Positions 1 through 64,000 of a stretch of 64,000 nucleotides of DNA are shown in pieces; the stretch's first letter is position 1; every line of letters starts with the position of its first letter. Both the position numbers and the translations under genes were made by a program. The DNA is taken from contig NZ_PDKG01000001.1 in NCBI RefSeq assembly GCF_004116725.1, positions 124,001 through 188,000 on the forward strand, read 5' to 3'. A model generated the notes under the pieces. That model did no database searches. It had not been told where the DNA came from and saw nothing but the letters and a program-made list of their open reading frames with translations. The DNA is from Arcobacter sp. CECT 8986 (GTDB lineage: Bacteria; Campylobacterota; Campylobacteria; Campylobacterales; Arcobacteraceae).

Positions 1-36
1 AATGATATTATACATGATATAGGAATAATGCAATGA
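1..36 (+). CDS. 3' end of an unidentified upstream gene (partial)
   Basis: Only the last eleven codons are inside the window, ending in a TGA that overlaps the ATG of the next gene as ATGA. The visible tail (NDIIHDIGIMQ) is too short to identify. Because the next gene is a GlmL-type protein and the genes overlap, a B12-dependent mutase subunit (GlmE or GlmS type) would be a natural guess, but nothing in the visible sequence shows it. Confidence 0.55.
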   Translation, partial: NDIIHDIGIMQ

Positions 37-1214
37 AAAATAGACTATTAATCGATATTGGAAGTACATATTTTAAAGTAAGTGATGCTGAAAATATACA
101 GCAACACTTTAGAGATTTTAATAAAGATATTTATGATGATTTAAAGTATAAATGTAGTGATATTTTAGAAAAATACAATAAAGATGATGTATATATTTGT
201 TCATCAGCAAATGGAGGATTGAGCACTTTAATTATAGGAATTACAAACTCTTTTTCTCTAAAATATGCTACAAATATTGCATTTAATTCAGGTATTAATA
301 TTATTGATACAATTTTATATCAAGATATTGAAAATACAACTGTTCCTAGTGATTTAATTGATGTTGTTATAATAACAGGTGCAATTGATAGTGTAAGCGA
401 TATATTTGATGAAAAACTATTTAATTACTTAAATGAGTTAAACTACTCAAATATTGTTTATGTAGGAAATAAAAATGATAGTAAATATCTAAGTGAGAAT
501 ATAGAAAACTTAGTAATTTTACCAAATATTATAAACAACAAACTACAAGTAAATGAGCTGCAATTAAAAGAGTATTTAACAAACCTTTATCAAGCAGATA
601 TTATGGGTAAAGAAGATATTAAAAATCTATATGCAATTACTGATAATCAAATCTACTCTACTCCATACATAGTAAATAAAACATTGCCTTTAATAAATAC
701 AATGTTTAAAGTTGCTGACCCGTTTATCTTAGTTGATATTGGTGGAGCTACGACAGATATTCATTATAGTACTACACTGATAAATGACAATATGGTTAAA
801 GATAGTGAATATGATAGATTGGTATTCAAAAAACTTGGTGTATTTAAATCAAAAGAGTCTTTAATATTTGCAGCAAAAAACAATGAATTTGTTTATGAGT
901 TATTATCTTTTTTAAATGTAACAGAACATATATTTGAAGAGCAAAGTGATAAAGCTTTAAAAACTTTAATGCAACTAGCAATATTTTTAGTTTTATATAA
1001 AGTATCAAAAGCACACCCTTTATATATAAATCTTAAATTAGATTTATTAAAATCTGTTGTATTAACAGGTGGAATAACAAAAGTTCTAAAACAAGAAGAA
1101 GTTGAAAGTATTATTGGATTTTTCTATAAAAAGATTTTAAGCAGTAGCGTAAAACCAAATATCATATTAGATAGTAATTATGAGATTTGGACTTTAGGTA
1201 TAACACAAAAATAA
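33..1214 (+). CDS. glmL: GlmL/MutL-family protein (glutamate mutase accessory ATPase)
   Basis: A 393-residue protein with the actin/Hsp70-like ATPase fold. It has an N-terminal phosphate loop (LIDIGSTYFKV, about residues 6-16), the family block SSANGGLSTL near 57-66, a second phosphate loop VDIGGATTDIH near 234-244, and an adenosine motif around TGGITKVL near 346. In clostridia GlmL (MutL) is encoded with the B12-dependent glutamate mutase subunits GlmS and GlmE and is thought to act as a chaperone or reactivase; related proteins accompany ornithine aminomutase. The start overlaps the stop of an upstream gene by ATGA, and the AMP ligase follows after 9 bp, so this is the middle of an operon. 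The mutase itself would lie to the left of the window. Family assignment is fairly sure; the substrate of the partner enzyme is not known. Confidence 0.8.
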   Translation: MKNRLLIDIGSTYFKVSDAENIQQHFRDFNKDIYDDLKYKCSDILEKYNKDDVYICSSANGGLSTLIIGITNSFSLKYATNIAFNSGINIIDTILYQDIENTTVPSDLIDVVIITGAIDSVSDIFDEKLFNYLNELNYSNIVYVGNKNDSKYLSENIENLVILPNIINNKLQVNELQLKEYLTNLYQADIMGKEDIKNLYAITDNQIYSTPYIVNKTLPLINTMFKVADPFILVDIGGATTDIHYSTTLINDNMVKDSEYDRLVFKKLGVFKSKESLIFAAKNNEFVYELLSFLNVTEHIFEEQSDKALKTLMQLAIFLVLYKVSKAHPLYINLKLDLLKSVVLTGGITKVLKQEEVESIIGFFYKKILSSSVKPNIILDSNYEIWTLGITQK

Positions 1215-1223
1215 GGAGCTAAA

Positions 1224-2798
1224 ATGTCGATAAATTGTATAAGAACACTATTAGAAGATGCTAATGTATCTCACAATAATAAAGTTGCTTTAATTCATGA
1301 TGATTCACAAATTACATATGGTGAACTATTTACAAAAGTAAATCAAGTAGCATTTTATTTAAAAGAGTTAGACCTTCCAAAAGGTAGTAGAATTGGGATT
1401 TACTCGAATAAATCAATTGACCAAGTTATTGCTATTTTAGCTATTTTATCAACTGATTATATTTTAGTTCCACTAACAAGAATGCTTCAACCAGAACAAG
1501 TAAAATATATTATTGATGATTGTGATATAAAGTGTATCATCACAGACAAAGTTAAAATAGAAAAAATCGAAGAGATAGATTTTACTGGACAAATAATTTC
1601 ATATGAAAGAACAGCTGATGATTTAGCTTCATTTGAAGAGATTTATAAATATTATAACAAACCTTACAATTATGATGTAAATGGACATGATAATGCTGTA
1701 ATTACATACTCTTTTGGACTAACTGGAAAACCAAAAGGAATAGTAATCTCTCATAGAAATTTAATAGATTCTGCAAGAGTTGTATCTAAATATCTAAAAT
1801 TAGAAGAAGATGATATTATCTCTGGATTACTTATATTCAATCTTGATTATGGATTAAATCAAATCTTTTGTAGTCTATACAAAAGAGCAACATTAGCTCT
1901 TCATAGATTTATACTACCAAATGAGTTTTTCAATCATATTATAAAAGATAAAGTTACAGTACTTCCACTTATGCCTATTCATCTAACTTTGATGTTTGAT
2001 GAGCAAGAACATAAACTTCCAAGTAGTGAAATGTTACAAAGCGTAAGAATTATCACCTCTTCAGGAGGAAATGTAAAAAATAAAATGATAAATGATGTAG
2101 AAAAATATTTTACAAATGCAAAATTTTACTCAATGCATGGACTAACAGAAGCATTTAGATCAACATACTTAGAGCCAGAACAAATAAAAATAAGACCTGA
2201 TTCTATTGGAAAAGCTATTCCAGATGTTGAATTATACGTTATAAATGAAGAAGGAAATGAGTGTAAACCAAGAGAAGTTGGAGAGTTAATTCATAGAGGT
2301 GGATATATTTATAAAGGTTATTGGAACGCTTCTGTTGAAACAAAAGAGAGATTTAAATCAATCAAAATACTAAAAAACATAGTTAATCTTGAAGGTCATT
2401 TATGTGATGAAATAGTAGTTGCAACTGGAGATTATGTATATAAAGATGAAGAGGGATATTTATATTTTGTATCAAGAAGTGATGATATGATAAAAACAAG
2501 AGGTTTTAGAGTAAGCCCATATGAAATAGAATCTGTTGCTTATAAAAATATTCCACAAATAGAACAGTGTGCAGTTTTTTCTGTTGAAAATGAAGAGATT
2601 GAAGAAGAGATTATTTTAGTATATTCAAGTAGAAGTGAAATTCCAGAAAATGAAATTATTTTTGAACTTAAAAAGCATCTTGCTACTTATATGATACCAA
2701 GTAAAGTTTTTTATAGAAAGTCACTTCCTTTAGTACCAAGTGATAGAAATAAGATAAATAAAGAAGTTTTAAAAGAAGATATTGTAAATAACATATAA
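1224..2798 (+). CDS. AMP-forming acyl/aminoacyl ligase
   Basis: A 524-residue member of the ANL adenylating superfamily. Visible core motifs are a variant A3 loop TYSFGLTGKPKG (about 161-172, where SGT is usual), an MHGLTE A5 motif near 304, TGDYVYKDEEGYLYFVSRSDD (A7/A8) near 406-426, and a C-terminal catalytic lysine in DRNKINKEVL. It resembles stand-alone ligases of biosynthetic clusters, such as the exosortase-associated acyl-CoA ligases, more than acetyl-CoA synthetase. It lies 9 bp after glmL with its own GGAG ribosome site, so it is probably co-transcribed. A product such as an activated branched amino acid, made from a mutase product, is inference only. No carrier protein or condensation enzyme is seen downstream; the next gene is an unrelated cytochrome. 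Confidence 0.8.
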   Translation: MSINCIRTLLEDANVSHNNKVALIHDDSQITYGELFTKVNQVAFYLKELDLPKGSRIGIYSNKSIDQVIAILAILSTDYILVPLTRMLQPEQVKYIIDDCDIKCIITDKVKIEKIEEIDFTGQIISYERTADDLASFEEIYKYYNKPYNYDVNGHDNAVITYSFGLTGKPKGIVISHRNLIDSARVVSKYLKLEEDDIISGLLIFNLDYGLNQIFCSLYKRATLALHRFILPNEFFNHIIKDKVTVLPLMPIHLTLMFDEQEHKLPSSEMLQSVRIITSSGGNVKNKMINDVEKYFTNAKFYSMHGLTEAFRSTYLEPEQIKIRPDSIGKAIPDVELYVINEEGNECKPREVGELIHRGGYIYKGYWNASVETKERFKSIKILKNIVNLEGHLCDEIVVATGDYVYKDEEGYLYFVSRSDDMIKTRGFRVSPYEIESVAYKNIPQIEQCAVFSVENEEIEEEIILVYSSRSEIPENEIIFELKKHLATYMIPSKVFYRKSLPLVPSDRNKINKEVLKEDIVNNI

Positions 2799-2914
2799 AT
2801 GTTACCTTTAGGAATGTTATATTCTTAAATTTGTTTTAAATTTTGACATAAATCAAAGACTTAAAAGTTATTTTTATATACAATAATAGAAATAAATTTG
2901 AGAGGATTGTTACA

Positions 2915-3202
2915 ATGAAAAAAATTTTAATCGCTACTTCACTTTTTGCATGTGCTGTATTTGCTGCTGATGGAGCTGCATTATATAAAAAATGTGCTAC
3001 ATGTCATGGAATGAATGGAGAGAAAAAAGCTTTAGGTAAAAGTAAAATTATTAAAGACTTACCAAAAGCTGATTTCATTAGTGCAATGAAAGGTTACAAA
3101 GCGGGAACTTATGGTGGAGCAATGAAAGGTCTTATGAAAGGTCAAGTTGCAACTTTAAGTGATGCTGATATCGAAGCATTAGCTAACCATATAGCAAAAT
3201 AA
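2915..3202 (+). CDS. Small periplasmic monoheme cytochrome c
   Basis: A 95-residue class I cytochrome c. It has a signal peptide (MKKILIATSLFACAVFAADG), one heme site CATCH about residue 27-31, and a likely distal methionine in the GAMKGLMKGQ region near 70-76. It is an electron carrier of the periplasm, probably feeding a terminal oxidase or peroxidase. It starts with a good AGAGGA ribosome site and stands alone with its own leader. It is clearly paralogous to the cytochrome at 28301-28609: the KALGKSKIIK, YKAGTYG and MKGQVA blocks are shared. Confidence 0.9.
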   Translation: MKKILIATSLFACAVFAADGAALYKKCATCHGMNGEKKALGKSKIIKDLPKADFISAMKGYKAGTYGGAMKGLMKGQVATLSDADIEALANHIAK

Positions 3203-3222
3203 CAACTAGTTTTCTAGTTGTT
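3201..3222. terminator. Palindrome between convergent genes
   Basis: The 9-bp arms AACAACTAG and CTAGTTGTT enclose TTTT. The hairpin starts inside the stop codon of the cytochrome and reaches the stop of the converging GGDEF gene. There is no run of T after it on the plus strand, so termination strength is uncertain. Confidence 0.5.
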
Positions 3223-4066
3223 ATAAGCTACTTATTTCTATTCTATCTCGCCCTTTTTTCTTAGCATCTAAAACTGCTTCGTCAGCTTTTTTTATCATTA
3301 TGTCTTTATTTTTCCAATCTGCAAAAAAAGAGACTCCCATACTAACAGTTACACTAATTGAACGCGTTGGATGAAAAATCTTTTGATATTTTATATCTTC
3401 TTTTAGTTTTAATATATTTTCAAGCAAATACTCTTTTTTACAAAAACAAAGAATAATAAACTCTTCTCCTCCATATCTATAAACTTCACCATTTAAAATT
3501 TTGGCATACTCTTGTAGTTTATTAGCAATATAGACTAAAACTTTATCTCCATAATCATGTCCAAAGTTATCATTTATTCCTTTGAATCTATCTGCATCAA
3601 TAAAAACTGTATTTAAAATATTTACGTTATTTTGATTTATATAGATATTTAAATCATTTTCCATTTTTCTTCTATTATAAACTTGAGTTAAATGGTCTTT
3701 ATTTATATTATCTTCTAATTGTGCTTTTTCTCTTAATAGTTGTTCAATCAAAGTATCTTTATAATCTTCTTCAATATCTGTGTTTCTTTGTTCAAATATT
3801 TTGCCTAAAGTAAACTCAAATTGATTGTTTTTTGTATTATAATCGATATTTTTGCACTCTATTACTAAAGCTGGTTTATCTTCACCTAATCCATTTGTTA
3901 GTTTTATTTTATCAACTTGTTTTATTGAATAGCGTATTTTATCATCAATTATTGTGGGTTCTATTAACTCTTTTTTCCAATATTTTGTAGTATCTTTTTT
4001 AAGAGTAGTTACTCTTTTTAGTAATATATCTTCAAATAAGTTTTTATCTATGGAAATCTTATACAT
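3221..4066 (-). CDS. Diguanylate cyclase (GGDEF domain)
   Basis: The C-terminal half is a GGDEF domain that makes cyclic di-GMP from two GTP. It has DHLTQVYNRR, FIDADRFKGINDNFGHDYGD and the active-site motif RYGGEEF. The RxxD inhibitory site usually found just before GGDEF is absent. The N-terminal 110 residues have no membrane segment and match no sensory domain I recognise; a short coiled coil (LLREKAQLEDNINK) links it to the cyclase. An ATG at 4066 is preferred to a TTG two codons upstream. The protein is probably a soluble enzyme with an unknown input. It converges on the cytochrome gene. Confidence 0.85.
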   Translation of the reverse strand: MYKISIDKNLFEDILLKRVTTLKKDTTKYWKKELIEPTIIDDKIRYSIKQVDKIKLTNGLGEDKPALVIECKNIDYNTKNNQFEFTLGKIFEQRNTDIEEDYKDTLIEQLLREKAQLEDNINKDHLTQVYNRRKMENDLNIYINQNNVNILNTVFIDADRFKGINDNFGHDYGDKVLVYIANKLQEYAKILNGEVYRYGGEEFIILCFCKKEYLLENILKLKEDIKYQKIFHPTRSISVTVSMGVSFFADWKNKDIMIKKADEAVLDAKKKGRDRIEISSL

Positions 4067-4160
4067 AATCAAATATTAACACTAAAATACTTAATTATTT
4101 AACTTGTAAAAACTAAGCATATGATACAATCTACTCCTAATTTTTACAAAAGGTTTTATA

Positions 4161-5447
4161 TTGAATTTAAAAACAGTTTTTTTTACCTTATTTATTGCTA
4201 TATTTTTTAGTGCTTGTGTGCATCAAAATGCACAAATAGCTGATTTGAAAGAGTACTCACAAAATCCAAATGATTATGTAACAGATGATTTAACTTTTAA
4301 TAACCAACAAAAAACAAATAAATATTTTGATAAACAATATTTTAATGTTTGGACAAATCCTAAAATTTCCATATCTAAAAGAGTTGCAACTTGGGGACTT
4401 GTATATAAAAAAAGAGAAATATATTTACAAAACTTTTCTAAAGCATCAAAACAGTGGTTTGATAAGCTAATAGATAACTCTAACTTTGATGATTTTAAAA
4501 AGGTTTCAAAAAGAGCAATTGTAGTAAAAAATAGTGCTTTAAAAGTATTTCCTACAATTGAGATGATGTTTTATAATCCTTACACAGCTGGAGAAGGTTT
4601 TCCTTTTGATTATAATCAAAACTCACAAATAAAAATAAACACGCCAATTTTGATATCTCATTTTTCAAAAGATAAGGCTTGGGCATTTATAAAATCTGCT
4701 TCTGTATTTGGCTGGATAAAAGTAGATAATATTGCATTTGTAAATAATAAATTTATTAAAAACTTTATGACAAATAACTACTATATTGCTACAAAAGATA
4801 AGTTTAATATATATGATGAGTTCTTTATAGAAAAAGTGCAATTAGGTACAATCTTCCCTAAAAAAAATAGTAAATATATTGTTGCAAAAAAAGATTTAAA
4901 ACATAATGCATATATAAAATATATTTCTATAAATGAAAATAATATTGATAAAAAACCTCTAAAATTCAATACTCATAACATCTCTAAAATAGCTTCACAA
5001 TTAATTGGTGAACAATATGGTTGGGGTGGAATTTTTAATTTTAGAGATTGTTCTAGCTTTACACAAGACTTTTTTAGTGTATTTGGAAAATACTTAGAAA
5101 GAAACTCTTCAAAACAAATAGAAAATGGAAAATATATAAAAATAAAAGATTTATCAAATGAAGAGAAAAAAGAGTTTATTGCAAAAAATGCAAAACCTTT
5201 TAAAACATTAATACATTTACCTGGACATATTATGCTTTATATTGGAAACAAAAACAATGAACCACTAGTTATGCATAATGTATGGGGAGTAAAAACAAGA
5301 GTATTTTTACAAGAAAAAGGAAGAAATATAATAGGTAAAAATATTATAAGTACTTTAGAGTTTGGAAAAGAGTTAGCTACATATGATGATACAAAAAATG
5401 TATTGGATAAAATAGAAGGTATTGTAATTTTAGATGAAAAAAGATAA
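4161..5447 (+). CDS. SH3-domain NlpC/P60 lipoprotein (peptidoglycan hydrolase)
   Basis: A 428-residue protein with a lipoprotein signal (lipobox FSAC, Cys about residue 19), SH3b-like segments in the middle (the region around WAFIKSASVFGWIKVDNIAF) and a C-terminal NlpC/P60 cysteine peptidase domain. The likely catalytic Cys is in RDCSSFTQDFF and the His in LPGHIMLYIG. Such enzymes cut peptide stems of peptidoglycan in the periplasm. The start is a TTG with an AAAGG site seven bases upstream. It is a single gene, convergent with the RND pump and separated from it by a strong palindrome. Confidence 0.85.
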   Translation: MNLKTVFFTLFIAIFFSACVHQNAQIADLKEYSQNPNDYVTDDLTFNNQQKTNKYFDKQYFNVWTNPKISISKRVATWGLVYKKREIYLQNFSKASKQWFDKLIDNSNFDDFKKVSKRAIVVKNSALKVFPTIEMMFYNPYTAGEGFPFDYNQNSQIKINTPILISHFSKDKAWAFIKSASVFGWIKVDNIAFVNNKFIKNFMTNNYYIATKDKFNIYDEFFIEKVQLGTIFPKKNSKYIVAKKDLKHNAYIKYISINENNIDKKPLKFNTHNISKIASQLIGEQYGWGGIFNFRDCSSFTQDFFSVFGKYLERNSSKQIENGKYIKIKDLSNEEKKEFIAKNAKPFKTLIHLPGHIMLYIGNKNNEPLVMHNVWGVKTRVFLQEKGRNIIGKNIISTLEFGKELATYDDTKNVLDKIEGIVILDEKR

Positions 5448-5466
5448 GTTTTTTTACTTATCTTTT
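5439..5466. terminator. Bidirectional terminator palindrome
   Basis: Perfect 11-bp arms AAAAGATAAGT and ACTTATCTTTT surround TTTTTT. Both the stop of the NlpC/P60 gene and the stop of the RND gene lie inside the structure. The A/T-rich outer arms give U runs in both directions. Confidence 0.7.
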
Positions 5467-8400
5467 AAATATATAAGTCTATAAACCATAGGCACATAAT
5501 AAAGATTTAAAATAGTTGCCCATAATATTCCAAATCCTAAAGCAATAGCCATAGGTTGCAGAACTAAAGCTTGACCTGTTGCAAAAAATATCAGTGAACT
5601 CAATCCTAAAACAGTTGTAATAGAAGTAAGTAAAATAGGTCTAAGTCTTAAAAGGGCTTGCTCTTCTAACTCTTTTAAGTTTTTTGCTTTCTTAATAAAA
5701 TCCATCATAATAATTCCATCATTCACAATAACTCCAGCAAGTCCGACAACACCTATAAGTCCTGGCATAGTAAGATTTATTCCCATAATTAAATGCCCTA
5801 CTAAAACACCTAAAATAGATAAAGGAATTGTACTTATTATAATCAATGGCTTAAGCATAGAATCAAACATCCAAACAAGTGCTATAAAGATAAGAATAAT
5901 TGCAATAATTGCAGCCTCACCCATCTCTTTTTGAACTTTAGCATTCTCTTCTTGCTCACCTTTTATATCTATTAAAACCTCTTTTGATAAAGATTCTAAA
6001 AGTGGATTTAACTGCTCATAAACATCTGAAGATGTAACTTTTGAAATAGAAGCAGTTACACTTACTATTCTTTTGTTATTCTCTTTAAATATTTGAGAAT
6101 AAGCAGGAACTTTTATAAACGAAGCCACCTCTTTTAATAATACTTTTTGGCCATTTGTTAAAGTGATTTCAAACTTATCTAAGCTTGTTAATATATCTTT
6201 ATGCAAACTTTGAAAAACTATTTCAACAATACCTTTTTTATCAAACATTTTAGAGTATGTTGCTTTAGAATAAAAAGGTTTTAACTGATTTAAAATCATC
6301 TCTTCGTCAACACCAAGTTGTTGTCCATATTTATTTACTTTAAATTTCAGTTCAAAGTTACCTAAAAGTGCATCATCTGCAATATTTGAAACACCTTTTA
6401 TAGAAGATAATTTATCTTCTATTTGTTTTACTACTTTTTGAACTTTTTTATCTTCTCCTGAAATTGCAAGTTCAATATCATTTTTAACAATTCCTGCTTT
6501 TGGTGTAAATACTTTTAGTTCATCAAATTTAGTAGTATCTATATTTTCATTTATAATCTTTTTTATCTTTTCTTCTAAAACTTGTGCACTATTTTCTCTT
6601 ATCATATCAGTATTATCATACTTTGGTGATAAAAATGGATTTATATACTTATCAAAAAAGTTTTGGGCTGCTCTTTCTTTTAAGTTTACAAATGTTTGAA
6701 AATAGAACTCCTCATTTATTGGCTGATTTTTACCATCTAATTTCATACCAATTACAGAAGTTACGGAACTTACTTCTGTTTTCATATTTAACTTTTGAGT
6801 TAATAACTTTTCTATTTCAAAAACTGTTTGTTCTGTTTGTTCTATCTTTTTTCCAACACCAACAGAGCCACTCACATATATTTGTGTTGTATCAAATGCA
6901 GGTAAAAATTGGAACTTGATAGCTTTGAAAAGTACAAAAGTTGAACCTAAAATAAAAACAATCATCAATACTAAAGTCAAATATCTACCCTTTAAGAAAA
7001 AGTGTAAAATCTTTGAATAGACTCTTTTATTAAAATCCCAGATTTTATGGGATTTTCTTTTTTCATCACTTACTTTTAAAATTTGCATTGAATGTAAAGG
7101 TAAAAATAAAAATGCCTCAAAAAGTGAAGATAACAAAAGTATAGTAATCATAATAGGAAGAATCTGCATAAATTTACCAGTTTCCCCACTCATAATCAAT
7201 ATAGGTAAAAAAGCAAAAATAGTTGTAGCAGTTGCAGTTAATACAGCAGGATACATTTCATAAGCACCATCAAGTGCAGCTTGAAATCTACTTTTTCCCA
7301 TTTCCATATGTCTATATATATTTTCACCCACTACAATTGCTTCATCAACTAACATACCTAAAGCAATCAATGCTCCAAGAAGTGAAATCATATTTAAACT
7401 ATATCCTAAATACTCAGCACCAATTAAACCTATCATAAAAGAAGTTGGGATTCCAATAGCTATAACTATTGCAATTCGTACATTAATAAAAAATAATAGC
7501 GCAATAAATAGTAAAATAAGTCCAAAAAGAATATTTGATACAACTGTATTCAATCTATTTTTAATCCAAATAGAAGTATCAATATAAGTATCAAACTCTA
7601 TATCAGGATAAATCTTTTCATAATCTTTTGCTATTTGTTTTATCTTTTTTACAAGCTCAATAGAATCACCTTCAAAGCCTTTATTTACTCCAATTGCTAT
7701 ATTTCTTTTTGCATCATAATGTGAAATTGTACTTACATCTTCAAACTGATATCTAACCTCAGCTATATCTTTTAAATATATCTTTTTTGAACCTATATTT
7801 AAAATAATATTTTTTATGTTGTTTATATCTTTTTCGCCATTGAAAGTACTTAAATAGTAGTGTCTTTTAGTATCTTTTATAATACCAACGGGAAAGATTG
7901 AGCTTATTTTTGATACAGCATTAACCACATCAACTTTACTTAGATTTAGAGCTTTTATCTTCTCTTCATCAAAAATCACAACTAATTGTTTGTCTGTTTT
8001 ACTAAAAACAGTAACTTCTGATAAATCTTTTAGTTGCATTATTGTTGATTTTACATCATCTGCAATATCTAATAATTGCTCTTTAGTTTTTGAATCACTT
8101 TTTGAAAATAAAGAAACAGTAATTAAAGGGAAAGTATATTCTAAAGTTTTAACAGTTGGTTCATCCATATCTGTTGGAAGATTTGTTTTTACTTGAGTTA
8201 TTATATCTTTTACATCATCTACTACTAAGCTTGGATTTTCACCATCTTTCAAATCAACTTGAATAGTAAAAAATCCATTTTTAATAGTTGAAGTTATCTT
8301 CTTTGCTTCACTTAAACCTAATAACTCATCTTCTATATCTTCTACTGCAATTTTATCTAATAAATCAGAACTAGCTCCTGCATATGAGCCATTTATAATT

Positions 8401-8540
8401 ACTGCATCAAGTGATGCTGGAGGAAAAATCTCTTTTGAAATATTTAAATATGAAAAAACTGATAGAATAAATAAAAAAAACAGTAACATATGATTTAATA
8501 CTGGTTTTCTTAAAAAAAACTCTATCAGTGACTTTATCAT
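5454..8540 (-). CDS. RND-family efflux permease (AcrB-like)
   Basis: 1028 residues, the usual size for an RND pump subunit. It has the typical plan of TM1 (NHMLLFFLFILSVFSY), a large periplasmic loop, TM2-6, a second loop, TM8-12. The TM4 proton site reads GMLVDEAIVVGENIY, so the second Asp of the AcrB pair is Glu. The TM10 region reads GVVGLAGVIVNDGIIMMDF and lacks the AcrB Lys940. This is a sub-type seen in many orphan RND proteins. No membrane-fusion protein or TolC-like gene is adjacent. Its start overlaps the stop of the FtsL-like gene (4 nt), so it is in an operon with rsmH. Substrate unknown. Confidence 0.85.
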   Translation of the reverse strand: MIKSLIEFFLRKPVLNHMLLFFLFILSVFSYLNISKEIFPPASLDAVIINGSYAGASSDLLDKIAVEDIEDELLGLSEAKKITSTIKNGFFTIQVDLKDGENPSLVVDDVKDIITQVKTNLPTDMDEPTVKTLEYTFPLITVSLFSKSDSKTKEQLLDIADDVKSTIMQLKDLSEVTVFSKTDKQLVVIFDEEKIKALNLSKVDVVNAVSKISSIFPVGIIKDTKRHYYLSTFNGEKDINNIKNIILNIGSKKIYLKDIAEVRYQFEDVSTISHYDAKRNIAIGVNKGFEGDSIELVKKIKQIAKDYEKIYPDIEFDTYIDTSIWIKNRLNTVVSNILFGLILLFIALLFFINVRIAIVIAIGIPTSFMIGLIGAEYLGYSLNMISLLGALIALGMLVDEAIVVGENIYRHMEMGKSRFQAALDGAYEMYPAVLTATATTIFAFLPILIMSGETGKFMQILPIMITILLLSSLFEAFLFLPLHSMQILKVSDEKRKSHKIWDFNKRVYSKILHFFLKGRYLTLVLMIVFILGSTFVLFKAIKFQFLPAFDTTQIYVSGSVGVGKKIEQTEQTVFEIEKLLTQKLNMKTEVSSVTSVIGMKLDGKNQPINEEFYFQTFVNLKERAAQNFFDKYINPFLSPKYDNTDMIRENSAQVLEEKIKKIINENIDTTKFDELKVFTPKAGIVKNDIELAISGEDKKVQKVVKQIEDKLSSIKGVSNIADDALLGNFELKFKVNKYGQQLGVDEEMILNQLKPFYSKATYSKMFDKKGIVEIVFQSLHKDILTSLDKFEITLTNGQKVLLKEVASFIKVPAYSQIFKENNKRIVSVTASISKVTSSDVYEQLNPLLESLSKEVLIDIKGEQEENAKVQKEMGEAAIIAIILIFIALVWMFDSMLKPLIIISTIPLSILGVLVGHLIMGINLTMPGLIGVVGLAGVIVNDGIIMMDFIKKAKNLKELEEQALLRLRPILLTSITTVLGLSSLIFFATGQALVLQPMAIALGFGILWATILNLYYVPMVYRLIYLKDK

Positions 8541-8791
8541 TTTTTCTCTTCGAGTGATTTAATTATTAAGGAGTCTACAATTTGATTTTTGAATTTCATA
8601 TCTTCTAATTGCTGTGCTAAGAATCTATTCTCTTCTTTCAAAGAAGTATAGTGTGCATATAGTTTATTTACATCTTTACTTACATAGTATATATTATTTC
8701 TTAGGTATATTTTTGGCATATACAACACAAGAGCTACTATTAAGATTGAAAAGGCGATAACTATGGAACTCTTAGCATCAAGTTTAATCAA
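8537..8791 (-). CDS. FtsL/DivIC-like small bitopic membrane protein
   Basis: 84 residues: a short cytoplasmic tail, one transmembrane helix (IVIAFSILIVALVLYM, about 10-25) and a coiled coil (VNKLYAHYTSLKEENRFLAQQLEDMKF). This is the plan of FtsL, which links FtsB and FtsQ in the divisome. It overlaps the end of rsmH by 8 nt; ftsL follows rsmH (mraW) in most bacteria, which supports the call. Sequence identity alone would not reveal it, so no symbol is given. It overlaps the RND start by 4 nt. Confidence 0.65.
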   Translation of the reverse strand: MIKLDAKSSIVIAFSILIVALVLYMPKIYLRNNIYYVSKDVNKLYAHYTSLKEENRFLAQQLEDMKFKNQIVDSLIIKSLEEKK

Positions 8792-9686
8792 ACTTAAAAA
8801 TCCTTAATTTTGAACTTCTACTTCTTGGGTTTTGTTTAATCTCATCTTTTGATGGAGTAATTGGCTTTTTAGTTATAACTTTACCTAAAGCATGGTCATT
8901 TCCACAAGTACATTTAAATGCTTCTGGAGGACAAATACAAGATTTAGTCCATTTTTTGAAATATTTTTTTACTATTCTATCTTCTAATGAATGAAAAGAA
9001 ATGATTGCAACAATACAATCTTTTGGTTTTATCTCTTCTATTGATTCAAATAATCTTTTTAATACTCCAAGCTCATCATTTACTTCTATTCTAATTGCTT
9101 GAAAAGGAAGAGTTGCTGGATGTATTTTACCTTTATGCATCTTTTGAGATAAGAATTGTGCTAACTCTTTTGAAGAGTTAAAAGGTCTATTATTTACTAT
9201 TAAAGAAGCAACTTTTTTGTACTCCCTTACTTCTCCATACTCTTTAAAGATTTTTTCCAAATCCTCTTGTGAGTAATTATTTACAACTACACTTGCATCA
9301 AGTGTTTGAGTTTGATCCATTCTCATATCTAAAGTATCACTTTCAAACCCAAAGCCTCTTTGTAATTTATCAAGTTGTAGAGATGATACACCAATATCAG
9401 CTAATACACCTTTGATATTATAATCTTTAAATTTATTTAAAACGTGTTCGAAGTTTCCTTTATTGAAGATAACCCTACTTTCATACTCTTTTAGTCTCTC
9501 TTTTGAAAAAGCCAAAGCTTCATCATCTTGGTCATTACATATTAATTTTATATTTTTGTTTTGAGAGATTAAGCCTGAACTATGTCCAGCAAAACCAGTA
9601 GTACAATCTATTATATATCCGTCGTTTATATCTTTGAAAGCTTCAAGTGTCTCTTCATACAAGACGGGAACGTGTGGAACATCCAT
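8784..9686 (-). CDS. rsmH: 16S rRNA (cytosine-1402-N4)-methyltransferase RsmH
   Basis: 300 residues. It has the N-terminal HVPVLYEETLEA motif, the SAM-binding region IIDCTTGFAGHSSG (about 25-38), GVLADIGVSSLQLD and RGFGFESDTLDMRMD, and the C-terminal SFHSLEDRIVKKYF and NPRSRSSKLR blocks that are diagnostic for RsmH (MraW). It methylates N4 of C1402 in the decoding centre of 16S rRNA. It is the first gene of a three-gene operon with the FtsL-like protein and the RND pump. It is divergent from the class II aldolase-like gene. Confidence 0.97.
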   Translation of the reverse strand: MDVPHVPVLYEETLEAFKDINDGYIIDCTTGFAGHSSGLISQNKNIKLICNDQDDEALAFSKERLKEYESRVIFNKGNFEHVLNKFKDYNIKGVLADIGVSSLQLDKLQRGFGFESDTLDMRMDQTQTLDASVVVNNYSQEDLEKIFKEYGEVREYKKVASLIVNNRPFNSSKELAQFLSQKMHKGKIHPATLPFQAIRIEVNDELGVLKRLFESIEEIKPKDCIVAIISFHSLEDRIVKKYFKKWTKSCICPPEAFKCTCGNDHALGKVITKKPITPSKDEIKQNPRSRSSKLRIFKFD

Positions 9687-9747
9687 TAAAAAGGTCCTTA
9701 TTTAATTTTATATATAATACCTAAATTTTAATTTAAGGTATTTTAAA

Positions 9748-10326
9748 ATGACAGATAAAAGTGTAATTGACTTATTAAGTAACCTATCATTAACAATGTT
9801 TAGAAAAAACTTCTTTGGTATCTACCATGGAGCAATATCAGCAAAAGTTGACCATAACTCATTTATCATTAATACATCAGATGCTATTTTTGATGAGATG
9901 ACTGAAAAATCTTTTTGTCATTTAACTACAACCCAACAAGATTATAGATGGAATGAAGCAAGTATTGAAGCATATATTCACGCAACAATATATAACAATA
10001 TACATGAAGCAAAATATATTGCATTTGGTATGCCTATTTTTACAACTGCATATACACTTGACCACAATAAAATAATCTTTGATGATTACTTTGGAAAAAC
10101 TACATTTGGAGAGATAGATGTAATTGACCCAGGTGATTATGATACATGGTATGATAGAAATGCATTAGAAATCACAAAATACCTAAAAGAGCACAATACA
10201 AGAACAATGGTAATAAAAGGTGTAGGAACTTACGTTTATGATAGAGATATAAATGAACTTGTAAAAAGAGTTGCTATCTTAGAAAATAGTTGTAGATTGA
10301 TAAGTATTAGGTCTTCATATAGTTGA
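9748..10326 (+). CDS. Class II aldolase/adducin-fold protein
   Basis: 192 residues matching the class II aldolase/adducin fold (FucA/AraD type): an N-terminal LTMFRKNFFGIYHGAISAKV segment, and EASIEAYIHATIYNN, which corresponds to the helix containing a metal-binding His in true aldolases. The C-terminal GVGTYVYDRDINELVKRVAILENSCRL resembles the GxG and final helix of the fold. Not all metal-binding His residues of FucA are apparent, so catalytic activity is doubtful. It stands alone between rsmH (divergent) and hup. Substrate unknown. Confidence 0.75.
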   Translation: MTDKSVIDLLSNLSLTMFRKNFFGIYHGAISAKVDHNSFIINTSDAIFDEMTEKSFCHLTTTQQDYRWNEASIEAYIHATIYNNIHEAKYIAFGMPIFTTAYTLDHNKIIFDDYFGKTTFGEIDVIDPGDYDTWYDRNALEITKYLKEHNTRTMVIKGVGTYVYDRDINELVKRVAILENSCRLISIRSSYS

Positions 10327-10446
10327 TTTTTTTAAAATAAACTAAAATATTCACTATAAACCCCAACATTTCGCTACTTTTAGCTATTTTAAAGGTTAAA
10401 TACTATAAAGTTTGATAACATTTTAATTTAAACAAGGAGTTCTTCT

Positions 10447-10725
10447 ATGAACAAGGCTGAATTTATAGATGCTGTAGCTACTAAAGCTGGATTATCAAAA
10501 AAAGATGCAAAAAATGCTGTTGACGCAGTATTAGAAACAATTACTGAAACTTTAGTAAAAAAAGATTCTGTTAGTTTTATCGGATTTGGAACATTCACAA
10601 CTTCTGAAAGAGCTGAAAGAACAGCTAAAGTTCCAGGAACTGATAGAACTGTTACAGTACCTGCTACTACAGTTGCTAAATTTAAAGTTGGTAAAGCTTT
10701 AAAAGAAGCTGTTGCTGCTAAATAA
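10447..10725 (+). CDS. hup: HU-family DNA-binding protein
   Basis: 92 residues, the normal HU length. It begins MNKAEFIDAVATKAGLSKKDAK, has the dimer core ISFIGFGTF-like block (VSFIGFGTFTTSERAERTA) and a DNA-binding arm with the conserved proline (VPGTDRTVTVPATTVAKFK). HU bends and compacts DNA. A strong GGAG ribosome site lies upstream and a classical terminator follows, so it is monocistronic. Confidence 0.95.
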   Translation: MNKAEFIDAVATKAGLSKKDAKNAVDAVLETITETLVKKDSVSFIGFGTFTTSERAERTAKVPGTDRTVTVPATTVAKFKVGKALKEAVAAK

Positions 10726-10737
10726 TTGCTTCATCTT

Positions 10738-10771
10738 AAATCCTATCCTTTTTTAAGGGTGGGATTTTTTT
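10738..10771 (+). terminator. Rho-independent terminator of hup
   Basis: An 11-bp stem (AAATCCTATCC with GGGTGGGATTT, two G-U pairs) and an 8-nt loop, followed by a run of T. It sits 12 bp after the hup stop and is a textbook terminator. Confidence 0.88.
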
Positions 10772-10853
10772 ATGTCCAAAAATCATTTAATTTACTCTAA
10801 ATAATATAAAGTTTTAAGTTTTTTTTAGACACAATTACGAACACAAAACAAAT

Positions 10854-10938
10854 GCCACCATGGTGAAACTGGTAGACACGCTAGATTCAAAATCTGGTAT
10901 CTTCGGATGTGTCGGTTCGAGTCCGACTGGTGGTACCA
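10854..10938 (+). tRNA. tRNA-Leu (anticodon CAA)
   Basis: 85 nt including an encoded CCA. The acceptor stem is GCCACCA with TGGTGGT (first pair G-U). The D-arm is around GGTAGACAC, the anticodon stem CTAGA/TCTGG encloses loop TTCAAAA with CAA at 10888-10890, there is a long class II variable arm, and the T-arm is GTCGG-TTCGAGT-CCGAC. The long variable arm and the anticodon, which reads UUG, fit leucine. Confidence 0.96.
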
Positions 10939-11012
10939 CTATATATTACTTTCTTATAACACATAACTTGATACAATACACATAAACACTTCAAATACCA
11001 ATTGGAAATTAT

Positions 11013-12122
11013 ATGAAAAAAATATTACTAATTATTATACTTGTTATTACTTTTTTGCAAGGTTTTGCTTTTGCAAATGAATCAATTGATGAAACAACTT
11101 TAAAAAAGATGATAGGAAAGATGCTAATAGTTGGTTTCAATGAAAGTAAAGTCAATGAAAATAGCAAGATTGTAAAAGATATTAAAAAATATAATCTTTC
11201 AGGTGTTATACTATTTGATAGGTATTATACAAATAGAAACAAAGTCAAAAATATAGTCTCACTAAAGCAGGTAAAACAACTTACAACTACATTACAAAAT
11301 ATATCAAAAGAGCCTTTGATTATATCAATTGATCAAGAAGGTGGTAAAGTTGCAAGACTCAAAGAAAATATAGGTTTTATAGAAACACCTAGTGCAAAAG
11401 ATATAGCTTCAAATAGTTTAGAAAATGCAACTAATATTTATAATAAACTTGCCAAAAACTTAAAAGATATTGGAATAAATTGTGATTTTGCTCCTGTTGT
11501 TGATTTAAGTATTGAGCCAAAGAACTATGTAATAAATCAACTAAATAGGTCATATGGCAAAGAACCTATTAAGGTATCTAAATATGCACAGACTTTTATA
11601 ACTTCTCTTGAAAAACAAAATATTATAAGCACATTGAAACACTTCCCTGGTCATGGCTCTTCAACAACTGACTCCCATAAAGGATTTGTTGATATAACTA
11701 ATACTTGGAGTAAAAAAGAATTAAAACCATACAAAGAAATACTTAAAAACAATAATAAATCAATGATGATTATGACTGCGCATGTTTATAATAAAAATCT
11801 TGATTCTAAATATCCAGCAACACTTTCAAAAAAAGTAAATACACAATTATTAAGAGATAAGCTTAATTATAAAGGTGTAATAATAAGTGATGATATGCAA
11901 ATGAAGGCCATTTCAAGTCACTATTCCCTTGAAAAAAGTGTAATTTTAGCAATAAATAGTGGTATAGATATTTTACTTTTTGGAAATCAACTTGATTATA
12001 CAAGTACAGATAAAATCATAAATACAATTTATAAAAATGTGATGAATAAAAATATCTCAATAGAAAAAATAGTTTTAGCAAATAAAAGAATAGATAAATT
12101 AAAAGCAACAATTAAAGAGTAA
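11013..12122 (+). CDS. GH3 beta-N-acetylhexosaminidase (NagZ-like)
   Basis: 369 residues with a signal peptide (MKKILLIIILVITFLQGFAFA). The GH3 features are visible: IDQEGGKVARL (about 106-116), the DFAPVVDL block, the His-Asp loop KHFPGHGSSTTDSHKG near 211-226, and the nucleophile Asp in ISDDMQMKAI near 295. Family members remove GlcNAc from the anhydro-muropeptides of wall recycling. The export signal suggests a periplasmic or surface site, unlike cytoplasmic E. coli NagZ. It is monocistronic and convergent with the Kef-type antiporter. Confidence 0.9.
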   Translation: MKKILLIIILVITFLQGFAFANESIDETTLKKMIGKMLIVGFNESKVNENSKIVKDIKKYNLSGVILFDRYYTNRNKVKNIVSLKQVKQLTTTLQNISKEPLIISIDQEGGKVARLKENIGFIETPSAKDIASNSLENATNIYNKLAKNLKDIGINCDFAPVVDLSIEPKNYVINQLNRSYGKEPIKVSKYAQTFITSLEKQNIISTLKHFPGHGSSTTDSHKGFVDITNTWSKKELKPYKEILKNNNKSMMIMTAHVYNKNLDSKYPATLSKKVNTQLLRDKLNYKGVIISDDMQMKAISSHYSLEKSVILAINSGIDILLFGNQLDYTSTDKIINTIYKNVMNKNISIEKIVLANKRIDKLKATIKE

Positions 12123-12131
12123 GTAGTAAAA

Positions 12132-13853
12132 CTACTCCTCTTCTTTATCAAGATGTTTATGTAGCTCTTTTATAGTCTCATAATCATCTTTTCTAAAATA
12201 AGTCAAGATATCAAAAACCTCTTCTCTTGTCATACCAAGTTTTAGTAGTGTTTCTGCACCAAGTCTTAAACTTCCTTCAATTGACTCAGGCATTCCCCAA
12301 GTTGCGCCATGTTTTATAAGTGCATCTCTTGATTTCATATCTTTTGTTCTTGAAAAAATCATAAGTCTTGGATAAAGTGATCTAATATGAGAAATCATTT
12401 TTACAGCAGTTCTATGGTTATCAACTGTAAGAATTACTGCTTCAACTCTATCTAGTCCAACTTTATTTAAAAAATCAAGTTCACTTAACTCACCATAATA
12501 TACAGGTCTTCTCTCTTTTTGCCCTAGTTCAACCCTTGAAGAATCAATATCAAAAGCAACATAAGGTATTTGAGCGTGTTCAAACATAGTAGATACTGTT
12601 CGTCCAACTCTTCCATATCCTGCAATAAGCACACCTTTCCAAGAATCATCTGGAACATAAGCTGATTCTATTGGTGTTGGCTCTTTTTTTAATTTAAAAG
12701 CCAATTTATCACCAATACTTACAACCATAGGAGTTAATAACATACTAAATGAAATAATAGTAACAGCTGCTATAAATAACTCATCACTAATAACGCCAAG
12801 TGCTTTTGCAGCTCCAAAAAGTACAAAACCAAACTCACCACTTTGAGATAATAAAAAAGACACTGAAACTGCTGTTGATTTATTGTATCCCATATATATC
12901 ATCAATAAAAATAGTGCAACTATTTTTATACCTAATATTACAAAAAGATGTTGAATCAAAATCCATGGATTGCTCATCATAGCATTTATATCTATTGACA
13001 TACCAACAGCTATAAAAAACATAGTCATCAAGATACCTTTATATGGTTCAACTTGTGCTTGAATTTGATAATGATATTGTGAACTTGAAAGCATCATCCC
13101 CATAATAAATGCACCCAATGCCATAGAAAGTCCAGCATGTTCCATCGCCCATGCAGCAAATATCACAGATAACATAATAGAGAAGAAAAAAGCTTCTCTA
13201 TTTTGATGTTTTGCTAAATAATCTAACACTTTTGGAATTACATATTTTCCTATTGCAATTAGAGCTAAAATAGAAACTATTGCAATTATAATTTGTTCAA
13301 ATAATGAGTGATTTTTAGATAATTGACCCTTTTCAGCTAAAATAGGAACAAGTGCAAGTAAAGGAACAACTGCTAAATCTTGCATCAAAAGAATAGAAAA
13401 TCCACTTTTACCTTTTGGCGTATAAAGTTCACCCTTTTCTTGTAGTATTTGCATAACAAAAGCAGTAGAAGATAAAGCAAAAGTAAGCCCAACAAGTAAA
13501 GCAACTTGCCAAGTTTGAGAATAGTATAGACTATATAGAAAAATTAAAAAACCAGAAAAAAGTATTTGTGCACTTCCTAAACCAAATACCTCTTTACGCA
13601 TACTCCATAACTTCTTAGGTTGCATTTCCAAACCAATAACAAATAGAAGCAAAACCACACCAAACTCTGTAATATGACGAACAGCATCTACTTTATTTGT
13701 CAAAATTGGTCCAGGAGAATATGGACCTACAATAACACCTGCAATTAGAAGTCCTAATATACTTCCAAGCCCTAATCTTTTTGAAAGAGCTACTAGTATT
13801 GTTGCAACAGCAAACAAATAAAGAGTTGAATTTAATAGTTCTGAATTTTCCAC
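12132..13853 (-). CDS. Kef-type monovalent cation:proton antiporter (CPA2)
   Basis: 573 residues: about twelve hydrophobic segments of the Na/H exchanger fold to about residue 380, then a cytoplasmic RCK/TrkA-N domain with a Rossmann motif (GVLIAGYGRVGRTVSTMFE, about 408). This is the KefB/KefC architecture for K+ efflux in exchange for protons. The glutathione-linked regulation of E. coli Kef cannot be read from the sequence, and there is no KefF/KefG partner next to it. The start is GTG with an upstream GGAA. It converges on the GH3 gene. Confidence 0.88.
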   Translation of the reverse strand: MENSELLNSTLYLFAVATILVALSKRLGLGSILGLLIAGVIVGPYSPGPILTNKVDAVRHITEFGVVLLLFVIGLEMQPKKLWSMRKEVFGLGSAQILFSGFLIFLYSLYYSQTWQVALLVGLTFALSSTAFVMQILQEKGELYTPKGKSGFSILLMQDLAVVPLLALVPILAEKGQLSKNHSLFEQIIIAIVSILALIAIGKYVIPKVLDYLAKHQNREAFFFSIMLSVIFAAWAMEHAGLSMALGAFIMGMMLSSSQYHYQIQAQVEPYKGILMTMFFIAVGMSIDINAMMSNPWILIQHLFVILGIKIVALFLLMIYMGYNKSTAVSVSFLLSQSGEFGFVLFGAAKALGVISDELFIAAVTIISFSMLLTPMVVSIGDKLAFKLKKEPTPIESAYVPDDSWKGVLIAGYGRVGRTVSTMFEHAQIPYVAFDIDSSRVELGQKERRPVYYGELSELDFLNKVGLDRVEAVILTVDNHRTAVKMISHIRSLYPRLMIFSRTKDMKSRDALIKHGATWGMPESIEGSLRLGAETLLKLGMTREEVFDILTYFRKDDYETIKELHKHLDKEEE

Positions 13854-13933
13854 GTAGGTTAGTTCCCTTATATATTTATAATCAAATCTTAAGAACTATA
13901 TCCAAAAAAAATTATAATAATTTTAAAACATTA

Positions 13934-14533
13934 TTATTTAGCTACTCCATTTAAAAATATATCAACTGCACCTTCAACATATTTTTTTAGTTCTTCTTCT
14001 TTTGGTGTCTCTTTTAATCCCAATAAAACTCTTAAATGAATATTACTTCTTAACATTCCTATAAAATAATCAGCGTTATCTTCATCAAACTCTTTTGTTT
14101 GCTTTAATGATGCTGCATTTTTTAATATTCTTTTTAGAACTTCTGTACCTTTTTTTGGACCATTTTCAAAAAAGATTTTTCCTAATTCTGGAAATCTTGT
14201 AGATTCATTTAATATTACTTTAAATACACCTACCATCTTTGGTTGCATATATGTATTCATCAGCGTAAATCCAAAATGAACTAAATTCTCCTTCAAATCG
14301 CTACTTTCGAATTTTTTATTTTCTAAAACAGAGATTACTTGATTTGTATTTGTAATAATAAGTTCTTTAAAAATACCATCTTTACTTGCAAACTCATTAT
14401 AAATAGTTCTTTTTGAGCACCCTACTTCTTTTGTAATTTCATCTAAACTAGTTGCACTGTATCCATTTGTATAAAAAGCATTTGCAGCTGCGTCTAATAT
14501 CTCTTCTTTTCTTTTCTCTTTTTTAGTCATCAC
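13934..14533 (-). CDS. TetR-family transcriptional repressor
   Basis: 199 residues with an N-terminal TetR helix-turn-helix (ILDAAANAFYTNGYSATSLD through EVGCSKRTIYNEFASKDGIF, about residues 10-55) and a helical C-terminal ligand domain. It is divergent from an EmrA/EmrB-type pump with about 100 bp between them that contain an interrupted palindrome. This is the common arrangement for a drug-sensing repressor of the pump. The inducer is unknown. Confidence 0.9.
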   Translation of the reverse strand: MMTKKEKRKEEILDAAANAFYTNGYSATSLDEITKEVGCSKRTIYNEFASKDGIFKELIITNTNQVISVLENKKFESSDLKENLVHFGFTLMNTYMQPKMVGVFKVILNESTRFPELGKIFFENGPKKGTEVLKRILKNAASLKQTKEFDEDNADYFIGMLRSNIHLRVLLGLKETPKEEELKKYVEGAVDIFLNGVAK

Positions 14534-14593
14534 ACTAGCCTATTTTGTTTTTGTTGTAATTATTATAATTAAGGGTGTCTTAAAATCTAATTG

Positions 14594-14609
14594 GGTACTG
14601 TACGTTACC
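14594..14609. promoter_or_regulatory. Candidate TetR operator
   Basis: The 16-bp sequence GGTACTGTACGTTACC is an imperfect palindrome (12 of 16 positions symmetric, centred on GTAC). It lies in the divergent spacer, 27 bp upstream of the pump start. Its G+C content stands out from the AT-rich spacer. Binding by the adjacent TetR protein is inference. Confidence 0.45.
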
Positions 14610-14635
14610 GTCTTATATTTCAACAAAGGTGAACA

Positions 14636-15733
14636 ATGTTAAAAGAGAAAAGAAAAAAATATTTAAGTATATTTTTTATATTTATTTTTGTGATAGCAAT
14701 CATATATATTATTTATCATTTTGTATATGCTTCAAAATTTATATCAACTGAAAATGCATACACAAAAGCAGATGTTGCACAAGTTATACCAAAAATAAAT
14801 GCTCCTGTAAAAGATGTGAAAGTAATAGATACTCAATACGTTAATAAAGGTGATACAATAATTATTTTAGATGAAGAGGATGCAAAAATTGCACTAGAGA
14901 GTGCAAAAGCTAATCTAGAAGAAAAAAGAAGAGAAATCGAGCAATTAATAAGCAATGATAAAGAGTTTATCAAAAAAATAAATCTTGATGATTCTAAAAT
15001 AAATGTATTAAAAACTACAAAAGAGAAAGCATATATAGAGCTTCAAAAAGCTAAAAAAGATTTAAATAGATATTCTCATTTATTAAAAAGTAAATCAGTT
15101 TCTCAACAAAATTTTGATGATATTAAACTTGCTTATGATAATGCAAAAAAATCATGGGAAGAAGCTAAATTAAACTTACAAAGTGCAATAACATCAAAAT
15201 CAGTTACAAAAGCACAGAAAGAATCAAACTTACAACTTATAAAAGATAAAAAAATAGAGACAAATCCACAGGTATTAAAAGCAAAATCTGATTATGATAA
15301 AGCGCTATTAGATTTAAAAAGAACAGTTATAAAAGCACCAATTTCTGGAATTGTTACACAAAAAAATGTAAAAATTGGACAATATGTAAATACAAATAGT
15401 CAACTTCTTACAATTGTTCCTATTAGCAAAATATATGTAAATGCAAATTTTAAAGAGAGTAAATTAAAAGATTTAAAAATAGGACAAAAAGTTGAGTTAT
15501 TTTCTGATTTATATGGAGAAGATACACTTTATCATGGTGTAGTTGAGGGAATATCAAGTGCAACTGGTTCTGAGTTATCACTAATTCCAGCACAAAATGC
15601 TACTGGAAACTGGATAAAAGTAGTACAAAGACTTCCTATTAGAATAAAACTAAATGAAGATGAGCTTCTAAAAAAACCTTTATATACTGGGTTATCAATG
15701 CATGTAAAAGTTTCTTTAGATAAAGCCAATTAA
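14636..15733 (+). CDS. Membrane-fusion (HlyD/EmrA) subunit of a drug pump
   Basis: 365 residues: one N-terminal membrane helix (YLSIFFIFIFVIAIIYIIYHFVY), a lipoyl/barrel-sandwich hybrid half (AQVIPKINAPVKDVKVIDTQYVNKGD), a long coiled-coil hairpin (about 85-215) and the second barrel half (TVIKAPISGIVTQKNVKIGQ). This is the EmrA plan: it bridges the inner-membrane EmrB to an outer-membrane channel. It is followed after 15 bp by the MFS partner, and no TolC-like gene is present in the window. Confidence 0.92.
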   Translation: MLKEKRKKYLSIFFIFIFVIAIIYIIYHFVYASKFISTENAYTKADVAQVIPKINAPVKDVKVIDTQYVNKGDTIIILDEEDAKIALESAKANLEEKRREIEQLISNDKEFIKKINLDDSKINVLKTTKEKAYIELQKAKKDLNRYSHLLKSKSVSQQNFDDIKLAYDNAKKSWEEAKLNLQSAITSKSVTKAQKESNLQLIKDKKIETNPQVLKAKSDYDKALLDLKRTVIKAPISGIVTQKNVKIGQYVNTNSQLLTIVPISKIYVNANFKESKLKDLKIGQKVELFSDLYGEDTLYHGVVEGISSATGSELSLIPAQNATGNWIKVVQRLPIRIKLNEDELLKKPLYTGLSMHVKVSLDKAN

Positions 15734-15748
15734 TTAGCTGGATAATAA

Positions 15749-17263
15749 ATGGAAGAAAGATATCCCGCATTAAAAGGCTTTGCTTTAGTTTTTGGAGCAT
15801 TTATACTCTCATTTGGTAACTTTATAGTAGTTTTGGATACCACAATTACAAATGTTGCTATTCCTACAATCTCAGGTGATTTAGGAGTTTCAACTACTCA
15901 AGGTACTTGGGTTATTACTACATATGCAGTTGCAGAAGCTATTACTGTACCACTTACAGGATGGCTTAGTAAACAGTTTGGAGAAGTTAGAGTATTTTTA
16001 GTATCTGTTGTTGGATTTGTAATATTTTCAACTTTATGTGGACTTTCAAACTCTTTAGAGTTTTTGATTGTTTTTAGAATTTTTCAAGGTTTAACAGCAG
16101 GTCCAATTATTCCTCTTTCTGCAACACTGCTTTTATCAATATTTCCAAAAGACAAGTCACATGTAGCTATGGCAATTTGGGGAATGATGACTGTTGTTGC
16201 TCCTATTTTTGGTCCTATTTTGGGTGGTTATATATCTGATAATTGGCATTGGGCATGGATTTTTTATATAAATATTTTCTTTGGCTTAATACTAATTTTT
16301 GGAACAATCTTTACTTTAAAAAATAGAGAAACAAAAATTACAAAAACAAAAATTGATTATGGTGGATTAATCTTACTTATTGTTTTTGTAAGTGCATTCC
16401 AAATTATGTTAGATAAAGGTAGAGAACTTGATTGGTTTGAGTCGACATATATCACAACTTGTGCAATAATATCTTTTATTTCATTGGTTGTTTTTATTAT
16501 TTGGGAATTAACACAAGAGCACCCTATTTTAGATTTAAGTGTTGTAAAATCAAAAAACTGGACTATTTCTACTTTGATTCTAAGTTTTACTTTTGCAGTA
16601 TTTTTTGGAAATGTTTTAATAAGTCCATTATGGCTTCAACAAATTATGGGTTATACAGCAACTTGGTCAGGTATTGCAGTTGCTCCAATTGGAATTTTGG
16701 CAGTTATAAGTTCACCAATTATAGGAAACTTACTTCCAAAAGTCGATTCAAGATACATAGTTATATATGGAATGGCAGTTCTTGCTATATCATTTTATAT
16801 GAGAGCACTTTTAAATATTGATGCAACTTTTTATTCTGTTGCTATTCCTACTTTAGTATTAGGTGCAGGAATTCCTGCTTGTATGATTACTTTAACTTCA
16901 CTTGGTATATCTGAGTTAAGACCAAATCAAATAACAAGTGGAGCAGGATTACAAAACTTTTTAAGAATTATGGCTATGGCTATTGGTTCTTCACTGAGTC
17001 AAACATATTGGGAACATATGCAAAAAGTAAATAGAGTTGAGTTATTAAATGCACAAGATTATGCACAAAAAATAGAGATAATAAAAGATTTAAATCCTAG
17101 TTTTACCACACAAAGTGCATATGCATATTTTTCAAATATGATTGAAAAACAAGCAGTAATGCTTGCCACAAATGATTTTTATGCTATGGCAACAATACTT
17201 ATTGTAATATTTGGATTATTAGCATTTTTTCTAAATCCATTACATAAAAAAGCAGTAGCTTAA
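15749..17263 (+). CDS. EmrB-type MFS multidrug transporter (DHA2, 14 TM)
   Basis: 504 residues with about fourteen membrane segments. DHA2 signatures are visible: the N-terminal VLDTTITNVAIPTISGDLG (TM1), TQGTWVITTYAVAEAI (TM2) and FRIFQGLTAGPIIPLS (TM4). It is a proton-driven exporter of hydrophobic drugs that works with the preceding EmrA-like protein. Its end overlaps a palindrome shared with the converging phosphoethanolamine transferase gene. Confidence 0.93.
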   Translation: MEERYPALKGFALVFGAFILSFGNFIVVLDTTITNVAIPTISGDLGVSTTQGTWVITTYAVAEAITVPLTGWLSKQFGEVRVFLVSVVGFVIFSTLCGLSNSLEFLIVFRIFQGLTAGPIIPLSATLLLSIFPKDKSHVAMAIWGMMTVVAPIFGPILGGYISDNWHWAWIFYINIFFGLILIFGTIFTLKNRETKITKTKIDYGGLILLIVFVSAFQIMLDKGRELDWFESTYITTCAIISFISLVVFIIWELTQEHPILDLSVVKSKNWTISTLILSFTFAVFFGNVLISPLWLQQIMGYTATWSGIAVAPIGILAVISSPIIGNLLPKVDSRYIVIYGMAVLAISFYMRALLNIDATFYSVAIPTLVLGAGIPACMITLTSLGISELRPNQITSGAGLQNFLRIMAMAIGSSLSQTYWEHMQKVNRVELLNAQDYAQKIEIIKDLNPSFTTQSAYAYFSNMIEKQAVMLATNDFYAMATILIVIFGLLAFFLNPLHKKAVA

Positions 17264-17277
17264 GCTACTACTTTTTA
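17246..17277. terminator. Palindrome between emrB-like and eptA-like genes
   Basis: AAAAAGCAGTAGCTT is followed at once by AAGCTACTACTTTTT, a near-perfect 15-bp palindrome with one mismatched pair. It contains the stop codon of the MFS gene and ends at the edge of the converging gene. T runs on both strands suggest a two-way terminator. Confidence 0.6.
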
Positions 17278-18981
17278 TGACTGAAGTTTTATTTTTTCAT
17301 AAACAAATGGATTTTTAAGTAGATTTCTTAATGGTTTTTTATTTTCAGGGTCACCAATATATATAGGTCTTTGTACAAAATCTTCACTTAAAATACTTCT
17401 TGATAAATCTAAACTATCATATCTTAACTTTGCAAAATCACTAAAAGTATAGATTAAATCAGATGAAGAGAAATATCTATTTGTTAAAGCTTTCATTTTA
17501 TTATAATCATTTGTTTCTCTGTATTTTTTATTTCCATATATAATAAAAGGCACAGTATACATAGAATCAGTTGGAGCATATTCATTTCTTCCCATTTTCA
17601 ATTTATTTACATCATCATAAACTTCTTCACCATGGTCTGAAAGATATAAAAGAGATGCACTTGTATCTAGTTTTTTAACATCATTAATTAAATTTGATAC
17701 AACATAATCATTATAATAGACTGCATTATCATAATTATTATAAGTTTCTGTCTTTTTTTCATCTAATTTATCAGATACTTTTAATCCACTAAATTTTGCA
17801 AATTTTTCTGGATATCTATAATCATATCTTGAGTGAGTACCAAGTAAATGAACTACAATAAATTTTTTCTTAACTTCTTTATCATTTAATACATCATTAA
17901 AAGGTTTTAATACTACTTCATCATAAGAAGAACTATTTTGTCTTCTATTGTTATTTAAATATACTTGATGGTCTACCATTTTAGAAAATGTAGTAAGCAT
18001 AGTATTTCTTTTTGTTTGTGTTTGTTGATTTGTAATCCAATATGTTTCATAACCTGCTTGTTTCATAATATTTAATAGATTTACTTTTTTCAAGTACATA
18101 TTAGGATGTTTTTCATCAGCAAAAGTTAGTGCTTGTTGTAATACTTCAATTGTATATGGTCTAGGTGAATATACATTTTTAAACACTACTAAATCATCTT
18201 TCATTTTATTTAATCTAGGAGTTGTATCTCTTTCATATCCATATAAACTCATTCTATTTCTATTTGTAGATTCGCCAATAACTAAAACAATAGTATTTAC
18301 ATTACTACTTGAATCTTTTAAGTTTTCAACAGGAGGCAATGTACTATTTTTTGCAAGTAGTTCTTCCATATCATCTAGTACTTTTTTATAATTAATATAA
18401 CCAAATACGATATTCCAAGGTGTTGCAGATTGCATTCTTGTCATTTGTCTGTTAACTGAGCTATCAAATTTAGAAGTTCCAAATATATATCCTTTTGCAA
18501 ATGAAGCAGTTGAAATAAATAAAAACAATGGAACTAAGATAAGTTTTTTAGAAATAACAAGATTTATATTATCCAATCTCTTCCAAAAGAAATATGGAAT
18601 AACAGAATAAACAATAAATGCTGGAATCATCCACCATGAGAAATAAGTATGTAAAAACTCATTTGATTCCACAATATTTGACTCAAATATAATATAAATT
18701 ACACTTTGAGAAAACTCTTGTTTGTAAATAAAAAAATAAAAAAGACTTGGCAATGAACCAATCCATGAAATAACACCAATAATTAAAGCAAGTCTTTTTG
18801 AATATTTTTGAAATAAAAGAACAGGAACTAGCCAAAGAAAAGATGCATAAAAAGATTCTCTTAATCCTATAAATCCTGAAACATTAAAAGCAAAACATAA
18901 AGTTTGATAAACAGCTGAGAAATAAAAGAAAAAAAGTAGATACTTAAAAAGCATAAGTATATTGTTTTTTTTGAAATCCAT
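17275..18981 (-). CDS. Phosphoethanolamine transferase (EptA/EptC-like)
   Basis: 568 residues. Five N-terminal membrane helices (to about residue 170) are followed by a periplasmic sulfatase-fold domain. The nucleophile Thr lies in LVIGESTNRNRMSLYGYERD (about 232-251), and metal ligands include the Asp-His of LYLSDHGEEVYD. Enzymes of this family move phosphoethanolamine from phosphatidylethanolamine to lipid A; in Campylobacter EptC also modifies the flagellar rod. Such modification reduces polymyxin binding. It is a single gene; which target is modified here cannot be told. Confidence 0.92.
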   Translation of the reverse strand: MDFKKNNILMLFKYLLFFFYFSAVYQTLCFAFNVSGFIGLRESFYASFLWLVPVLLFQKYSKRLALIIGVISWIGSLPSLFYFFIYKQEFSQSVIYIIFESNIVESNEFLHTYFSWWMIPAFIVYSVIPYFFWKRLDNINLVISKKLILVPLFLFISTASFAKGYIFGTSKFDSSVNRQMTRMQSATPWNIVFGYINYKKVLDDMEELLAKNSTLPPVENLKDSSSNVNTIVLVIGESTNRNRMSLYGYERDTTPRLNKMKDDLVVFKNVYSPRPYTIEVLQQALTFADEKHPNMYLKKVNLLNIMKQAGYETYWITNQQTQTKRNTMLTTFSKMVDHQVYLNNNRRQNSSSYDEVVLKPFNDVLNDKEVKKKFIVVHLLGTHSRYDYRYPEKFAKFSGLKVSDKLDEKKTETYNNYDNAVYYNDYVVSNLINDVKKLDTSASLLYLSDHGEEVYDDVNKLKMGRNEYAPTDSMYTVPFIIYGNKKYRETNDYNKMKALTNRYFSSSDLIYTFSDFAKLRYDSLDLSRSILSEDFVQRPIYIGDPENKKPLRNLLKNPFVYEKIKLQS

Positions 18982-19162
18982 GAAACCCCTTAGTTAAGAA
19001 AATTAAGTGAAATCATAAACTTTTAAAGTGAATGAACAGTGAACAAAATATGAATTTAATATGAACACCATTCATAAAAAATAATAAAAGCATAGAGATA
19101 ATATATAAATATATTATAATTTTTTTTTGATATACTTACAACTTATTATGTGGAGTAAAATA

Positions 19163-19324
19163 ATGCTAAAAAAAATAAAAAATATCTTTAAGAAGAAAAC
19201 ATTTTCTTGTATAGTTTGGGATGGCAAATGTATGAAATATCTAGAACTTACTCAAGAAAGAATTGATGAAATAAACAATGACCCAAAATATAAAGAGTGG
19301 TCAGTAACTATTAATGAGAACTAA
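19163..19324 (+). CDS. Small basic protein of unknown function
   Basis: 53 residues from the ATG at 19163, which has a TGGAG ribosome site eight bases upstream; an earlier ATG at 19127 has none. The N-terminus is lysine-rich (MLKKIKNIFKKKTF), then CIVWDGKCMKYLELTQERIDEINNDPKYKEW. Two cysteines lie six residues apart. I do not recognise the family. It is flanked by long AT-rich spacers. Confidence 0.6.
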   Translation: MLKKIKNIFKKKTFSCIVWDGKCMKYLELTQERIDEINNDPKYKEWSVTINEN

Positions 19325-19380
19325 CTCTTATAAAATCATTAGCTAACTTTAAAAATATCATTCAAAAAACTTTAGATTCT

Positions 19381-19443
19381 TAACAAAATTTATTTAATCT
19401 TTATTTTTGTAATATTTTGTTAAAATTTTGTAATATTTTGTTG
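19381..19443 (+). repeat. Iteron-like direct repeats upstream of the 321-aa gene
   Basis: TTTTGTAATATTTTGTT occurs at 19405-19421 and again at 19426-19442, a 21-bp period (two helical turns). The inverted sequence TAACAAAAT lies at 19381-19389, so the ATTTTGTTA core appears three times in mixed orientation. The block ends 35 bp before the next start codon, consistent with a set of protein-binding sites over a promoter. Confidence 0.6.
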
Positions 19444-19477
19444 AAAAAATGTTTTATTTTAGAAAAAGGCAATTATT

Positions 19478-20443
19478 ATGAAAGATGAATATTTTGATTT
19501 AAGTGATTATTTAGAAGATGAAGAGATAAGTTTTTTAAAGCAAAAGCATAAAGTTCTTCTTTTAAATAAAGAAAAAATTAAACATTTTTTACAAAGTAAT
19601 GCAAGCCTAAAAGAACAAATCACTCAAATAAAAAAAGATTTAGATATTGATATATCTGTATTTACATATAGAAATTTTTTACTAAAATATTTTAAAAAAA
19701 GCTATGAATTTCATAATATAAATAAAGTATTTTTAAACTCAAAACACACAATATTACAACTAATTTTAAATGAAAATTTTAAAGATTCTGAAAAGATATA
19801 TAATTATTTATTGGATAATGGTTGTTTAAAAAAAGTTAAAAATGATGACACTAGTTTTATCTCATATAATGAATTTACCAAACTATTAAAAGATTATATC
19901 AAAACAAAAAATCTAAAAATAGAAATTATCGAAAAATCACAAGAGAATTCTATTGATGAAATTGATATAAAAAAAGAGATTCAAGATACAGAAATTGCAG
20001 AGATTATTGATAATACAAAAAGAATTGATATTGAACTTATTGATGGCTCTTTTGAAACTCATAATTTATCTTTTTTAAGAAACTACTATTTAGTTGAAGA
20101 GTTTAGTGGAAGAAAATTCGATTTTATAGAAAAAAATCTTTTTATGGTTCCAGCTTCAAATGAAGGAAAAATTTATAATTTTGCTAATATTAAAAAACTT
20201 ATAAAACATTCAAAATTATTGCCTCAATACTCTCTTGTATTACATGATAATTCAAATATTGATTCAAAAATATATATTTATAGATATATAAATGGTGATT
20301 TACTATTTTTGGATAGTTTTAGTTCACTTTTAATTGTAGATATTCTTGATTTGATTAATAGTTCTATTAAAAGATTTTTAAATATATATAATATATATTT
20401 TCAAAAAGAAAATGAGTATATCTCTTATGAAAATAGATTTTAA
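19478..20443 (+). CDS. Unknown protein with a possible N-terminal helix-turn-helix
   Basis: 321 residues, no signal peptide or membrane segment. Residues about 35-70 (SNASLKEQITQIKKDLDIDI, SVFTYRNFLLKYFKK) resemble the helix-turn-helix found at the start of some plasmid TraK/KfrA-like proteins. The middle is charged and probably disordered, and the C-terminal 130 residues (IDIELIDGSFETHNLSFLRN onward) look like a separate folded domain. A set of 17-bp direct repeats lies just upstream, which would suit autoregulation. The 3' end overlaps the stop of the converging amidotransferase gene by 4 nt. Function not recognised. Confidence 0.7.
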   Translation: MKDEYFDLSDYLEDEEISFLKQKHKVLLLNKEKIKHFLQSNASLKEQITQIKKDLDIDISVFTYRNFLLKYFKKSYEFHNINKVFLNSKHTILQLILNENFKDSEKIYNYLLDNGCLKKVKNDDTSFISYNEFTKLLKDYIKTKNLKIEIIEKSQENSIDEIDIKKEIQDTEIAEIIDNTKRIDIELIDGSFETHNLSFLRNYYLVEEFSGRKFDFIEKNLFMVPASNEGKIYNFANIKKLIKHSKLLPQYSLVLHDNSNIDSKIYIYRYINGDLLFLDSFSSLLIVDILDLINSSIKRFLNIYNIYFQKENEYISYENRF

Positions 20444-21108
20444 ACCTTGCAAGCTTTTACAAAATCATCAAATATCTTCCTATGCTCTTTCATATAAAAA
20501 AGATACTCAGGATGCCACTGTACAGCTAACATAAAAGGATAATTTTTCTTTTCAATAGCTTGAATCAATCCTTTATACTTTGCTGTAACTTTTAAATCTT
20601 CCCCTACTTTGTTTATTGCTTGATTATGAAGACTATTTGCTTTGAGTTTTCTCTTTTTAATAATATCAAAAAGCCTACTTCTTTTTTTTATAATTATATC
20701 TTTTATTGGAAAAATTGAATTTTTATGGATTAGATACTCTTCAATATCTAAAACTGTTGGATACAAATCACCATCAAAAAAGATATTTAGGAGTTGTGCT
20801 CCACGACATATTCCAAATATAGGAATTCTTCTTTTTACTGCTTTATTTATCATAGTAAGTTCAAAAGCATCTCTTTTTTTATCAAGTTTAGTATTATGTG
20901 CTTCTTTTTTACCACCATATAATAGTGGATTTATATCACTTCCTCCACTTAATATCAAACCATCAATTACTTCACTTGAAGTATGTTCATTAGGACGTAA
21001 ACTTACAGCTTTTGCATTTGCTAAAAAAAGACTAAATCTTATGAATATTTCTGCAAGTTTATTACCATTATTTGGTAAGCATATTCCTATTACTGGCTTT
21101 TTACGCAT
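20440..21108 (-). CDS. Class I glutamine amidotransferase-like hydrolase (PuuD-like)
   Basis: 222 residues of the gamma-glutamyl-GABA hydrolase type. It has GLILSGGSDINPLLYGG (about 52-68), the nucleophile Cys in IFGICRGAQLLN (about 96-107) and the His/Glu pair in VQWHPEY. The family hydrolyses gamma-glutamyl amides. Its start lies 19 bp inside the end of the amidoligase gene, so the two are translationally coupled; this pairing is known from comparative genomics of amidoligases. It may remove or proof-read the conjugates made by its neighbour. Confidence 0.88.
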   Translation of the reverse strand: MRKKPVIGICLPNNGNKLAEIFIRFSLFLANAKAVSLRPNEHTSSEVIDGLILSGGSDINPLLYGGKKEAHNTKLDKKRDAFELTMINKAVKRRIPIFGICRGAQLLNIFFDGDLYPTVLDIEEYLIHKNSIFPIKDIIIKKRSRLFDIIKKRKLKANSLHNQAINKVGEDLKVTAKYKGLIQAIEKKNYPFMLAVQWHPEYLFYMKEHRKIFDDFVKACKV

Positions 21109-22088
21109 TTGCTAACTTTCTCTTCCCAAGCAGTGAAGTTTACAAATTTTTCTAAATGAAATAGATATTTTTTACTTAATTTTGATAAAAGTTTTTTATC
21201 ATTTGCTACTCTTTCCACATATAACCATCTATTCCACTCATCTGATATTTTCCAATCTTCTTCACCTACTAAAGAGTTTGATAATCTATAATGAAAGGCA
21301 GGTCTTGGATTTATTTTCTGTTTTTTTAGACTTTTTCTTACTTTTGTTTCATCAATAAAAGCAAATATTGGTAACATATCTAAAGATCTATTTCTTGTGG
21401 GATTATATTTTATATAGTCATCTATAAATTCATCAAGTGTTGGATTATAATTTTCTGACAATATTTTCATAATATAATCATCTTTGAATTTATCAATATA
21501 TGGTGTGATTTTTCTTGTAATATCTATTTTGGCATCTTTTACTAAAAAACTCTCCAAAATAACATATGCACGTAAATAATCAAGTAATGACTGCACGTCC
21601 AAAGATACAACTTCAATATTTATATGTAATCCAAAAGCATTATAAACTTTTTTTCTAGTTCCTTCTGCACCTACTTTGTACAGACTATCACTCAAGTCAT
21701 TAATCATAGATATTTTATCTAAAGGAATAGGAGGAGTACTTATCTCATATGGAACTAAATCTTTAGATATAGAACCTATCATATCTTCAACTTTTTCAAC
21801 TTTTGATTCATCAATTTGCATACCAATCTTATCAAAAAAATCTACTACATTTGATTTTAGTTTTTGCTTTGTCAAAAGTTCAAAGTCAAGTTCAGCAACA
21901 AATTTTCCAAATTCACTATCAAAAGTATAAAGAAAATTATTTACTCTATTCTCTTTTAGATTATAAGTTTTTTTTAGTAGTGATACTACTCTTTTCATTC
22001 TCATATTTGAGAACTCTATTTCAAAACCAACTTTTCTTATATTACCCTCATAGTTTTGAGTCATTTTTGGCATTTTGAAGCTATTCAT
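21090..22088 (-). CDS. Amidoligase-family enzyme (glutamine-synthetase-like fold)
   Basis: 332 residues. The N-terminal RKVGFEIEFSNM is the FGxEiEf-type ATP/metal strand of the COOH-NH2 (amido)ligases. Later family blocks are AFGLHINIEVVSLDVQSLLD (conserved His, about 166-185) and NPTRNRSLDMLPIFAFI. Members are predicted to form an amide or peptide bond using ATP. It begins with a good AAAAGG site, is divergent from the ectoine operon, and overlaps the PuuD-like gene. The substrate is unknown; a gamma-glutamyl conjugate is suggested only by the partner. Confidence 0.8.
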   Translation of the reverse strand: MNSFKMPKMTQNYEGNIRKVGFEIEFSNMRMKRVVSLLKKTYNLKENRVNNFLYTFDSEFGKFVAELDFELLTKQKLKSNVVDFFDKIGMQIDESKVEKVEDMIGSISKDLVPYEISTPPIPLDKISMINDLSDSLYKVGAEGTRKKVYNAFGLHINIEVVSLDVQSLLDYLRAYVILESFLVKDAKIDITRKITPYIDKFKDDYIMKILSENYNPTLDEFIDDYIKYNPTRNRSLDMLPIFAFIDETKVRKSLKKQKINPRPAFHYRLSNSLVGEEDWKISDEWNRWLYVERVANDKKLLSKLSKKYLFHLEKFVNFTAWEEKVSKCVKSQ

Positions 22089-22264
22089 TTTTTACCTTTT
22101 TTAATAATTGGTTTAAATAAATTATAACAGCAAGTTCTTAAATATAAATTATTTTTAAATCTAATTTTTTATTATTTTTATATAAAAAATACATATTTTA
22201 TGGATTATTTTTCTTTTTTTGTTTAATTTTTCTCTAAGTTTATTATGTTAAATTTACACCATTG

Positions 22265-22303
22265 ATGTAATTTATTTACATTATATATGTAATTTATTTA
22301 CAT
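22265..22303 (+). promoter_or_regulatory. Two tandem palindromic operators upstream of ectA
   Basis: The 17-bp sequence ATGTAATTTATTTACAT occurs at 22265-22281 and again, identically, at 22287-22303. Each is a 6-bp inverted repeat (ATGTAA/TTACAT) with a 5-bp spacer; the period is 22 bp. They end 21 bp before the ectA start. This looks like the binding site of a dimeric regulator controlling ectoine synthesis. No regulator gene (for example EctR) is adjacent. Confidence 0.7.
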
Positions 22304-22324
22304 TAAAATTGAAAGGATTTAACA

Positions 22325-22822
22325 ATGGGAACCCCGATTAAATTAAGTGAGCCTGATAAGTCAGATGGCAAGGAAATCTTTAATTTAATAAATAGATGTA
22401 AACCACTAGACGTAAATTCTGAGTACTTGTATCTATTACAATCTACATATTTTAGTAATACTTGTAGTGTTGCAAAAATGGATAATAACGTTATAGGATT
22501 TATCTCTGGTTATTTAGTACCAAAGAGGAGTGATACACTCTTTATATGGCAAGTAGCAGTTGATGAAACAGCAAGAGGAAAATCAGTTGCAAAAAATCTA
22601 CTTTTAGAGATATTAAATAGAGAGTGTAATAATCAAGTAAATTACATTCATACTACTATCTCTCCAGATAACAAAGCATCACAAAGATTTTTTGAAAAGT
22701 TTGCAAATGATTTTGATGCAAATATAGAATCTTCTACTTTTTTAGAGATTGAAGATTTTAATAATGCACATGAAAAAGAGGTCTTATACAAAATTGGACC
22801 ATTAAACAAAGGGAAAAAATGA
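22325..22822 (+). CDS. ectA: L-2,4-diaminobutyrate acetyltransferase EctA
   Basis: 165 residues with the GNAT fold: the acetyl-CoA pocket is in VAVDETARGKSVAKNLLLEI (about 77-96), followed by TTISPDNKASQRFFEKFA, which is typical of EctA. It acetylates 2,4-diaminobutyrate to N-gamma-acetyl-diaminobutyrate, the second committed step of ectoine synthesis. It is the first gene of ectA-ectB-ectC-ask and is preceded by the tandem operators. It has an AAAGGA ribosome site and overlaps ectB by 4 nt. Confidence 0.96.
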   Translation: MGTPIKLSEPDKSDGKEIFNLINRCKPLDVNSEYLYLLQSTYFSNTCSVAKMDNNVIGFISGYLVPKRSDTLFIWQVAVDETARGKSVAKNLLLEILNRECNNQVNYIHTTISPDNKASQRFFEKFANDFDANIESSTFLEIEDFNNAHEKEVLYKIGPLNKGKK

Positions 22823-24099
22823 GAATATTTGAAAATTTAGAATCTGAAGTTAGAGGTTATATTAGAAGCTTTCCAACTATTTTTGAAAAGTCAAAAGCTG
22901 CGATATTAACAAACGAACAAGGTGAAGATTATATTGATTTTTTTGCCGGAGCTGGAACATTAAACTATGGACACAATAATGAACACATAAGTCAAGCACT
23001 TGTCGAATATATCCAAAAAGACGGTGTTGTACATGGATTAGATATGGCAACAACTGCAAAAAAAGAGTTTTTACAAACCTTCAATGATACTATTTTAGTT
23101 CCTAGAAACTTAGATTATAAAGTTCAATTTACAGGACCTACTGGAACAAATGCAGTAGAAACTGCACTAAAACTTGCAAGATTAGTAAAAGGAAGAAGTA
23201 ATATTGTATGTTTTACAAATGGTTTTCATGGATTAACTCAAGGTTCATCTTCAGTTACAGGAAACAATGATTATAGAGATGAAAGCTATATTAGTAGAAC
23301 AAATGCAACTTTTATGCCTTTTGATAGTTATTTTGGTGATATGAATACTATGGCTTATTTTAGAAAGTTTTTAGAAGATAGTAGTAGTGGTCTTGATACT
23401 CCAGCAGCTGTAATTGTAGAAACAATACAAGGTGAAGGTGGAATAAATGTAGCTAGTAAAGAGTGGTTACAAGAACTTGAATCAATTTGTAGAGAGTATG
23501 ATATTTTACTAATTATTGATGATATTCAAGTAGGAAATGGAAGAAGTGGAGAGTTCTTTTCATTTGAATTTGCTGGAATCACTCCTGATATCGTAACAAT
23601 GTCAAAATCAATTGGTGGTGGTTTACCAATGGCACTTGTTTTACTAAGACCTGACCTAGACCAATGGAGACCAGGAGAACACACAGGTACTTTTAGAGGT
23701 AACAATTTAGCTTTTGTTGCTGCTAAAGTTGCTATTGAACAGTACTGGCACAACGATGATTTAAGTAATGCAGTTAAGTACAAAGAAAAAGTATTAAGAC
23801 AAAGACTTGAAGAAATTGCAAATAAAGTAAAAGATGATTTACAAATAGAAGTAAGAGGTAGAGGACTTGCATATGGGTTTGATATAAAAGATGATACATC
23901 AATAGCTTCTGATTTATCAAAATATGCATTTGAAGAAAAATTAATAGTTGAAACTTGTGGTAGTGAAGACCAAATAGTTAAATTTTTACCTCCTTTAATC
24001 ATCGATGAAGATACTTTAGTTGAAGGTTTAAATAGATTTGAAAAAGCTGTAATTAGATTAGTTGAAGAGAAAAAAGAAAAATTGTCGGGAGAATTTTAA
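22819..24099 (+). CDS. ectB: Diaminobutyrate-2-oxoglutarate aminotransferase EctB
   Basis: 426 residues, a class III PLP aminotransferase of normal EctB length. Visible are FTGPTGTNAVETALKLAR, the cofactor Asp in LLIIDDIQVGNGRSGEFF and the Schiff-base Lys in TMSKSIGGGLPMALV (about 257). It converts aspartate semialdehyde and glutamate to 2,4-diaminobutyrate. It overlaps ectA (ATGA) and is followed one base later by the ectC start. Confidence 0.97.
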   Translation: MRIFENLESEVRGYIRSFPTIFEKSKAAILTNEQGEDYIDFFAGAGTLNYGHNNEHISQALVEYIQKDGVVHGLDMATTAKKEFLQTFNDTILVPRNLDYKVQFTGPTGTNAVETALKLARLVKGRSNIVCFTNGFHGLTQGSSSVTGNNDYRDESYISRTNATFMPFDSYFGDMNTMAYFRKFLEDSSSGLDTPAAVIVETIQGEGGINVASKEWLQELESICREYDILLIIDDIQVGNGRSGEFFSFEFAGITPDIVTMSKSIGGGLPMALVLLRPDLDQWRPGEHTGTFRGNNLAFVAAKVAIEQYWHNDDLSNAVKYKEKVLRQRLEEIANKVKDDLQIEVRGRGLAYGFDIKDDTSIASDLSKYAFEEKLIVETCGSEDQIVKFLPPLIIDEDTLVEGLNRFEKAVIRLVEEKKEKLSGEF

Positions 24100-24100
24100 T

Positions 24101-24496
24101 ATGATAGTAAGAGATATAAACAAAGATATTATAGGTACACCAAAAGAAGTTCATGCACAAGAGGGTCAATGGGTTAGTAGAAGAATGCTTTTAAAAGGTG
24201 ATAACATGGGATTTTCTTTTCATGAAACAATCATCAAAGCAAATACAAAAACACATATTCACTATCAAAACCATTTAGAAGCTGTTTATTGTGTAGCAGG
24301 AAATGGGAAAATAGAAGACCTTAAAACAGGAATTGTACATGAAATATATGATGGAGTTATGTATGCTTTAAATGAGCATGATGACCATAATTTATATGGT
24401 GGAAGTGAAGATATGAGACTTATATGTGTATTTAATCCTCCTATTAAAGGAACAGAAAACCACGATGAGAATGGTGTTTATCCCTTAGAAGACTAA
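24101..24496 (+). CDS. ectC: L-ectoine synthase EctC
   Basis: 131 residues from the ATG at 24101, which gives MIVRDINKDIIGTPKEVHA, the usual EctC N-terminus; an upstream in-frame ATG lies within ectB and is not used. A cupin core is visible (KTHIHYQNHLEAVYCVAGNG, LNEHDDHNLYGGSEDMRLIC). It cyclises N-gamma-acetyl-diaminobutyrate to ectoine. The GGGAG site lies in the end of ectB. No ectD hydroxylase gene follows, so hydroxyectoine is not expected from this locus. Confidence 0.97.
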   Translation: MIVRDINKDIIGTPKEVHAQEGQWVSRRMLLKGDNMGFSFHETIIKANTKTHIHYQNHLEAVYCVAGNGKIEDLKTGIVHEIYDGVMYALNEHDDHNLYGGSEDMRLICVFNPPIKGTENHDENGVYPLED

Positions 24497-24543
24497 TCAA
24501 AAAAAATACTTCAAACACAATAAAAAAACTAAGGGAAATATTT

Positions 24544-25920
24544 ATGAAAGTATGTAAATTTGGTGGTAGTTCAGTAAAGAACTCCACCCAAATAAAGAAG
24601 ATTATAGAGATAGTAAAAAGAGATGACAAAAGACAAGTTATAGTAGTTTCAGCACCAGGAAGAGATGAAACATATGATGAAAAAATAACAGACCATTTAT
24701 TAAATTTAGCAACACAAGGTCTACACTTTTTAGAACATAAAATTGAAGTATCAGTAGAGAATAGTTTTGAAGCTATTATGTCAAAATATGAGAAATTATG
24801 TGATGATTTACAAATATCTAAAGATAATATTTTAGATAATTTGAAAAATGATTTACAAAACTGCAAACTTCAAGATGATAAAAAAATAGCCTTTTTCCTA
24901 TCAAGAGGTGAACACTACAATGCAAAAATTATTGCAAAATATATGAAAAAAGTAGGTATAAACATAAAACTTATGTTGCCTGAGGATTTTGGATTTATAT
25001 TAAGTGATTGTTATACAGATGGAAAAGTACAAGAGCAAACCTATGCAAATATCAAAAAACATTTAGTTTTAAAAGATAATGAAAAAGTAATAATTCCAGG
25101 TTTTTATGGAATTACAAAAAATAAAGATATTGCAGTTATGAGTAGAGGTGGTTCTGATTTAACTGGTGGTGAGTTAGCTTATGCACTTGATGCAGATATT
25201 TATGAAAACTGGACAGATACAAATGGTGTTTATGAAGTTGACCCAAGAGTAATACCACAAGCAGATGTAATTCCAAGACTTACTTTTAAAGAGTTAAGAC
25301 TACTTAGTTCAAAAGGTTTTAACGTATTTCACTTTAACGCGATGCTAAATTGTAAAAAAAGTAAAATACCAATTAGAGTAAGAAATACAAATAACCCAAC
25401 AAACAAAGGTACAGTAATATTAAGTGAAAGAGTTCCTATGGAAAAATTAGTAGGAATCGCAAAACTTGATAATATGGCATCAATTCATATTCAAAAAGCA
25501 ATGCTAGGAGAAGAAGTTGGATTTACTGCTGAATTACTAAAAATTTTCGGAGAATTTGGAATAAACACTTATCATTATCCTACAGATAAGGATGATTTAG
25601 CTATATTAGTAGAGCAAGAAGATTTAAAAGGAAATATCAATAACTTAAGAAGAGCCATAGATAAGAGATTAAAGCCTGATAATATCTTTATTACTTACTC
25701 TTTATCTGTAATCACTCTTGTAGGAATTGGATTAAAAGAAGACTCTTTTACTATTGTAGATGCGCTTACAGCACTAAAAGAGAATAATATTGCATTTGAA
25801 ATGTTTGATATGAGTCCTTCTAAAATTTCATTTCACATTGGAGTTGCTCAAAATATCTCTGATATAGCGTTGGAGACATTATATGAAAAGTTATTGACAA
25901 AAGATAATTGTATTTGTTAA
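24544..25920 (+). CDS. ask: Ectoine-type aspartate kinase
   Basis: 458 residues. The N-terminal kinase domain starts KVCKFGGSSVKNS, has VMSRGGSDLTGGELAYALDA near 200 and TDTNGVYEVDPR, and is followed by two ACT domains (about 305-450). The Ask_Ect sub-family is encoded in ectoine operons and supplies aspartyl phosphate, the precursor of aspartate semialdehyde, avoiding the feedback control of the main aspartate kinase. It sits 47 bp after ectC and 15 bp before the TPR gene. Confidence 0.95.
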   Translation: MKVCKFGGSSVKNSTQIKKIIEIVKRDDKRQVIVVSAPGRDETYDEKITDHLLNLATQGLHFLEHKIEVSVENSFEAIMSKYEKLCDDLQISKDNILDNLKNDLQNCKLQDDKKIAFFLSRGEHYNAKIIAKYMKKVGINIKLMLPEDFGFILSDCYTDGKVQEQTYANIKKHLVLKDNEKVIIPGFYGITKNKDIAVMSRGGSDLTGGELAYALDADIYENWTDTNGVYEVDPRVIPQADVIPRLTFKELRLLSSKGFNVFHFNAMLNCKKSKIPIRVRNTNNPTNKGTVILSERVPMEKLVGIAKLDNMASIHIQKAMLGEEVGFTAELLKIFGEFGINTYHYPTDKDDLAILVEQEDLKGNINNLRRAIDKRLKPDNIFITYSLSVITLVGIGLKEDSFTIVDALTALKENNIAFEMFDMSPSKISFHIGVAQNISDIALETLYEKLLTKDNCIC

Positions 25921-25935
25921 TAAAGGAAAACTATA

Positions 25936-26832
25936 ATGAAAAAATTGCTACTACTTTTAGTACCACTAATACTATTTACTAGTGCTTATGCAAAAGAGAT
26001 AGAGAAACCAAGTCAAGAGAAAATAAACCAAAGACTAGATAAATTAGAAAAACCCTTATTTACTCCATTTGTTGAAAATTATATTTTAAATGATTTAAAA
26101 CAATTAAGAGAAGATAATAAAAAACTAAAAGTAGAGCTTTACAAAAGGCTAGCTGAAAAAGAAGTAGAAATCTCTACAAATACTATAAACTATGCTACTT
26201 CTACAATCAATAATATTTTTTATATTATTGCAGCTGCCTCTTCATTATTGGTGATTATTGGATTAAATTCAATAAGAGATGTAAATCAAAAGATTAGAAC
26301 AATTGTTGATGAAAAAGTATCTAAAGTAATTGATGATTATGAAAAAAGAATGAGTTTAATAGAAAAAGACCTTGATAAACGTTCAAAACAAGTTCTACAA
26401 AACCAAAAAGAGATTGAAAAGACAAACACTATTCATTCATTATGGATAAGAGCTGCACAAGAGACAACTCCAAGTGGTAAAATTGAAATCTATGATGATA
26501 TTTTGAAAATAAAACCATCAGATGCAGAAGCCTTAACTTACAAAGCAGAAGCAGCTCTTGAACTAGATGAAGCAAACTGGGCTTTACATTTAGCAAATCA
26601 AGCACTTAATATTGATGATGATTATCCAAATGCATTTTATCAAAAAGCAAAAGCAAATGCCGTATTAGGATATAGTGATTTTGCAATAAATGACCTTGAA
26701 AAAGCACTGATGTTAAATGAACAATATATCGAAGAAATAGAGAATGAAGAAGAATTTGATAGTTTAAATGACAATAAAAAATATATAGCATTGATTAAAA
26801 AGTATAAACAAGACAGCGAAACTAATCAATAA
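25936..26832 (+). CDS. TPR membrane protein at the end of the ectoine operon
   Basis: 298 residues: a signal peptide (MKKLLLLLVPLILFTSAYAKE), a charged coiled segment, one membrane helix (INNIFYIIAAASSLLVIIGL, about 95-115), a long coiled coil (about 118-165) and two or three TPR-like helical repeats (about 170-260, such as SDAEALTYKAEAALELDEAN). It follows ask after 15 bp with its own AAAGG-type site and is probably co-transcribed. It has no known role in ectoine synthesis. Topology suggests a membrane-anchored scaffold with TPRs in the cytoplasm, but which side is inference. Confidence 0.75.
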   Translation: MKKLLLLLVPLILFTSAYAKEIEKPSQEKINQRLDKLEKPLFTPFVENYILNDLKQLREDNKKLKVELYKRLAEKEVEISTNTINYATSTINNIFYIIAAASSLLVIIGLNSIRDVNQKIRTIVDEKVSKVIDDYEKRMSLIEKDLDKRSKQVLQNQKEIEKTNTIHSLWIRAAQETTPSGKIEIYDDILKIKPSDAEALTYKAEAALELDEANWALHLANQALNIDDDYPNAFYQKAKANAVLGYSDFAINDLEKALMLNEQYIEEIENEEEFDSLNDNKKYIALIKKYKQDSETNQ

Positions 26833-26859
26833 ACTTAAATTTAATTTAATTTTAGTTGC

Positions 26860-26874
26860 TATACAATTTGTATA
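26860..26874. promoter_or_regulatory. Palindrome upstream of the flagellin-like gene
   Basis: TATACAATTTGTATA is a perfect 7-1-7 inverted repeat, 20 bp before the flagellin-like start, and it also contains a TATACAAT element resembling a -10 box. It could be an operator or chance in AT-rich DNA. No sigma-54 promoter (GG-N10-GC) is seen. Confidence 0.3.
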
Positions 26875-26894
26875 TATACAAAAAGGAGTTTGTT

Positions 26895-27719
26895 ATGGAA
26901 ATTTCAAGTAATGTATCTTCTTACGTAAATCAATACCAGACTAATAATACATTAGAAAAAATAGCAACTGGATTAGAATTAAATAGAGCATCAGATAATG
27001 CCTCTTCACTTGCGATTTCTGATAATTTAAGAACACAAGCAAGTGGTTATGTTCAAGCTATTTCAAACACAAATAGTGCAATTGCATCTACGCAAATTGC
27101 AGATAGAGCAATGTCTGAACAATCAAATATACTTGATAATGTAAAAGAGAAACTTCTTCAAGCTTCAACAGATACAACATCACAAGATGGAAGAGAAGCT
27201 TTATTAAATGATGTTCAAAATTTACTAAAAGGTTTAGATGCTATTGGTAGTTCTACAAACTACAATGGTGAATCACTTCTTCAAGCTTCTAGTTCTGATC
27301 AAAGTGCAAGCCAAGCACAAATCTATCAAACAGGAATAGAAAGTTCTGATACAACAGATGCACAAGAAGTTCAGTCAAATACTGCTGGATTAGGATTGAG
27401 TGATTTATTATCAGAATTACCATCTGATTTTTCAGCACAAGATGCAAGAGATTATTTAACTAGAGTTGATGATGCAATTGGAACACTAAATGATTATAGA
27501 AGTGATTTAGGTTCAACTCAAAATCAATTAGCAAGTACAGGTAGAAATCTACTTACTCAAGAGACACAAACTTCAAGAGCTGAAGCTGAGTTAAGTGCTG
27601 CAAATATAGCACGAAGTTTAAGTGATTTTAATAAACAAAGTGTTTTATCACAAGCTGGTGCATATACACAATCACAGTTTAATATTACACAACAGTCTGT
27701 ACTAAGACTTTTAACTTAA
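26895..27719 (+). CDS. Short flagellin-like protein
   Basis: 274 residues from the ATG at 26895, which has an AGGAG site; an upstream in-frame start has none. The N-terminal D0/D1 part (ISSNVSSYVNQYQTNNTLEK, then ELNRASDNASSLAISDNLRT) and the C-terminal part (AEAELSAANIARSLSDFNKQ, ending in LRLLT) are flagellin-like, with almost no central variable region. This could be a structural flagellin of the small Arcobacter type or a secreted FlaC-like protein. No other flagellar gene is near. Confidence 0.82.
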   Translation: MEISSNVSSYVNQYQTNNTLEKIATGLELNRASDNASSLAISDNLRTQASGYVQAISNTNSAIASTQIADRAMSEQSNILDNVKEKLLQASTDTTSQDGREALLNDVQNLLKGLDAIGSSTNYNGESLLQASSSDQSASQAQIYQTGIESSDTTDAQEVQSNTAGLGLSDLLSELPSDFSAQDARDYLTRVDDAIGTLNDYRSDLGSTQNQLASTGRNLLTQETQTSRAEAELSAANIARSLSDFNKQSVLSQAGAYTQSQFNITQQSVLRLLT

Positions 27720-27745
27720 CACCTGAGATATTTTTCTCAAGTGTT
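27718..27745. terminator. Hairpin after the flagellin-like gene
   Basis: AACACCTGAGA and TCTCAAGTGTT form an 11-bp stem with one mismatch and a 6-nt loop. It overlaps the flagellin stop and ends two bases before the stop of the converging glycine-zipper gene. Confidence 0.65.
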
Positions 27746-27746
27746 A

Positions 27747-28274
27747 TTAAAAATCAATTGTTTTATATATTCTTATTCTTTTTTTAGGATGTTTTGTAAC
27801 TTTTGAGTATTTAACTCCATCATATTTAAAATAGTTTTTGTACCCTGTTATTACTCTTTTTGTTCTTACTTTTTCATATTTTGTTTCACATTTAGTTCTA
27901 TATTTTGTCTCATAATGATAACTATTTGAATCATTTGTTCTTAATTCATTTGCTATTTTACCACCTAATAATCCACCAACTATTTTAGCAGCAGTATTTC
28001 CATTACCTTTTCCTATTTGATTACCTAAAATTGCACCAGCTGTTACTCCAACAATAGTATCTAATCCAATTGAATTATTATTTGAATATGAATAATTATC
28101 ATCATACACTTTTTGTCTATACTCTTGCTCATAGCACTCTTGAACTGGTTGACTAACTCTTACTTCTTTATATATAGGTTCACTATGTGTTACTCTTGCA
28201 AACTCATTTGATTGTAATGAATTTGCAAATATAAGATTTGTAAATAGTGCGCTTAAAACAATGATTTTTTTCAT
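27747..28274 (-). CDS. Glycine-zipper 2TM envelope protein
   Basis: 175 residues with a signal peptide (MKKIIVLSALFTNLIFA). The centre has a glycine-rich hydrophobic segment, TIVGVTAGAILGNQIGKGNG through KIVGGLLGGKIANEL, typical of the glycine-zipper 2TM (Rick_17kDa-like) family of outer-membrane-associated proteins. Paired cysteines flank the zipper (PVQECYEQEYR and TKCETKYEKV). The C-terminus is basic. The role is unknown; similar proteins affect envelope stability. Confidence 0.8.
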   Translation of the reverse strand: MKKIIVLSALFTNLIFANSLQSNEFARVTHSEPIYKEVRVSQPVQECYEQEYRQKVYDDNYSYSNNNSIGLDTIVGVTAGAILGNQIGKGNGNTAAKIVGGLLGGKIANELRTNDSNSYHYETKYRTKCETKYEKVRTKRVITGYKNYFKYDGVKYSKVTKHPKKRIRIYKTIDF

Positions 28275-28300
28275 AATAAATCCTTTTATAAAAGATATAT

Positions 28301-28609
28301 TTATTTTATTGAAGAGATATAATCAGCTAATACTTTAATATCTTCATCACTTAATCTAGCAACTTGTCCTTTCATTACACCCTTCATAGCTTTACCATAA
28401 GTTCCATTTTTGTAACCGTGTAAAGCATCTTGAATTTTTTTGCTATCCCAACCTTTGATAATTTCACTTTTACCCAAAGCAGCTTTTTGTGCATTTGCTC
28501 CATGACATGTAGCACAAGCTTTGAAAAGAGTTTCACCATTACTTGCAGCCATTAAAGATGTTGCTGTAAAAAAAGCAACTGTTGTTATGATTTTTTTTGT
28601 AGTAGTCAT
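28301..28609 (-). CDS. Small periplasmic monoheme cytochrome c
   Basis: 102 residues: signal peptide (KIITTVAFFTATSLMAAS), heme site CATCH near 32-36 and a likely Met ligand in KAMKGVMKGQ. It is the paralogue of the cytochrome at 2915-3202. It has an AGGAG ribosome site. It lies 66 bp downstream of another cytochrome-like gene and the sensor kinase on the same strand, and may belong to that transcript or have its own promoter. Confidence 0.9.
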   Translation of the reverse strand: MTTTKKIITTVAFFTATSLMAASNGETLFKACATCHGANAQKAALGKSEIIKGWDSKKIQDALHGYKNGTYGKAMKGVMKGQVARLSDEDIKVLADYISSIK

Positions 28610-28675
28610 TTTATACTCCTTTTTTTTATAATTGAAGTATAAAACTTAATTGTGGATGGATTGTGAAAGTTTAAA

Positions 28676-29005
28676 TTATTTTAATTTACCAAATACTTTA
28701 TATTTTTCCCAGTAAATATCTATCGCTTCTTTTAGTTCTTTATCACTTAGTTTTGTAGGTTCTTTTAGTTTAAATCTAAGAATAAAAGCTTCAGGCATTA
28801 TTGTTGTTTTTTTTGTTGGATTTTTCATATATGAAAACATAGCTTTTTTTACATTTTCTTCACTACTATATTTAAGTAAATATCTATAAAAATACTTATC
28901 AATAGATACTGGAATATCTTTATGACAAGATACACAGTTCTTCTCATAAATATTGGCATTTAAAAAATTAAAAAAAAGTAGTGAAAATATTAAGATTTTT
29001 ACCAT
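28676..29005 (-). CDS. Cytochrome c-like monoheme protein next to a sensor kinase
   Basis: 109 residues with a signal peptide (MVKILIFSLLFFNFLNAN) and one heme motif CVSCH near residue 24-28. The remainder is helical with KKTTIMPEAFILRFKLKEPT, where a Met could be the sixth ligand. It overlaps the end of the histidine kinase by 7 nt, so it belongs to the same operon and may be part of the sensing pathway or its target. It is more divergent than the other two small cytochromes. Confidence 0.8.
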   Translation of the reverse strand: MVKILIFSLLFFNFLNANIYEKNCVSCHKDIPVSIDKYFYRYLLKYSSEENVKKAMFSYMKNPTKKTTIMPEAFILRFKLKEPTKLSDKELKEAIDIYWEKYKVFGKLK

Positions 29006-30186
29006 TTTACTTTTACCTTTGTTCCTTCATTTAATTTAGAAGTAAAATCAACTTTTAGTTTATACTCTTTTGCTATTAAAGATACAATACTAAGACCAAT
29101 ACCAAAGCCCCCTACACTATTATCAAATCTTTTATATCTAATAAAAAGTTTTTTAAGTTGTTCTTGACTCATACCTTTACCACTATCTTCAATCTTTAAG
29201 CAACCTTGCTTCAACGTAACTTTTATCATTCCTTTTATTTTATTATATTTTATTGCATTTGATAAGAGATTATCAATAATTTTTGATAGTTTTTTCTTAT
29301 CCATATTTATATGTACATTATCTTCAATATTTAAAATAAAATCTATTTTTTTAGCTTGAGCTAAAGTACTAAAGAAATCAACTCTTTGCTCAACTAATAA
29401 AGAGAAATTTATATCTTCATTTTTTGAGATAATTTTATTATTTAAAGTAAGATATGTTAAATCTTCATATATATTAGAAATAGTTTTTGCTCCAATATCT
29501 ATTCTATTTATCTTATTTTTTAGTTTATCATCTAAATCATAACTTTTAATCATCTCTATATTTGTCACAATAGTACTTACAGGAGTATTTAACTCATGGG
29601 TTGTATCTTTTATAAATCTATCTAAAACATACATGGATTGCTTCATAGGTTTTAAAACTATATTTAAAAGAAAATACCCTATAAAAAGCATAAAAAGAAA
29701 AACCACAGCATTTACAAAAGCTAATGTATTATCAAGTCTATCTAACCAACTTTTATCTTCAGGTATTTCAATTACAATATATTTTGCACCAAGATAGTAA
29801 GATTCTGGTTGAGTAATATAATGAATTTTATCATTTGTCAAATAGATGATTTTATTAAATTTTATATCATCTGAGTCTAAAGTAGAAAATATCTTTTTTT
29901 TAGAACTATCATATATTGCTGATTTATATCGTTCATCTCTTGGGTAGTATTTGTATTTATCAAAGTTAATATGCAAATCTTTTAATCTATAAATAAAATC
30001 ACTTGAATATTCTTGAAGTTTTATTCTTTGCTTTTCAAGCATCATATCTTTTTGGAAGTAGTAAAATATATATCCAATAAAAAGTAAGATTATACAACAT
30101 AAAGATAAATACAGTAATGAAAATCTTATTAAAGTTCTTTTCTCACTACGAATTAAATCTATATCCAAGTCTCTTAAGGCTAACAA
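28999..30186 (-). CDS. Membrane sensor histidine kinase
   Basis: 395 residues: two membrane helices (about 20-44 and 156-177) bracket a periplasmic loop of about 110 residues with no recognised fold. This is followed by the H-box TTHELNTPVST (His about 197), N-box IDNLLSNAIKYNK, G1 IEDSGKGMS and GGFGIGLSIVSLI. The start is taken as TTG with an AGGAAAAG site, 41 bp inside the end of the response-regulator gene; a later TTG is possible. It should phosphorylate the upstream regulator. The signal is unknown. Confidence 0.88.
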   Translation of the reverse strand: MLALRDLDIDLIRSEKRTLIRFSLLYLSLCCIILLFIGYIFYYFQKDMMLEKQRIKLQEYSSDFIYRLKDLHINFDKYKYYPRDERYKSAIYDSSKKKIFSTLDSDDIKFNKIIYLTNDKIHYITQPESYYLGAKYIVIEIPEDKSWLDRLDNTLAFVNAVVFLFMLFIGYFLLNIVLKPMKQSMYVLDRFIKDTTHELNTPVSTIVTNIEMIKSYDLDDKLKNKINRIDIGAKTISNIYEDLTYLTLNNKIISKNEDINFSLLVEQRVDFFSTLAQAKKIDFILNIEDNVHINMDKKKLSKIIDNLLSNAIKYNKIKGMIKVTLKQGCLKIEDSGKGMSQEQLKKLFIRYKRFDNSVGGFGIGLSIVSLIAKEYKLKVDFTSKLNEGTKVKVKW

Positions 30187-30811
30187 TTTTATCTTTTCCT
30201 ATAATTTTTCTAAGATTTTTTATATATGTTCTAAGTGAAGTATCACTTGGCTCTTCTTCATAATCCCAAACATAATCAAAAATTCTTTCATGATTTAATA
30301 ACTCATTTGGATTTAATAAAAAAAGTTTTAATAGTTTTAACTCTTTTTTGTTTAAGTTTACAACATTATCATCTTTTTTTAGTAAGTAAGAAGACATATC
30401 AAATACAATGTTATCATCAATTTTTATAATCTCTTCTTTATTAGAGTACTCTCTTTTTAAAATTGTTTTTACTCTTAAAAATAGTTCTTTTAATTCAAAA
30501 GGTTTTCTTATATAGTCATCACAACCACTATCAAAGCCCTCTTCTAAAGATTGCATAGAGTTTAATGATGTGATAAAAATAGCAGGTGTTTTATCTTGAT
30601 TTTTTCTTATATCTTTTAATACTTCAAATCCATTCAATAAAGGAACATTTACATCTAAAAGTAGTAAATCATAGTTTTTTTCATACACTTTACTTAGTGC
30701 TTCTTCTCCATCATATGCACTATCTACTTTAAAATTATTCTCTTCAAAATACTCAATTATTGTATCGCTTAAAGTTATATCATCTTCTAATAAAAGTAGT
30801 TGCCGTTCCAT
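30146..30811 (-). CDS. OmpR-family response regulator
   Basis: 221 residues: a receiver with acidic pair ED (9-10), phospho-acceptor Asp about 53 (LLLLDVNVP) and Lys in YIRKPFEL, then a winged-helix DNA-binding domain (LNKKELKLLKLFLLNPNELL ... YIKNLRKIIG). It is encoded just before its kinase and just after a DUF1104 gene, making a DUF1104-regulator-kinase-cytochrome operon. Target genes unknown. Confidence 0.92.
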   Translation of the reverse strand: MERQLLLLEDDITLSDTIIEYFEENNFKVDSAYDGEEALSKVYEKNYDLLLLDVNVPLLNGFEVLKDIRKNQDKTPAIFITSLNSMQSLEEGFDSGCDDYIRKPFELKELFLRVKTILKREYSNKEEIIKIDDNIVFDMSSYLLKKDDNVVNLNKKELKLLKLFLLNPNELLNHERIFDYVWDYEEEPSDTSLRTYIKNLRKIIGKDKIVSLKRLGYRFNS

Positions 30812-30813
30812 AA

Positions 30814-31032
30814 TTATCTATTCATTCTTTTTTTATTGTTTTTATAAGCTTTTTTTTCTTTTTCACTCATAGTAGGAATTCTGCTTTTTAACTCTTGATT
30901 AAAGTTTCTTTGCTCGTGTGGTTTTACATAACCCATAATTGCAATAAGCTCTTGTGTACTCATTTCTGAAAAATCAGTTTTTGCAAAAACAGAAGAAAAA
31001 AATATCAATATAACAAATATTACTTTTACCAT
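30814..31032 (-). CDS. DUF1104 small periplasmic protein
   Basis: 72 residues with a signal peptide (MVKVIFVILIFFSSVFA), then FSEMSTQELIAIMGYVKP and a basic tail ending in KNNKKRMNR. This matches the DUF1104 family, which is typical of Campylobacterota. The gene is the first of the operon with the two-component system, separated from the regulator by 2 bp. Function is unknown; its position suggests an accessory periplasmic sensor or a product of the signalling pathway. Confidence 0.75.
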   Translation of the reverse strand: MVKVIFVILIFFSSVFAKTDFSEMSTQELIAIMGYVKPHEQRNFNQELKSRIPTMSEKEKKAYKNNKKRMNR

Positions 31033-31153
31033 TTAAATCTCTTTTTTTTGTTTTGAAAAGTAATAATACCATAATAATTGTAGAAAAATTGTAAAGCAAA
31101 CTACTAGATTTAACTTCATCTATAATAAAATGAAAAAAACAAAAGAGAGAGTT

Positions 31154-31438
31154 ATGATAAAAAATATCTTATTAGTTTCAATTACAGCTTTACTTTTTGT
31201 AGGTTGTATGGATGGACAAAAAGAGCAAAAATGGACGTCTTGGGTTTATCCAGATAAACAACAAACAAAAAGAGTAATAAAAAATGGTATTTATGACTCA
31301 TTTAAAGAGTGTAAATCAGCTTCACTAGAAAAAATAAAACAATTAAATGTTGAAAAATATGCAGATTATAGATGTGGTTTAAACTGTACATTCAAAGAAA
31401 ATCTAAAAACAGAAGTTTGTCAGAAAATGATTAGATAA
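31154..31438 (+). CDS. Small cysteine-rich lipoprotein, unknown function
   Basis: 94 residues from the ATG at 31154, which has a GAGAG site; the upstream in-frame ATG at 31130 does not. A lipobox LLFVGC precedes a short mature protein with four more cysteines (KECKS, YRCGLNC, EVCQK), perhaps two disulfides. No family recognised. It is alone, with about 265 bp of AT-rich spacer after it in which I see no gene. Confidence 0.7.
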   Translation: MIKNILLVSITALLFVGCMDGQKEQKWTSWVYPDKQQTKRVIKNGIYDSFKECKSASLEKIKQLNVEKYADYRCGLNCTFKENLKTEVCQKMIR

Positions 31439-31704
31439 GTCTCTTTTTCTGACATTATTGACTTTATTTAGACTTTTTAGTGTGTTGTTTTTACACATTT
31501 GAAAAAAATTTCGAAATTTCTTCACTCTAAAAAATTATTATAAATTATCTTTTTCTAATATGCCAAAATACCATATTATAGTTACTTAAGAGCTATTATA
31601 TTTAAAAAATAATTTTTTTTGATAGTTTATTCAGTTTTCTTGTTAAATTCAATTTTATGCTTATAAAGTTATTATTAGACAAGATTTAATTTTAGGGAAA
31701 ACAC

Positions 31705-32376
31705 ATGAATGCATTAAAACATATGAAAATTCTATACGTAAATGATAGAAATAGTGATGAGGAATATGGTGTTTCTGAACTACAGGACTATTGTAATAAT
31801 ATTATTGTCTCAAATAATAGTATAAACGCAATAGAAATTTACAAACAAGAGAAACCAGAGATAGTTATATACAGCGTATCTTTTCCAAAGATAAAAGAAG
31901 AAGAGTTTATCCAAAAGATAAAAAGTATAAATGAAAAAGCACAAGTAATAATAACAACAGAAAACATTGACAAACAAAAACTTTACAATGCTATAAACTT
32001 TCATTTAATAAAATATCTAGCATATCCATTTAATATGAACTCAATGTTAGATTCTTTAAAAGATTGTATAAAAAGTATCGATTCAAACACATCAAATATC
32101 ATTGAATTATCGGATAGTTTAACATATGACAGATTTAATAGAACACTACTTAAAAATGGTGAATTAGTATCTTTATCTGCTAAAGAGACAAACTTCTTTG
32201 ATACTCTAATCAAAAACAAAGATAGAGCAGTTAGTTATGAAGAGTTTAATCAAATAATTTGGCAAGGTGAGATGACTAAAGATGCATTAAGATCAATAGT
32301 AAAAGACTTAAGAAGAAAAATTGATAAATCAATTATCAAAAATGTATCAGGTATTGGATATAGAGTAGATTTATAA
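31705..32376 (+). CDS. Atypical OmpR-type regulator lacking the phospho-acceptor Asp
   Basis: 223 residues with a receiver-like domain and a C-terminal winged helix (SLSAKETNFFDTLIKNKDRA ... RSIVKDLRRKI, ending GIGYRVDL). Aligned by eye with the regulator at 30146-30811, the acceptor Asp is Ser57 (IVIYSVSFP), the conserved Lys is Tyr107 (YLAYPF), and the acidic pair is Asn-Asp. It should therefore not be controlled by normal phosphorylation. No kinase is adjacent. It is likely an orphan regulator acting as a constitutive or ligand-controlled DNA-binding protein. Confidence 0.85.
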   Translation: MNALKHMKILYVNDRNSDEEYGVSELQDYCNNIIVSNNSINAIEIYKQEKPEIVIYSVSFPKIKEEEFIQKIKSINEKAQVIITTENIDKQKLYNAINFHLIKYLAYPFNMNSMLDSLKDCIKSIDSNTSNIIELSDSLTYDRFNRTLLKNGELVSLSAKETNFFDTLIKNKDRAVSYEEFNQIIWQGEMTKDALRSIVKDLRRKIDKSIIKNVSGIGYRVDL

Positions 32377-32388
32377 TCTACTCTATAT
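32358..32388. terminator. Perfect palindrome between convergent regulator and EAL genes
   Basis: ATATAGAGTAGATT and its exact complement AATCTACTCTATAT are separated by TAT. The structure holds both stop codons. The arms are 14 bp, but neither side has a long T run. Confidence 0.6.
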
Positions 32389-35263
32389 GTTCTGGCTCTC
32401 CTAGATAAAAACCTTGAGAATAATCTATTCCCATATCTTTTATAATCTCATGAATCTCTTTTGAGTGAACATACTCAGCAACTGTTTTTATATTTAGTTT
32501 TTTTGTAAAAGAGACAATCAATTCTGTAACTATTTTTGCATTTAAATCTTGATTTATATATCTAATCATAGAACCATCAATTTTTACAATATCTACATTT
32601 AATTTCATTAGGTATTCAAAGTTTGAATATCCAGTACCAAAATCATCAATAGCAATTTTACAACCTAAACTTTTCATTTTCTCTATAAAATCACTTATCT
32701 CTTGATAATTTTCTATACCCTCTTCTTCTACTATTTCTAAAATAACCCTTTGAGATATTGCTTTATATTTAGCTAAATTATCTTCTAATAGTTGAACTGT
32801 TGGTCTATATAAAATATCTTCAATTGTTAAATTTATAGAAAATTCTGCATCTTTATCACTAAAATATTTAAATGATTTATTTATCATTATTTGAGTTAAT
32901 TTATTATATAACTTCGCTTTTTTAGCAACATGTAAAAAGTGAAATGGTGATATAACAGTTCCATCTGAATCTATCATTCTTACTAAACACTCATATTTTT
33001 CAACTTTATTATTTTTATTTGATACTATTGGTTGAGCAAATACTACCAATCTATCATCTTCTATTGCTTCTTTTAATTTTTTTGTCCAAGTTACATTTTC
33101 TATTAGACTATTTTTTATACCTCTATTTTCATCAAAAACAATAATCTCTTTATTCTCTAGTTTTGCATGATTTTTTGCCATTTCTGCATTAATAAAGTAG
33201 TTTCTTTCAGAAGAGATACCAGCAATAAAATCTACTTCAAGCTTATTATTATCAATAGTAAACTCAAATTTTTTAACATCATTTATAATTTTTTGACATA
33301 AAGTTTTGAACTCTTGCAGATTCATATCATTACTTGTTAGAAGTATTGCAAACTCATCACCTTGAAGTTTATATAAATTTAGATAGTTTTGATGAACCAT
33401 ACTATTTAACAGTTTTGCCACTTCTATTAATAACTTATCACCTACTTCAAATCCATAGTATTCATTTATCTCTTTAAATCTTTGAATATTAAATACAGAC
33501 AATATTAAATGTTGACAAGAGTCTAAATCTTCAAGTAGTTTTTGTCTATTGCTTAGCCCTGTCAATAAATCTGTTGTTTGAAGTCTTATTCTTTTTTCTT
33601 GACTTATCAAATCACTAATATCATATCTAATTGCAATAAACTCACTAATAGCACCATCTACATCTAAAATAGGAACAATTGTAGATTTTACATAATATGC
33701 ACTTCCATCTTTTGCTCTATTTTTAAGTACACCTTTCCAAACTCTTTTATCAAGTATTGTCTTCCATAAATCTTTATAAACTTCTTTTTTAGTATCTGGA
33801 TGTTTTACAAGATTGTGTTTTGCTCCTAGTAGTTCTTTTCTACTATATCCTGAGATTTTACAAAACTTCTCATTTGCAAAAGTAATTATTCCTTTTGAAT
33901 CTGTCTTAGATACAATTGCACTTACATCAACTGCTTTTTTATACTCATTTAACAAAGACAAATTGATAAGAACTTCTTTATTTTTATTTTCTAACTCTTT
34001 TTCATTTTGTATTTTTGTTTGTATCATTTTATTAGCTTGATTTGCTAACTCTTTAAACTCTAAGAAGTTTATTTTATCAGTATTAATAGTCTCATTATTT
34101 GTATTTGCATTTTTGAAGAAATCTACAAACAATAAAAAAGAGCTATCTAAATCTTTAAAAATTTTCTTTGTCAAAATCACAATAAAAGCAAATAATATAA
34201 AAAATACAAGTAAAGAATATCCAAGTTTATAAAGTGCTTTTGTCTCTAGTAACTCTTTTTGTTTTTTTATTAAAGCTTCCATTTTATCAAGATATACACC
34301 TGTTCCTATTATCCAGTGCCATTTTTCAAATTTTTTAATATATGTAAGTTTTTCGATTTTCTCTTTTGAATCTTGTCTATGCCATTTATAAGTTAAGAAC
34401 TCTTCATCTTTATTTTTTATACTTTTTAAAATACTTTTTAAAATACTTTTTTCATAAATAGAATCAAGTTTTGTATAACTTTTCCCCTCAGAATCAAGTC
34501 TATATCTATTTGCTAAAATTGTTCCATCATAATTTAGTAAAAAAACATACCCATTTTCAAAAGTTGAAAGATTTCTTATTCTATCGATTGCCTCTTTTTT
34601 TAGCTCTTCTTCCATTCTAGACATATAATCAGCAGATACTAAAACCATATTAAAAGGCTCTAATACTTTTACATAACCTTTTTTATCTTCTTCTTTATTT
34701 GAAATAGGAGAGATAAATCCCCAACTAACAAAACCCTCTTTTTTATTAGTTGCTACATTTAAAATCTCATTTAAGATAATCTTTCCATTATTATCTTTAT
34801 AGTTTTTTAATTTATAGCTATTATTGTATTTACTATTTGCACCATGAAAAATAATCTTTCCATTAAAATCTAATAAAAAGTAATATCCATATCCATCATA
34901 AAACTTCATACTACTTAAAGAACTTTCTATAAGTTGTAAAATCTCTTTTTTTGATTTTGTATCTTTGTATTTATTATAAAGATTTAAAGCAAGATTATAA
35001 CCTTCGTATGTTCTTTGTTTTAAACTTTTATTTAAAAACTCTTCTTTTTTATCATAATTGTACTCTATTAATGAAATAGCTTTATCTATTTCTATTTTTA
35101 GATTTGATTTTTGTTTTTCTAAATACTCTTCTCTTACTGAGTGTTCATTTTCTTTATAAAGCTTATATTCATAAGAAAAATCGAAGATTTTCATAATTAT
35201 AATAGAAAAAAGTGACACAATTAATATTAAATAAAATATGACTTTTGATAGTTGTTTTGTCAT
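32378..35263 (-). CDS. Cache-PAS-GGDEF-EAL sensor protein (cyclic di-GMP turnover)
   Basis: 961 residues: an N-terminal membrane helix, a periplasmic Cache-type double sensor (about 40-340, with two FLLDF/FLLNY-type strands), a second helix near 350, a PAS domain (about 440-560, ITFANEKFCKISGYSRKELL), GGDEF and EAL. The GGDEF site reads LQGDEF, so the first Gly is lost and cyclase activity is doubtful. The EAL domain has ECLVR, NLT, EIVEEEG, IDDFGTGYSN, VKIDGSMI and QGFYLG, so it keeps the residues of a working phosphodiesterase with Ala changed to Cys. It probably degrades cyclic di-GMP in response to a periplasmic ligand. Confidence 0.9.
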   Translation of the reverse strand: MTKQLSKVIFYLILIVSLFSIIIMKIFDFSYEYKLYKENEHSVREEYLEKQKSNLKIEIDKAISLIEYNYDKKEEFLNKSLKQRTYEGYNLALNLYNKYKDTKSKKEILQLIESSLSSMKFYDGYGYYFLLDFNGKIIFHGANSKYNNSYKLKNYKDNNGKIILNEILNVATNKKEGFVSWGFISPISNKEEDKKGYVKVLEPFNMVLVSADYMSRMEEELKKEAIDRIRNLSTFENGYVFLLNYDGTILANRYRLDSEGKSYTKLDSIYEKSILKSILKSIKNKDEEFLTYKWHRQDSKEKIEKLTYIKKFEKWHWIIGTGVYLDKMEALIKKQKELLETKALYKLGYSLLVFFILFAFIVILTKKIFKDLDSSFLLFVDFFKNANTNNETINTDKINFLEFKELANQANKMIQTKIQNEKELENKNKEVLINLSLLNEYKKAVDVSAIVSKTDSKGIITFANEKFCKISGYSRKELLGAKHNLVKHPDTKKEVYKDLWKTILDKRVWKGVLKNRAKDGSAYYVKSTIVPILDVDGAISEFIAIRYDISDLISQEKRIRLQTTDLLTGLSNRQKLLEDLDSCQHLILSVFNIQRFKEINEYYGFEVGDKLLIEVAKLLNSMVHQNYLNLYKLQGDEFAILLTSNDMNLQEFKTLCQKIINDVKKFEFTIDNNKLEVDFIAGISSERNYFINAEMAKNHAKLENKEIIVFDENRGIKNSLIENVTWTKKLKEAIEDDRLVVFAQPIVSNKNNKVEKYECLVRMIDSDGTVISPFHFLHVAKKAKLYNKLTQIMINKSFKYFSDKDAEFSINLTIEDILYRPTVQLLEDNLAKYKAISQRVILEIVEEEGIENYQEISDFIEKMKSLGCKIAIDDFGTGYSNFEYLMKLNVDIVKIDGSMIRYINQDLNAKIVTELIVSFTKKLNIKTVAEYVHSKEIHEIIKDMGIDYSQGFYLGEPEHIE

Positions 35264-35422
35264 TTAATCTCCCCAAAAAATAATACAATATAATATCCAA
35301 ATAAAGATTAGAATTATTTTTAACAACTTGTCACAAGACAACTAATGTCACACATAAATAATATTTTAATATTTTATTTAATATTTTTATTGTAAAACAT
35401 ATTATTAATATATAGGAAACAT

Positions 35423-37189
35423 ATGTCAAAGAAAATAACAATAAAATATATCTGGAATCTACTATTACACAAAAAAAAGCAACTTATTTTAGGACAATTT
35501 GTAACAATAATAGCTATTTTAATAAGTGTACCAATACCTTTAATGCTGCCAGCTTTGGTTGATGAAGTTTTACTTCATAAACCTGATTTTTTTGTAAATA
35601 ATATAGATAATCTTTTTGGAAATGGAAGTGCATTTTATTATGTAGTTATTGTAACTGTATGCGTTATAATTTTAAGATTTTTACATTTTTTATTTACTGC
35701 AATTACCACAAAAATTTTTACTTCTATTGCAAAATATATAACATTTAAAATAAGAGAAAAACTTTTAAATCATCTAAAGATTGTATCAATGAACGAATAC
35801 GAAACACTTGGTAGTGGCTCAATCTCTGCAAATTTAATAACAGATGTAAATACACTTGATGGATTTATTATAACAGGTGCTAGTAAACTTGTATCTTCAA
35901 CTTTAACTTTACTTGCAGTTTCATTTGTACTTATTGCTATTCATCCTGTTTTAGGACTTATGATTCTTATTATTCAGCCAATAATAATATTTCTATCTAA
36001 AAAAATAGCAAGAAGTGTAGGAACACTAAAAAAAGAAGAGAATAAAGCTATTGGAAATTTCCAAGAAAATGTAGGAGAAGTTCTTGAGCTTTTTGGACAA
36101 ATAAAAGCAAGTAATAAAGAGAAAGATTTTTTTGATGAGAGTATAAAAAAAGCACAAAACGTAAAAGATACATCAAATGAATTTAATTATAAAAGTATCG
36201 CTTATGAAAGATTTTCATTTACTATTTTTCTTGCATCATTTGAGATTTTAAGAGCAGCAGGACTTTTGATGGTTGCTTATAGTGATTTAAGTATTGGTAT
36301 GATGTTTGCAATGTTTGGATATATTTGGTTTATTATGACTCCTGTTCAAGATATCTTATCTTTACAATACTCTTATGCACAAGCAAAAACTGCACTAGAA
36401 AGAATAAACAAAATTTTAGAACTACAAACAGAAGATAGTGGAGATAAAAAAATTGAAGAAGATTATCTAAATATAGAACTAAAAAAACTCTATTTTAAAT
36501 ACAATGAAGATAAAGATATATTAAAAAACATATCTTTAAAAATTGATTTTAAAGATAAAGTAGCCCTTATTGGAGCAAGTGGTAGTGGTAAAACAACACT
36601 AGCACAAGTTATCTCTAGTTTTTATAGTAAATACAAAGGTGAATTACTATACAACAATGAAAAAATAGAAAACATAAAAAAAGACTCTATACGAAGTTCT
36701 ATATTTTTAGTATTACAAATGCCAATTTTATTTAATAACACTCTTAGATTTAACATAACAATGGGAAATAAAAACATAAAAGATGAAGATATTTTCAAAG
36801 CCTTGAAAGTAGCTCAATTAGAAGAGACTGTATTAAAAATGCCTAAAAAATTAGATACAATTGTAGGAAGACATGGTATAAGATTGAGTGGAGGACAAAG
36901 ACAAAGATTATCAATCGCAAGAATGATAATAGCAAATCCTAAAGTAGTAATCTTTGATGAATCAACCTCAGCTCTTGATGTACATACAGAAGTAAAACTT
37001 TTTGAAGCATTAGAACCAATACTAAAAGATAAAACTGTAATAACTATTGCTCATAGATTAAGTACAGTGAAAAATGCCGACAAAATATATGTTTTAAATA
37101 ATGGTAAATTAGTTCAAGAAGGAACACACAAACAATTAGAGCAAGAAGAAGGCCACTATTTGGATTTTGTAAAAAATCAATTAATTTAA
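35423..37189 (+). CDS. ABC transporter, fused permease and ATPase
   Basis: 588 residues: a six-helix exporter domain (to about 320), then an ATPase with Walker A LIGASGSGKTTLAQ (about 386-399), Q-loop VLQM, signature RLSGGQRQRLSIAR, Walker B VVIFDES and switch His in TIAHRLS. This is a half-transporter of the MsbA/lipid or peptide exporter type, with no peptidase domain. The Aat-like gene follows after only about 10 bp and is probably co-transcribed. Substrate unknown. Confidence 0.92.
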   Translation: MSKKITIKYIWNLLLHKKKQLILGQFVTIIAILISVPIPLMLPALVDEVLLHKPDFFVNNIDNLFGNGSAFYYVVIVTVCVIILRFLHFLFTAITTKIFTSIAKYITFKIREKLLNHLKIVSMNEYETLGSGSISANLITDVNTLDGFIITGASKLVSSTLTLLAVSFVLIAIHPVLGLMILIIQPIIIFLSKKIARSVGTLKKEENKAIGNFQENVGEVLELFGQIKASNKEKDFFDESIKKAQNVKDTSNEFNYKSIAYERFSFTIFLASFEILRAAGLLMVAYSDLSIGMMFAMFGYIWFIMTPVQDILSLQYSYAQAKTALERINKILELQTEDSGDKKIEEDYLNIELKKLYFKYNEDKDILKNISLKIDFKDKVALIGASGSGKTTLAQVISSFYSKYKGELLYNNEKIENIKKDSIRSSIFLVLQMPILFNNTLRFNITMGNKNIKDEDIFKALKVAQLEETVLKMPKKLDTIVGRHGIRLSGGQRQRLSIARMIIANPKVVIFDESTSALDVHTEVKLFEALEPILKDKTVITIAHRLSTVKNADKIYVLNNGKLVQEGTHKQLEQEEGHYLDFVKNQLI

Positions 37190-37199
37190 AGGATTTAGT

Positions 37200-37901
37200 A
37201 TTATAAAGTATATAGATAAACAATCACTAGAAGATAATCTTGTTTTAGAATATATATATAACAATAAAAAAGAAAACTACTATTATAGTGATGATTTTTC
37301 AAATGACTTTTATATAAAAGCTGCATACGAAGGATTTATAAGCGTTTCATATGAAGAAGACAACACTTTTGTAATACTTCCAGAAATGCAGTTTGACTAT
37401 GCAGTTTTATATTTTGAAAACTTACATATCTCAAAAAAAGTTAAAAAACTTCTAAATGATAGTTCTTATAGTTTTAGAATAAATAAAAACATAGAACAAA
37501 CACTTGATTTAATAGAACAATATCATAAAGACTCATGGATAAAAGACGAATATAAACAAACACTTCTAAACTTACAAAATTATCCTAATAATTTAGGTTT
37601 TGAAATATTTTCAAGTGAAATATTAGACAAAAGTACAAACCAAATAGTAGCAGCAGAGATAGGATATAAAATAGGTGCAATTTATACAAGTTTAAGTGGC
37701 TTTTATAGTAAAGAAAAAAAGTATAATAACTATGGAAAATTACAACTTGTACTATTAGGTAAATACCTTTTAAATAATGGCTATAAACTATGGAATTTAG
37801 GACATCCATATATGAAGTATAAGTTTGATTTAGGTGCTACACTTTTATCAAGAATTGAGTTTATAAAACAACTTAAAAAATATAGAGATTTAAAAATCTA
37901 A
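37200..37901 (+). CDS. Aat-like aminoacyl-transferase with a probable ATT start
   Basis: The reading frame stays open well upstream of its first ATG (37386) and ends at an in-frame TAA at 37182. The upstream part (KAAYEGFISVSYEEDNTFVI) fits the N-terminal domain of leucyl/phenylalanyl-tRNA-protein transferases, and the rest (YSFRINKNIEQTLDLIEQYH, TSLSGFYSKEKKYNNYGKLQ, LATLLSR-like GATLLSRIEFI) fits the GNAT-like half. No ATG, GTG or TTG exists in the 5' part. An AAAGGA site at 37188-37193 is followed after six bases by ATT (37200) and then ATA (37203). An ATT start gives 233 residues, the usual size. True Aat activity is uncertain because key motifs differ. Confidence 0.7.
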   Translation: MIKYIDKQSLEDNLVLEYIYNNKKENYYYSDDFSNDFYIKAAYEGFISVSYEEDNTFVILPEMQFDYAVLYFENLHISKKVKKLLNDSSYSFRINKNIEQTLDLIEQYHKDSWIKDEYKQTLLNLQNYPNNLGFEIFSSEILDKSTNQIVAAEIGYKIGAIYTSLSGFYSKEKKYNNYGKLQLVLLGKYLLNNGYKLWNLGHPYMKYKFDLGATLLSRIEFIKQLKKYRDLKI

Positions 37902-38317
37902 TGATTTCCATTTATTTGAGAATAGTTTTCTAAATTTACATCATTGAAAAACTTCTCGGGATTTGAAACAACAGCTTCAAACTCATAACAATAATTATCT
38001 AAATCATCTGTAAAAAAAGTACGCTTGTTATGTATATTTATCATATCAGAAGAAAAGAACTCTTCATATGAATCATGAGAAGGACTATTCTCTTCTAGAA
38101 ACATAAATAACGCATCTTTTTTTGCTTCGTTATCAAACATTTTATTTAATTGCTTTTTTGAATAATTTAAAAGTACACTGCTTTTCACACAATATCTTTT
38201 TGAAACAACAAAACTATTTTCATTTTTTACAACTTTAGCACTACTATTTTTATAAGTACATCCAGAGAATAAAACAACTAAAATGGTAAAAAAACTATAA
38301 TAAAATATCTTTGACAT
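37898..38317 (-). CDS. Lipoprotein of unknown function
   Basis: 139 residues from the ATG at 38317. It has a lipobox LFSGC (Cys about 20) and a mature part with VVSKRYCVKSSVLLNYSKKQ and a C-terminal DLDNYCYEFEAVVSNPEKFF. Two further cysteines could pair. No family recognised. Its stop overlaps that of the converging Aat-like gene by 4 nt. It is on the same strand as the accessory operon but about 60 bp beyond its last small ORF. Confidence 0.7.
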   Translation of the reverse strand: MSKIFYYSFFTILVVLFSGCTYKNSSAKVVKNENSFVVSKRYCVKSSVLLNYSKKQLNKMFDNEAKKDALFMFLEENSPSHDSYEEFFSSDMINIHNKRTFFTDDLDNYCYEFEAVVSNPEKFFNDVNLENYSQINGNH

Positions 38318-38376
38318 AATCACTTCTTAAAAATTATTCTAAGAAAAATCATATCTTATTTATATAAATATCTAAC

Positions 38377-38490
38377 TTAATTTAGTTTTTCGCAAATATA
38401 ACTTTTTTCTTTTAATTTGATAATTTTTCCCTTTTTGTCTTTGTTCAAAAAGTCTTTTACATTTGAATCATTTCCAGTATTAGTTGGCAT
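38377..38490 (-). CDS. 37-residue ORF, truncated relative of the 56-residue small protein
   Basis: It begins MPTNTGNDSN, identical to the first ten residues of the ORF at 44104-44274, then diverges to a lysine-rich tail (KDFLNKDKKGKIIKLKEKSY). Its ATG lies 11 nt inside the end of the preceding membrane-protein gene, the same overlap as at the other copy. It looks like the edge of a duplicated block fused to unrelated sequence. It may or may not be translated; it is the last ORF of the accessory operon. Confidence 0.5.
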   Translation of the reverse strand: MPTNTGNDSNVKDFLNKDKKGKIIKLKEKSYICEKLN

Positions 38491-39283
38491 TTAATTTTCC
38501 TTTTAAATGATTTAAATTATTAATTATTAATTTATTGCATATTATGAATAAGCTAGAAAATAGGGACATAAAAAGAAAACTATTTAAAAGAAAATAAGCT
38601 CCATAAGAATAAATAAAATTATAAAATATTCTCTTTGTATAAAATCCTGGATGAATATCATTAAAAATTAAATAACTTACATAAAGCCCTACAAAGCACA
38701 TACTTATAGTAGTTAAAATATCTTTTAAAGAATTTGTATACTTTAAATTTAAACTTTTATCTTTAGGGGTTTTAATATAATAAATTGTAAATATGGAAAA
38801 TAATATAATACTAAAAACAAAAATCCAAGAAAAACAAACTTTAAAGGATTGTGGATTGAAAGTGTATTTTTCAAAGTTGTGATAAAATACTTTAAAATAT
38901 GGTTGTATATAAGGATATAAAGAACTGATAAATTCATTTTTGTAAAGCCCTGTTATAGTAAAGATAAAGCCAAATAAAATTGATATAAAAAAACCATAAT
39001 AAAAAAGTCTGGCTTCAAACCTAAAAACATTCAAACTTTTATTTTTATTTTTATCAATCATTTTTTGTAGTTCTGGGTCTTTTAACTTTTTATCTACATA
39101 ATACTTATGAGTTAAACTTTTTTTATACTCTTCTATCTCTTTTCTTCTTTCAATTCTTTCAGCTCTAGTCTTATGTCTATATTTATGTGCTCTTTTTATT
39201 AAATACTTTGATGCAATTATTTTTTGCTCTATTTGAATTACAAGTATTAATGCTATACCAAAAAATAAAATTATATATATCAA
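38480..39283 (-). CDS. Multi-pass membrane protein of the accessory operon (intact copy)
   Basis: 267 residues. The first helix (MIYIILFFGIALILVIQIEQ) is followed by a strongly basic stretch (KRAHKYRHKTRAERIERRKE) and a charged linker with DPELQKMIDKNKNKS. Four or so more membrane helices come after, the first being RLFYYGFFISILFGFIFTIT. No family recognised. The start is TTG with an AGGA site. A second copy, frameshifted, lies at 44264-45029; their first 160 residues are nearly identical, then they diverge. The last codons overlap the MPTNTGNDSN ORF by 11 nt. Confidence 0.7.
   Translation of the reverse strand: MIYIILFFGIALILVIQIEQKIIASKYLIKRAHKYRHKTRAERIERRKEIEEYKKSLTHKYYVDKKLKDPELQKMIDKNKNKSLNVFRFEARLFYYGFFISILFGFIFTITGLYKNEFISSLYPYIQPYFKVFYHNFEKYTFNPQSFKVCFSWIFVFSIILFSIFTIYYIKTPKDKSLNLKYTNSLKDILTTISMCFVGLYVSYLIFNDIHPGFYTKRIFYNFIYSYGAYFLLNSFLFMSLFSSLFIICNKLIINNLNHLKGKLNAN
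38811..39233 (+). repeat. Duplicated block, left copy
   Basis: About 423 bp that match 44571-44979 closely in the same orientation, with scattered substitutions and one 14-bp length difference. It covers the N-terminal 60% of the membrane-protein gene. A second short match around the gene junction (38470-38510 with 44260-44294) shows that the duplication also included the end of the gene and the first codons of the next ORF. Confidence 0.85.
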
Positions 39284-39301
39284 TTTAAATTCCTATATTT
39301 A

Positions 39302-39652
39302 TTAAATATCATTTGTACTATTTTGTGCATAAATAAAATCCACTTTCCCTTCTACAAATAAATATTCATCACTATTTGCTATTATTCTTGTAGAGCCATC
39401 TTCATTTGGTACAATAAAAATATTTTCTCCATCATTCGTCGTATAATGAGTAATATTTCCATACCCACCATCTAATATATCTTTTGACAAAGGAGTAGAG
39501 ATATTACTTCCTGCTGATATAGTATCATCTTCATATAACTTAAACTCTTTATTATTGTTAATCATTGCATATTTATCTGCAACTGTTATCATGTCACATG
39601 TTGCACTTATAGCATCTAAGACTTCTTTTGGTACTATTTCTTCAGTTGCCAT
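39302..39652 (-). CDS. Deletion derivative of the LysM protein's repeat region
   Basis: 116 residues. The N-terminal 35 (MATEEIVPKEVLDAISATCD onward) are unrelated to the large protein, but the rest repeats it: KEF-LYEDDTISAGSNISTP, YGNITHYTTNDGENIFIVPN, then jumps to EDGSTR-IIANSD. The jump matches an in-frame loss of 105 bp between two copies of CCATCTTCATTTG that are both present in the large gene (41095-41107 and 41200-41212). Its ATG overlaps the end of the upstream membrane-protein gene by 11 nt. It may be a functional small paralogue or a relic. Confidence 0.65.
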   Translation of the reverse strand: MATEEIVPKEVLDAISATCDMITVADKYAMINNNKEFKLYEDDTISAGSNISTPLSKDILDGGYGNITHYTTNDGENIFIVPNEDGSTRIIANSDEYLFVEGKVDFIYAQNSTNDI

Positions 39653-40670
39653 TTTCTTGTCCTTCTAGTTTATTAAGTTTTTGTTTGATTTCTTTAATTT
39701 CTTTATTATATTTATTACATGAGTTTTCAAGAATGTCTAATAGTATCAAATCTCCATCTGATAACTTCCAAAATTCATTTTTTATTCCTCTGTTAGATAT
39801 AGAATTATTTGTAATGTTAAGGCTAATTATTAATTTTTCAAAGCTTTTTAAATATTGAGGAATATATATGTTAGAACAATTATTCAATATACCATTTTTA
39901 ATATCTATAGCTATTAACCAATTTAGTCTAGTACTTAAATTATTTAAACTAGTTAACAACCAATCTTTATCTTGATTCTTTTTGTCTCCAAGAAATTTGA
40001 GATATGATTCATAAGATTTAACTTTTGCATTATATAATTTTTTATCACTTTTGAAATTCCGTACCCTTTGTATTTCTGTATCTCCCAAATAATGTTTATC
40101 TATATTTATATGAGAAAAATGTGTTCCAAAAAAGGAATGCATTGCAGAAATAGTATACTTACCAAAATCAACTCCTTTAACTCCATTCTCCCCTAAATTA
40201 ATAATATAATCTGTAAGTTTATATCTTAATTTCATTTCTTCATCTTTTGATAAAAAATAAATATTCATAGAATTGTCATTTCTAAAAGATGAATGAATTT
40301 TATAAATTCTAGCATATGTTAGAAACCACCATACAGCATTTTCAGCATTTTTTGGATTAATATAATACTCACCTTTTTGGAAAAAATAATTTGTAGTAAC
40401 TAGAAATGGTTTCATAAGTTTTGAATCATAATTTATAAATAAATAATCATGTAGTATATTAATCCATAGTGTTGCAATAACATTTGCATGTATAAAATAT
40501 TCTGTTGCTTCTGGATTTACTGATTGATTCGCCTTTACAATAGATTTTGTTGAAAAATAAAAACTCAAATGAATTACAAGAAATATTAATGGAATACTTA
40601 TAAATATTGTAAAGTATTTAAAAAAAATTCTTTTGGAAACCCCTTTAATATTTGACTTAACATGTTCCAT
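39642..40670 (-). CDS. Membrane-anchored protein of unknown function (accessory operon)
   Basis: 342 residues: a basic N-terminus, one membrane helix (YFTIFISIPLIFLVIHLSFYF, about 19-39), then a 300-residue soluble domain rich in aromatic residues (NAENAVWWFLTYARIYKIHS, HSFFGTHFSHINIDKHYLGD) and a C-terminal coiled coil (NKYNKEIKEIKQKLNKLEGQ). The ATG directly follows the stop of the LysM protein gene (TAGATG). I do not recognise a family. It is possibly a partner of the LysM protein. Confidence 0.65.
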   Translation of the reverse strand: MEHVKSNIKGVSKRIFFKYFTIFISIPLIFLVIHLSFYFSTKSIVKANQSVNPEATEYFIHANVIATLWINILHDYLFINYDSKLMKPFLVTTNYFFQKGEYYINPKNAENAVWWFLTYARIYKIHSSFRNDNSMNIYFLSKDEEMKLRYKLTDYIINLGENGVKGVDFGKYTISAMHSFFGTHFSHINIDKHYLGDTEIQRVRNFKSDKKLYNAKVKSYESYLKFLGDKKNQDKDWLLTSLNNLSTRLNWLIAIDIKNGILNNCSNIYIPQYLKSFEKLIISLNITNNSISNRGIKNEFWKLSDGDLILLDILENSCNKYNKEIKEIKQKLNKLEGQENGN

Positions 40671-42824
40671 CTATGCAACCTCTTTTTCACAATAAACTTG
40701 ATTTTCAAATCCATCAGTAAAAGTACCATATGTCGTAGAAGTTACATCACTATTTGGAACTATGAATATAGAGTTTCCATCTGTAGTTTTTTGTATGATT
40801 ACTTTTCCATAAGCACTATCTATATATTGCATTTTACCTTCTGGTAGTATTATTGATTGTCCTTGAAGAATTTTTCCTCCTGAATTATCAATACTATTTA
40901 AAAAAGCAATTTGTTCTTTATTTAGACTACTATTTAAAGAAAAACTTTCAATATCTAAGTCTTCTTTTGCATATAAAGATTTTACGATAAGCTCATCATT
41001 TCCTAATCTTTCATATTCTATATCTACTTTATCTTCTAATCCATAAGAATCAAATGAATATCCATCACTATTTGCTATTATCATTCTTGTAGAGCCATCT
41101 TCATTTGATAAATTTACACTATATGAACCATTTTTATTTTTTTCATAAGAAGCTTGATTATCAAATCCATCTGTAAATGTACCATAAGTAGTAGATGTAC
41201 CATCTTCATTTGGTACAATAAAAATATTTTCTCCATCGTTCGTCGTATAATGAGTAATATTTCCATACCCACCATCTAATATATCTTTTGATAAAGGAGT
41301 AGAGATATTACTTCCTGCTGATATAGTATCATCTTCATATAAATTAAACTCTTTTAATTCTTCTTTTGTATATTTTGTAAGAGATGACACTTCTTCAAAA
41401 GTTGTATCAGCTTTAATATCTATATTTGGTGAATCATATTGAACTGTTATATTTTCAGTAGAGACTTCAGATTCATACATCAATCCTGTTGAGCTTTTTT
41501 TCAAAATATGTGTGGCATCTTCAAAAGTATAAGACATTTGAGTCTTATCAGAAGAAATTTCTACATTATCTACTTTTATTGTATTATTATTTTCATCTTT
41601 TATTATTGCTGATTTTGTACCATCATGATTTTCAAAAATTTTTATAGGAGCTTTTTCACCTTGTATTATACTAACATCTTTTGGAATCTTAACATCAAAT
41701 CCAATAGGCAAAGACTTCGCTTGCTCTAAAGTCAAACCATTATATTCCAATAAATCTATTGAGTTTATTCCATCTAGTTTTGCTGCAATATGGGAAATAG
41801 TTTGTCCTTTTTTAAGAATATATTGTGAAGTTTCATCACCAATAGTTGGCTCATTTAATTCTGCTAATAATTTGTTTGCTTTTTCTTGGATTTGTTTAAA
41901 TTCTTCAGAAGAAGGTATTGTTCCAATATTATCAGACATATTAACAACATCATCTCCTGTCAAAGCATCATACTTTCGGGTAGAGATATTCCCATCTTTA
42001 TCTGTTATAGTTTCTGTTACAATATTAGTTACATTGTTTTGTCTAAATTCAGTGACAACTTTTGTATCAATGTTCTCCATTCTTACTTTTTGAACAACTC
42101 CATTTTCTAATAAACCAGTTTGAATTTTTACACCATTTTCAAATGAAGTATTAAAATATATAGGATTATCAATTACTGTATTGAAAGAAAAAGGATAGTT
42201 ATTTATATCACCATTATAATTTTCATAATTTAATCCAAAAATAAGTGATTCAGGAGTAACAGTGGAAATGATAGTACCTGCAAATGTTTCTTGAATTTGA
42301 GGAAGAGTCATCCCTTTAGGGTCAATAATCCTAATATTTTTGATAAGTAGTTCACTTGTATTACTATCATACTCATAGCTTAGTTCTAACTTTTGAGCAT
42401 TACCATCGCTTACACTAATTTTTTTTCTTCCTTTATCAAATTGAAGAGGTCCATTTTTTTCAGGACTTATATACTCTAAAAGTCCATCTATTTGTGCACC
42501 TTTAATTTGAGCACTACTAACTGCTATAGTAGTAAGTCCTTTAGATATATAAGCTTTTTCACTTTCAGGGATATCTATACCTGCCTCTTCAAGCTTTTTG
42601 GTTACGATATCTTCTGCTTCAGCAATTAATCCAACTCTTCCTGCAGCTTTTTCTGTTAAAAAATATGTAGTTGCTTCAAAGAAAGCACTTGCTGAAGCTT
42701 GAAATCCACCTTCCCCTAGTGCTATCCCCTCTTGTTCTGCTTTAGTATAATTTACTTTCCATTTTTCATAATTTTTAATAATATCTAAAAACCATTCATC
42801 ATGTTCAAGAGTAATTTTTCCCAT
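40671..42824 (-). CDS. Large LysM-type repeat protein (accessory operon)
   Basis: 717 residues from the ATG at 42824 (MGKITLEHDEWF), which has an AAAGG site; the longer frame would overlap the gene before. There is no signal peptide or membrane helix. Residues about 330-385 are LysM-like (YILKKGQTISHIAAKLDGIN ... LPIGFDVKIPKDV), a wall- or chitin-binding fold. The C-terminal 220 residues hold internal repeats: each has a (S/Q)xI-type LysM-like start, then FIVPN(E/S)D and STTYGTFTDGF(D/E)NQ; the last is cut short by the stop. The N-terminal 330 residues are unrecognised. Effector, structural or surface roles are all possible. Confidence 0.7.
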   Translation of the reverse strand: MGKITLEHDEWFLDIIKNYEKWKVNYTKAEQEGIALGEGGFQASASAFFEATTYFLTEKAAGRVGLIAEAEDIVTKKLEEAGIDIPESEKAYISKGLTTIAVSSAQIKGAQIDGLLEYISPEKNGPLQFDKGRKKISVSDGNAQKLELSYEYDSNTSELLIKNIRIIDPKGMTLPQIQETFAGTIISTVTPESLIFGLNYENYNGDINNYPFSFNTVIDNPIYFNTSFENGVKIQTGLLENGVVQKVRMENIDTKVVTEFRQNNVTNIVTETITDKDGNISTRKYDALTGDDVVNMSDNIGTIPSSEEFKQIQEKANKLLAELNEPTIGDETSQYILKKGQTISHIAAKLDGINSIDLLEYNGLTLEQAKSLPIGFDVKIPKDVSIIQGEKAPIKIFENHDGTKSAIIKDENNNTIKVDNVEISSDKTQMSYTFEDATHILKKSSTGLMYESEVSTENITVQYDSPNIDIKADTTFEEVSSLTKYTKEELKEFNLYEDDTISAGSNISTPLSKDILDGGYGNITHYTTNDGENIFIVPNEDGTSTTYGTFTDGFDNQASYEKNKNGSYSVNLSNEDGSTRMIIANSDGYSFDSYGLEDKVDIEYERLGNDELIVKSLYAKEDLDIESFSLNSSLNKEQIAFLNSIDNSGGKILQGQSIILPEGKMQYIDSAYGKVIIQKTTDGNSIFIVPNSDVTSTTYGTFTDGFENQVYCEKEVA

Positions 42825-42834
42825 GTTATACCTT

Positions 42835-43965
42835 TTATTTATTTTTTCTAACACATCTAACATAATTTAAAGAATCTTCATTTACTTCAACTATTCCTAA
42901 AGGTTCTTTAAAACTAATTCCTATTTTATCAACATGCTTATAATACGCCATAGGAGTCCAATATATACCTTTTATTGAATTCAATATTATTGGTGTAGTA
43001 TTTGTTTTACTTTTCTTATCAATAAGAGTCATAAGCATACTTTTATATGCAGGCAACTCCCAATCATGGAAACCACCAAGTTCTAGTTTTTTACAATAAT
43101 TCTTTGCTTCTTTTTGATTATATTTTACTGTTACAGAGTCTTTATTATCTTGCCACATTAGATTTGTTCGTATATCTACTGTATATCCTCTTTCAATCTG
43201 TTCATTTCTAAATTTTTCTTTTGAAGTTAAATAGTTTTTATTTTTGCTTAAATCATATTCTTTATTAAGTTTATTTAAAAAGATACAACCTACTTTTTCA
43301 TTTTTATCACATAAATCTTTTAACATAAATTCTGCAATAAATAAATCTTTTTTTACATATGCTCCGTAAACATAAAATTCTGCTTTCATTGCACAAGCAG
43401 CTTTATATTTACCTTTAATACAAGAATTATCAAATAATTCATATGCTTTTTTATTATCAATAGAAACTATATTATCTAACCCTTGAGTATAAACTATTCC
43501 TAACTCATGGCATGCTTTATAACTATTTTTATTACAAGCTTCCTTTAAAAAATCAAAAAAACCTTGCTTATTATTTTCTTCCTTATAAATTAGTGCAACT
43601 AAAAAACAAGAAGAAGAACTTCCTTTTTTACAAGCTTTTGTAGCAATATCTAAAGCTTTTTTAGTTTTTCCTTCCTTAAAATAAAGAGTAGCTTCTTTCA
43701 AACAACCGACAAGATAGTCTTTTTTACAAGTTATATTATAAAATTCTTTCGCATAGGTTAAATTTTTAGGCAAAATTTCACCTTTTAAAAAGTTGTCCCC
43801 AATGTCTAAGCAAAATTGTGCTCCCCCATTACCTATATCACAGATATGTCTTAACTGTTTTAATCCTTTTTCTTTGTTTCCATTGTTAAATTCATTTATT
43901 GCATCCCCATAAAAATTTGCAAATAAACTATTAAAAAAGAATATAAGTAAAAATATTTTTTTCAT
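42835..43965 (-). CDS. Sel1-repeat protein with C-terminal DUF1566 domain
   Basis: 376 residues: signal peptide (MKKIFLLIFFFNSLFAN), five or six Sel1/TPR-like repeats with regularly spaced cysteines (CDIGNGGAQFCLDIGDNFLK, CKKGSSSSCFLVALIYKEEN, CNKNSYKACHELGIVYTQGL), then a DUF1566/Lcl-type domain (RTNLMWQDNKDSV, GGFHDWELPAYKSM, YVRCVRKNK). Cysteine-rich Sel1 proteins of Helicobacter (Hcp) are secreted or periplasmic. Its ATG overlaps the TGA of the small ORF before it (ATGA), and the LysM gene follows after 10 bp. Confidence 0.8.
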   Translation of the reverse strand: MKKIFLLIFFFNSLFANFYGDAINEFNNGNKEKGLKQLRHICDIGNGGAQFCLDIGDNFLKGEILPKNLTYAKEFYNITCKKDYLVGCLKEATLYFKEGKTKKALDIATKACKKGSSSSCFLVALIYKEENNKQGFFDFLKEACNKNSYKACHELGIVYTQGLDNIVSIDNKKAYELFDNSCIKGKYKAACAMKAEFYVYGAYVKKDLFIAEFMLKDLCDKNEKVGCIFLNKLNKEYDLSKNKNYLTSKEKFRNEQIERGYTVDIRTNLMWQDNKDSVTVKYNQKEAKNYCKKLELGGFHDWELPAYKSMLMTLIDKKSKTNTTPIILNSIKGIYWTPMAYYKHVDKIGISFKEPLGIVEVNEDSLNYVRCVRKNK

Positions 43966-44114
43966 GTTGCTTTCCTTTTAAGAGTTCTATAAATATAGTC
44001 TCTATAAAATTTTATTTTTTCTTTCTTTTTTTCTTTAAATAAATAGTTATAGTCTTCTATCTCAAATAAAAAACCACTTTCATCTGGTTCTAATCCTATT
44101 TTATCAGTTTCCAT
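43962..44114 (-). CDS. 50-residue ORF of the accessory operon
   Basis: A METDKIGLEPDESGFLFEIE start, then a basic C-terminus (KEKKKEKIKFYRDYIYRTLK). It overlaps the previous ORF by 11 nt (ATGGAAACTGA) and the next gene by ATGA. No family recognised. The tight coupling on both sides supports translation. Confidence 0.55.
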   Translation of the reverse strand: METDKIGLEPDESGFLFEIEDYNYLFKEKKKEKIKFYRDYIYRTLKRKAT

Positions 44115-44274
44115 TTTTCTTTCTTTTAAAGGCACTTCCTGAAACAGAACCTTTTCCTAGAAATTCATTAACTTTGCCAAAAGTACTATTTACACTATTT
44201 ATATTACCTTTTAGATTATCTATATCTAAAAAATCTTTTTTTAGATTTGAATCATTTCCCGTATTAGTTGGCAT
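44104..44274 (-). CDS. 56-residue ORF of the accessory operon
   Basis: A small polar protein (MPTNTGNDSNLKKDFLDIDN ... GKGSVSGSAFKRKKNGN). It overlaps the membrane-protein pseudogene by 11 nt and the next ORF by 11 nt. The first ten residues recur in the ORF at 38377-38490. No signal peptide, membrane segment or known family. Confidence 0.55.
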   Translation of the reverse strand: MPTNTGNDSNLKKDFLDIDNLKGNINSVNSTFGKVNEFLGKGSVSGSAFKRKKNGN

Positions 44275-45029
44275 TTAATTTTCCTTTTATCAATGATATT
44301 AAACAAATAATTATAAAAATTGTACAAATTATATAAAGTGCTATCCCATAATAATACATACCGTATGAAATAGGGAATCCAAAAAATATTCTTTTTCCTG
44401 AATATATATTTACTTTATTAAAAAAACTAGTAATTGCATAATTACCAATAATCATTAGTATTATACTTACTAATTTAACTTTTACTTTGGATTGTATTTG
44501 TTTAAGCATCAAAATTATATTTTTAGGATTAATAATGCAATAAACAACAATTATTATGCACATAAGTACACTAAAAACAAAAATCCAAGAAAAAGATACT
44601 TTAAAGGATTGTGTATTAAAAGTGTATTTTTCAAAGTTGTGATAAAATACTTTAAAATATGGTTCTATATAAGGATATAAAGAACTGATAAATTCATCTT
44701 TATAAACCCCAGTTATAGTAAAAATAAAGCCAAATAAAATTGATATAAAAAAACCATAATAAAAAAGTCTGGCTTCAAACCTAAAAGCATTCAAACTTTT
44801 ATTTTTATTTTTATCAATCATTTTTTGAAGTTCTGGGTCTTTTAGATTTTTATCTAAATAATACTTATGAGTTAAACTCTTCTTATATTCTTCTTTCAAT
44901 TCTTTCAGCTCTAGTCTTATGTCTATATTTATGTGCTCTTTTTATTAAATACTTTGATGCAATTATTTTTTGCTCTATTAATATAACAATAACTAACATT
45001 AAAATAAAAAATACAATAAGATAAATCAT
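44264..45029 (-). pseudogene. Frameshifted copy of the accessory membrane-protein gene
   Basis: Reading from the ATG at 45029, the first 48 residues (MIYLIVFFILMLVIVILIEQ ... RAERIERRI) match the intact copy at 38480-39283 and then stop at TAA (44883-44885). Relative to the intact copy, 14 bp are missing at the 44887/44888 junction, which shifts the frame. The remainder (EYKKSLTHKYYLDKNLKDPE onward) is open in the other frame and could start at a TTG at 44899, giving 211 residues without the first helix. The last 60 residues differ from the other copy. It is either a broken gene or one remade into a shorter protein. Confidence 0.75.
44571..44979 (+). repeat. Duplicated block, right copy
   Basis: About 409 bp matching 38811-39233 in direct orientation, 5.76 kb away. 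The 14-bp difference in length between the copies is exactly the deletion that breaks the reading frame here. Confidence 0.85.
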
Positions 45030-45187
45030 TAGGCTATCTCTTCTTCTAAAGCTAATAATTTAAAGTTTATATTTGAACTTAAAAAAGCAGGAAATACATA
45101 AATAGAAAAAAAACTAATTATTAATAATATTGGTATTATATAAATTGGTTTTACTTTATTGAATAGCCATCTTATTATTATATTCAT
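45029..45187 (-). CDS. 52-residue membrane protein, first gene of the accessory operon
   Basis: MNIIIRWLFNKVKPIYIIPI begins the ORF, which has one strong membrane helix (IYIIPILLIISFFSIYVFPA) and ends LLALEEEIA. An AAAGAG site lies about 10 bases upstream, and the stop shares one base with the ATG of the next ORF (TAATG). No family recognised. About 230 bp of AT-rich DNA upstream, without another gene, should hold the operon promoter. Confidence 0.55.
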   Translation of the reverse strand: MNIIIRWLFNKVKPIYIIPILLIISFFSIYVFPAFLSSNINFKLLALEEEIA

Positions 45188-45416
45188 TTATTTAACTCTT
45201 TCATATTCTTTAACTCTTTATTTATATGACACTTAAATACTACTTTTTATATCTATATAATTTAATGTCATATCTATTATTAAATAGTTTATTTTTCATT
45301 TTTTGAAAAAAATAATTTTTATTATAAAGAATATTGTCTTAAATATGTTATTTTTTAGTTTATATTAAAATATATTTCTTATTTTAATATTTGAAAAGTT
45401 TTTGTATTATTTCACT

Positions 45417-45719
45417 ATGTTAAAAAAATATTTAAAAATATCAATCATTTCAGCAGCCATTGGTTTTGCACTTGCTTTTGTTTTTGTAGAGTTTTTTTCA
45501 TATAAAGTAAAGCAAGAGTTATACACTTACCAACAAAAAAAGATGCAAATCCAGTCTTTAGCAGATGCTTATGCACTTTGCATAGGATTACATAATGCAA
45601 ATCCATCAAAAAATAGAAGACAATTATGCCTAGATATAAGAAGTAAAGTATTTGAGGAAGCTAAAAGTTTAGAAGGAAGTTATCCTTATATATCTTTTTA
45701 TAATAAGGTATTTAATTAA
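45417..45719 (+). CDS. Small single-pass membrane protein, unknown function
   Basis: 100 residues from the ATG at 45417; a TTG five codons upstream is an alternative and neither has a strong ribosome site. One N-terminal membrane helix (ISIISAAIGFALAFVFVEFF) is followed by a soluble part with two cysteines (ALCIGLHNANPSKNRRQLCL). No family recognised. It converges on rnpB, whose 3' end starts 3 bp after the stop. Confidence 0.7.
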   Translation: MLKKYLKISIISAAIGFALAFVFVEFFSYKVKQELYTYQQKKMQIQSLADAYALCIGLHNANPSKNRRQLCLDIRSKVFEEAKSLEGSYPYISFYNKVFN

Positions 45720-45721
45720 AT

Positions 45722-46046
45722 ATTATTAGGCACCACATAAGCCGAGTTTTGTTCATGACGATAATTTATCTACTTACTTAGATTACTCTAGTACTCTAGC
45801 AAAGAGCAATATTGTGAAGTTAATACCATACTCTTCTTGCTGCAGGTTGGGTTTACAAAGCACTTAAGATTACTCAAAAGTCTGGTGAGCTCTTACCTCA
45901 CCGTTTCACCCTTACCCAAAAATGGGCGGTTTACTTTCTGTTGCACTATCCCTTAGATTACTCTAGCCATTCGTTAAATGGAACCATACTTCACGGCAGC
46001 TCGGACTTTCCTCTTATTGAAGCTATCGTCTGCTGTACCTAATAAT
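45722..46046 (-). ncRNA. rnpB: RNase P RNA (class A)
   Basis: About 325 nt. On the minus strand it opens with AGGTACAGCAGACGATAGC and then GAGGAAAGTCCGAGCTGCC (the CR-I core), and ends with CTCGGCTTATGTGGTGCC. The 9-bp P1 helix pairs ATTATTAGG (46046-46038) with CCTAATAAT (45730-45722). It matures the 5' ends of tRNAs. It lies between the small membrane protein and lolA; the lolA gene upstream runs in the same direction. Confidence 0.95.
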
Positions 46047-46070
46047 TTTGAAATAGTACCTTTTTTTTCT

Positions 46071-46598
46071 TTATTTTCTTATAATGTCATAATAATCAGG
46101 CGCAGTAAATTTAAAAATCTTATCATCTAAACTGATATTTTGTTTGATATTAGAAAAGTTTATTGTGATTTTATTTTCTAATTCATCAGTATATAAAATT
46201 TGAGATATTTTATTGTCTTTTACTATGATTTCATAATCAACATTATAAAGTTTTGCACTATATTTATTTTGTCCTATCTGTTTTGCACTGTTTAGTAACT
46301 TTACTATATCTATTTTTTTATCAAGTGATGTGAATATAGCTTGTTCTAACTCTGGTTCATCAACTATTGCAAAGTTTTTATTGATATAAACATTTTTAAT
46401 AATAGGTGATTTATATTTCCATAAAACTTTCCCATCATTTTTTATAAAAACTTGACCTTTATATTCGATATTTTTATCTGAACTGTTCTTTATATCTTGT
46501 ACAAAATCTGCTTGAAAACTATTTATATTTTTAAAAATATTTGCATTTGCAAAACTAATAAAAAATATTCCTAAAAAAATGATAAATTTATAAAACAT
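46071..46598 (-). CDS. lolA: Outer-membrane lipoprotein carrier LolA
   Basis: 175 residues with a signal peptide (MFYKFIIFLGIFFISFANA). The LolA pattern is visible: INSFQADFVQDIKNSSDKNI, then KYKSPIIKNVYINKNFAIVD and a C-terminal TINFSNIKQNISLDDKIFKF. It carries lipoproteins across the periplasm from the LolCDE transporter. A LolC/E-like permease gene lies 3 kb away after secA. It is divergent from secA. Confidence 0.9.
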   Translation of the reverse strand: MFYKFIIFLGIFFISFANANIFKNINSFQADFVQDIKNSSDKNIEYKGQVFIKNDGKVLWKYKSPIIKNVYINKNFAIVDEPELEQAIFTSLDKKIDIVKLLNSAKQIGQNKYSAKLYNVDYEIIVKDNKISQILYTDELENKITINFSNIKQNISLDDKIFKFTAPDYYDIIRK

Positions 46599-46617
46599 AC
46601 TTTAACCTTATTTTGTA

Positions 46618-46623
46618 TATAAT
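46618..46623 (+). promoter_or_regulatory. Probable -10 box of secA
   Basis: TATAAT within TTTTGTATATAATCTAAG, 33 bp before the secA start, in the short divergent spacer with lolA. No good -35 is seen, which is usual for Campylobacterota sigma-70 promoters. Confidence 0.5.
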
Positions 46624-46655
46624 CTAAGTGATTATAACAAAAAGGAATTTATTTT

Positions 46656-49280
46656 ATGTTAAACGTATTTGCAATGATATTTGGTAATAAAAACGATAGA
46701 GAAGTTAAAAAATATAAAAAACGAGCAAATGCCATTACAGCCCTTGAAAGTAAATATGAAAAACTAACTGACGAAGAGTTACAAAGTAGTTTTGAAGCAC
46801 TTAAACAATCAGTATTAAATCAAGAAAAAAAATTGGATGATGTTTTATATGACTCTTTTGCGCTTACAAGAGAAGCAAGTAAAAGAGTATTGGGGATGAG
46901 ACACCATGATGTACAATTAATTGGTGGAATGGTTTTACACGAAGGAAGAATTGCAGAGATGAAGACAGGTGAAGGTAAAACTTTAGTTGCTACTCTTCCA
47001 GTAATCTTAAATGCAATGACAGGTAAAGGTGTGCATGTAGTTACAGTAAATGATTATCTTGCACAAAGGGATGCTACGGAGTTACAAGCACTTTACAACT
47101 TTTTTGGATTAAGTGTTGGTATTATTCTTGGTGAAATCAAAGATGAGATGGAAAGAAAAGAGCAATATAACTGCGATATCACTTATGGTACAAACAATGA
47201 GTTTGCTTTTGATTACTTAAGATCAAATATGACTTTAGATATTGAAGAAAAAGTTCAAAGAGATTATAATTTTGTTATTGTTGATGAAGTTGACTCTATT
47301 TTAATTGATGAAGCAAGAACTCCTTTAATTATCTCAGGACCTACAAATCACAAAAATGCAAACTACGTAAGAGCAAATGAAATTGCTATTCAACTTGAAA
47401 AAGGTGAACTAATTGAGCCTAAATCAGCAGACCAAAAACCATACTCTACTGGTGATTTTACAGTTGATGAAAAAAATAAAACAGTTTTAATTACAGAGCA
47501 AGGTATTGCAAAAGCTGAGCAACTATTTGAAGTAGATAACTTATACTCTTTAGAAAATGCAATGTTATCACACAACCTTGACCAAGCTTTAAAAGCAAAC
47601 TATATTTTTGAAAAAGATGTAGATTATGTAGTTAAAGACAATGAAGTTATTATTGTTGATGAGTTTACAGGAAGACTAAGTGAAGGTAGAAGATTTAGTG
47701 ATGGATTACACCAAGCACTTGAAGCAAAAGAAGGTGTAGCTATTCAAGAAGAGTCTCAAACTTTAGCAGATGTAACTTTCCAAAATTACTTTAGAATGTA
47801 TGACAAATTAGCAGGTATGACAGGTACAGCACAAACAGAAGCAACTGAGTTTGCAGAGATTTATAGATTAGATGTTGTATCTATTCCTACAAATGTACCA
47901 GTTCAAAGACTTGATAAAAATGACTTGATTTATAAAAGTGAAAGAGAAAAATTCAACGCAGTTTGTGCAAAAATCAAAGAGCTAAATCAAAAAGGTCAAC
48001 CAGTACTTGTAGGTACAGCTTCAATTGAAAAATCTGAACTTTTACATAGCTTATTAACAAAAGAGAAAATACCTCATACAGTGTTAAATGCAAAACAACA
48101 CGAAAAAGAAGGTAAGATTATTGAAAAAGCCGGTGAAAAAGGTGCAGTAACAATTGCTACTAATATGGCTGGACGGGGAGTTGATATTAAACTAAACCAA
48201 GAGACTCTTGATTTAGGTGGATTAGCAATTATTGGTACTGAAAGACACGAATCAAGAAGAATTGACAACCAATTAAGAGGTAGAAGTGGTAGACAAGGTG
48301 ATAAAGGTGAGTCACAATTTTATCTATCATTAGAAGATAATCTTCTTAGAATTTTTGGAAGTGATAAAATCAGAAACATCATGGAAAGACTTGGTATTGA
48401 AGAAGGTGAACATATAGAGTCTAAAATGGTTACAAGAGCTGTTGAAAATGCACAGAAAAAAGTTGAATCAATGCACTTCGAAAGTAGAAAACATCTACTT
48501 GAATATGATGATGTTGCAAATGAACAAAGAAAAGTAATCTATAACTTTAGAAATGACTTATTAAATCCTGAGTTTGATATTGATTCTAAACTTGAAGAAA
48601 ATAGAAGAGAATATGTACAAAACTTACTTAATGAGTGTGAAATAATAAATGGTATGCCATCAGAAGATTATAACTACGAACTTCTTATTGCGAAACTTCA
48701 AGAACAACTAAACTTAATAGTTGAACAAAAAGATTTACAAGCTTCAAATTATGAAGAGTTAGAAGATACTTTAACAAACATACTAAAAGAAGTATACGAA
48801 AACAAAATGAGCATGGCTGCACCAGAACAAAAACATGAGATAGAAAGAATTCTTTACTTACAAATATTAGATAATGCATGGAGAGAACACTTATACTCTA
48901 TGGATACACTTAAAACTGGTATTGGACTTAGAGGTTATAACCAAAAAGATCCATTAGTTGAGTATAAAAAAGAGTCTTATAATATGTTTATTGAACTTAT
49001 TAACTCTATTAAAAATGAAATTATAAAAATTTTATTTACTATTCAACTTCAAAGCCAAGAAGATGCACAAAAAGAGCAAGAAGCTTTAGAGAAGATGAAA
49101 GCAGAGATGGAAGAAGCAAATGAAAATCTTCAAACTAACTTCCAAGAAATTGATGATTCTATTTCTAAAAAAGAGAAAAGAATTTCAAGAAATGAACCTT
49201 GTCCTTGTGGGTCTGGAAAAAAATATAAAAACTGTTGTGGAAAAAGTGGACCTAAAAGAGGTTTAGTAGCAGGAAACTAA
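46656..49280 (+). CDS. secA: Preprotein translocase ATPase SecA
   Basis: 874 residues. The Walker A block is [15 protein letters not shown] (about 103-117), the DEAD-type box is [20 protein letters not shown], and the second motor domain has [22 protein letters not shown]. The C-terminal zinc-binding SEC-C motif ([16 protein letters not shown]) binds SecB or the ribosome. SecA drives proteins through SecYEG. It has an AAAGGA site and is followed 2 bp later by the lolC-like gene. Confidence 0.98.
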
Positions 49281-49281
49281 T

Positions 49282-50487
49282 TTGAATAAAAAATTAGTAA
49301 ATTTCATTGTCAAGAAATATCTAAGATTTGACAAAAAAAATCCTTTTATATCAGTAAGTGCCATTTTGGCATTTATTGGTGTTGCAATTGGTGTAATGGT
49401 TCTTATCATCTCTATGGCTATTATGAATGGTACTGCAAAAGAGTTTGAAAGTAAACTTTTTACAATGAACTATCCATTATCTATCTATCCAAAATATCAA
49501 AATAGTGTAAATAAACAGCTTCTAAAAGAGCTTGAAGAAAAATACCCAAAACTAAAATTCTCTCCTTATCTTACAGCACAAGCTATTGTTCAAAGTGGAG
49601 ATAAAATGGGCGGAGCAGTTATATTTGGAGTTGACCAAGATAAAGAAGCAAACATAAATTCTATTTACAAAAAAGCAACTCAAGGCTTGAAACTAAAAAA
49701 ATATGATATTGTTGTAGGTGAAGGTATAAGCGATGAACTTCTTCTTTTTATGGGAGATAAAGCTACTTTATATTTCACTTCATTAAATCCAAATGGATTT
49801 TCAATGATGCCTAAAATGAAAAGATTTAAATATGAAGCCTCTTTTCGTTCTGGACTTCATGCTTATGATAAAGCATATATTTATACTTCAATAGAAGCTT
49901 TACAAACAGTATTACACAAAGATAAAAATAGCTTTGATGGTATTCATGTTTATTCAAATGATGCATTTAATGATATAGATAAACTAAGAGAAGATTTAAA
50001 AGATGAAGGCGTTGGAATAATTGGCTGGTGGCAACAAAATGGAAACTTCTTTGCTGCTATGAAAATGGAGAAAAAAGCACTATTTATTGTACTTATGCTT
50101 ATTATTCTTGTAGCATCATTAAATATCATATCTTCACTTCTTATGACTGTTATGAGTAGAAGAAAAGAAATAGCCCTACTTCTATCTTTAGGAGCTAGTT
50201 CAAAAGAGATAAAAGCAATATTTTTAAGACTTGGAACAATTATTGGGTTTTCAGGTATTTTAACAGGAACAGCTTTAGGTTTCTTTGGTATGTGGCTATT
50301 AGATACATTTGATATAATTTCACTACCTGCTGATGTATATGGAACTTCTAAACTTCCATTGGATTTAGCTACAAGTGATTTGGTATCTATTATTATAGGT
50401 GCAGTTGTTATTGTGATTTTATCTTCTTATTATCCAGCTAAAAAAGCTACAAATATTGATGTAATTGATGTATTAAGAAATGAATAG
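49282..50487 (+). CDS. LolC/LolE-type lipoprotein-releasing permease
   Basis: 401 residues with four membrane helices in the FtsX/MacB arrangement: one near 24-47 (VSAILAFIGVAIGVMVLIIS) and three after 270 (ALFIVLMLIILVASLNIISS, then FLRLGTIIGFSGILTGTALG, LVSIIIGAVVIVILSSYYPA). The large periplasmic loop between them binds lipoprotein. The start is TTG with AGGAA six bases before, one base after the secA stop. The ATPase LolD is not in the window. Confidence 0.9.
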   Translation: MNKKLVNFIVKKYLRFDKKNPFISVSAILAFIGVAIGVMVLIISMAIMNGTAKEFESKLFTMNYPLSIYPKYQNSVNKQLLKELEEKYPKLKFSPYLTAQAIVQSGDKMGGAVIFGVDQDKEANINSIYKKATQGLKLKKYDIVVGEGISDELLLFMGDKATLYFTSLNPNGFSMMPKMKRFKYEASFRSGLHAYDKAYIYTSIEALQTVLHKDKNSFDGIHVYSNDAFNDIDKLREDLKDEGVGIIGWWQQNGNFFAAMKMEKKALFIVLMLIILVASLNIISSLLMTVMSRRKEIALLLSLGASSKEIKAIFLRLGTIIGFSGILTGTALGFFGMWLLDTFDIISLPADVYGTSKLPLDLATSDLVSIIIGAVVIVILSSYYPAKKATNIDVIDVLRNE

Positions 50488-50508
50488 TTAGAGATTTTCT
50501 AACTATTC
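50482..50508. terminator. Perfect palindrome between lolC-like and AsmA-like genes
   Basis: GAATAGTTAGA and TCTAACTATTC (11 bp) enclose GATTT. The stops of both converging genes are inside. A run of A/T beyond each arm suits termination on the minus strand best. Confidence 0.6.
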
Positions 50509-53397
50509 AAAAAGTTTAAAAGGTGAAGTAATTATTCTTTTGATTACATTCACTGGTGCATTTAGTGAATCTTCTGCTACGTTTGATTTTATTTTTGGGT
50601 CATCTATTGTTCCACTAATTTCTACTTTTGTTTCTACTTTTTTCTCATCACCTAAAAGTATATAGTTTAATACAGGAACAGCTCCAACAATTTTAGAGTA
50701 ACCCTTGAAGAAAATCAAATCAAGTTCTCCATTTAACAATGAAGTATTAAAATCCATTTTTAAATTACCCTCAAAATCAACGCCATTTCCAACTGTTACT
50801 ATTTTAGTAAGATTTAAAAACTCACTATCCAAATCATAAATAAAATCTATATAACCATCATTTACTTTATATCCAGTAAAAGTAAACCCTTTACTTGTCG
50901 CCATTGATGTAATTGATGGTATTGCTAAAAGTGGATTAATTAAAGCTGGTGAAGCATTTATTAGTGTTATTAGATTTGTCAAAATTGTAAGGTTTTTAAT
51001 ATTTGTCTCACTTAATATAACTTTACCTTGAATTCTATTGTTTTTACCATTTGCAATAACCATAACTTTTCCACCTGATATTAAGTCTTTATTTAATGCA
51101 CTATTCAAAAACTTATCAGATAGATTATTTGCTTTAAGCTCTATTGTACCATCACTATTTTTTATATATGTTACAAATATATTTTTATTTTTAAGTACTA
51201 GATTTTGTTTATTATCTGCTATATTTAGTTTATAACTTTTTGCAAGAACTTTATACTTGTTATTTATTAGTATATTTGAATTTTTTGCATCTATTATTAG
51301 ACTTTTTAGAGTACTCTCACTTTGAGCTTTTGTATCATATAACAAATCAAAAGAATCAATTTTTAGATTTAGTTTGTCTTTATCTTTTAAATTTAAAGAT
51401 AACTTCTTATCTTTTGTCTGCAAATCTAAAATATCATTTTTTGTATCATAAAAACCACTAATATCTAGCTTTGAAACTTTTTTTCCTTTTTTTGCTAAAG
51501 GTAAATCAATATTTGAAAATATTCCTTTGAATTTTATTTTATCTTTTATGATATTTATTTGTACATCTTTTGATAAAAATGAAAAATCTTGCACTTTTAT
51601 ATTTGTATCTTTTAAATATAGATTTAAATTATTTGAAACAAGTGATTTATTATTTGCATTTGTATCTTTTATATATAAATCTATTCCATTAAGATACAAA
51701 TCTAAATCTTTATGTTTTTTATAAACTACTTTGATACTTTTATCAAGTGAAGATATCTCTAAATTTCCATCTTTGATTTTACCTTCAATATCTAACTTTT
51801 TAATTTGTCCATTATGAACATAAAAAGGAAAATCCAAATCTTCTAATTTTGCATCAAAATCTATATTATTTTCATCAAATACTTGAAGATTTATATTTCC
51901 TTTTTTTAGATTTATACTTTGCAATAAAGATGAATAATCATAGATTTTAGATAAATCAGCAATTGAGATATTTATACTATCTTTTGTTATATCTAAGTTG
52001 GTTTTCAAATCATCAAATTTTAAAATAGTATCATCTTTAAAAGATACAAAAATCGAACTTTTTACATTTTTTGCATCTATAATACTATCTTTTTTACTTT
52101 TTATTAAAAGCCTATTTAAAAGGATATCTCCCTTTGCAGTTGAGTCGTTTGTATTTATATCAAGATTCAAAACTCCATCTATCATATCATTATGTTTAAC
52201 ATGAGAGTTTTCTATTATTACATGAGGACCCCTTAGTTTTACATTTGCTTTTTGTGTATCAAATACAAAGTTTTGCAGTTTAAATGTCGCATCATTTGCT
52301 ATAAAATCACCAGTGGTTTTCATTCCTCTACTGATTAAATAAGGAACAGTCAATGTAAAATCTGAATCAGTTGTACCTTTTGTCTGAATTAAAGGTAAGT
52401 TTATATCATATGATTTTAAAATTCCTATGATATCTTCATTTAATGCACTTTTTGTTTTGATATTGATTACAACTTCACCTTTTTTCTGACTTGTAAGGTG
52501 ATTTATGACAACAGAACTTCCATATATTTTTGTACTATTATTATAAATTGGTTTATCCATATTAAATATTAGTTTGTTGTCTTTATAATCAATAGATAAA
52601 TTATCAGTTGTTACTACTTTTGCTTTTTTATTAAATCTAATATTTGCATTTTTAATTGTTGCATTACCTTTAAACTTATCTAAAACGGGCTCAAATGTAG
52701 TAGTTTTTAATTTTCCATATAAATAGTTTAATTTCATCTTACCTGTTACATTATCATACATCCACTCTTCAGCTGTCTTGGGTAAATTCACAAAATCTTT
52801 AACAAATTTGATATTTTCTACATCTTTTGTATTTACATAAAAATCAATATAATCTTTATTTGCTTGTACATTAAAATCACCATCAATATCTTTATATGAA
52901 TAATTACCAACAAATGTAGCTATCTCTTTAAATAAGTCTAGTTTAAAACTACCTCTTAATAAAACATCTACATCTTTTAAATATAAAGAGTACAAGTCAA
53001 AATATATACTTTTTGAATATATTCTTACTTTAGTAGATAGGTTTACATATTTATTATCTAAATATAACTGCTTTTTGTCAAAATATAATGAGAATTCATT
53101 ATCTGCGATTACTAATCTTTCGATATCTATTTTTTGAAAATATTTTAAAAGCGTTGGGAATTTTTTTATATTTGCTTTTATATCATCAAAAGAGCTTTTT
53201 GTTGTTGTTTTCTTTGGTTTAAATGTTAGCTGCTTTATATTTACAATGAGTTTTTTATCTAATTTTATATACAATTTCGAAACTGAAACTTCACCAAAAG
53301 AGATTGAATCAATTTTTATGCCAGAAAATAAGAAAAAAACAAATGCAAAAAGTAAACAGACAAAAGCTATAAAAAATAGTTTTATTTTTTTTAACAT
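50503..53397 (-). CDS. AsmA-like/DUF3971 inner-membrane protein
   Basis: 964 residues: one N-terminal helix (LFFIAFVCLLFAFVFFLFSG), then about 900 residues of beta-rich repeats and a C-terminal AsmA-like domain (GKVILSETNIKNLTILTNLI, VGNGVDFEGNLKMDFNTSLL, VPVLNYILLGDEKKVETKVE). Proteins of this type (YhdP, TamB, AsmA) form long hydrophobic grooves thought to move phospholipids to the outer membrane. The start overlaps the 5' part of mltG on the other strand. Confidence 0.85.
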   Translation of the reverse strand: MLKKIKLFFIAFVCLLFAFVFFLFSGIKIDSISFGEVSVSKLYIKLDKKLIVNIKQLTFKPKKTTTKSSFDDIKANIKKFPTLLKYFQKIDIERLVIADNEFSLYFDKKQLYLDNKYVNLSTKVRIYSKSIYFDLYSLYLKDVDVLLRGSFKLDLFKEIATFVGNYSYKDIDGDFNVQANKDYIDFYVNTKDVENIKFVKDFVNLPKTAEEWMYDNVTGKMKLNYLYGKLKTTTFEPVLDKFKGNATIKNANIRFNKKAKVVTTDNLSIDYKDNKLIFNMDKPIYNNSTKIYGSSVVINHLTSQKKGEVVINIKTKSALNEDIIGILKSYDINLPLIQTKGTTDSDFTLTVPYLISRGMKTTGDFIANDATFKLQNFVFDTQKANVKLRGPHVIIENSHVKHNDMIDGVLNLDINTNDSTAKGDILLNRLLIKSKKDSIIDAKNVKSSIFVSFKDDTILKFDDLKTNLDITKDSINISIADLSKIYDYSSLLQSINLKKGNINLQVFDENNIDFDAKLEDLDFPFYVHNGQIKKLDIEGKIKDGNLEISSLDKSIKVVYKKHKDLDLYLNGIDLYIKDTNANNKSLVSNNLNLYLKDTNIKVQDFSFLSKDVQINIIKDKIKFKGIFSNIDLPLAKKGKKVSKLDISGFYDTKNDILDLQTKDKKLSLNLKDKDKLNLKIDSFDLLYDTKAQSESTLKSLIIDAKNSNILINNKYKVLAKSYKLNIADNKQNLVLKNKNIFVTYIKNSDGTIELKANNLSDKFLNSALNKDLISGGKVMVIANGKNNRIQGKVILSETNIKNLTILTNLITLINASPALINPLLAIPSITSMATSKGFTFTGYKVNDGYIDFIYDLDSEFLNLTKIVTVGNGVDFEGNLKMDFNTSLLNGELDLIFFKGYSKIVGAVPVLNYILLGDEKKVETKVEISGTIDDPKIKSNVAEDSLNAPVNVIKRIITSPFKLFE

Positions 53398-54478
53398 TAT
53401 AGAGTTTATCCTTGTCTTTACAATTGTTATACTTTATTATATCACTATTCCTTTAAGTACAACTAATGTAATCTTTATACCTAAAGGTAGTACTAATAGT
53501 ATTATAACATATTTAAATAAATCAGATTATCAGCTAGGTATCTTAGATAAGGTGTATCTACGATTTTTAGGCTACCCTCAAAGTGGTTGGATTGATATAA
53601 AAAGTAATTATTTAACAAAAGCTGATTTTTTACATAAATTAACAACTTCAAAAGCTGCACTAAAAAATATAACTCTAATTCCAGGTGAAACTTCATATAT
53701 ATTTTTAGACCAGATTGCACAAAAAATGAACTTGTCAAGAAAAGAGTTACAAAAAGTATATGACAAGTATTCATATAAAGAAGATGGAAATATCTTAGCA
53801 GATACATATGCTCTTCCTTATGGAATGAAAGAGTATCACTTACTATTTTATCTATTCTCAAATACAAATAAACAGTATGAAGAGATTTCGAATAAAATAT
53901 TTGGTACATATAATAGAAAAAGATGGTATTACTATGTTACTTTAGCTTCAGTGATACAAAAAGAAGCAGCAAATGTAGATGAGATGCCATATGTTTCAAG
54001 TGTAATTCATAATAGGTTAAAAAAAGGTATGAAATTACAAATGGATGGTACATTAAACTATGGGAAGTATTCTCATGTAAAAGTAACATCTCAAAGAATA
54101 AAAGAAGATGATAGCTCGTATAATACTTATAAAAATAGAGGTCTTCCTTCAAATCCTGTTTGTGCAGTAAGTATAGATGCAATAAAATCTGCAATTTTCC
54201 CAGCAAAAACAGACTATTTGTATTTTGTAAAAAGTGAAAAAACTGGTCTTCATCTATTTTCAAATTCTTATAAAGAACATATTAATAATATTAATAAAAA
54301 TAGAATAATTAAACGAAGATTAAAAAGAGAAATAACAAAAAAAACGAAAGAAAAAGTGAAGACTAAAATAGAAAAAACGTCTAAGCAAAGCCCACAAAAA
54401 GAAGTTTCTGTCTTTCCAACTCAAAATGCTACGAAAAAAAACACTTCTATTAAATCACTTTGGGATAATGTAAAATAA
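53318..54478 (+). CDS. mltG: Endolytic transglycosylase MltG
   Basis: 386 residues from the ATG at 53318: a basic cytoplasmic part, one helix (FNIIEFILVFTIVILYYITI), a LysM-like small domain, and the YceG catalytic domain with the Glu in ASVIQKEAANVDEMPYVSSV, HNRLKKGMKLQMDGTLNYG and GLPSNPVCAVSIDAIKSA. It cuts nascent glycan strands and so ends their growth. The C-terminal 60 residues are a basic low-complexity tail. The chosen ATG lies 80 bp inside the divergent AsmA-like gene and has no clear ribosome site; the frame is open further upstream to 53246. Confidence 0.88.
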   Translation: MPENKKKTNAKSKQTKAIKNSFIFFNIIEFILVFTIVILYYITIPLSTTNVIFIPKGSTNSIITYLNKSDYQLGILDKVYLRFLGYPQSGWIDIKSNYLTKADFLHKLTTSKAALKNITLIPGETSYIFLDQIAQKMNLSRKELQKVYDKYSYKEDGNILADTYALPYGMKEYHLLFYLFSNTNKQYEEISNKIFGTYNRKRWYYYVTLASVIQKEAANVDEMPYVSSVIHNRLKKGMKLQMDGTLNYGKYSHVKVTSQRIKEDDSSYNTYKNRGLPSNPVCAVSIDAIKSAIFPAKTDYLYFVKSEKTGLHLFSNSYKEHINNINKNRIIKRRLKREITKKTKEKVKTKIEKTSKQSPQKEVSVFPTQNATKKNTSIKSLWDNVK

Positions 54479-54582
54479 TTTATGTGCAATAATGAAACAA
54501 ACAACTTATTCTATTGCATTAGTCTACAAATTTCAAAATCTATAAAATAAACAAATGTTATTATTTTGTTACATTTGAATTT

Positions 54583-54595
54583 GGTTAATTTAACC
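54583..54595. promoter_or_regulatory. Small palindrome upstream of icd
   Basis: GGTTAATTTAACC is a perfect 6-1-6 inverted repeat, 33 bp before the isocitrate dehydrogenase start, in the promoter region. It may be an operator; no regulator is adjacent. Confidence 0.3.
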
Positions 54596-54619
54596 TAAAT
54601 TAATTGAACTAAAACCTGA

Positions 54620-56839
<2,220 letters not shown>

Positions 56840-56867
56840 TCTATAATCTAACTATCTAAAAAACAAG

Positions 56868-56900
56868 AAGGGAAAGAGCTGTTGCTTTTTCCCTTTTTTT
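56868..56900 (+). terminator. Rho-independent terminator of icd
   Basis: A 12-bp stem (AAGGGAAAGAGC with GCTTTTTCCCTT, one G-U pair) and TGTT loop, followed by a T run. It lies 29 bp after the stop. Confidence 0.88.
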
Positions 56901-56969
56901 ATTTAAATTACTACAAGAACTAAAGTGATATAATCAATACAATTACAAATTTATAATAGGAGTAATACA

Positions 56970-57350
56970 ATGGATATTAATAAACATGGAATAGATATTG
57001 GGCTTCAAAAAGTAAATAATAGTTTCTTTCTTACAATGAAAATAAAAGGGAAATTAACCCATGAAGATTATGAGACGATACTTCCTATGATAGATAATGC
57101 TTTAGAGAGAATTACAGAGCCTAAAATTAAAGCTTTGGTTGATTGTAGTAAGTTCGAAGGCTGGGAACTTCAAGCAGCTTGGGATGATTTTAAACTTGGT
57201 TTAGAACATGGAAATGAGTTTGAAAAAATTGCAATTATTACAAATAAGAAATGGTTAGAGATTAGTTCTAGTATAGTTTCATGGTTTATTCAAGGAGAAA
57301 TAAAAAACTTTGAAAATGAGCAAGAAGCCTTTAATTGGCTATCAATATAA
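56970..57350 (+). CDS. SpoIIAA-like (STAS-fold) protein
   Basis: 126 residues with the STAS/SpoIIAA-like plan: LTMKIKGKLTHEDYETILPM, then KIKALVDCSKFEGWELQAAW, KIAIITNKKWLEISSSIVSW and FENEQEAFNWLSI. The family (DUF3478) resembles anti-sigma antagonists and lipid-binding CRAL-TRIO-like proteins; the function is unknown. It is cytoplasmic, with an AGGAG site, and monocistronic. Confidence 0.82.
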   Translation: MDINKHGIDIGLQKVNNSFFLTMKIKGKLTHEDYETILPMIDNALERITEPKIKALVDCSKFEGWELQAAWDDFKLGLEHGNEFEKIAIITNKKWLEISSSIVSWFIQGEIKNFENEQEAFNWLSI

Positions 57351-57375
57351 AAAAGGGAATAAATCCCTCTTTTTA
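57349..57375. terminator. Palindrome between SpoIIAA-like and 196-aa genes
   Basis: AAAAAGGGA and TCCCTCTTTTT around ATAAA form a short G+C core stem with A and T tracts, suitable for terminating in both directions. The stop of the SpoIIAA-like gene is at its edge. Confidence 0.6.
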
Positions 57376-57963
57376 TTTAAGATACTCTGATAATGGAGCT
57401 AATGAAGCTTTTTTCTCTTCTTCATTCATACTACCATCTAAAGCACCCTCTTTTACACTTCCTTTAGCAATTTTTGAAATATTTCCATTTTCATCAACTA
57501 AATAAGCGATATAAGATGTTTTTGCATTATCTGTAACACCTAATGCTTTTACTGTATCACCCTCAAAATCATAAATCATAGGAATATTACTTCCTTTATT
57601 TAACTCTTCTAATTTTGAAGGAATAAACATTTTTTTAACAAACCAAGGAGCAGCAGAAATATTTGCTACCATTACATAAGGAATTTTTAAATCATAAAAT
57701 TTTGGTAAATCTTTTACAACTGATAAAGAGTCATGATTCCCTACAATTACTAAAGTTTTACTACCTGATTTAAAAAGAGAATCTCTTGAAACTTTATCAT
57801 CTTTACCAACAAGTTCAAATGATGAAGGTAGAGTTGACAATTTGATTGCTGAACTATTAACATTATTTGTTTTTATATTTTCTGGCTCTTTTGCTGTTGC
57901 AAATACTAATATTCCAAAACCAATAACACCTAAAACAACTAACTTAAGTACATTTTTTAACAT
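57373..57963 (-). CDS. Exported thioredoxin-fold-like protein, unknown function
   Basis: 196 residues with a signal anchor (LVVLGVIGFGILVFATA). The mature part has SFELVGKDDKVSRDSLFKSG, TLVIVGNHDSLSVVKDLPKF and TSYIAYLVDENGNISKIAKG, the order of strands in redoxin/YtfJ-like proteins, but no CxxC pair is present, so it is not a thiol oxidoreductase in the usual sense. It is periplasmic or membrane-anchored and monocistronic. Confidence 0.65.
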   Translation of the reverse strand: MLKNVLKLVVLGVIGFGILVFATAKEPENIKTNNVNSSAIKLSTLPSSFELVGKDDKVSRDSLFKSGSKTLVIVGNHDSLSVVKDLPKFYDLKIPYVMVANISAAPWFVKKMFIPSKLEELNKGSNIPMIYDFEGDTVKALGVTDNAKTSYIAYLVDENGNISKIAKGSVKEGALDGSMNEEEKKASLAPLSEYLK

Positions 57964-58004
57964 TACCTATCCTATTTTTTTCTTTTGATTGTATCTTATT
58001 TATA

Positions 58005-59156
58005 TTAACAGTTATTTAATTTATATTTTTTAACCCAACGCTTAAATAATCTATTAGGTAATACCTCATTTAAAATTGGTTCATCATCTACAATGTTGTC
58101 AACTAGCATATTTGCTAAATATGAAGATAATACAAAACCTCTTCCTCCAACACCGTTTAATACATATAAATTATCATAGAAACTTAATTTATCATCATTT
58201 ACAAAACTTCCATTTATTAAATGTGGATGCTCTTTTATACTTTTTTTAGAATCCACAAGCTTTCCAACGATTGGTAAATAATCAGTACTACAAGCTCTTG
58301 CACCAACTTTTATATCTAATATATTTGCATCTTCTATTTTTATAATATCATTTGCTAAATTCAATAAATGCTTAGCATCTTCTTCAATTATATCTTTAGT
58401 GTAAAACTCTTCTGTATTATCAATATCTTCTATCTTTTTATTTTCAAATCTATGATGTGTTGCACCAATAGATATAATATTTTTACCATTTTTATTATCT
58501 AATACAGTTGATACAGAACACTGCTTATGATAATTCATATTTGTAGTTGTTGATGTTTCAACATCCATCTTTTGTCCCCAAACAGGTCTTATTGTAAAAT
58601 ATTTTTCATCAATTAATTTTGTATTTATTCCAGTAGTTAAAATTAGATTTTTTGTTTTTATTTCATCATTTATAAGCCAGTATCCATCTTCTAATTTTTC
58701 AATATTTGTAACTTTATAATTAAATTGTTTTTCAACATCTTTTGTCAAAAGTGATGTAATTGTTTTTGGATTAATAACAGAGCCTATTTTAAAGAAAAAA
58801 CCATCTTCAAGCTTCTCATATTCAAAATCCATAAAAGTCTTGTATGTTTGAAACTTATCTCTATCTTCACTATCTTTTGGTATTCTACAAACACCACAAC
58901 TATTCAAAACATCATCACCAAAAGTTTTATAAAAATTTATAGAAAAACCCAAAGCATTTGTAACTATATTTTTAAAACTATTTGGCTTACCTAATAATGG
59001 AGATAAAAAAGCTCCAGCAGCTCCACTTGCACCCATTGCTAAATCACTATTTTTATCTATAAGCAATACACTTTTATTTTTTTTACTTAAAAAATAGCTA
59101 ACACAACACCCTGCAATTCCTGCGCCTATAACTACATTTTCAAACTCTTTAATCAT
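58005..59156 (-). CDS. FAD-dependent oxidoreductase, stand-alone MnmC2-like
   Basis: 383 residues of the DAO family. The FAD fold starts NVVIGAGIAGCCVSYFLSKK, then GASGAAGAFLSPLLGKPN, and the C-terminus has VLNGVGGRGFVLSSYLANML and LPNRLFKRW, which match the oxidase half of MnmC. MnmC2 removes the carboxymethyl group from cmnm5(s2)U34 of tRNA; the methyltransferase half (MnmC1) is missing here and not adjacent. It overlaps the rhodanese-like gene by 8 nt. Confidence 0.82.
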   Translation of the reverse strand: MIKEFENVVIGAGIAGCCVSYFLSKKNKSVLLIDKNSDLAMGASGAAGAFLSPLLGKPNSFKNIVTNALGFSINFYKTFGDDVLNSCGVCRIPKDSEDRDKFQTYKTFMDFEYEKLEDGFFFKIGSVINPKTITSLLTKDVEKQFNYKVTNIEKLEDGYWLINDEIKTKNLILTTGINTKLIDEKYFTIRPVWGQKMDVETSTTTNMNYHKQCSVSTVLDNKNGKNIISIGATHHRFENKKIEDIDNTEEFYTKDIIEEDAKHLLNLANDIIKIEDANILDIKVGARACSTDYLPIVGKLVDSKKSIKEHPHLINGSFVNDDKLSFYDNLYVLNGVGGRGFVLSSYLANMLVDNIVDDEPILNEVLPNRLFKRWVKKYKLNNC

Positions 59157-59472
59157 TACTTTTACCTTCTAATAATTGAAAATAAGGTCGCCAATAACCT
59201 CTTCCACCTTTTAAGCTTATGCATCTATACTCAGGAAATTTACTCTTATAAAAATTCAATCTCTCTTTTGTTGTTTTTCCAGTATCACAATAAAAGACAA
59301 AAACAGAACCTTTTGGAAATTTTTTCAGTTCAAAAGGATTATAAGTAATTGTTTCTATATTATCAAGTGGTTTTAAAATTGTGTCAACAATTACTACTTT
59401 TATATTTTTCTTTTCTAACTCTTTTTTATTTCTAAATAACTCTTCTTGAGTCCATTCATCTGATTCAAACAT
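59149..59472 (-). CDS. Rhodanese-like small protein
   Basis: 107 residues. The core KKFPKGSVFVFYCDTGKTTKER resembles the rhodanese active loop (Cys followed by five residues), and FPEYRCISLKGGRGYWRPYF resembles the end of the fold. The first half is shorter than in a full rhodanese domain. It overlaps the MnmC2-like gene, which suggests a role in the same process; sulfur transfer to tRNA U34 would fit but is inference. Confidence 0.65.
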   Translation of the reverse strand: MFESDEWTQEELFRNKKELEKKNIKVVIVDTILKPLDNIETITYNPFELKKFPKGSVFVFYCDTGKTTKERLNFYKSKFPEYRCISLKGGRGYWRPYFQLLEGKSND

Positions 59473-59624
59473 ATTTATACCTATTAATATTTATATTATT
59501 ATATATTATTAATAGCAAAAATTTGACAAAATAAGGCTTAATAATTGACAAATATTCACTATAAGTTAATATAAATTCTATTTTTCATCATATGTGAGTC
59601 ATTATTGCTAAAGTAAATAATATA

Positions 59625-59659
59625 GTTGATTGACTTTGACTCAACTTTTTTGATATAAT
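59625..59659 (+). promoter_or_regulatory. cbpA-hspR promoter with HAIR-like HspR operator
   Basis: GTTGATT-(7 bp)-ACTCAAC at 59625-59645 matches the HAIR consensus for HspR (CTTGAGT-N7-ACTCAAG) with few changes. It covers a -35 TTGACT (59630-59635); the -10 TATAAT is at 59654-59659, 18 bp further. HspR bound here would block RNA polymerase and so repress its own operon. This is established for Helicobacter and Campylobacter HspR. Confidence 0.75.
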
Positions 59660-59702
59660 ATATATAAATACAAACAATTATATTTAACGGAGTAAAGAGA
59701 AG

Positions 59703-60593
59703 ATGGCAAAAAGTTTATACGAAACATTAGAAGTTAGCGAGCACGCAACTAAAGATGAAATAAAAAAAGCATATAGAAAATTAGCTAGAAAATACCACCC
59801 TGATGTAAACAAAGACCCAAAAGCTGAAGATAAATTTAAAGAGATAAATGCAGCTTATGAGGTTTTAAGTGATCCAGAAAAAAAACAACAGTATGACCAA
59901 TTTGGTGATTCTATGTTTGGTGGTCAAAATTTCCATGATTTTGCAAGAGGTCAAGCAGGTTCAGGAATTGACTTAGATGAAATTTTAAGACAAATGTTTG
60001 GTCAACAAGGTGGATTTGGAGGCGGTGGTTTCTCTAGTGCCTTTGGACAAGGTGGATTTGGAAATAGTGGTTTTGGTGGATATCAAGAGCCAGATTTAGA
60101 TGTAAATGCACAAATTACAATTGCATTTGATGTATCTATTCTTGGAGGTAAACAACATATATCTTTAAATAATGAATCATTTGATATCAAAATACCAGAA
60201 GGTATAAAAGATGGTCAAAAAATTAGAGCTAAAGGAAAAGGTAAATCTATGGGCTCTAAAAGAGGTGATTTAATTATTAAAGTAAATGTTTCTGCAAGTC
60301 CAGAATACCAAAGAGATGAAGATACTCTAATAAAAACATTTGATATTCCTTTGAAAACAGCACTATTTGGTGGAAAAGTAGAAATAAAAACTATCCATAA
60401 AACAATTACTTTAAAAGTTCCAGAAAACACAAAAGAAAATCAAAAATTTAGAGTAAAAGAACTTGGTGTTTATAACAGAAAAACTGGTCAAAGAGGTGAT
60501 TTACATCTTAAAGCAAATATAAAACTTCCAAAAATAGAAGAACTAGATGAAGATTTAGTTCAAATGTTAAAAGAGAAGTTACCACAGGAGTAA
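59703..60593 (+). CDS. cbpA: DnaJ-type co-chaperone CbpA
   Basis: 296 residues: J domain (about 4-70, with the HPD in [10 protein letters not shown]), a Gly/Phe-rich linker ([20 protein letters not shown], about 100-125) and two C-terminal substrate-binding domains. The zinc-finger region of DnaJ is missing, which marks it as CbpA. It delivers unfolded proteins to DnaK. It is the first gene of the operon with hspR, 3 bp apart. Confidence 0.93.
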
Positions 60594-60596
60594 AAT

Positions 60597-60977
60597 ATGA
60601 AAAACAATGCATACAATGAGCCTGTATATCTAATATCAGCTGTTGCACAAATTCTTAATATTCATCCTCAAACTTTAAGACAATACGAAAGAGAAGGCTT
60701 AATTAAGCCTTCTAGAACAAATGGAAAAATAAGACTATATTCTCAAAAAGATATTGACCATATAAAATATGTATTAACACTTACAAGAGAATTGGGAATT
60801 AATTTAGCTGGTGTTGATTTAATATTAAGACTAAACGAAAAAATAGAAAAATTAGAAAACGAAGTAACAAAATACAAAAATAAGATGAAAGAAGTGAATA
60901 AATTTGGAATTGTTCCAAATTCAAAAGCTTTAGTAATTAAAAAAAGTTCTTATGATGTTGTTATATTTGAAGAGTAA
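60597..60977 (+). CDS. hspR: Heat-shock repressor HspR (MerR family)
   Basis: 126 residues with an N-terminal MerR winged helix (NIHPQTLRQYEREGLIKPSR, SQKDIDHIKYVLTLTRELGI) and a short coiled coil. In Helicobacter and Campylobacter HspR represses chaperone operons and is encoded after cbpA, exactly as here. A HAIR-like operator lies in the cbpA promoter, so the operon should repress itself. The gene converges on ftsZ. Confidence 0.92.
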   Translation: MKNNAYNEPVYLISAVAQILNIHPQTLRQYEREGLIKPSRTNGKIRLYSQKDIDHIKYVLTLTRELGINLAGVDLILRLNEKIEKLENEVTKYKNKMKEVNKFGIVPNSKALVIKKSSYDVVIFEE

Positions 60978-60988
60978 TTTACTCTTCA
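60968..60988. terminator. Palindrome between hspR and ftsZ
   Basis: TGAAGAGTA and TACTCTTCA surround ATT, with the hspR stop inside. It ends 2 bp before the ftsZ stop. Short stem, modest strength. Confidence 0.5.
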
Positions 60989-60989
60989 T

Positions 60990-62120
60990 CTATATTTGAT
61001 ACTGAACTACGTACTCTCTCATTAATGGTGGAATATCTAAATAGTTCTCATCATTTGCTGAAACTTTAACATTATTGTCTTTGCTATCATTTTCATCTAA
61101 ATCATCTGTAAACTCATTTTTAGACTCAAATCCAGTTGCAACAATAGTAATTTTAACTTCATCTTTTTCAAGTGTACTGTCTGAAGTTGTACCGAAAATT
61201 ATTTCGGCATTTAAATCAATATTATCATGAATTGATGCCATAACATTATTAATAGCAAATAAAGATACTTGTGGGTGAATATTAAAGTGAATTAATATAC
61301 CTTTTGCACCACTTAATGATACTTTATCTAATAATGGAGACTCAATTGCATCTTCTAGTGCATGAAGTGCTGCATCTTCACCTTTTGCTCTTCCTATACC
61401 CATAAGAGCCATACCTTTATGTTGCATGATTGTTTTAACATCTGCAAAGTCAGTATTAATATCAGAATTACCTGGGTTTAAAATAACCTCACTCATTCCA
61501 TTTACAGCTTGGTATAAAATATTATCAATTATTTTGAAGGCATCTTTCATTCCTACATTTTCATCAATAATATCTAATAATCTATCATTTGGAACAACAA
61601 TTATAGAATCACTTACTTTTTTTAGTTCTTCTAGTCCTAAATTTGCTAATCCTGCTCTTTTTTTACCTTCCCATGTAAAAGGTTTAGTTACAACAGAAAC
61701 AGTCAAAGAACCTACTTCTTTTGCAGCTTTAGCTATTATTGCAGCAGCTCCAGTTCCTGTACCACCACCAAGTCCAGCAGCAACAAATACAATATCTGCT
61801 CCACTTAGTGCATTTTTAATATCTTCATAACTCTCAACAGCTGAATCTCTACCAATTTCTGGTTTCATTCCAGCACCAAGACCTTTTGTAAGTTTAACAC
61901 CTAATTGTATTTTCTTTGGCGCTTTTGAAATATTAAGAACTTGCAAATCTGTATTTGCAGCAATAAGATCAATCTTATGCGTTCCTTCTTGGATCATGTG
62001 GTTTACCATATTACAACCACCTCCTCCAACACCAATTACTGAAATTTTAGCTATATTTTCCCCGATTGTTTGATTAGGCATTTCCACTGTAATATCATCC
62101 ACATTAAATAAATTATCCAT
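60990..62120 (-). CDS. ftsZ: Cell division protein FtsZ
   Basis: 376 residues from the ATG at 62120 (MDNLFNVDD), which has GGAG eight bases upstream; an in-frame GTG three codons earlier is less likely. The tubulin signature GGGTGTGAA lies about 108-116, preceded by GVGGGGCNMVNHM. A variable linker leads to the conserved C-terminal peptide (YLDIPPLMREYV) that binds FtsA. It polymerises with GTP into the division ring. The ATG shares one base with the ftsA stop (TAATG). Confidence 0.98.
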   Translation of the reverse strand: MDNLFNVDDITVEMPNQTIGENIAKISVIGVGGGGCNMVNHMIQEGTHKIDLIAANTDLQVLNISKAPKKIQLGVKLTKGLGAGMKPEIGRDSAVESYEDIKNALSGADIVFVAAGLGGGTGTGAAAIIAKAAKEVGSLTVSVVTKPFTWEGKKRAGLANLGLEELKKVSDSIIVVPNDRLLDIIDENVGMKDAFKIIDNILYQAVNGMSEVILNPGNSDINTDFADVKTIMQHKGMALMGIGRAKGEDAALHALEDAIESPLLDKVSLSGAKGILIHFNIHPQVSLFAINNVMASIHDNIDLNAEIIFGTTSDSTLEKDEVKITIVATGFESKNEFTDDLDENDSKDNNVKVSANDENYLDIPPLMREYVVQYQI

Positions 62121-63511
62121 TAGAACCACTCCGAAACTTTGCTCCAGAATCTAGACATTCCTCTACCCTTATCTTTTTTTGAAAGAGTTGGTAATCGAGT
62201 AGTGTCTTCTTTTTCTAAAGGCTCTTTTGTATTAGCATTTTCGCTTACTTTCTCTTCTTTTACCACTGTTTGTTTAGTTGTTTGAGAAACTGGTATCTCT
62301 TCTTTTTTTACTGCCTTTTTCATTAAATTTTTATTTGAATCTAACTCAAATGTTCTGTTTTCATATAAAGAATAAAACAGTAAACCTACAATAGTTGACA
62401 TAGTAGGGTCATCAAAATTCATATATCCATTTTTTATATTTATTGGATTTGATATTTTTACAGGTATATTTTCAAAAACTTTCATTGCAAGTTCTTTTAT
62501 TCCAGATAGTTGACTCATCCCACCTGTAATTACGATTCCTGCTCCAATATTTTCTTGAATACCACTATTTTTTAGTTTATTTTTTATTAGAACTAAAATC
62601 TCTTCAACTCTTGCATGAATTATAGTTTGTATATGGTCAAGTGAAACTTCTGTTGTACTTTGCTCATCACCAATTCTTGGTATTTTAACTTTTTTAATAC
62701 TTAGCTCTTCACTATCACTTAAATTTAATAAATTACCATATTTTATTTTTAGTGTTTCTGCTGCATTTGGAGGAGTATGTAACATTACAGATAAATCATT
62801 TGTTATGTGATTTGAACCAACAGGAATAAATCCATTATAAACAACAGCACTTCCCTTATAAGAGACAAACTCTGTTGTAGTACCACCGATATTTATTACA
62901 GTTGCACCAAATTTATTTTGTTGTTCATCAAGTAAAGAAATAGCACTTGCATATCCATCTAAAACAAAATTACTAAGTTCTATTCCTGCTGCTTTTAAAG
63001 CAGATTTTACATTTGTTAAGGCAGTTCTTTTTGCAGTTACAATATATACTGAAACCTCAAGTCTTGAACCATTCATATTTAAAGGATTTTCTACATCTTT
63101 AGAATCATCCACTTTAAAAAATATTGGTAATACATGTACAACTTCATACTCTGGAATAATTGTTGCATTGTACAATGCCATTTGCATTACTTGATTTATT
63201 TCAGTTTCTGTAATAATTCCATTTGGAACATTTACAGAACCTAAACTTCTTAAGCCTTTTGTATAAGCACCTGAAATAGATATAACAGAAGAATCAATTA
63301 CTTCAGAAGTACTTCCTCTTGCTATATTAACTGCTTTTTTTATAGCTTTTGAAGCCACTTCGATATTTGTAATTGACCCTTTGTTAATACCTTCACTTCT
63401 ACTTGTTCCTGTACCTAGAATGTTGATTTTCCCATCAGGATTGTTTTTAGCAATAACAGCAGTAATACTTGTAGAACCAACATCTATGGCTAAAAGAGTC
63501 TTATTACTCAA
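62120..63511 (-). CDS. ftsA: Cell division protein FtsA
   Basis: 463 residues of the actin-like FtsA family: LLAIDVGSTSITAVIAKNNP at the N-terminus, INIGGTTTEFVSYKGSAVVY (second phosphate site), IVITGGMSQLSGIKELAMKV, then a disordered linker of 60 residues and a C-terminal amphipathic helix (MSRFWSKVSEWF) that binds the membrane and tethers FtsZ. It is coupled to ftsZ and lies 3 bp after the PpiD-like gene. Confidence 0.97.
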   Translation of the reverse strand: MSNKTLLAIDVGSTSITAVIAKNNPDGKINILGTGTSRSEGINKGSITNIEVASKAIKKAVNIARGSTSEVIDSSVISISGAYTKGLRSLGSVNVPNGIITETEINQVMQMALYNATIIPEYEVVHVLPIFFKVDDSKDVENPLNMNGSRLEVSVYIVTAKRTALTNVKSALKAAGIELSNFVLDGYASAISLLDEQQNKFGATVINIGGTTTEFVSYKGSAVVYNGFIPVGSNHITNDLSVMLHTPPNAAETLKIKYGNLLNLSDSEELSIKKVKIPRIGDEQSTTEVSLDHIQTIIHARVEEILVLIKNKLKNSGIQENIGAGIVITGGMSQLSGIKELAMKVFENIPVKISNPINIKNGYMNFDDPTMSTIVGLLFYSLYENRTFELDSNKNLMKKAVKKEEIPVSQTTKQTVVKEEKVSENANTKEPLEKEDTTRLPTLSKKDKGRGMSRFWSKVSEWF

Positions 63512-63514
63512 TTA

Positions 63515-64000
63515 TTATTCCTTTTTATCTAATGAAGACTGAATTTTATATCGATTTTCTAGTCTTTTTATTAAGTTATTCATTAATTCAGAATTTTGTA
63601 AATCTGAAATTGTTTTTTCTACAACTTCATCTTTTTTCTCATCATAGTCTGCAAATTTTGAATCATTGATTTTATAAAGTACAACTTTAGAACCTAAGTC
63701 TATTTCACCTTTTTTAGTCTCTTGAGTAAATAATTTATTTACAAATTGAGAAGATTCCATTGCATTTAATCCATCTATATTAGTTGGTGAATTTTTAGCA
63801 ACCCAACCAATATTCTTACCATTAAAGTTAGCTAACTCTTTCTTAGATAGTGCTTTTAATTTTGAACTTTTTTCATTATTTATATAATCTTGTGTTGCTT
63901 GTGCTTTTGCTTTATCAAAAGTTAACACTTTTGGAGTGTTTATTTTATTTAGTTTAACTATAACATATTTATCATCAAATAAGAATGGTTTTTTTAAACT
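63515..64000 (-). CDS. PpiD/SurA-like periplasmic peptidyl-prolyl isomerase (partial, C-terminal part)
   Basis: The C-terminal 161 codons; the frame is open to the window edge, so the N-terminal part is missing. The part seen includes VIVKLNKINTPKVLTFDKAK, KNIGWVAKNSPTNIDGLNAM and SKVVLYKINDSKFADYDEKK, typical of the end of PpiD-like proteins. The same gene precedes ftsA in Campylobacter jejuni (Cj0694). It helps fold proteins leaving the Sec channel. Confidence 0.8.
   Translation of the reverse strand, partial: SLKKPFLFDDKYVIVKLNKINTPKVLTFDKAKAQATQDYINNEKSSKLKALSKKELANFNGKNIGWVAKNSPTNIDGLNAMESSQFVNKLFTQETKKGEIDLGSKVVLYKINDSKFADYDEKKDEVVEKTISDLQNSELMNNLIKRLENRYKIQSSLDKKE

Follow-up and report, generated by a model that had tools for sequence, protein, structure and literature searches.

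Iyer, Abhiman, Burroughs and Aravind reportedly predicted, in 2009, a module formed by an Amidoligase_2 protein and a GATase-like peptidase. The description of the Amidoligase_2 family reportedly places its genes in the neighborhood of a GATase-like thiol peptidase.

In polyamine utilization, glutamine synthetase (GS)-type ligases that gamma-glutamylate amines are established, as is PuuD as the hydrolase of gamma-glutamyl-GABA (PMC9397018). Among the auxiliary genes of deep-sea phages, one paper reports amidoligase and glutamine amidotransferase, for which it speculates on a part in nitrogen metabolism; it refers to Iyer et al. 2009 (PMC10945688). We found no characterized member of the pair in the literature that we searched by titles and the starts of abstracts, a search whose coverage mostly excludes subscription papers. 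The same literature contained nothing that combines amidoligase with ectoine or amidoligase with peptidase C26.

The gene pair and its predicted enzymes

We describe a pair of this kind in the window (the whole stretch of 64,000 nucleotides that was analyzed), whose host genus (g1) we infer to be Malaciobacter. The features are:

20440..21108, minus strand: class-I GATase-like / Peptidase_C26 protein, 222 aa, ATG start; predicted gamma-glutamyl amide hydrolase (C101, H199, E201); PF07722
21090..22088, minus strand: Amidoligase_2 family protein, 332 aa, ATG start; predicted ATP-dependent carboxylate-amine ligase with a GS/GCS fold; PF12224
21090..21108, minus strand: 19-bp overlap of the amidoligase and GATase-like frames, from the ORF coordinates
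22089..22324, no strand: divergent intergenic region of 236 bp between the amidoligase gene and ectA
22325..24496, plus strand: ectA, ectB and ectC, context genes outside the module

A reading of this DNA made from sequence only had reported the 19-bp overlap, which is exact, and the divergence of the pair from the ectoine operon, which holds: on the opposite strand, the order is ectA-ectB-ectC-aspartokinase. These four genes score above their cut-offs (ectA, TIGR02406, 185 bits vs. 121; ectB, TIGR02407, 642 vs. 552; ectC, PRK13290, 191 vs. 128; aspartokinase, TIGR00657, 236 vs. 209). The amidoligase is the only one in its genome. We also noticed a 321-aa protein (19478-20443, plus strand) with no Pfam or NCBIfam match. 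It is a neighbor of the ect locus in every one of the six Malaciobacter genomes, the one that lacks the pair among them. Farther along is a CptA-like phosphoethanolamine transferase (17275-18981, minus strand; NF012179, 705.8 bits, under the cut-off of 900; PRK10649, 686 bits, over the cut-off of 404).

The amidoligase matches PF12224 with an E-value of 6.4e-62 (210 bits vs. a cut-off of 22) and covers positions 2-244 of the 245 in the profile. Across 74 diverse sequences, 23 positions are invariant. The AlphaFold model (pLDDT 91.1) aligns in VIA to chains of GS and of plant glutamate-cysteine ligase (GCL), with Z of 11.3-12.8 and rmsd of 3.1-4.5 over 192-239 residues; the best match is a GS chain (Z 12.8, rmsd 3.8 over 214 residues). 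In all, 166 of 999 chains reached Z >= 8, and among the 50 matches listed all are of GS type or glutamate-cysteine ligases. Foldseek places YbdK (1r8g, 5.9e-3), plant GCL and GS at the top, with no PDB match at E < 0.001. The model thus has a GS/GCS fold. Profile comparisons were not significant, whether against 2 GCS2 sequences or against 10 of GS, so the fold argument relies on the predicted model. Pfam gave no Gln-synt_C or GCS2 match for the amidoligase, and a sequence search found no solved structure of any Amidoligase_2 member. By eye, a series of motifs (G-x-E-x-E, P-x-E, H-x-N and H-x-R) may resemble the metal- and phosphate-binding motifs of GS. We predict that the amidoligase forms amide bonds at the expense of ATP.

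The partner matches PF07722 (Peptidase_C26, 4.6e-46) and PF00117 (GATase, 9.7e-19). The closest folds to its AlphaFold model (pLDDT 91.4) are Lin1909 (1.6e-20), PuuD (6.4e-20) and SpuA (4.8e-19), with matches to these three across 1e-20 to 1e-15; the GATases of GMP synthases rank behind them, from 3.1e-13. A profile search gives the same order, with Lin1909, PuuD and SpuA as the nearest solved structures. By their PDB titles, SpuA structures include one with glutamate and one with a glutamyl-thioester. The triad C101/H199/E201 is invariant, as are N158 and H161 (alignments of 17 and of 41 sequences). The partner scores well under the cut-offs of two equivalogs, PuuD (NF008471, 93.9 bits vs. 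266) and gamma-glutamyl-CDP-amidate hydrolase (NF045546, 76.1 vs. 250), so it is a relative that would work like PuuD, and is neither enzyme itself. Its sequence and predicted fold lead us to predict that it is a gamma-glutamyl amide hydrolase.

Pairing, neighbors and descent

We looked for the pair in a sample of 104 genomes from the family and in another of 397 genomes from the phylum (Campylobacterota). In the family, 18 of 104 genomes have a PF12224 protein, 17 of them at full length and one (G061) as a weak match (8.3e-4). The partner lies directly downstream at all 17 full-length loci, with overlaps of 19-46 bp. In the phylum sample, 31 of 397 genomes have the amidoligase, 24 of them outside the family; of those 24, the profile recognized 23 and missed one (G340). 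The partner adjoins the amidoligase at 22 of the 23 loci, and the exception ends about 310 bp on, at the end of its contig (L112). Overall, the two genes are paired at 39 of 40 Campylobacterota loci. Because of this adjacency, and because both proteins score far above curated cut-offs, the pair is not a chance arrangement.

The module is common: a wide genome scan yielded at least 589 confirmed relatives, and the partner is present at 75 of the best 80 loci. (A few of these repeat loci counted above: L122 is G078, and L123 is probably L106.) Eleven plasmid records contain the amidoligase; we opened eight of these regions and found the partner in three but not in the other five. The amidoligases without a partner (L092-L095 and L097) are from Rhodovastum, Indioceanicola, Azospirillum and Microvirga, and one of them has conjugation genes and an IS66 transposase nearby.

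The distance matrices of the amidoligases and their partners are strongly correlated (r = 0.83 over 112 pairs; the maximum in 1000 permutations was 0.05). This is expected for genes that move together, and ordinary vertical descent would add to it. In a quick tree of 49 amidoligases, the family's proteins fall into two separate clades, one with Malaciobacter, g5, g10 and g13, and the other with g3, g10, g17 and genomes of two other families. That genus g10 has both types of amidoligase, each at its own locus, suggests transfer. In our best reading, the two genes have been passed on, and have moved, as one unit. Many of its hosts are marine or halophilic.

We rejected a phage or defense origin for the pair: no relative turned up in a scan of viral contigs or, with an E-value limit of 1e-3, in 50,697 records of phages, and PADLOC has no model for either protein. 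The amidoligase has no PHROG; the partner matches phrog_7218.

Beyond the two proteins, no cluster of neighbors appears at more than 9 of the 80 wide-scan loci (the best 80 of at least 589), and no family dominates among the 129 upstream and 140 downstream ORFs, so we rejected a conserved third gene. The most frequent upstream family is HI0933_like (6 of 129) and the most frequent downstream is bPH_2 (8 of 140). For this tally, a script chose up to two ORFs on each side, with L122 left out; it took in 129 of 135 upstream and 140 of 145 downstream ORFs and omitted the longest, so families may be undercounted.

Judging by names read from the translations, four genomes have the pair next to a CTP-synthase-like region and a gene like those for flavin oxidoreductases. 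In another family, the pair lies between trpS-like and serS-like genes (ten genomes). At eight loci from another Campylobacterota family (L098-L102, L104, L108 and L110), a cysteine-containing protein of 76-83 aa precedes the pair, along with two genes that by eye are DUF190-like and CrcB/Fluc-like, again between trpS-like and serS-like genes. Elsewhere, a VTT-domain (DedA-like) gene is directly downstream on the same strand (L167, L178, L193, L194 and L200, from gammaproteobacteria and Fodinicurvata). A gamma-glutamyltranspeptidase is upstream in L172, a glutamate dehydrogenase is present in L145, and an NhaA-type antiporter in L170. We consider these four kinds of neighbor to be weak hints about the pair's role. 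At L143, L151 and L161, a gene for 807-812 aa is directly upstream of the pair, and the copy in L143 is a penicillin amidase (6.7e-204); four upstream ORFs of the wide-scan tally match that family in all.

The proposed cycle and its alternatives

We lean, by a little, towards a self-contained cycle of two genes that makes and breaks a gamma-glutamyl amide. At the cost of ATP, the amidoligase would activate a carboxylate, which is most likely that in the gamma position of glutamate, and couple it to an amine. Encoded by the overlapping downstream gene, the cysteine hydrolase of PuuD/SpuA type would cut the gamma-glutamyl amide via a glutamyl-thioester on Cys101. We infer that glutamate is the acid, that an amine is the acceptor, and that the two reactions oppose each other. 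That the pair makes and breaks an amide was also the proposal of the sequence-only reading, and it is plausible for a ligase with a predicted GS/GCS fold next to a protein that resembles gamma-glutamyl hydrolases. In favor of the cycle are the families and predicted folds of the two proteins, the invariant triad, the pairing and correlated distances, the scatter of the other neighbors, and an analogy to the PuuA/PuuD and GlnA3 pathways (PMC9397018). Against it, we count the lack of a Foldseek PDB match at E < 0.001 and of a significant profile match for the amidoligase, and the amidoligases that have no GATase, at five of the eight opened plasmid regions and 5 of the 80 wide-scan loci (the best 80 of at least 589). 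Two small, stable, paired enzymes, with the amine as the main question, are a tractable target.

We also considered that the two proteins might form one synthetase instead of opposing enzymes, in which the GATase, acting as a glutaminase, would supply the amidoligase with ammonia for the amidation of a carboxylate. The strict pairing and co-evolution of the proteins fit such a synthetase, a translational overlap would suit a fixed complex, and the partner has the class-I GATase fold. There is also a precedent in MurT-GatD, a co-transcribed ligase and GATase that amidates the glutamate of peptidoglycan (PMC3267633). However, in both sequence and fold the partner is closer to the free-standing PuuD and SpuA, and to the uncharacterized Lin1909, than to the GATase subunits of synthetases, and solo amidoligases occur. 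We consider glutamine-dependent amidation unlikely.

A reversible tag on proteins or peptides, which the ligase would attach to a protein through an isopeptide bond and the thiol peptidase would take off, is quite improbable. In its favor, the GS-fold ligases include the Pup ligase PafA. (PafA and Dop are the subject of PMC7947786.) But among the families tallied at the wide-scan loci, neither a conserved gene for a small tag nor a neighbor of proteasome type turned up (small tags could escape the tally), and the partner resembles hydrolases that act on small gamma-glutamyl molecules.

This leaves the ectoine genes. The sequence-only reading had suggested that the pair could act on an osmolyte or on a diamine such as diaminobutyrate. 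Adjacency to ect genes turns out to be confined to a single genus: ectA lies next to the pair at 5 of the 17 family loci, and all five are from Malaciobacter (5 of the genus's 6 genomes). We judged adjacency in flanks of up to about 8-9 kb, shorter at the ends of contigs. Neither ectA nor ectC is near the pair at any of the 12 other family loci, the 23 other phylum loci, or the 79 wide-scan loci from outside Malaciobacter (from the best 80 of at least 589); the one ect-adjacent locus among those 80 is from Malaciobacter halophilus. The sixth Malaciobacter genome (G081) has the ect genes and the 321-aa neighbor and lacks the amidoligase pair. Its region is rearranged, with a cptA-like gene and a 518-aa ORF in between, so it shows absence and offers no clean insertion point; we rejected it as an empty site for the same reason.

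The intergenic region can be divided accordingly. An alignment shows that the ectA-proximal part of 22089-22324, with ATGTAA-like repeats, is also found 5' of ectA in the Malaciobacter genome without the pair; therefore, this block belongs to ectA. The amidoligase-proximal part shows little conservation in the alignment. ATGTAA/TTTACA repeats at 22253-22305, directly upstream of ectA, are kept in the six Malaciobacter genomes and may serve the ectoine genes as an operator. A promoter scan of the 236-bp region found 5, vs. 3.2 expected from shuffled sequences, which is no clear excess. No Rfam match for an RNA element was found in 18900-26000.

Many hosts do not have ectoine synthase (ectC). 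Whether the pair travels with ect genes in related genomes was a question of the sequence-only reading: among the loci covered, the two are linked only in Malaciobacter, and ectC is absent from 21 of the 31 amidoligase genomes in the phylum sample (outside the family, it is present in 3 of 24). ectC is also absent from 32 of 50 named amidoligase genomes, which account for 50 of the 80 wide-scan loci; the 18 with ectC are 17 of 26 isolates and 1 of 24 MAGs. So the pair is common without ect genes, which the sequence-only reading had named, together with a missing salt response, as evidence against its own idea; yet the co-occurrence of ectC is raised at the level of genomes, in tests that ignore kinship. 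In the family, 16 of the 17 genomes that have the full amidoligase also have an ectC above the cut-off, as do 28 of the remaining 87 (Fisher p = 1.9e-6, kinship ignored); in the phylum sample, the counts are 10 of 31 and 19 of 366 (p = 1.4e-5, kinship ignored). Within genus g10, 5 of the 6 genomes that have the full amidoligase carry ectC, and so do 7 that lack it, so no signal is visible in that genus. The raised co-occurrence may reflect a shared marine or halophilic habitat, together with lineage. The marine and halophilic hosts and this co-occurrence leave room for an osmotic role.

That the pair is a side enzyme of the ectoine pathway, reversibly conjugating diaminobutyrate or another intermediate and so tuning the supply of osmolyte, is the least probable explanation: its divergence from ectABC in five of six Malaciobacter genomes and the enrichment of ectC are set against the lack of ect adjacency at every other locus examined, the many amidoligase genomes without ectC, the g10 counts, and a promoter block that is retained where the pair is absent. 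As a general explanation, we rejected a link to ectoine or diaminobutyrate, given the lack of linkage outside Malaciobacter and the many hosts without ect genes. Our best reading is that the place beside ectABC arose in Malaciobacter and that the pair is no dedicated part of ectoine synthesis. The ectoine genes are a poor guide to the pair's substrate and should not be used to guess it.

Returning to the make-and-break cycle, we can speculate further, although we doubt that all of it will hold. The pair might be the entire enzymatic core of an unrecognized gamma-glutamyl-amine cycle, which would keep one amine in a reversible store or a detoxified form. Transfer would have carried it to marine and halophilic bacteria in several phyla, where it would serve osmotic or envelope homeostasis, and in Malaciobacter it would have come to dock beside ectABC secondarily.

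Comparison with known systems

Like MurT-GatD, which is co-transcribed, the pair joins a ligase to a class-I GATase; unlike the window's amidoligase with its predicted GS fold, MurT is a relative of the Mur ligases and does not have that fold (PMC3267633). YbdK and the GCS2 carboxylate-amine ligases are similar in that YbdK is the best Foldseek match of the amidoligase model (1r8g) and the motifs look alike by eye; unlike them, the amidoligase has no GCS2 match in Pfam and no significant profile match.

The pair is most readily compared with PuuA/PuuD of E. coli and PauA/SpuA of P. aeruginosa, which also combine a GS-fold ligase (here predicted) with a PuuD-type hydrolase, and both PuuD and SpuA are among the partner's nearest structures. 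Unlike PuuA and PauA, the amidoligase does not match Gln-synt_C, and the genome's single match to that family is elsewhere. The partner differs from PuuD in scoring 94 bits against the equivalog's cut-off of 266, and unlike in the puu system, no puuB- or puuC-like partner is conserved beside the pair.

The closest counterpart is the module of Iyer and colleagues, which has the same two families, adjacent and in the same order. We found nothing that separates our pair from it; only the location beside the ectoine genes in Malaciobacter is particular. The make-and-break module is said to have been predicted before, and the pair in the window is a further member.
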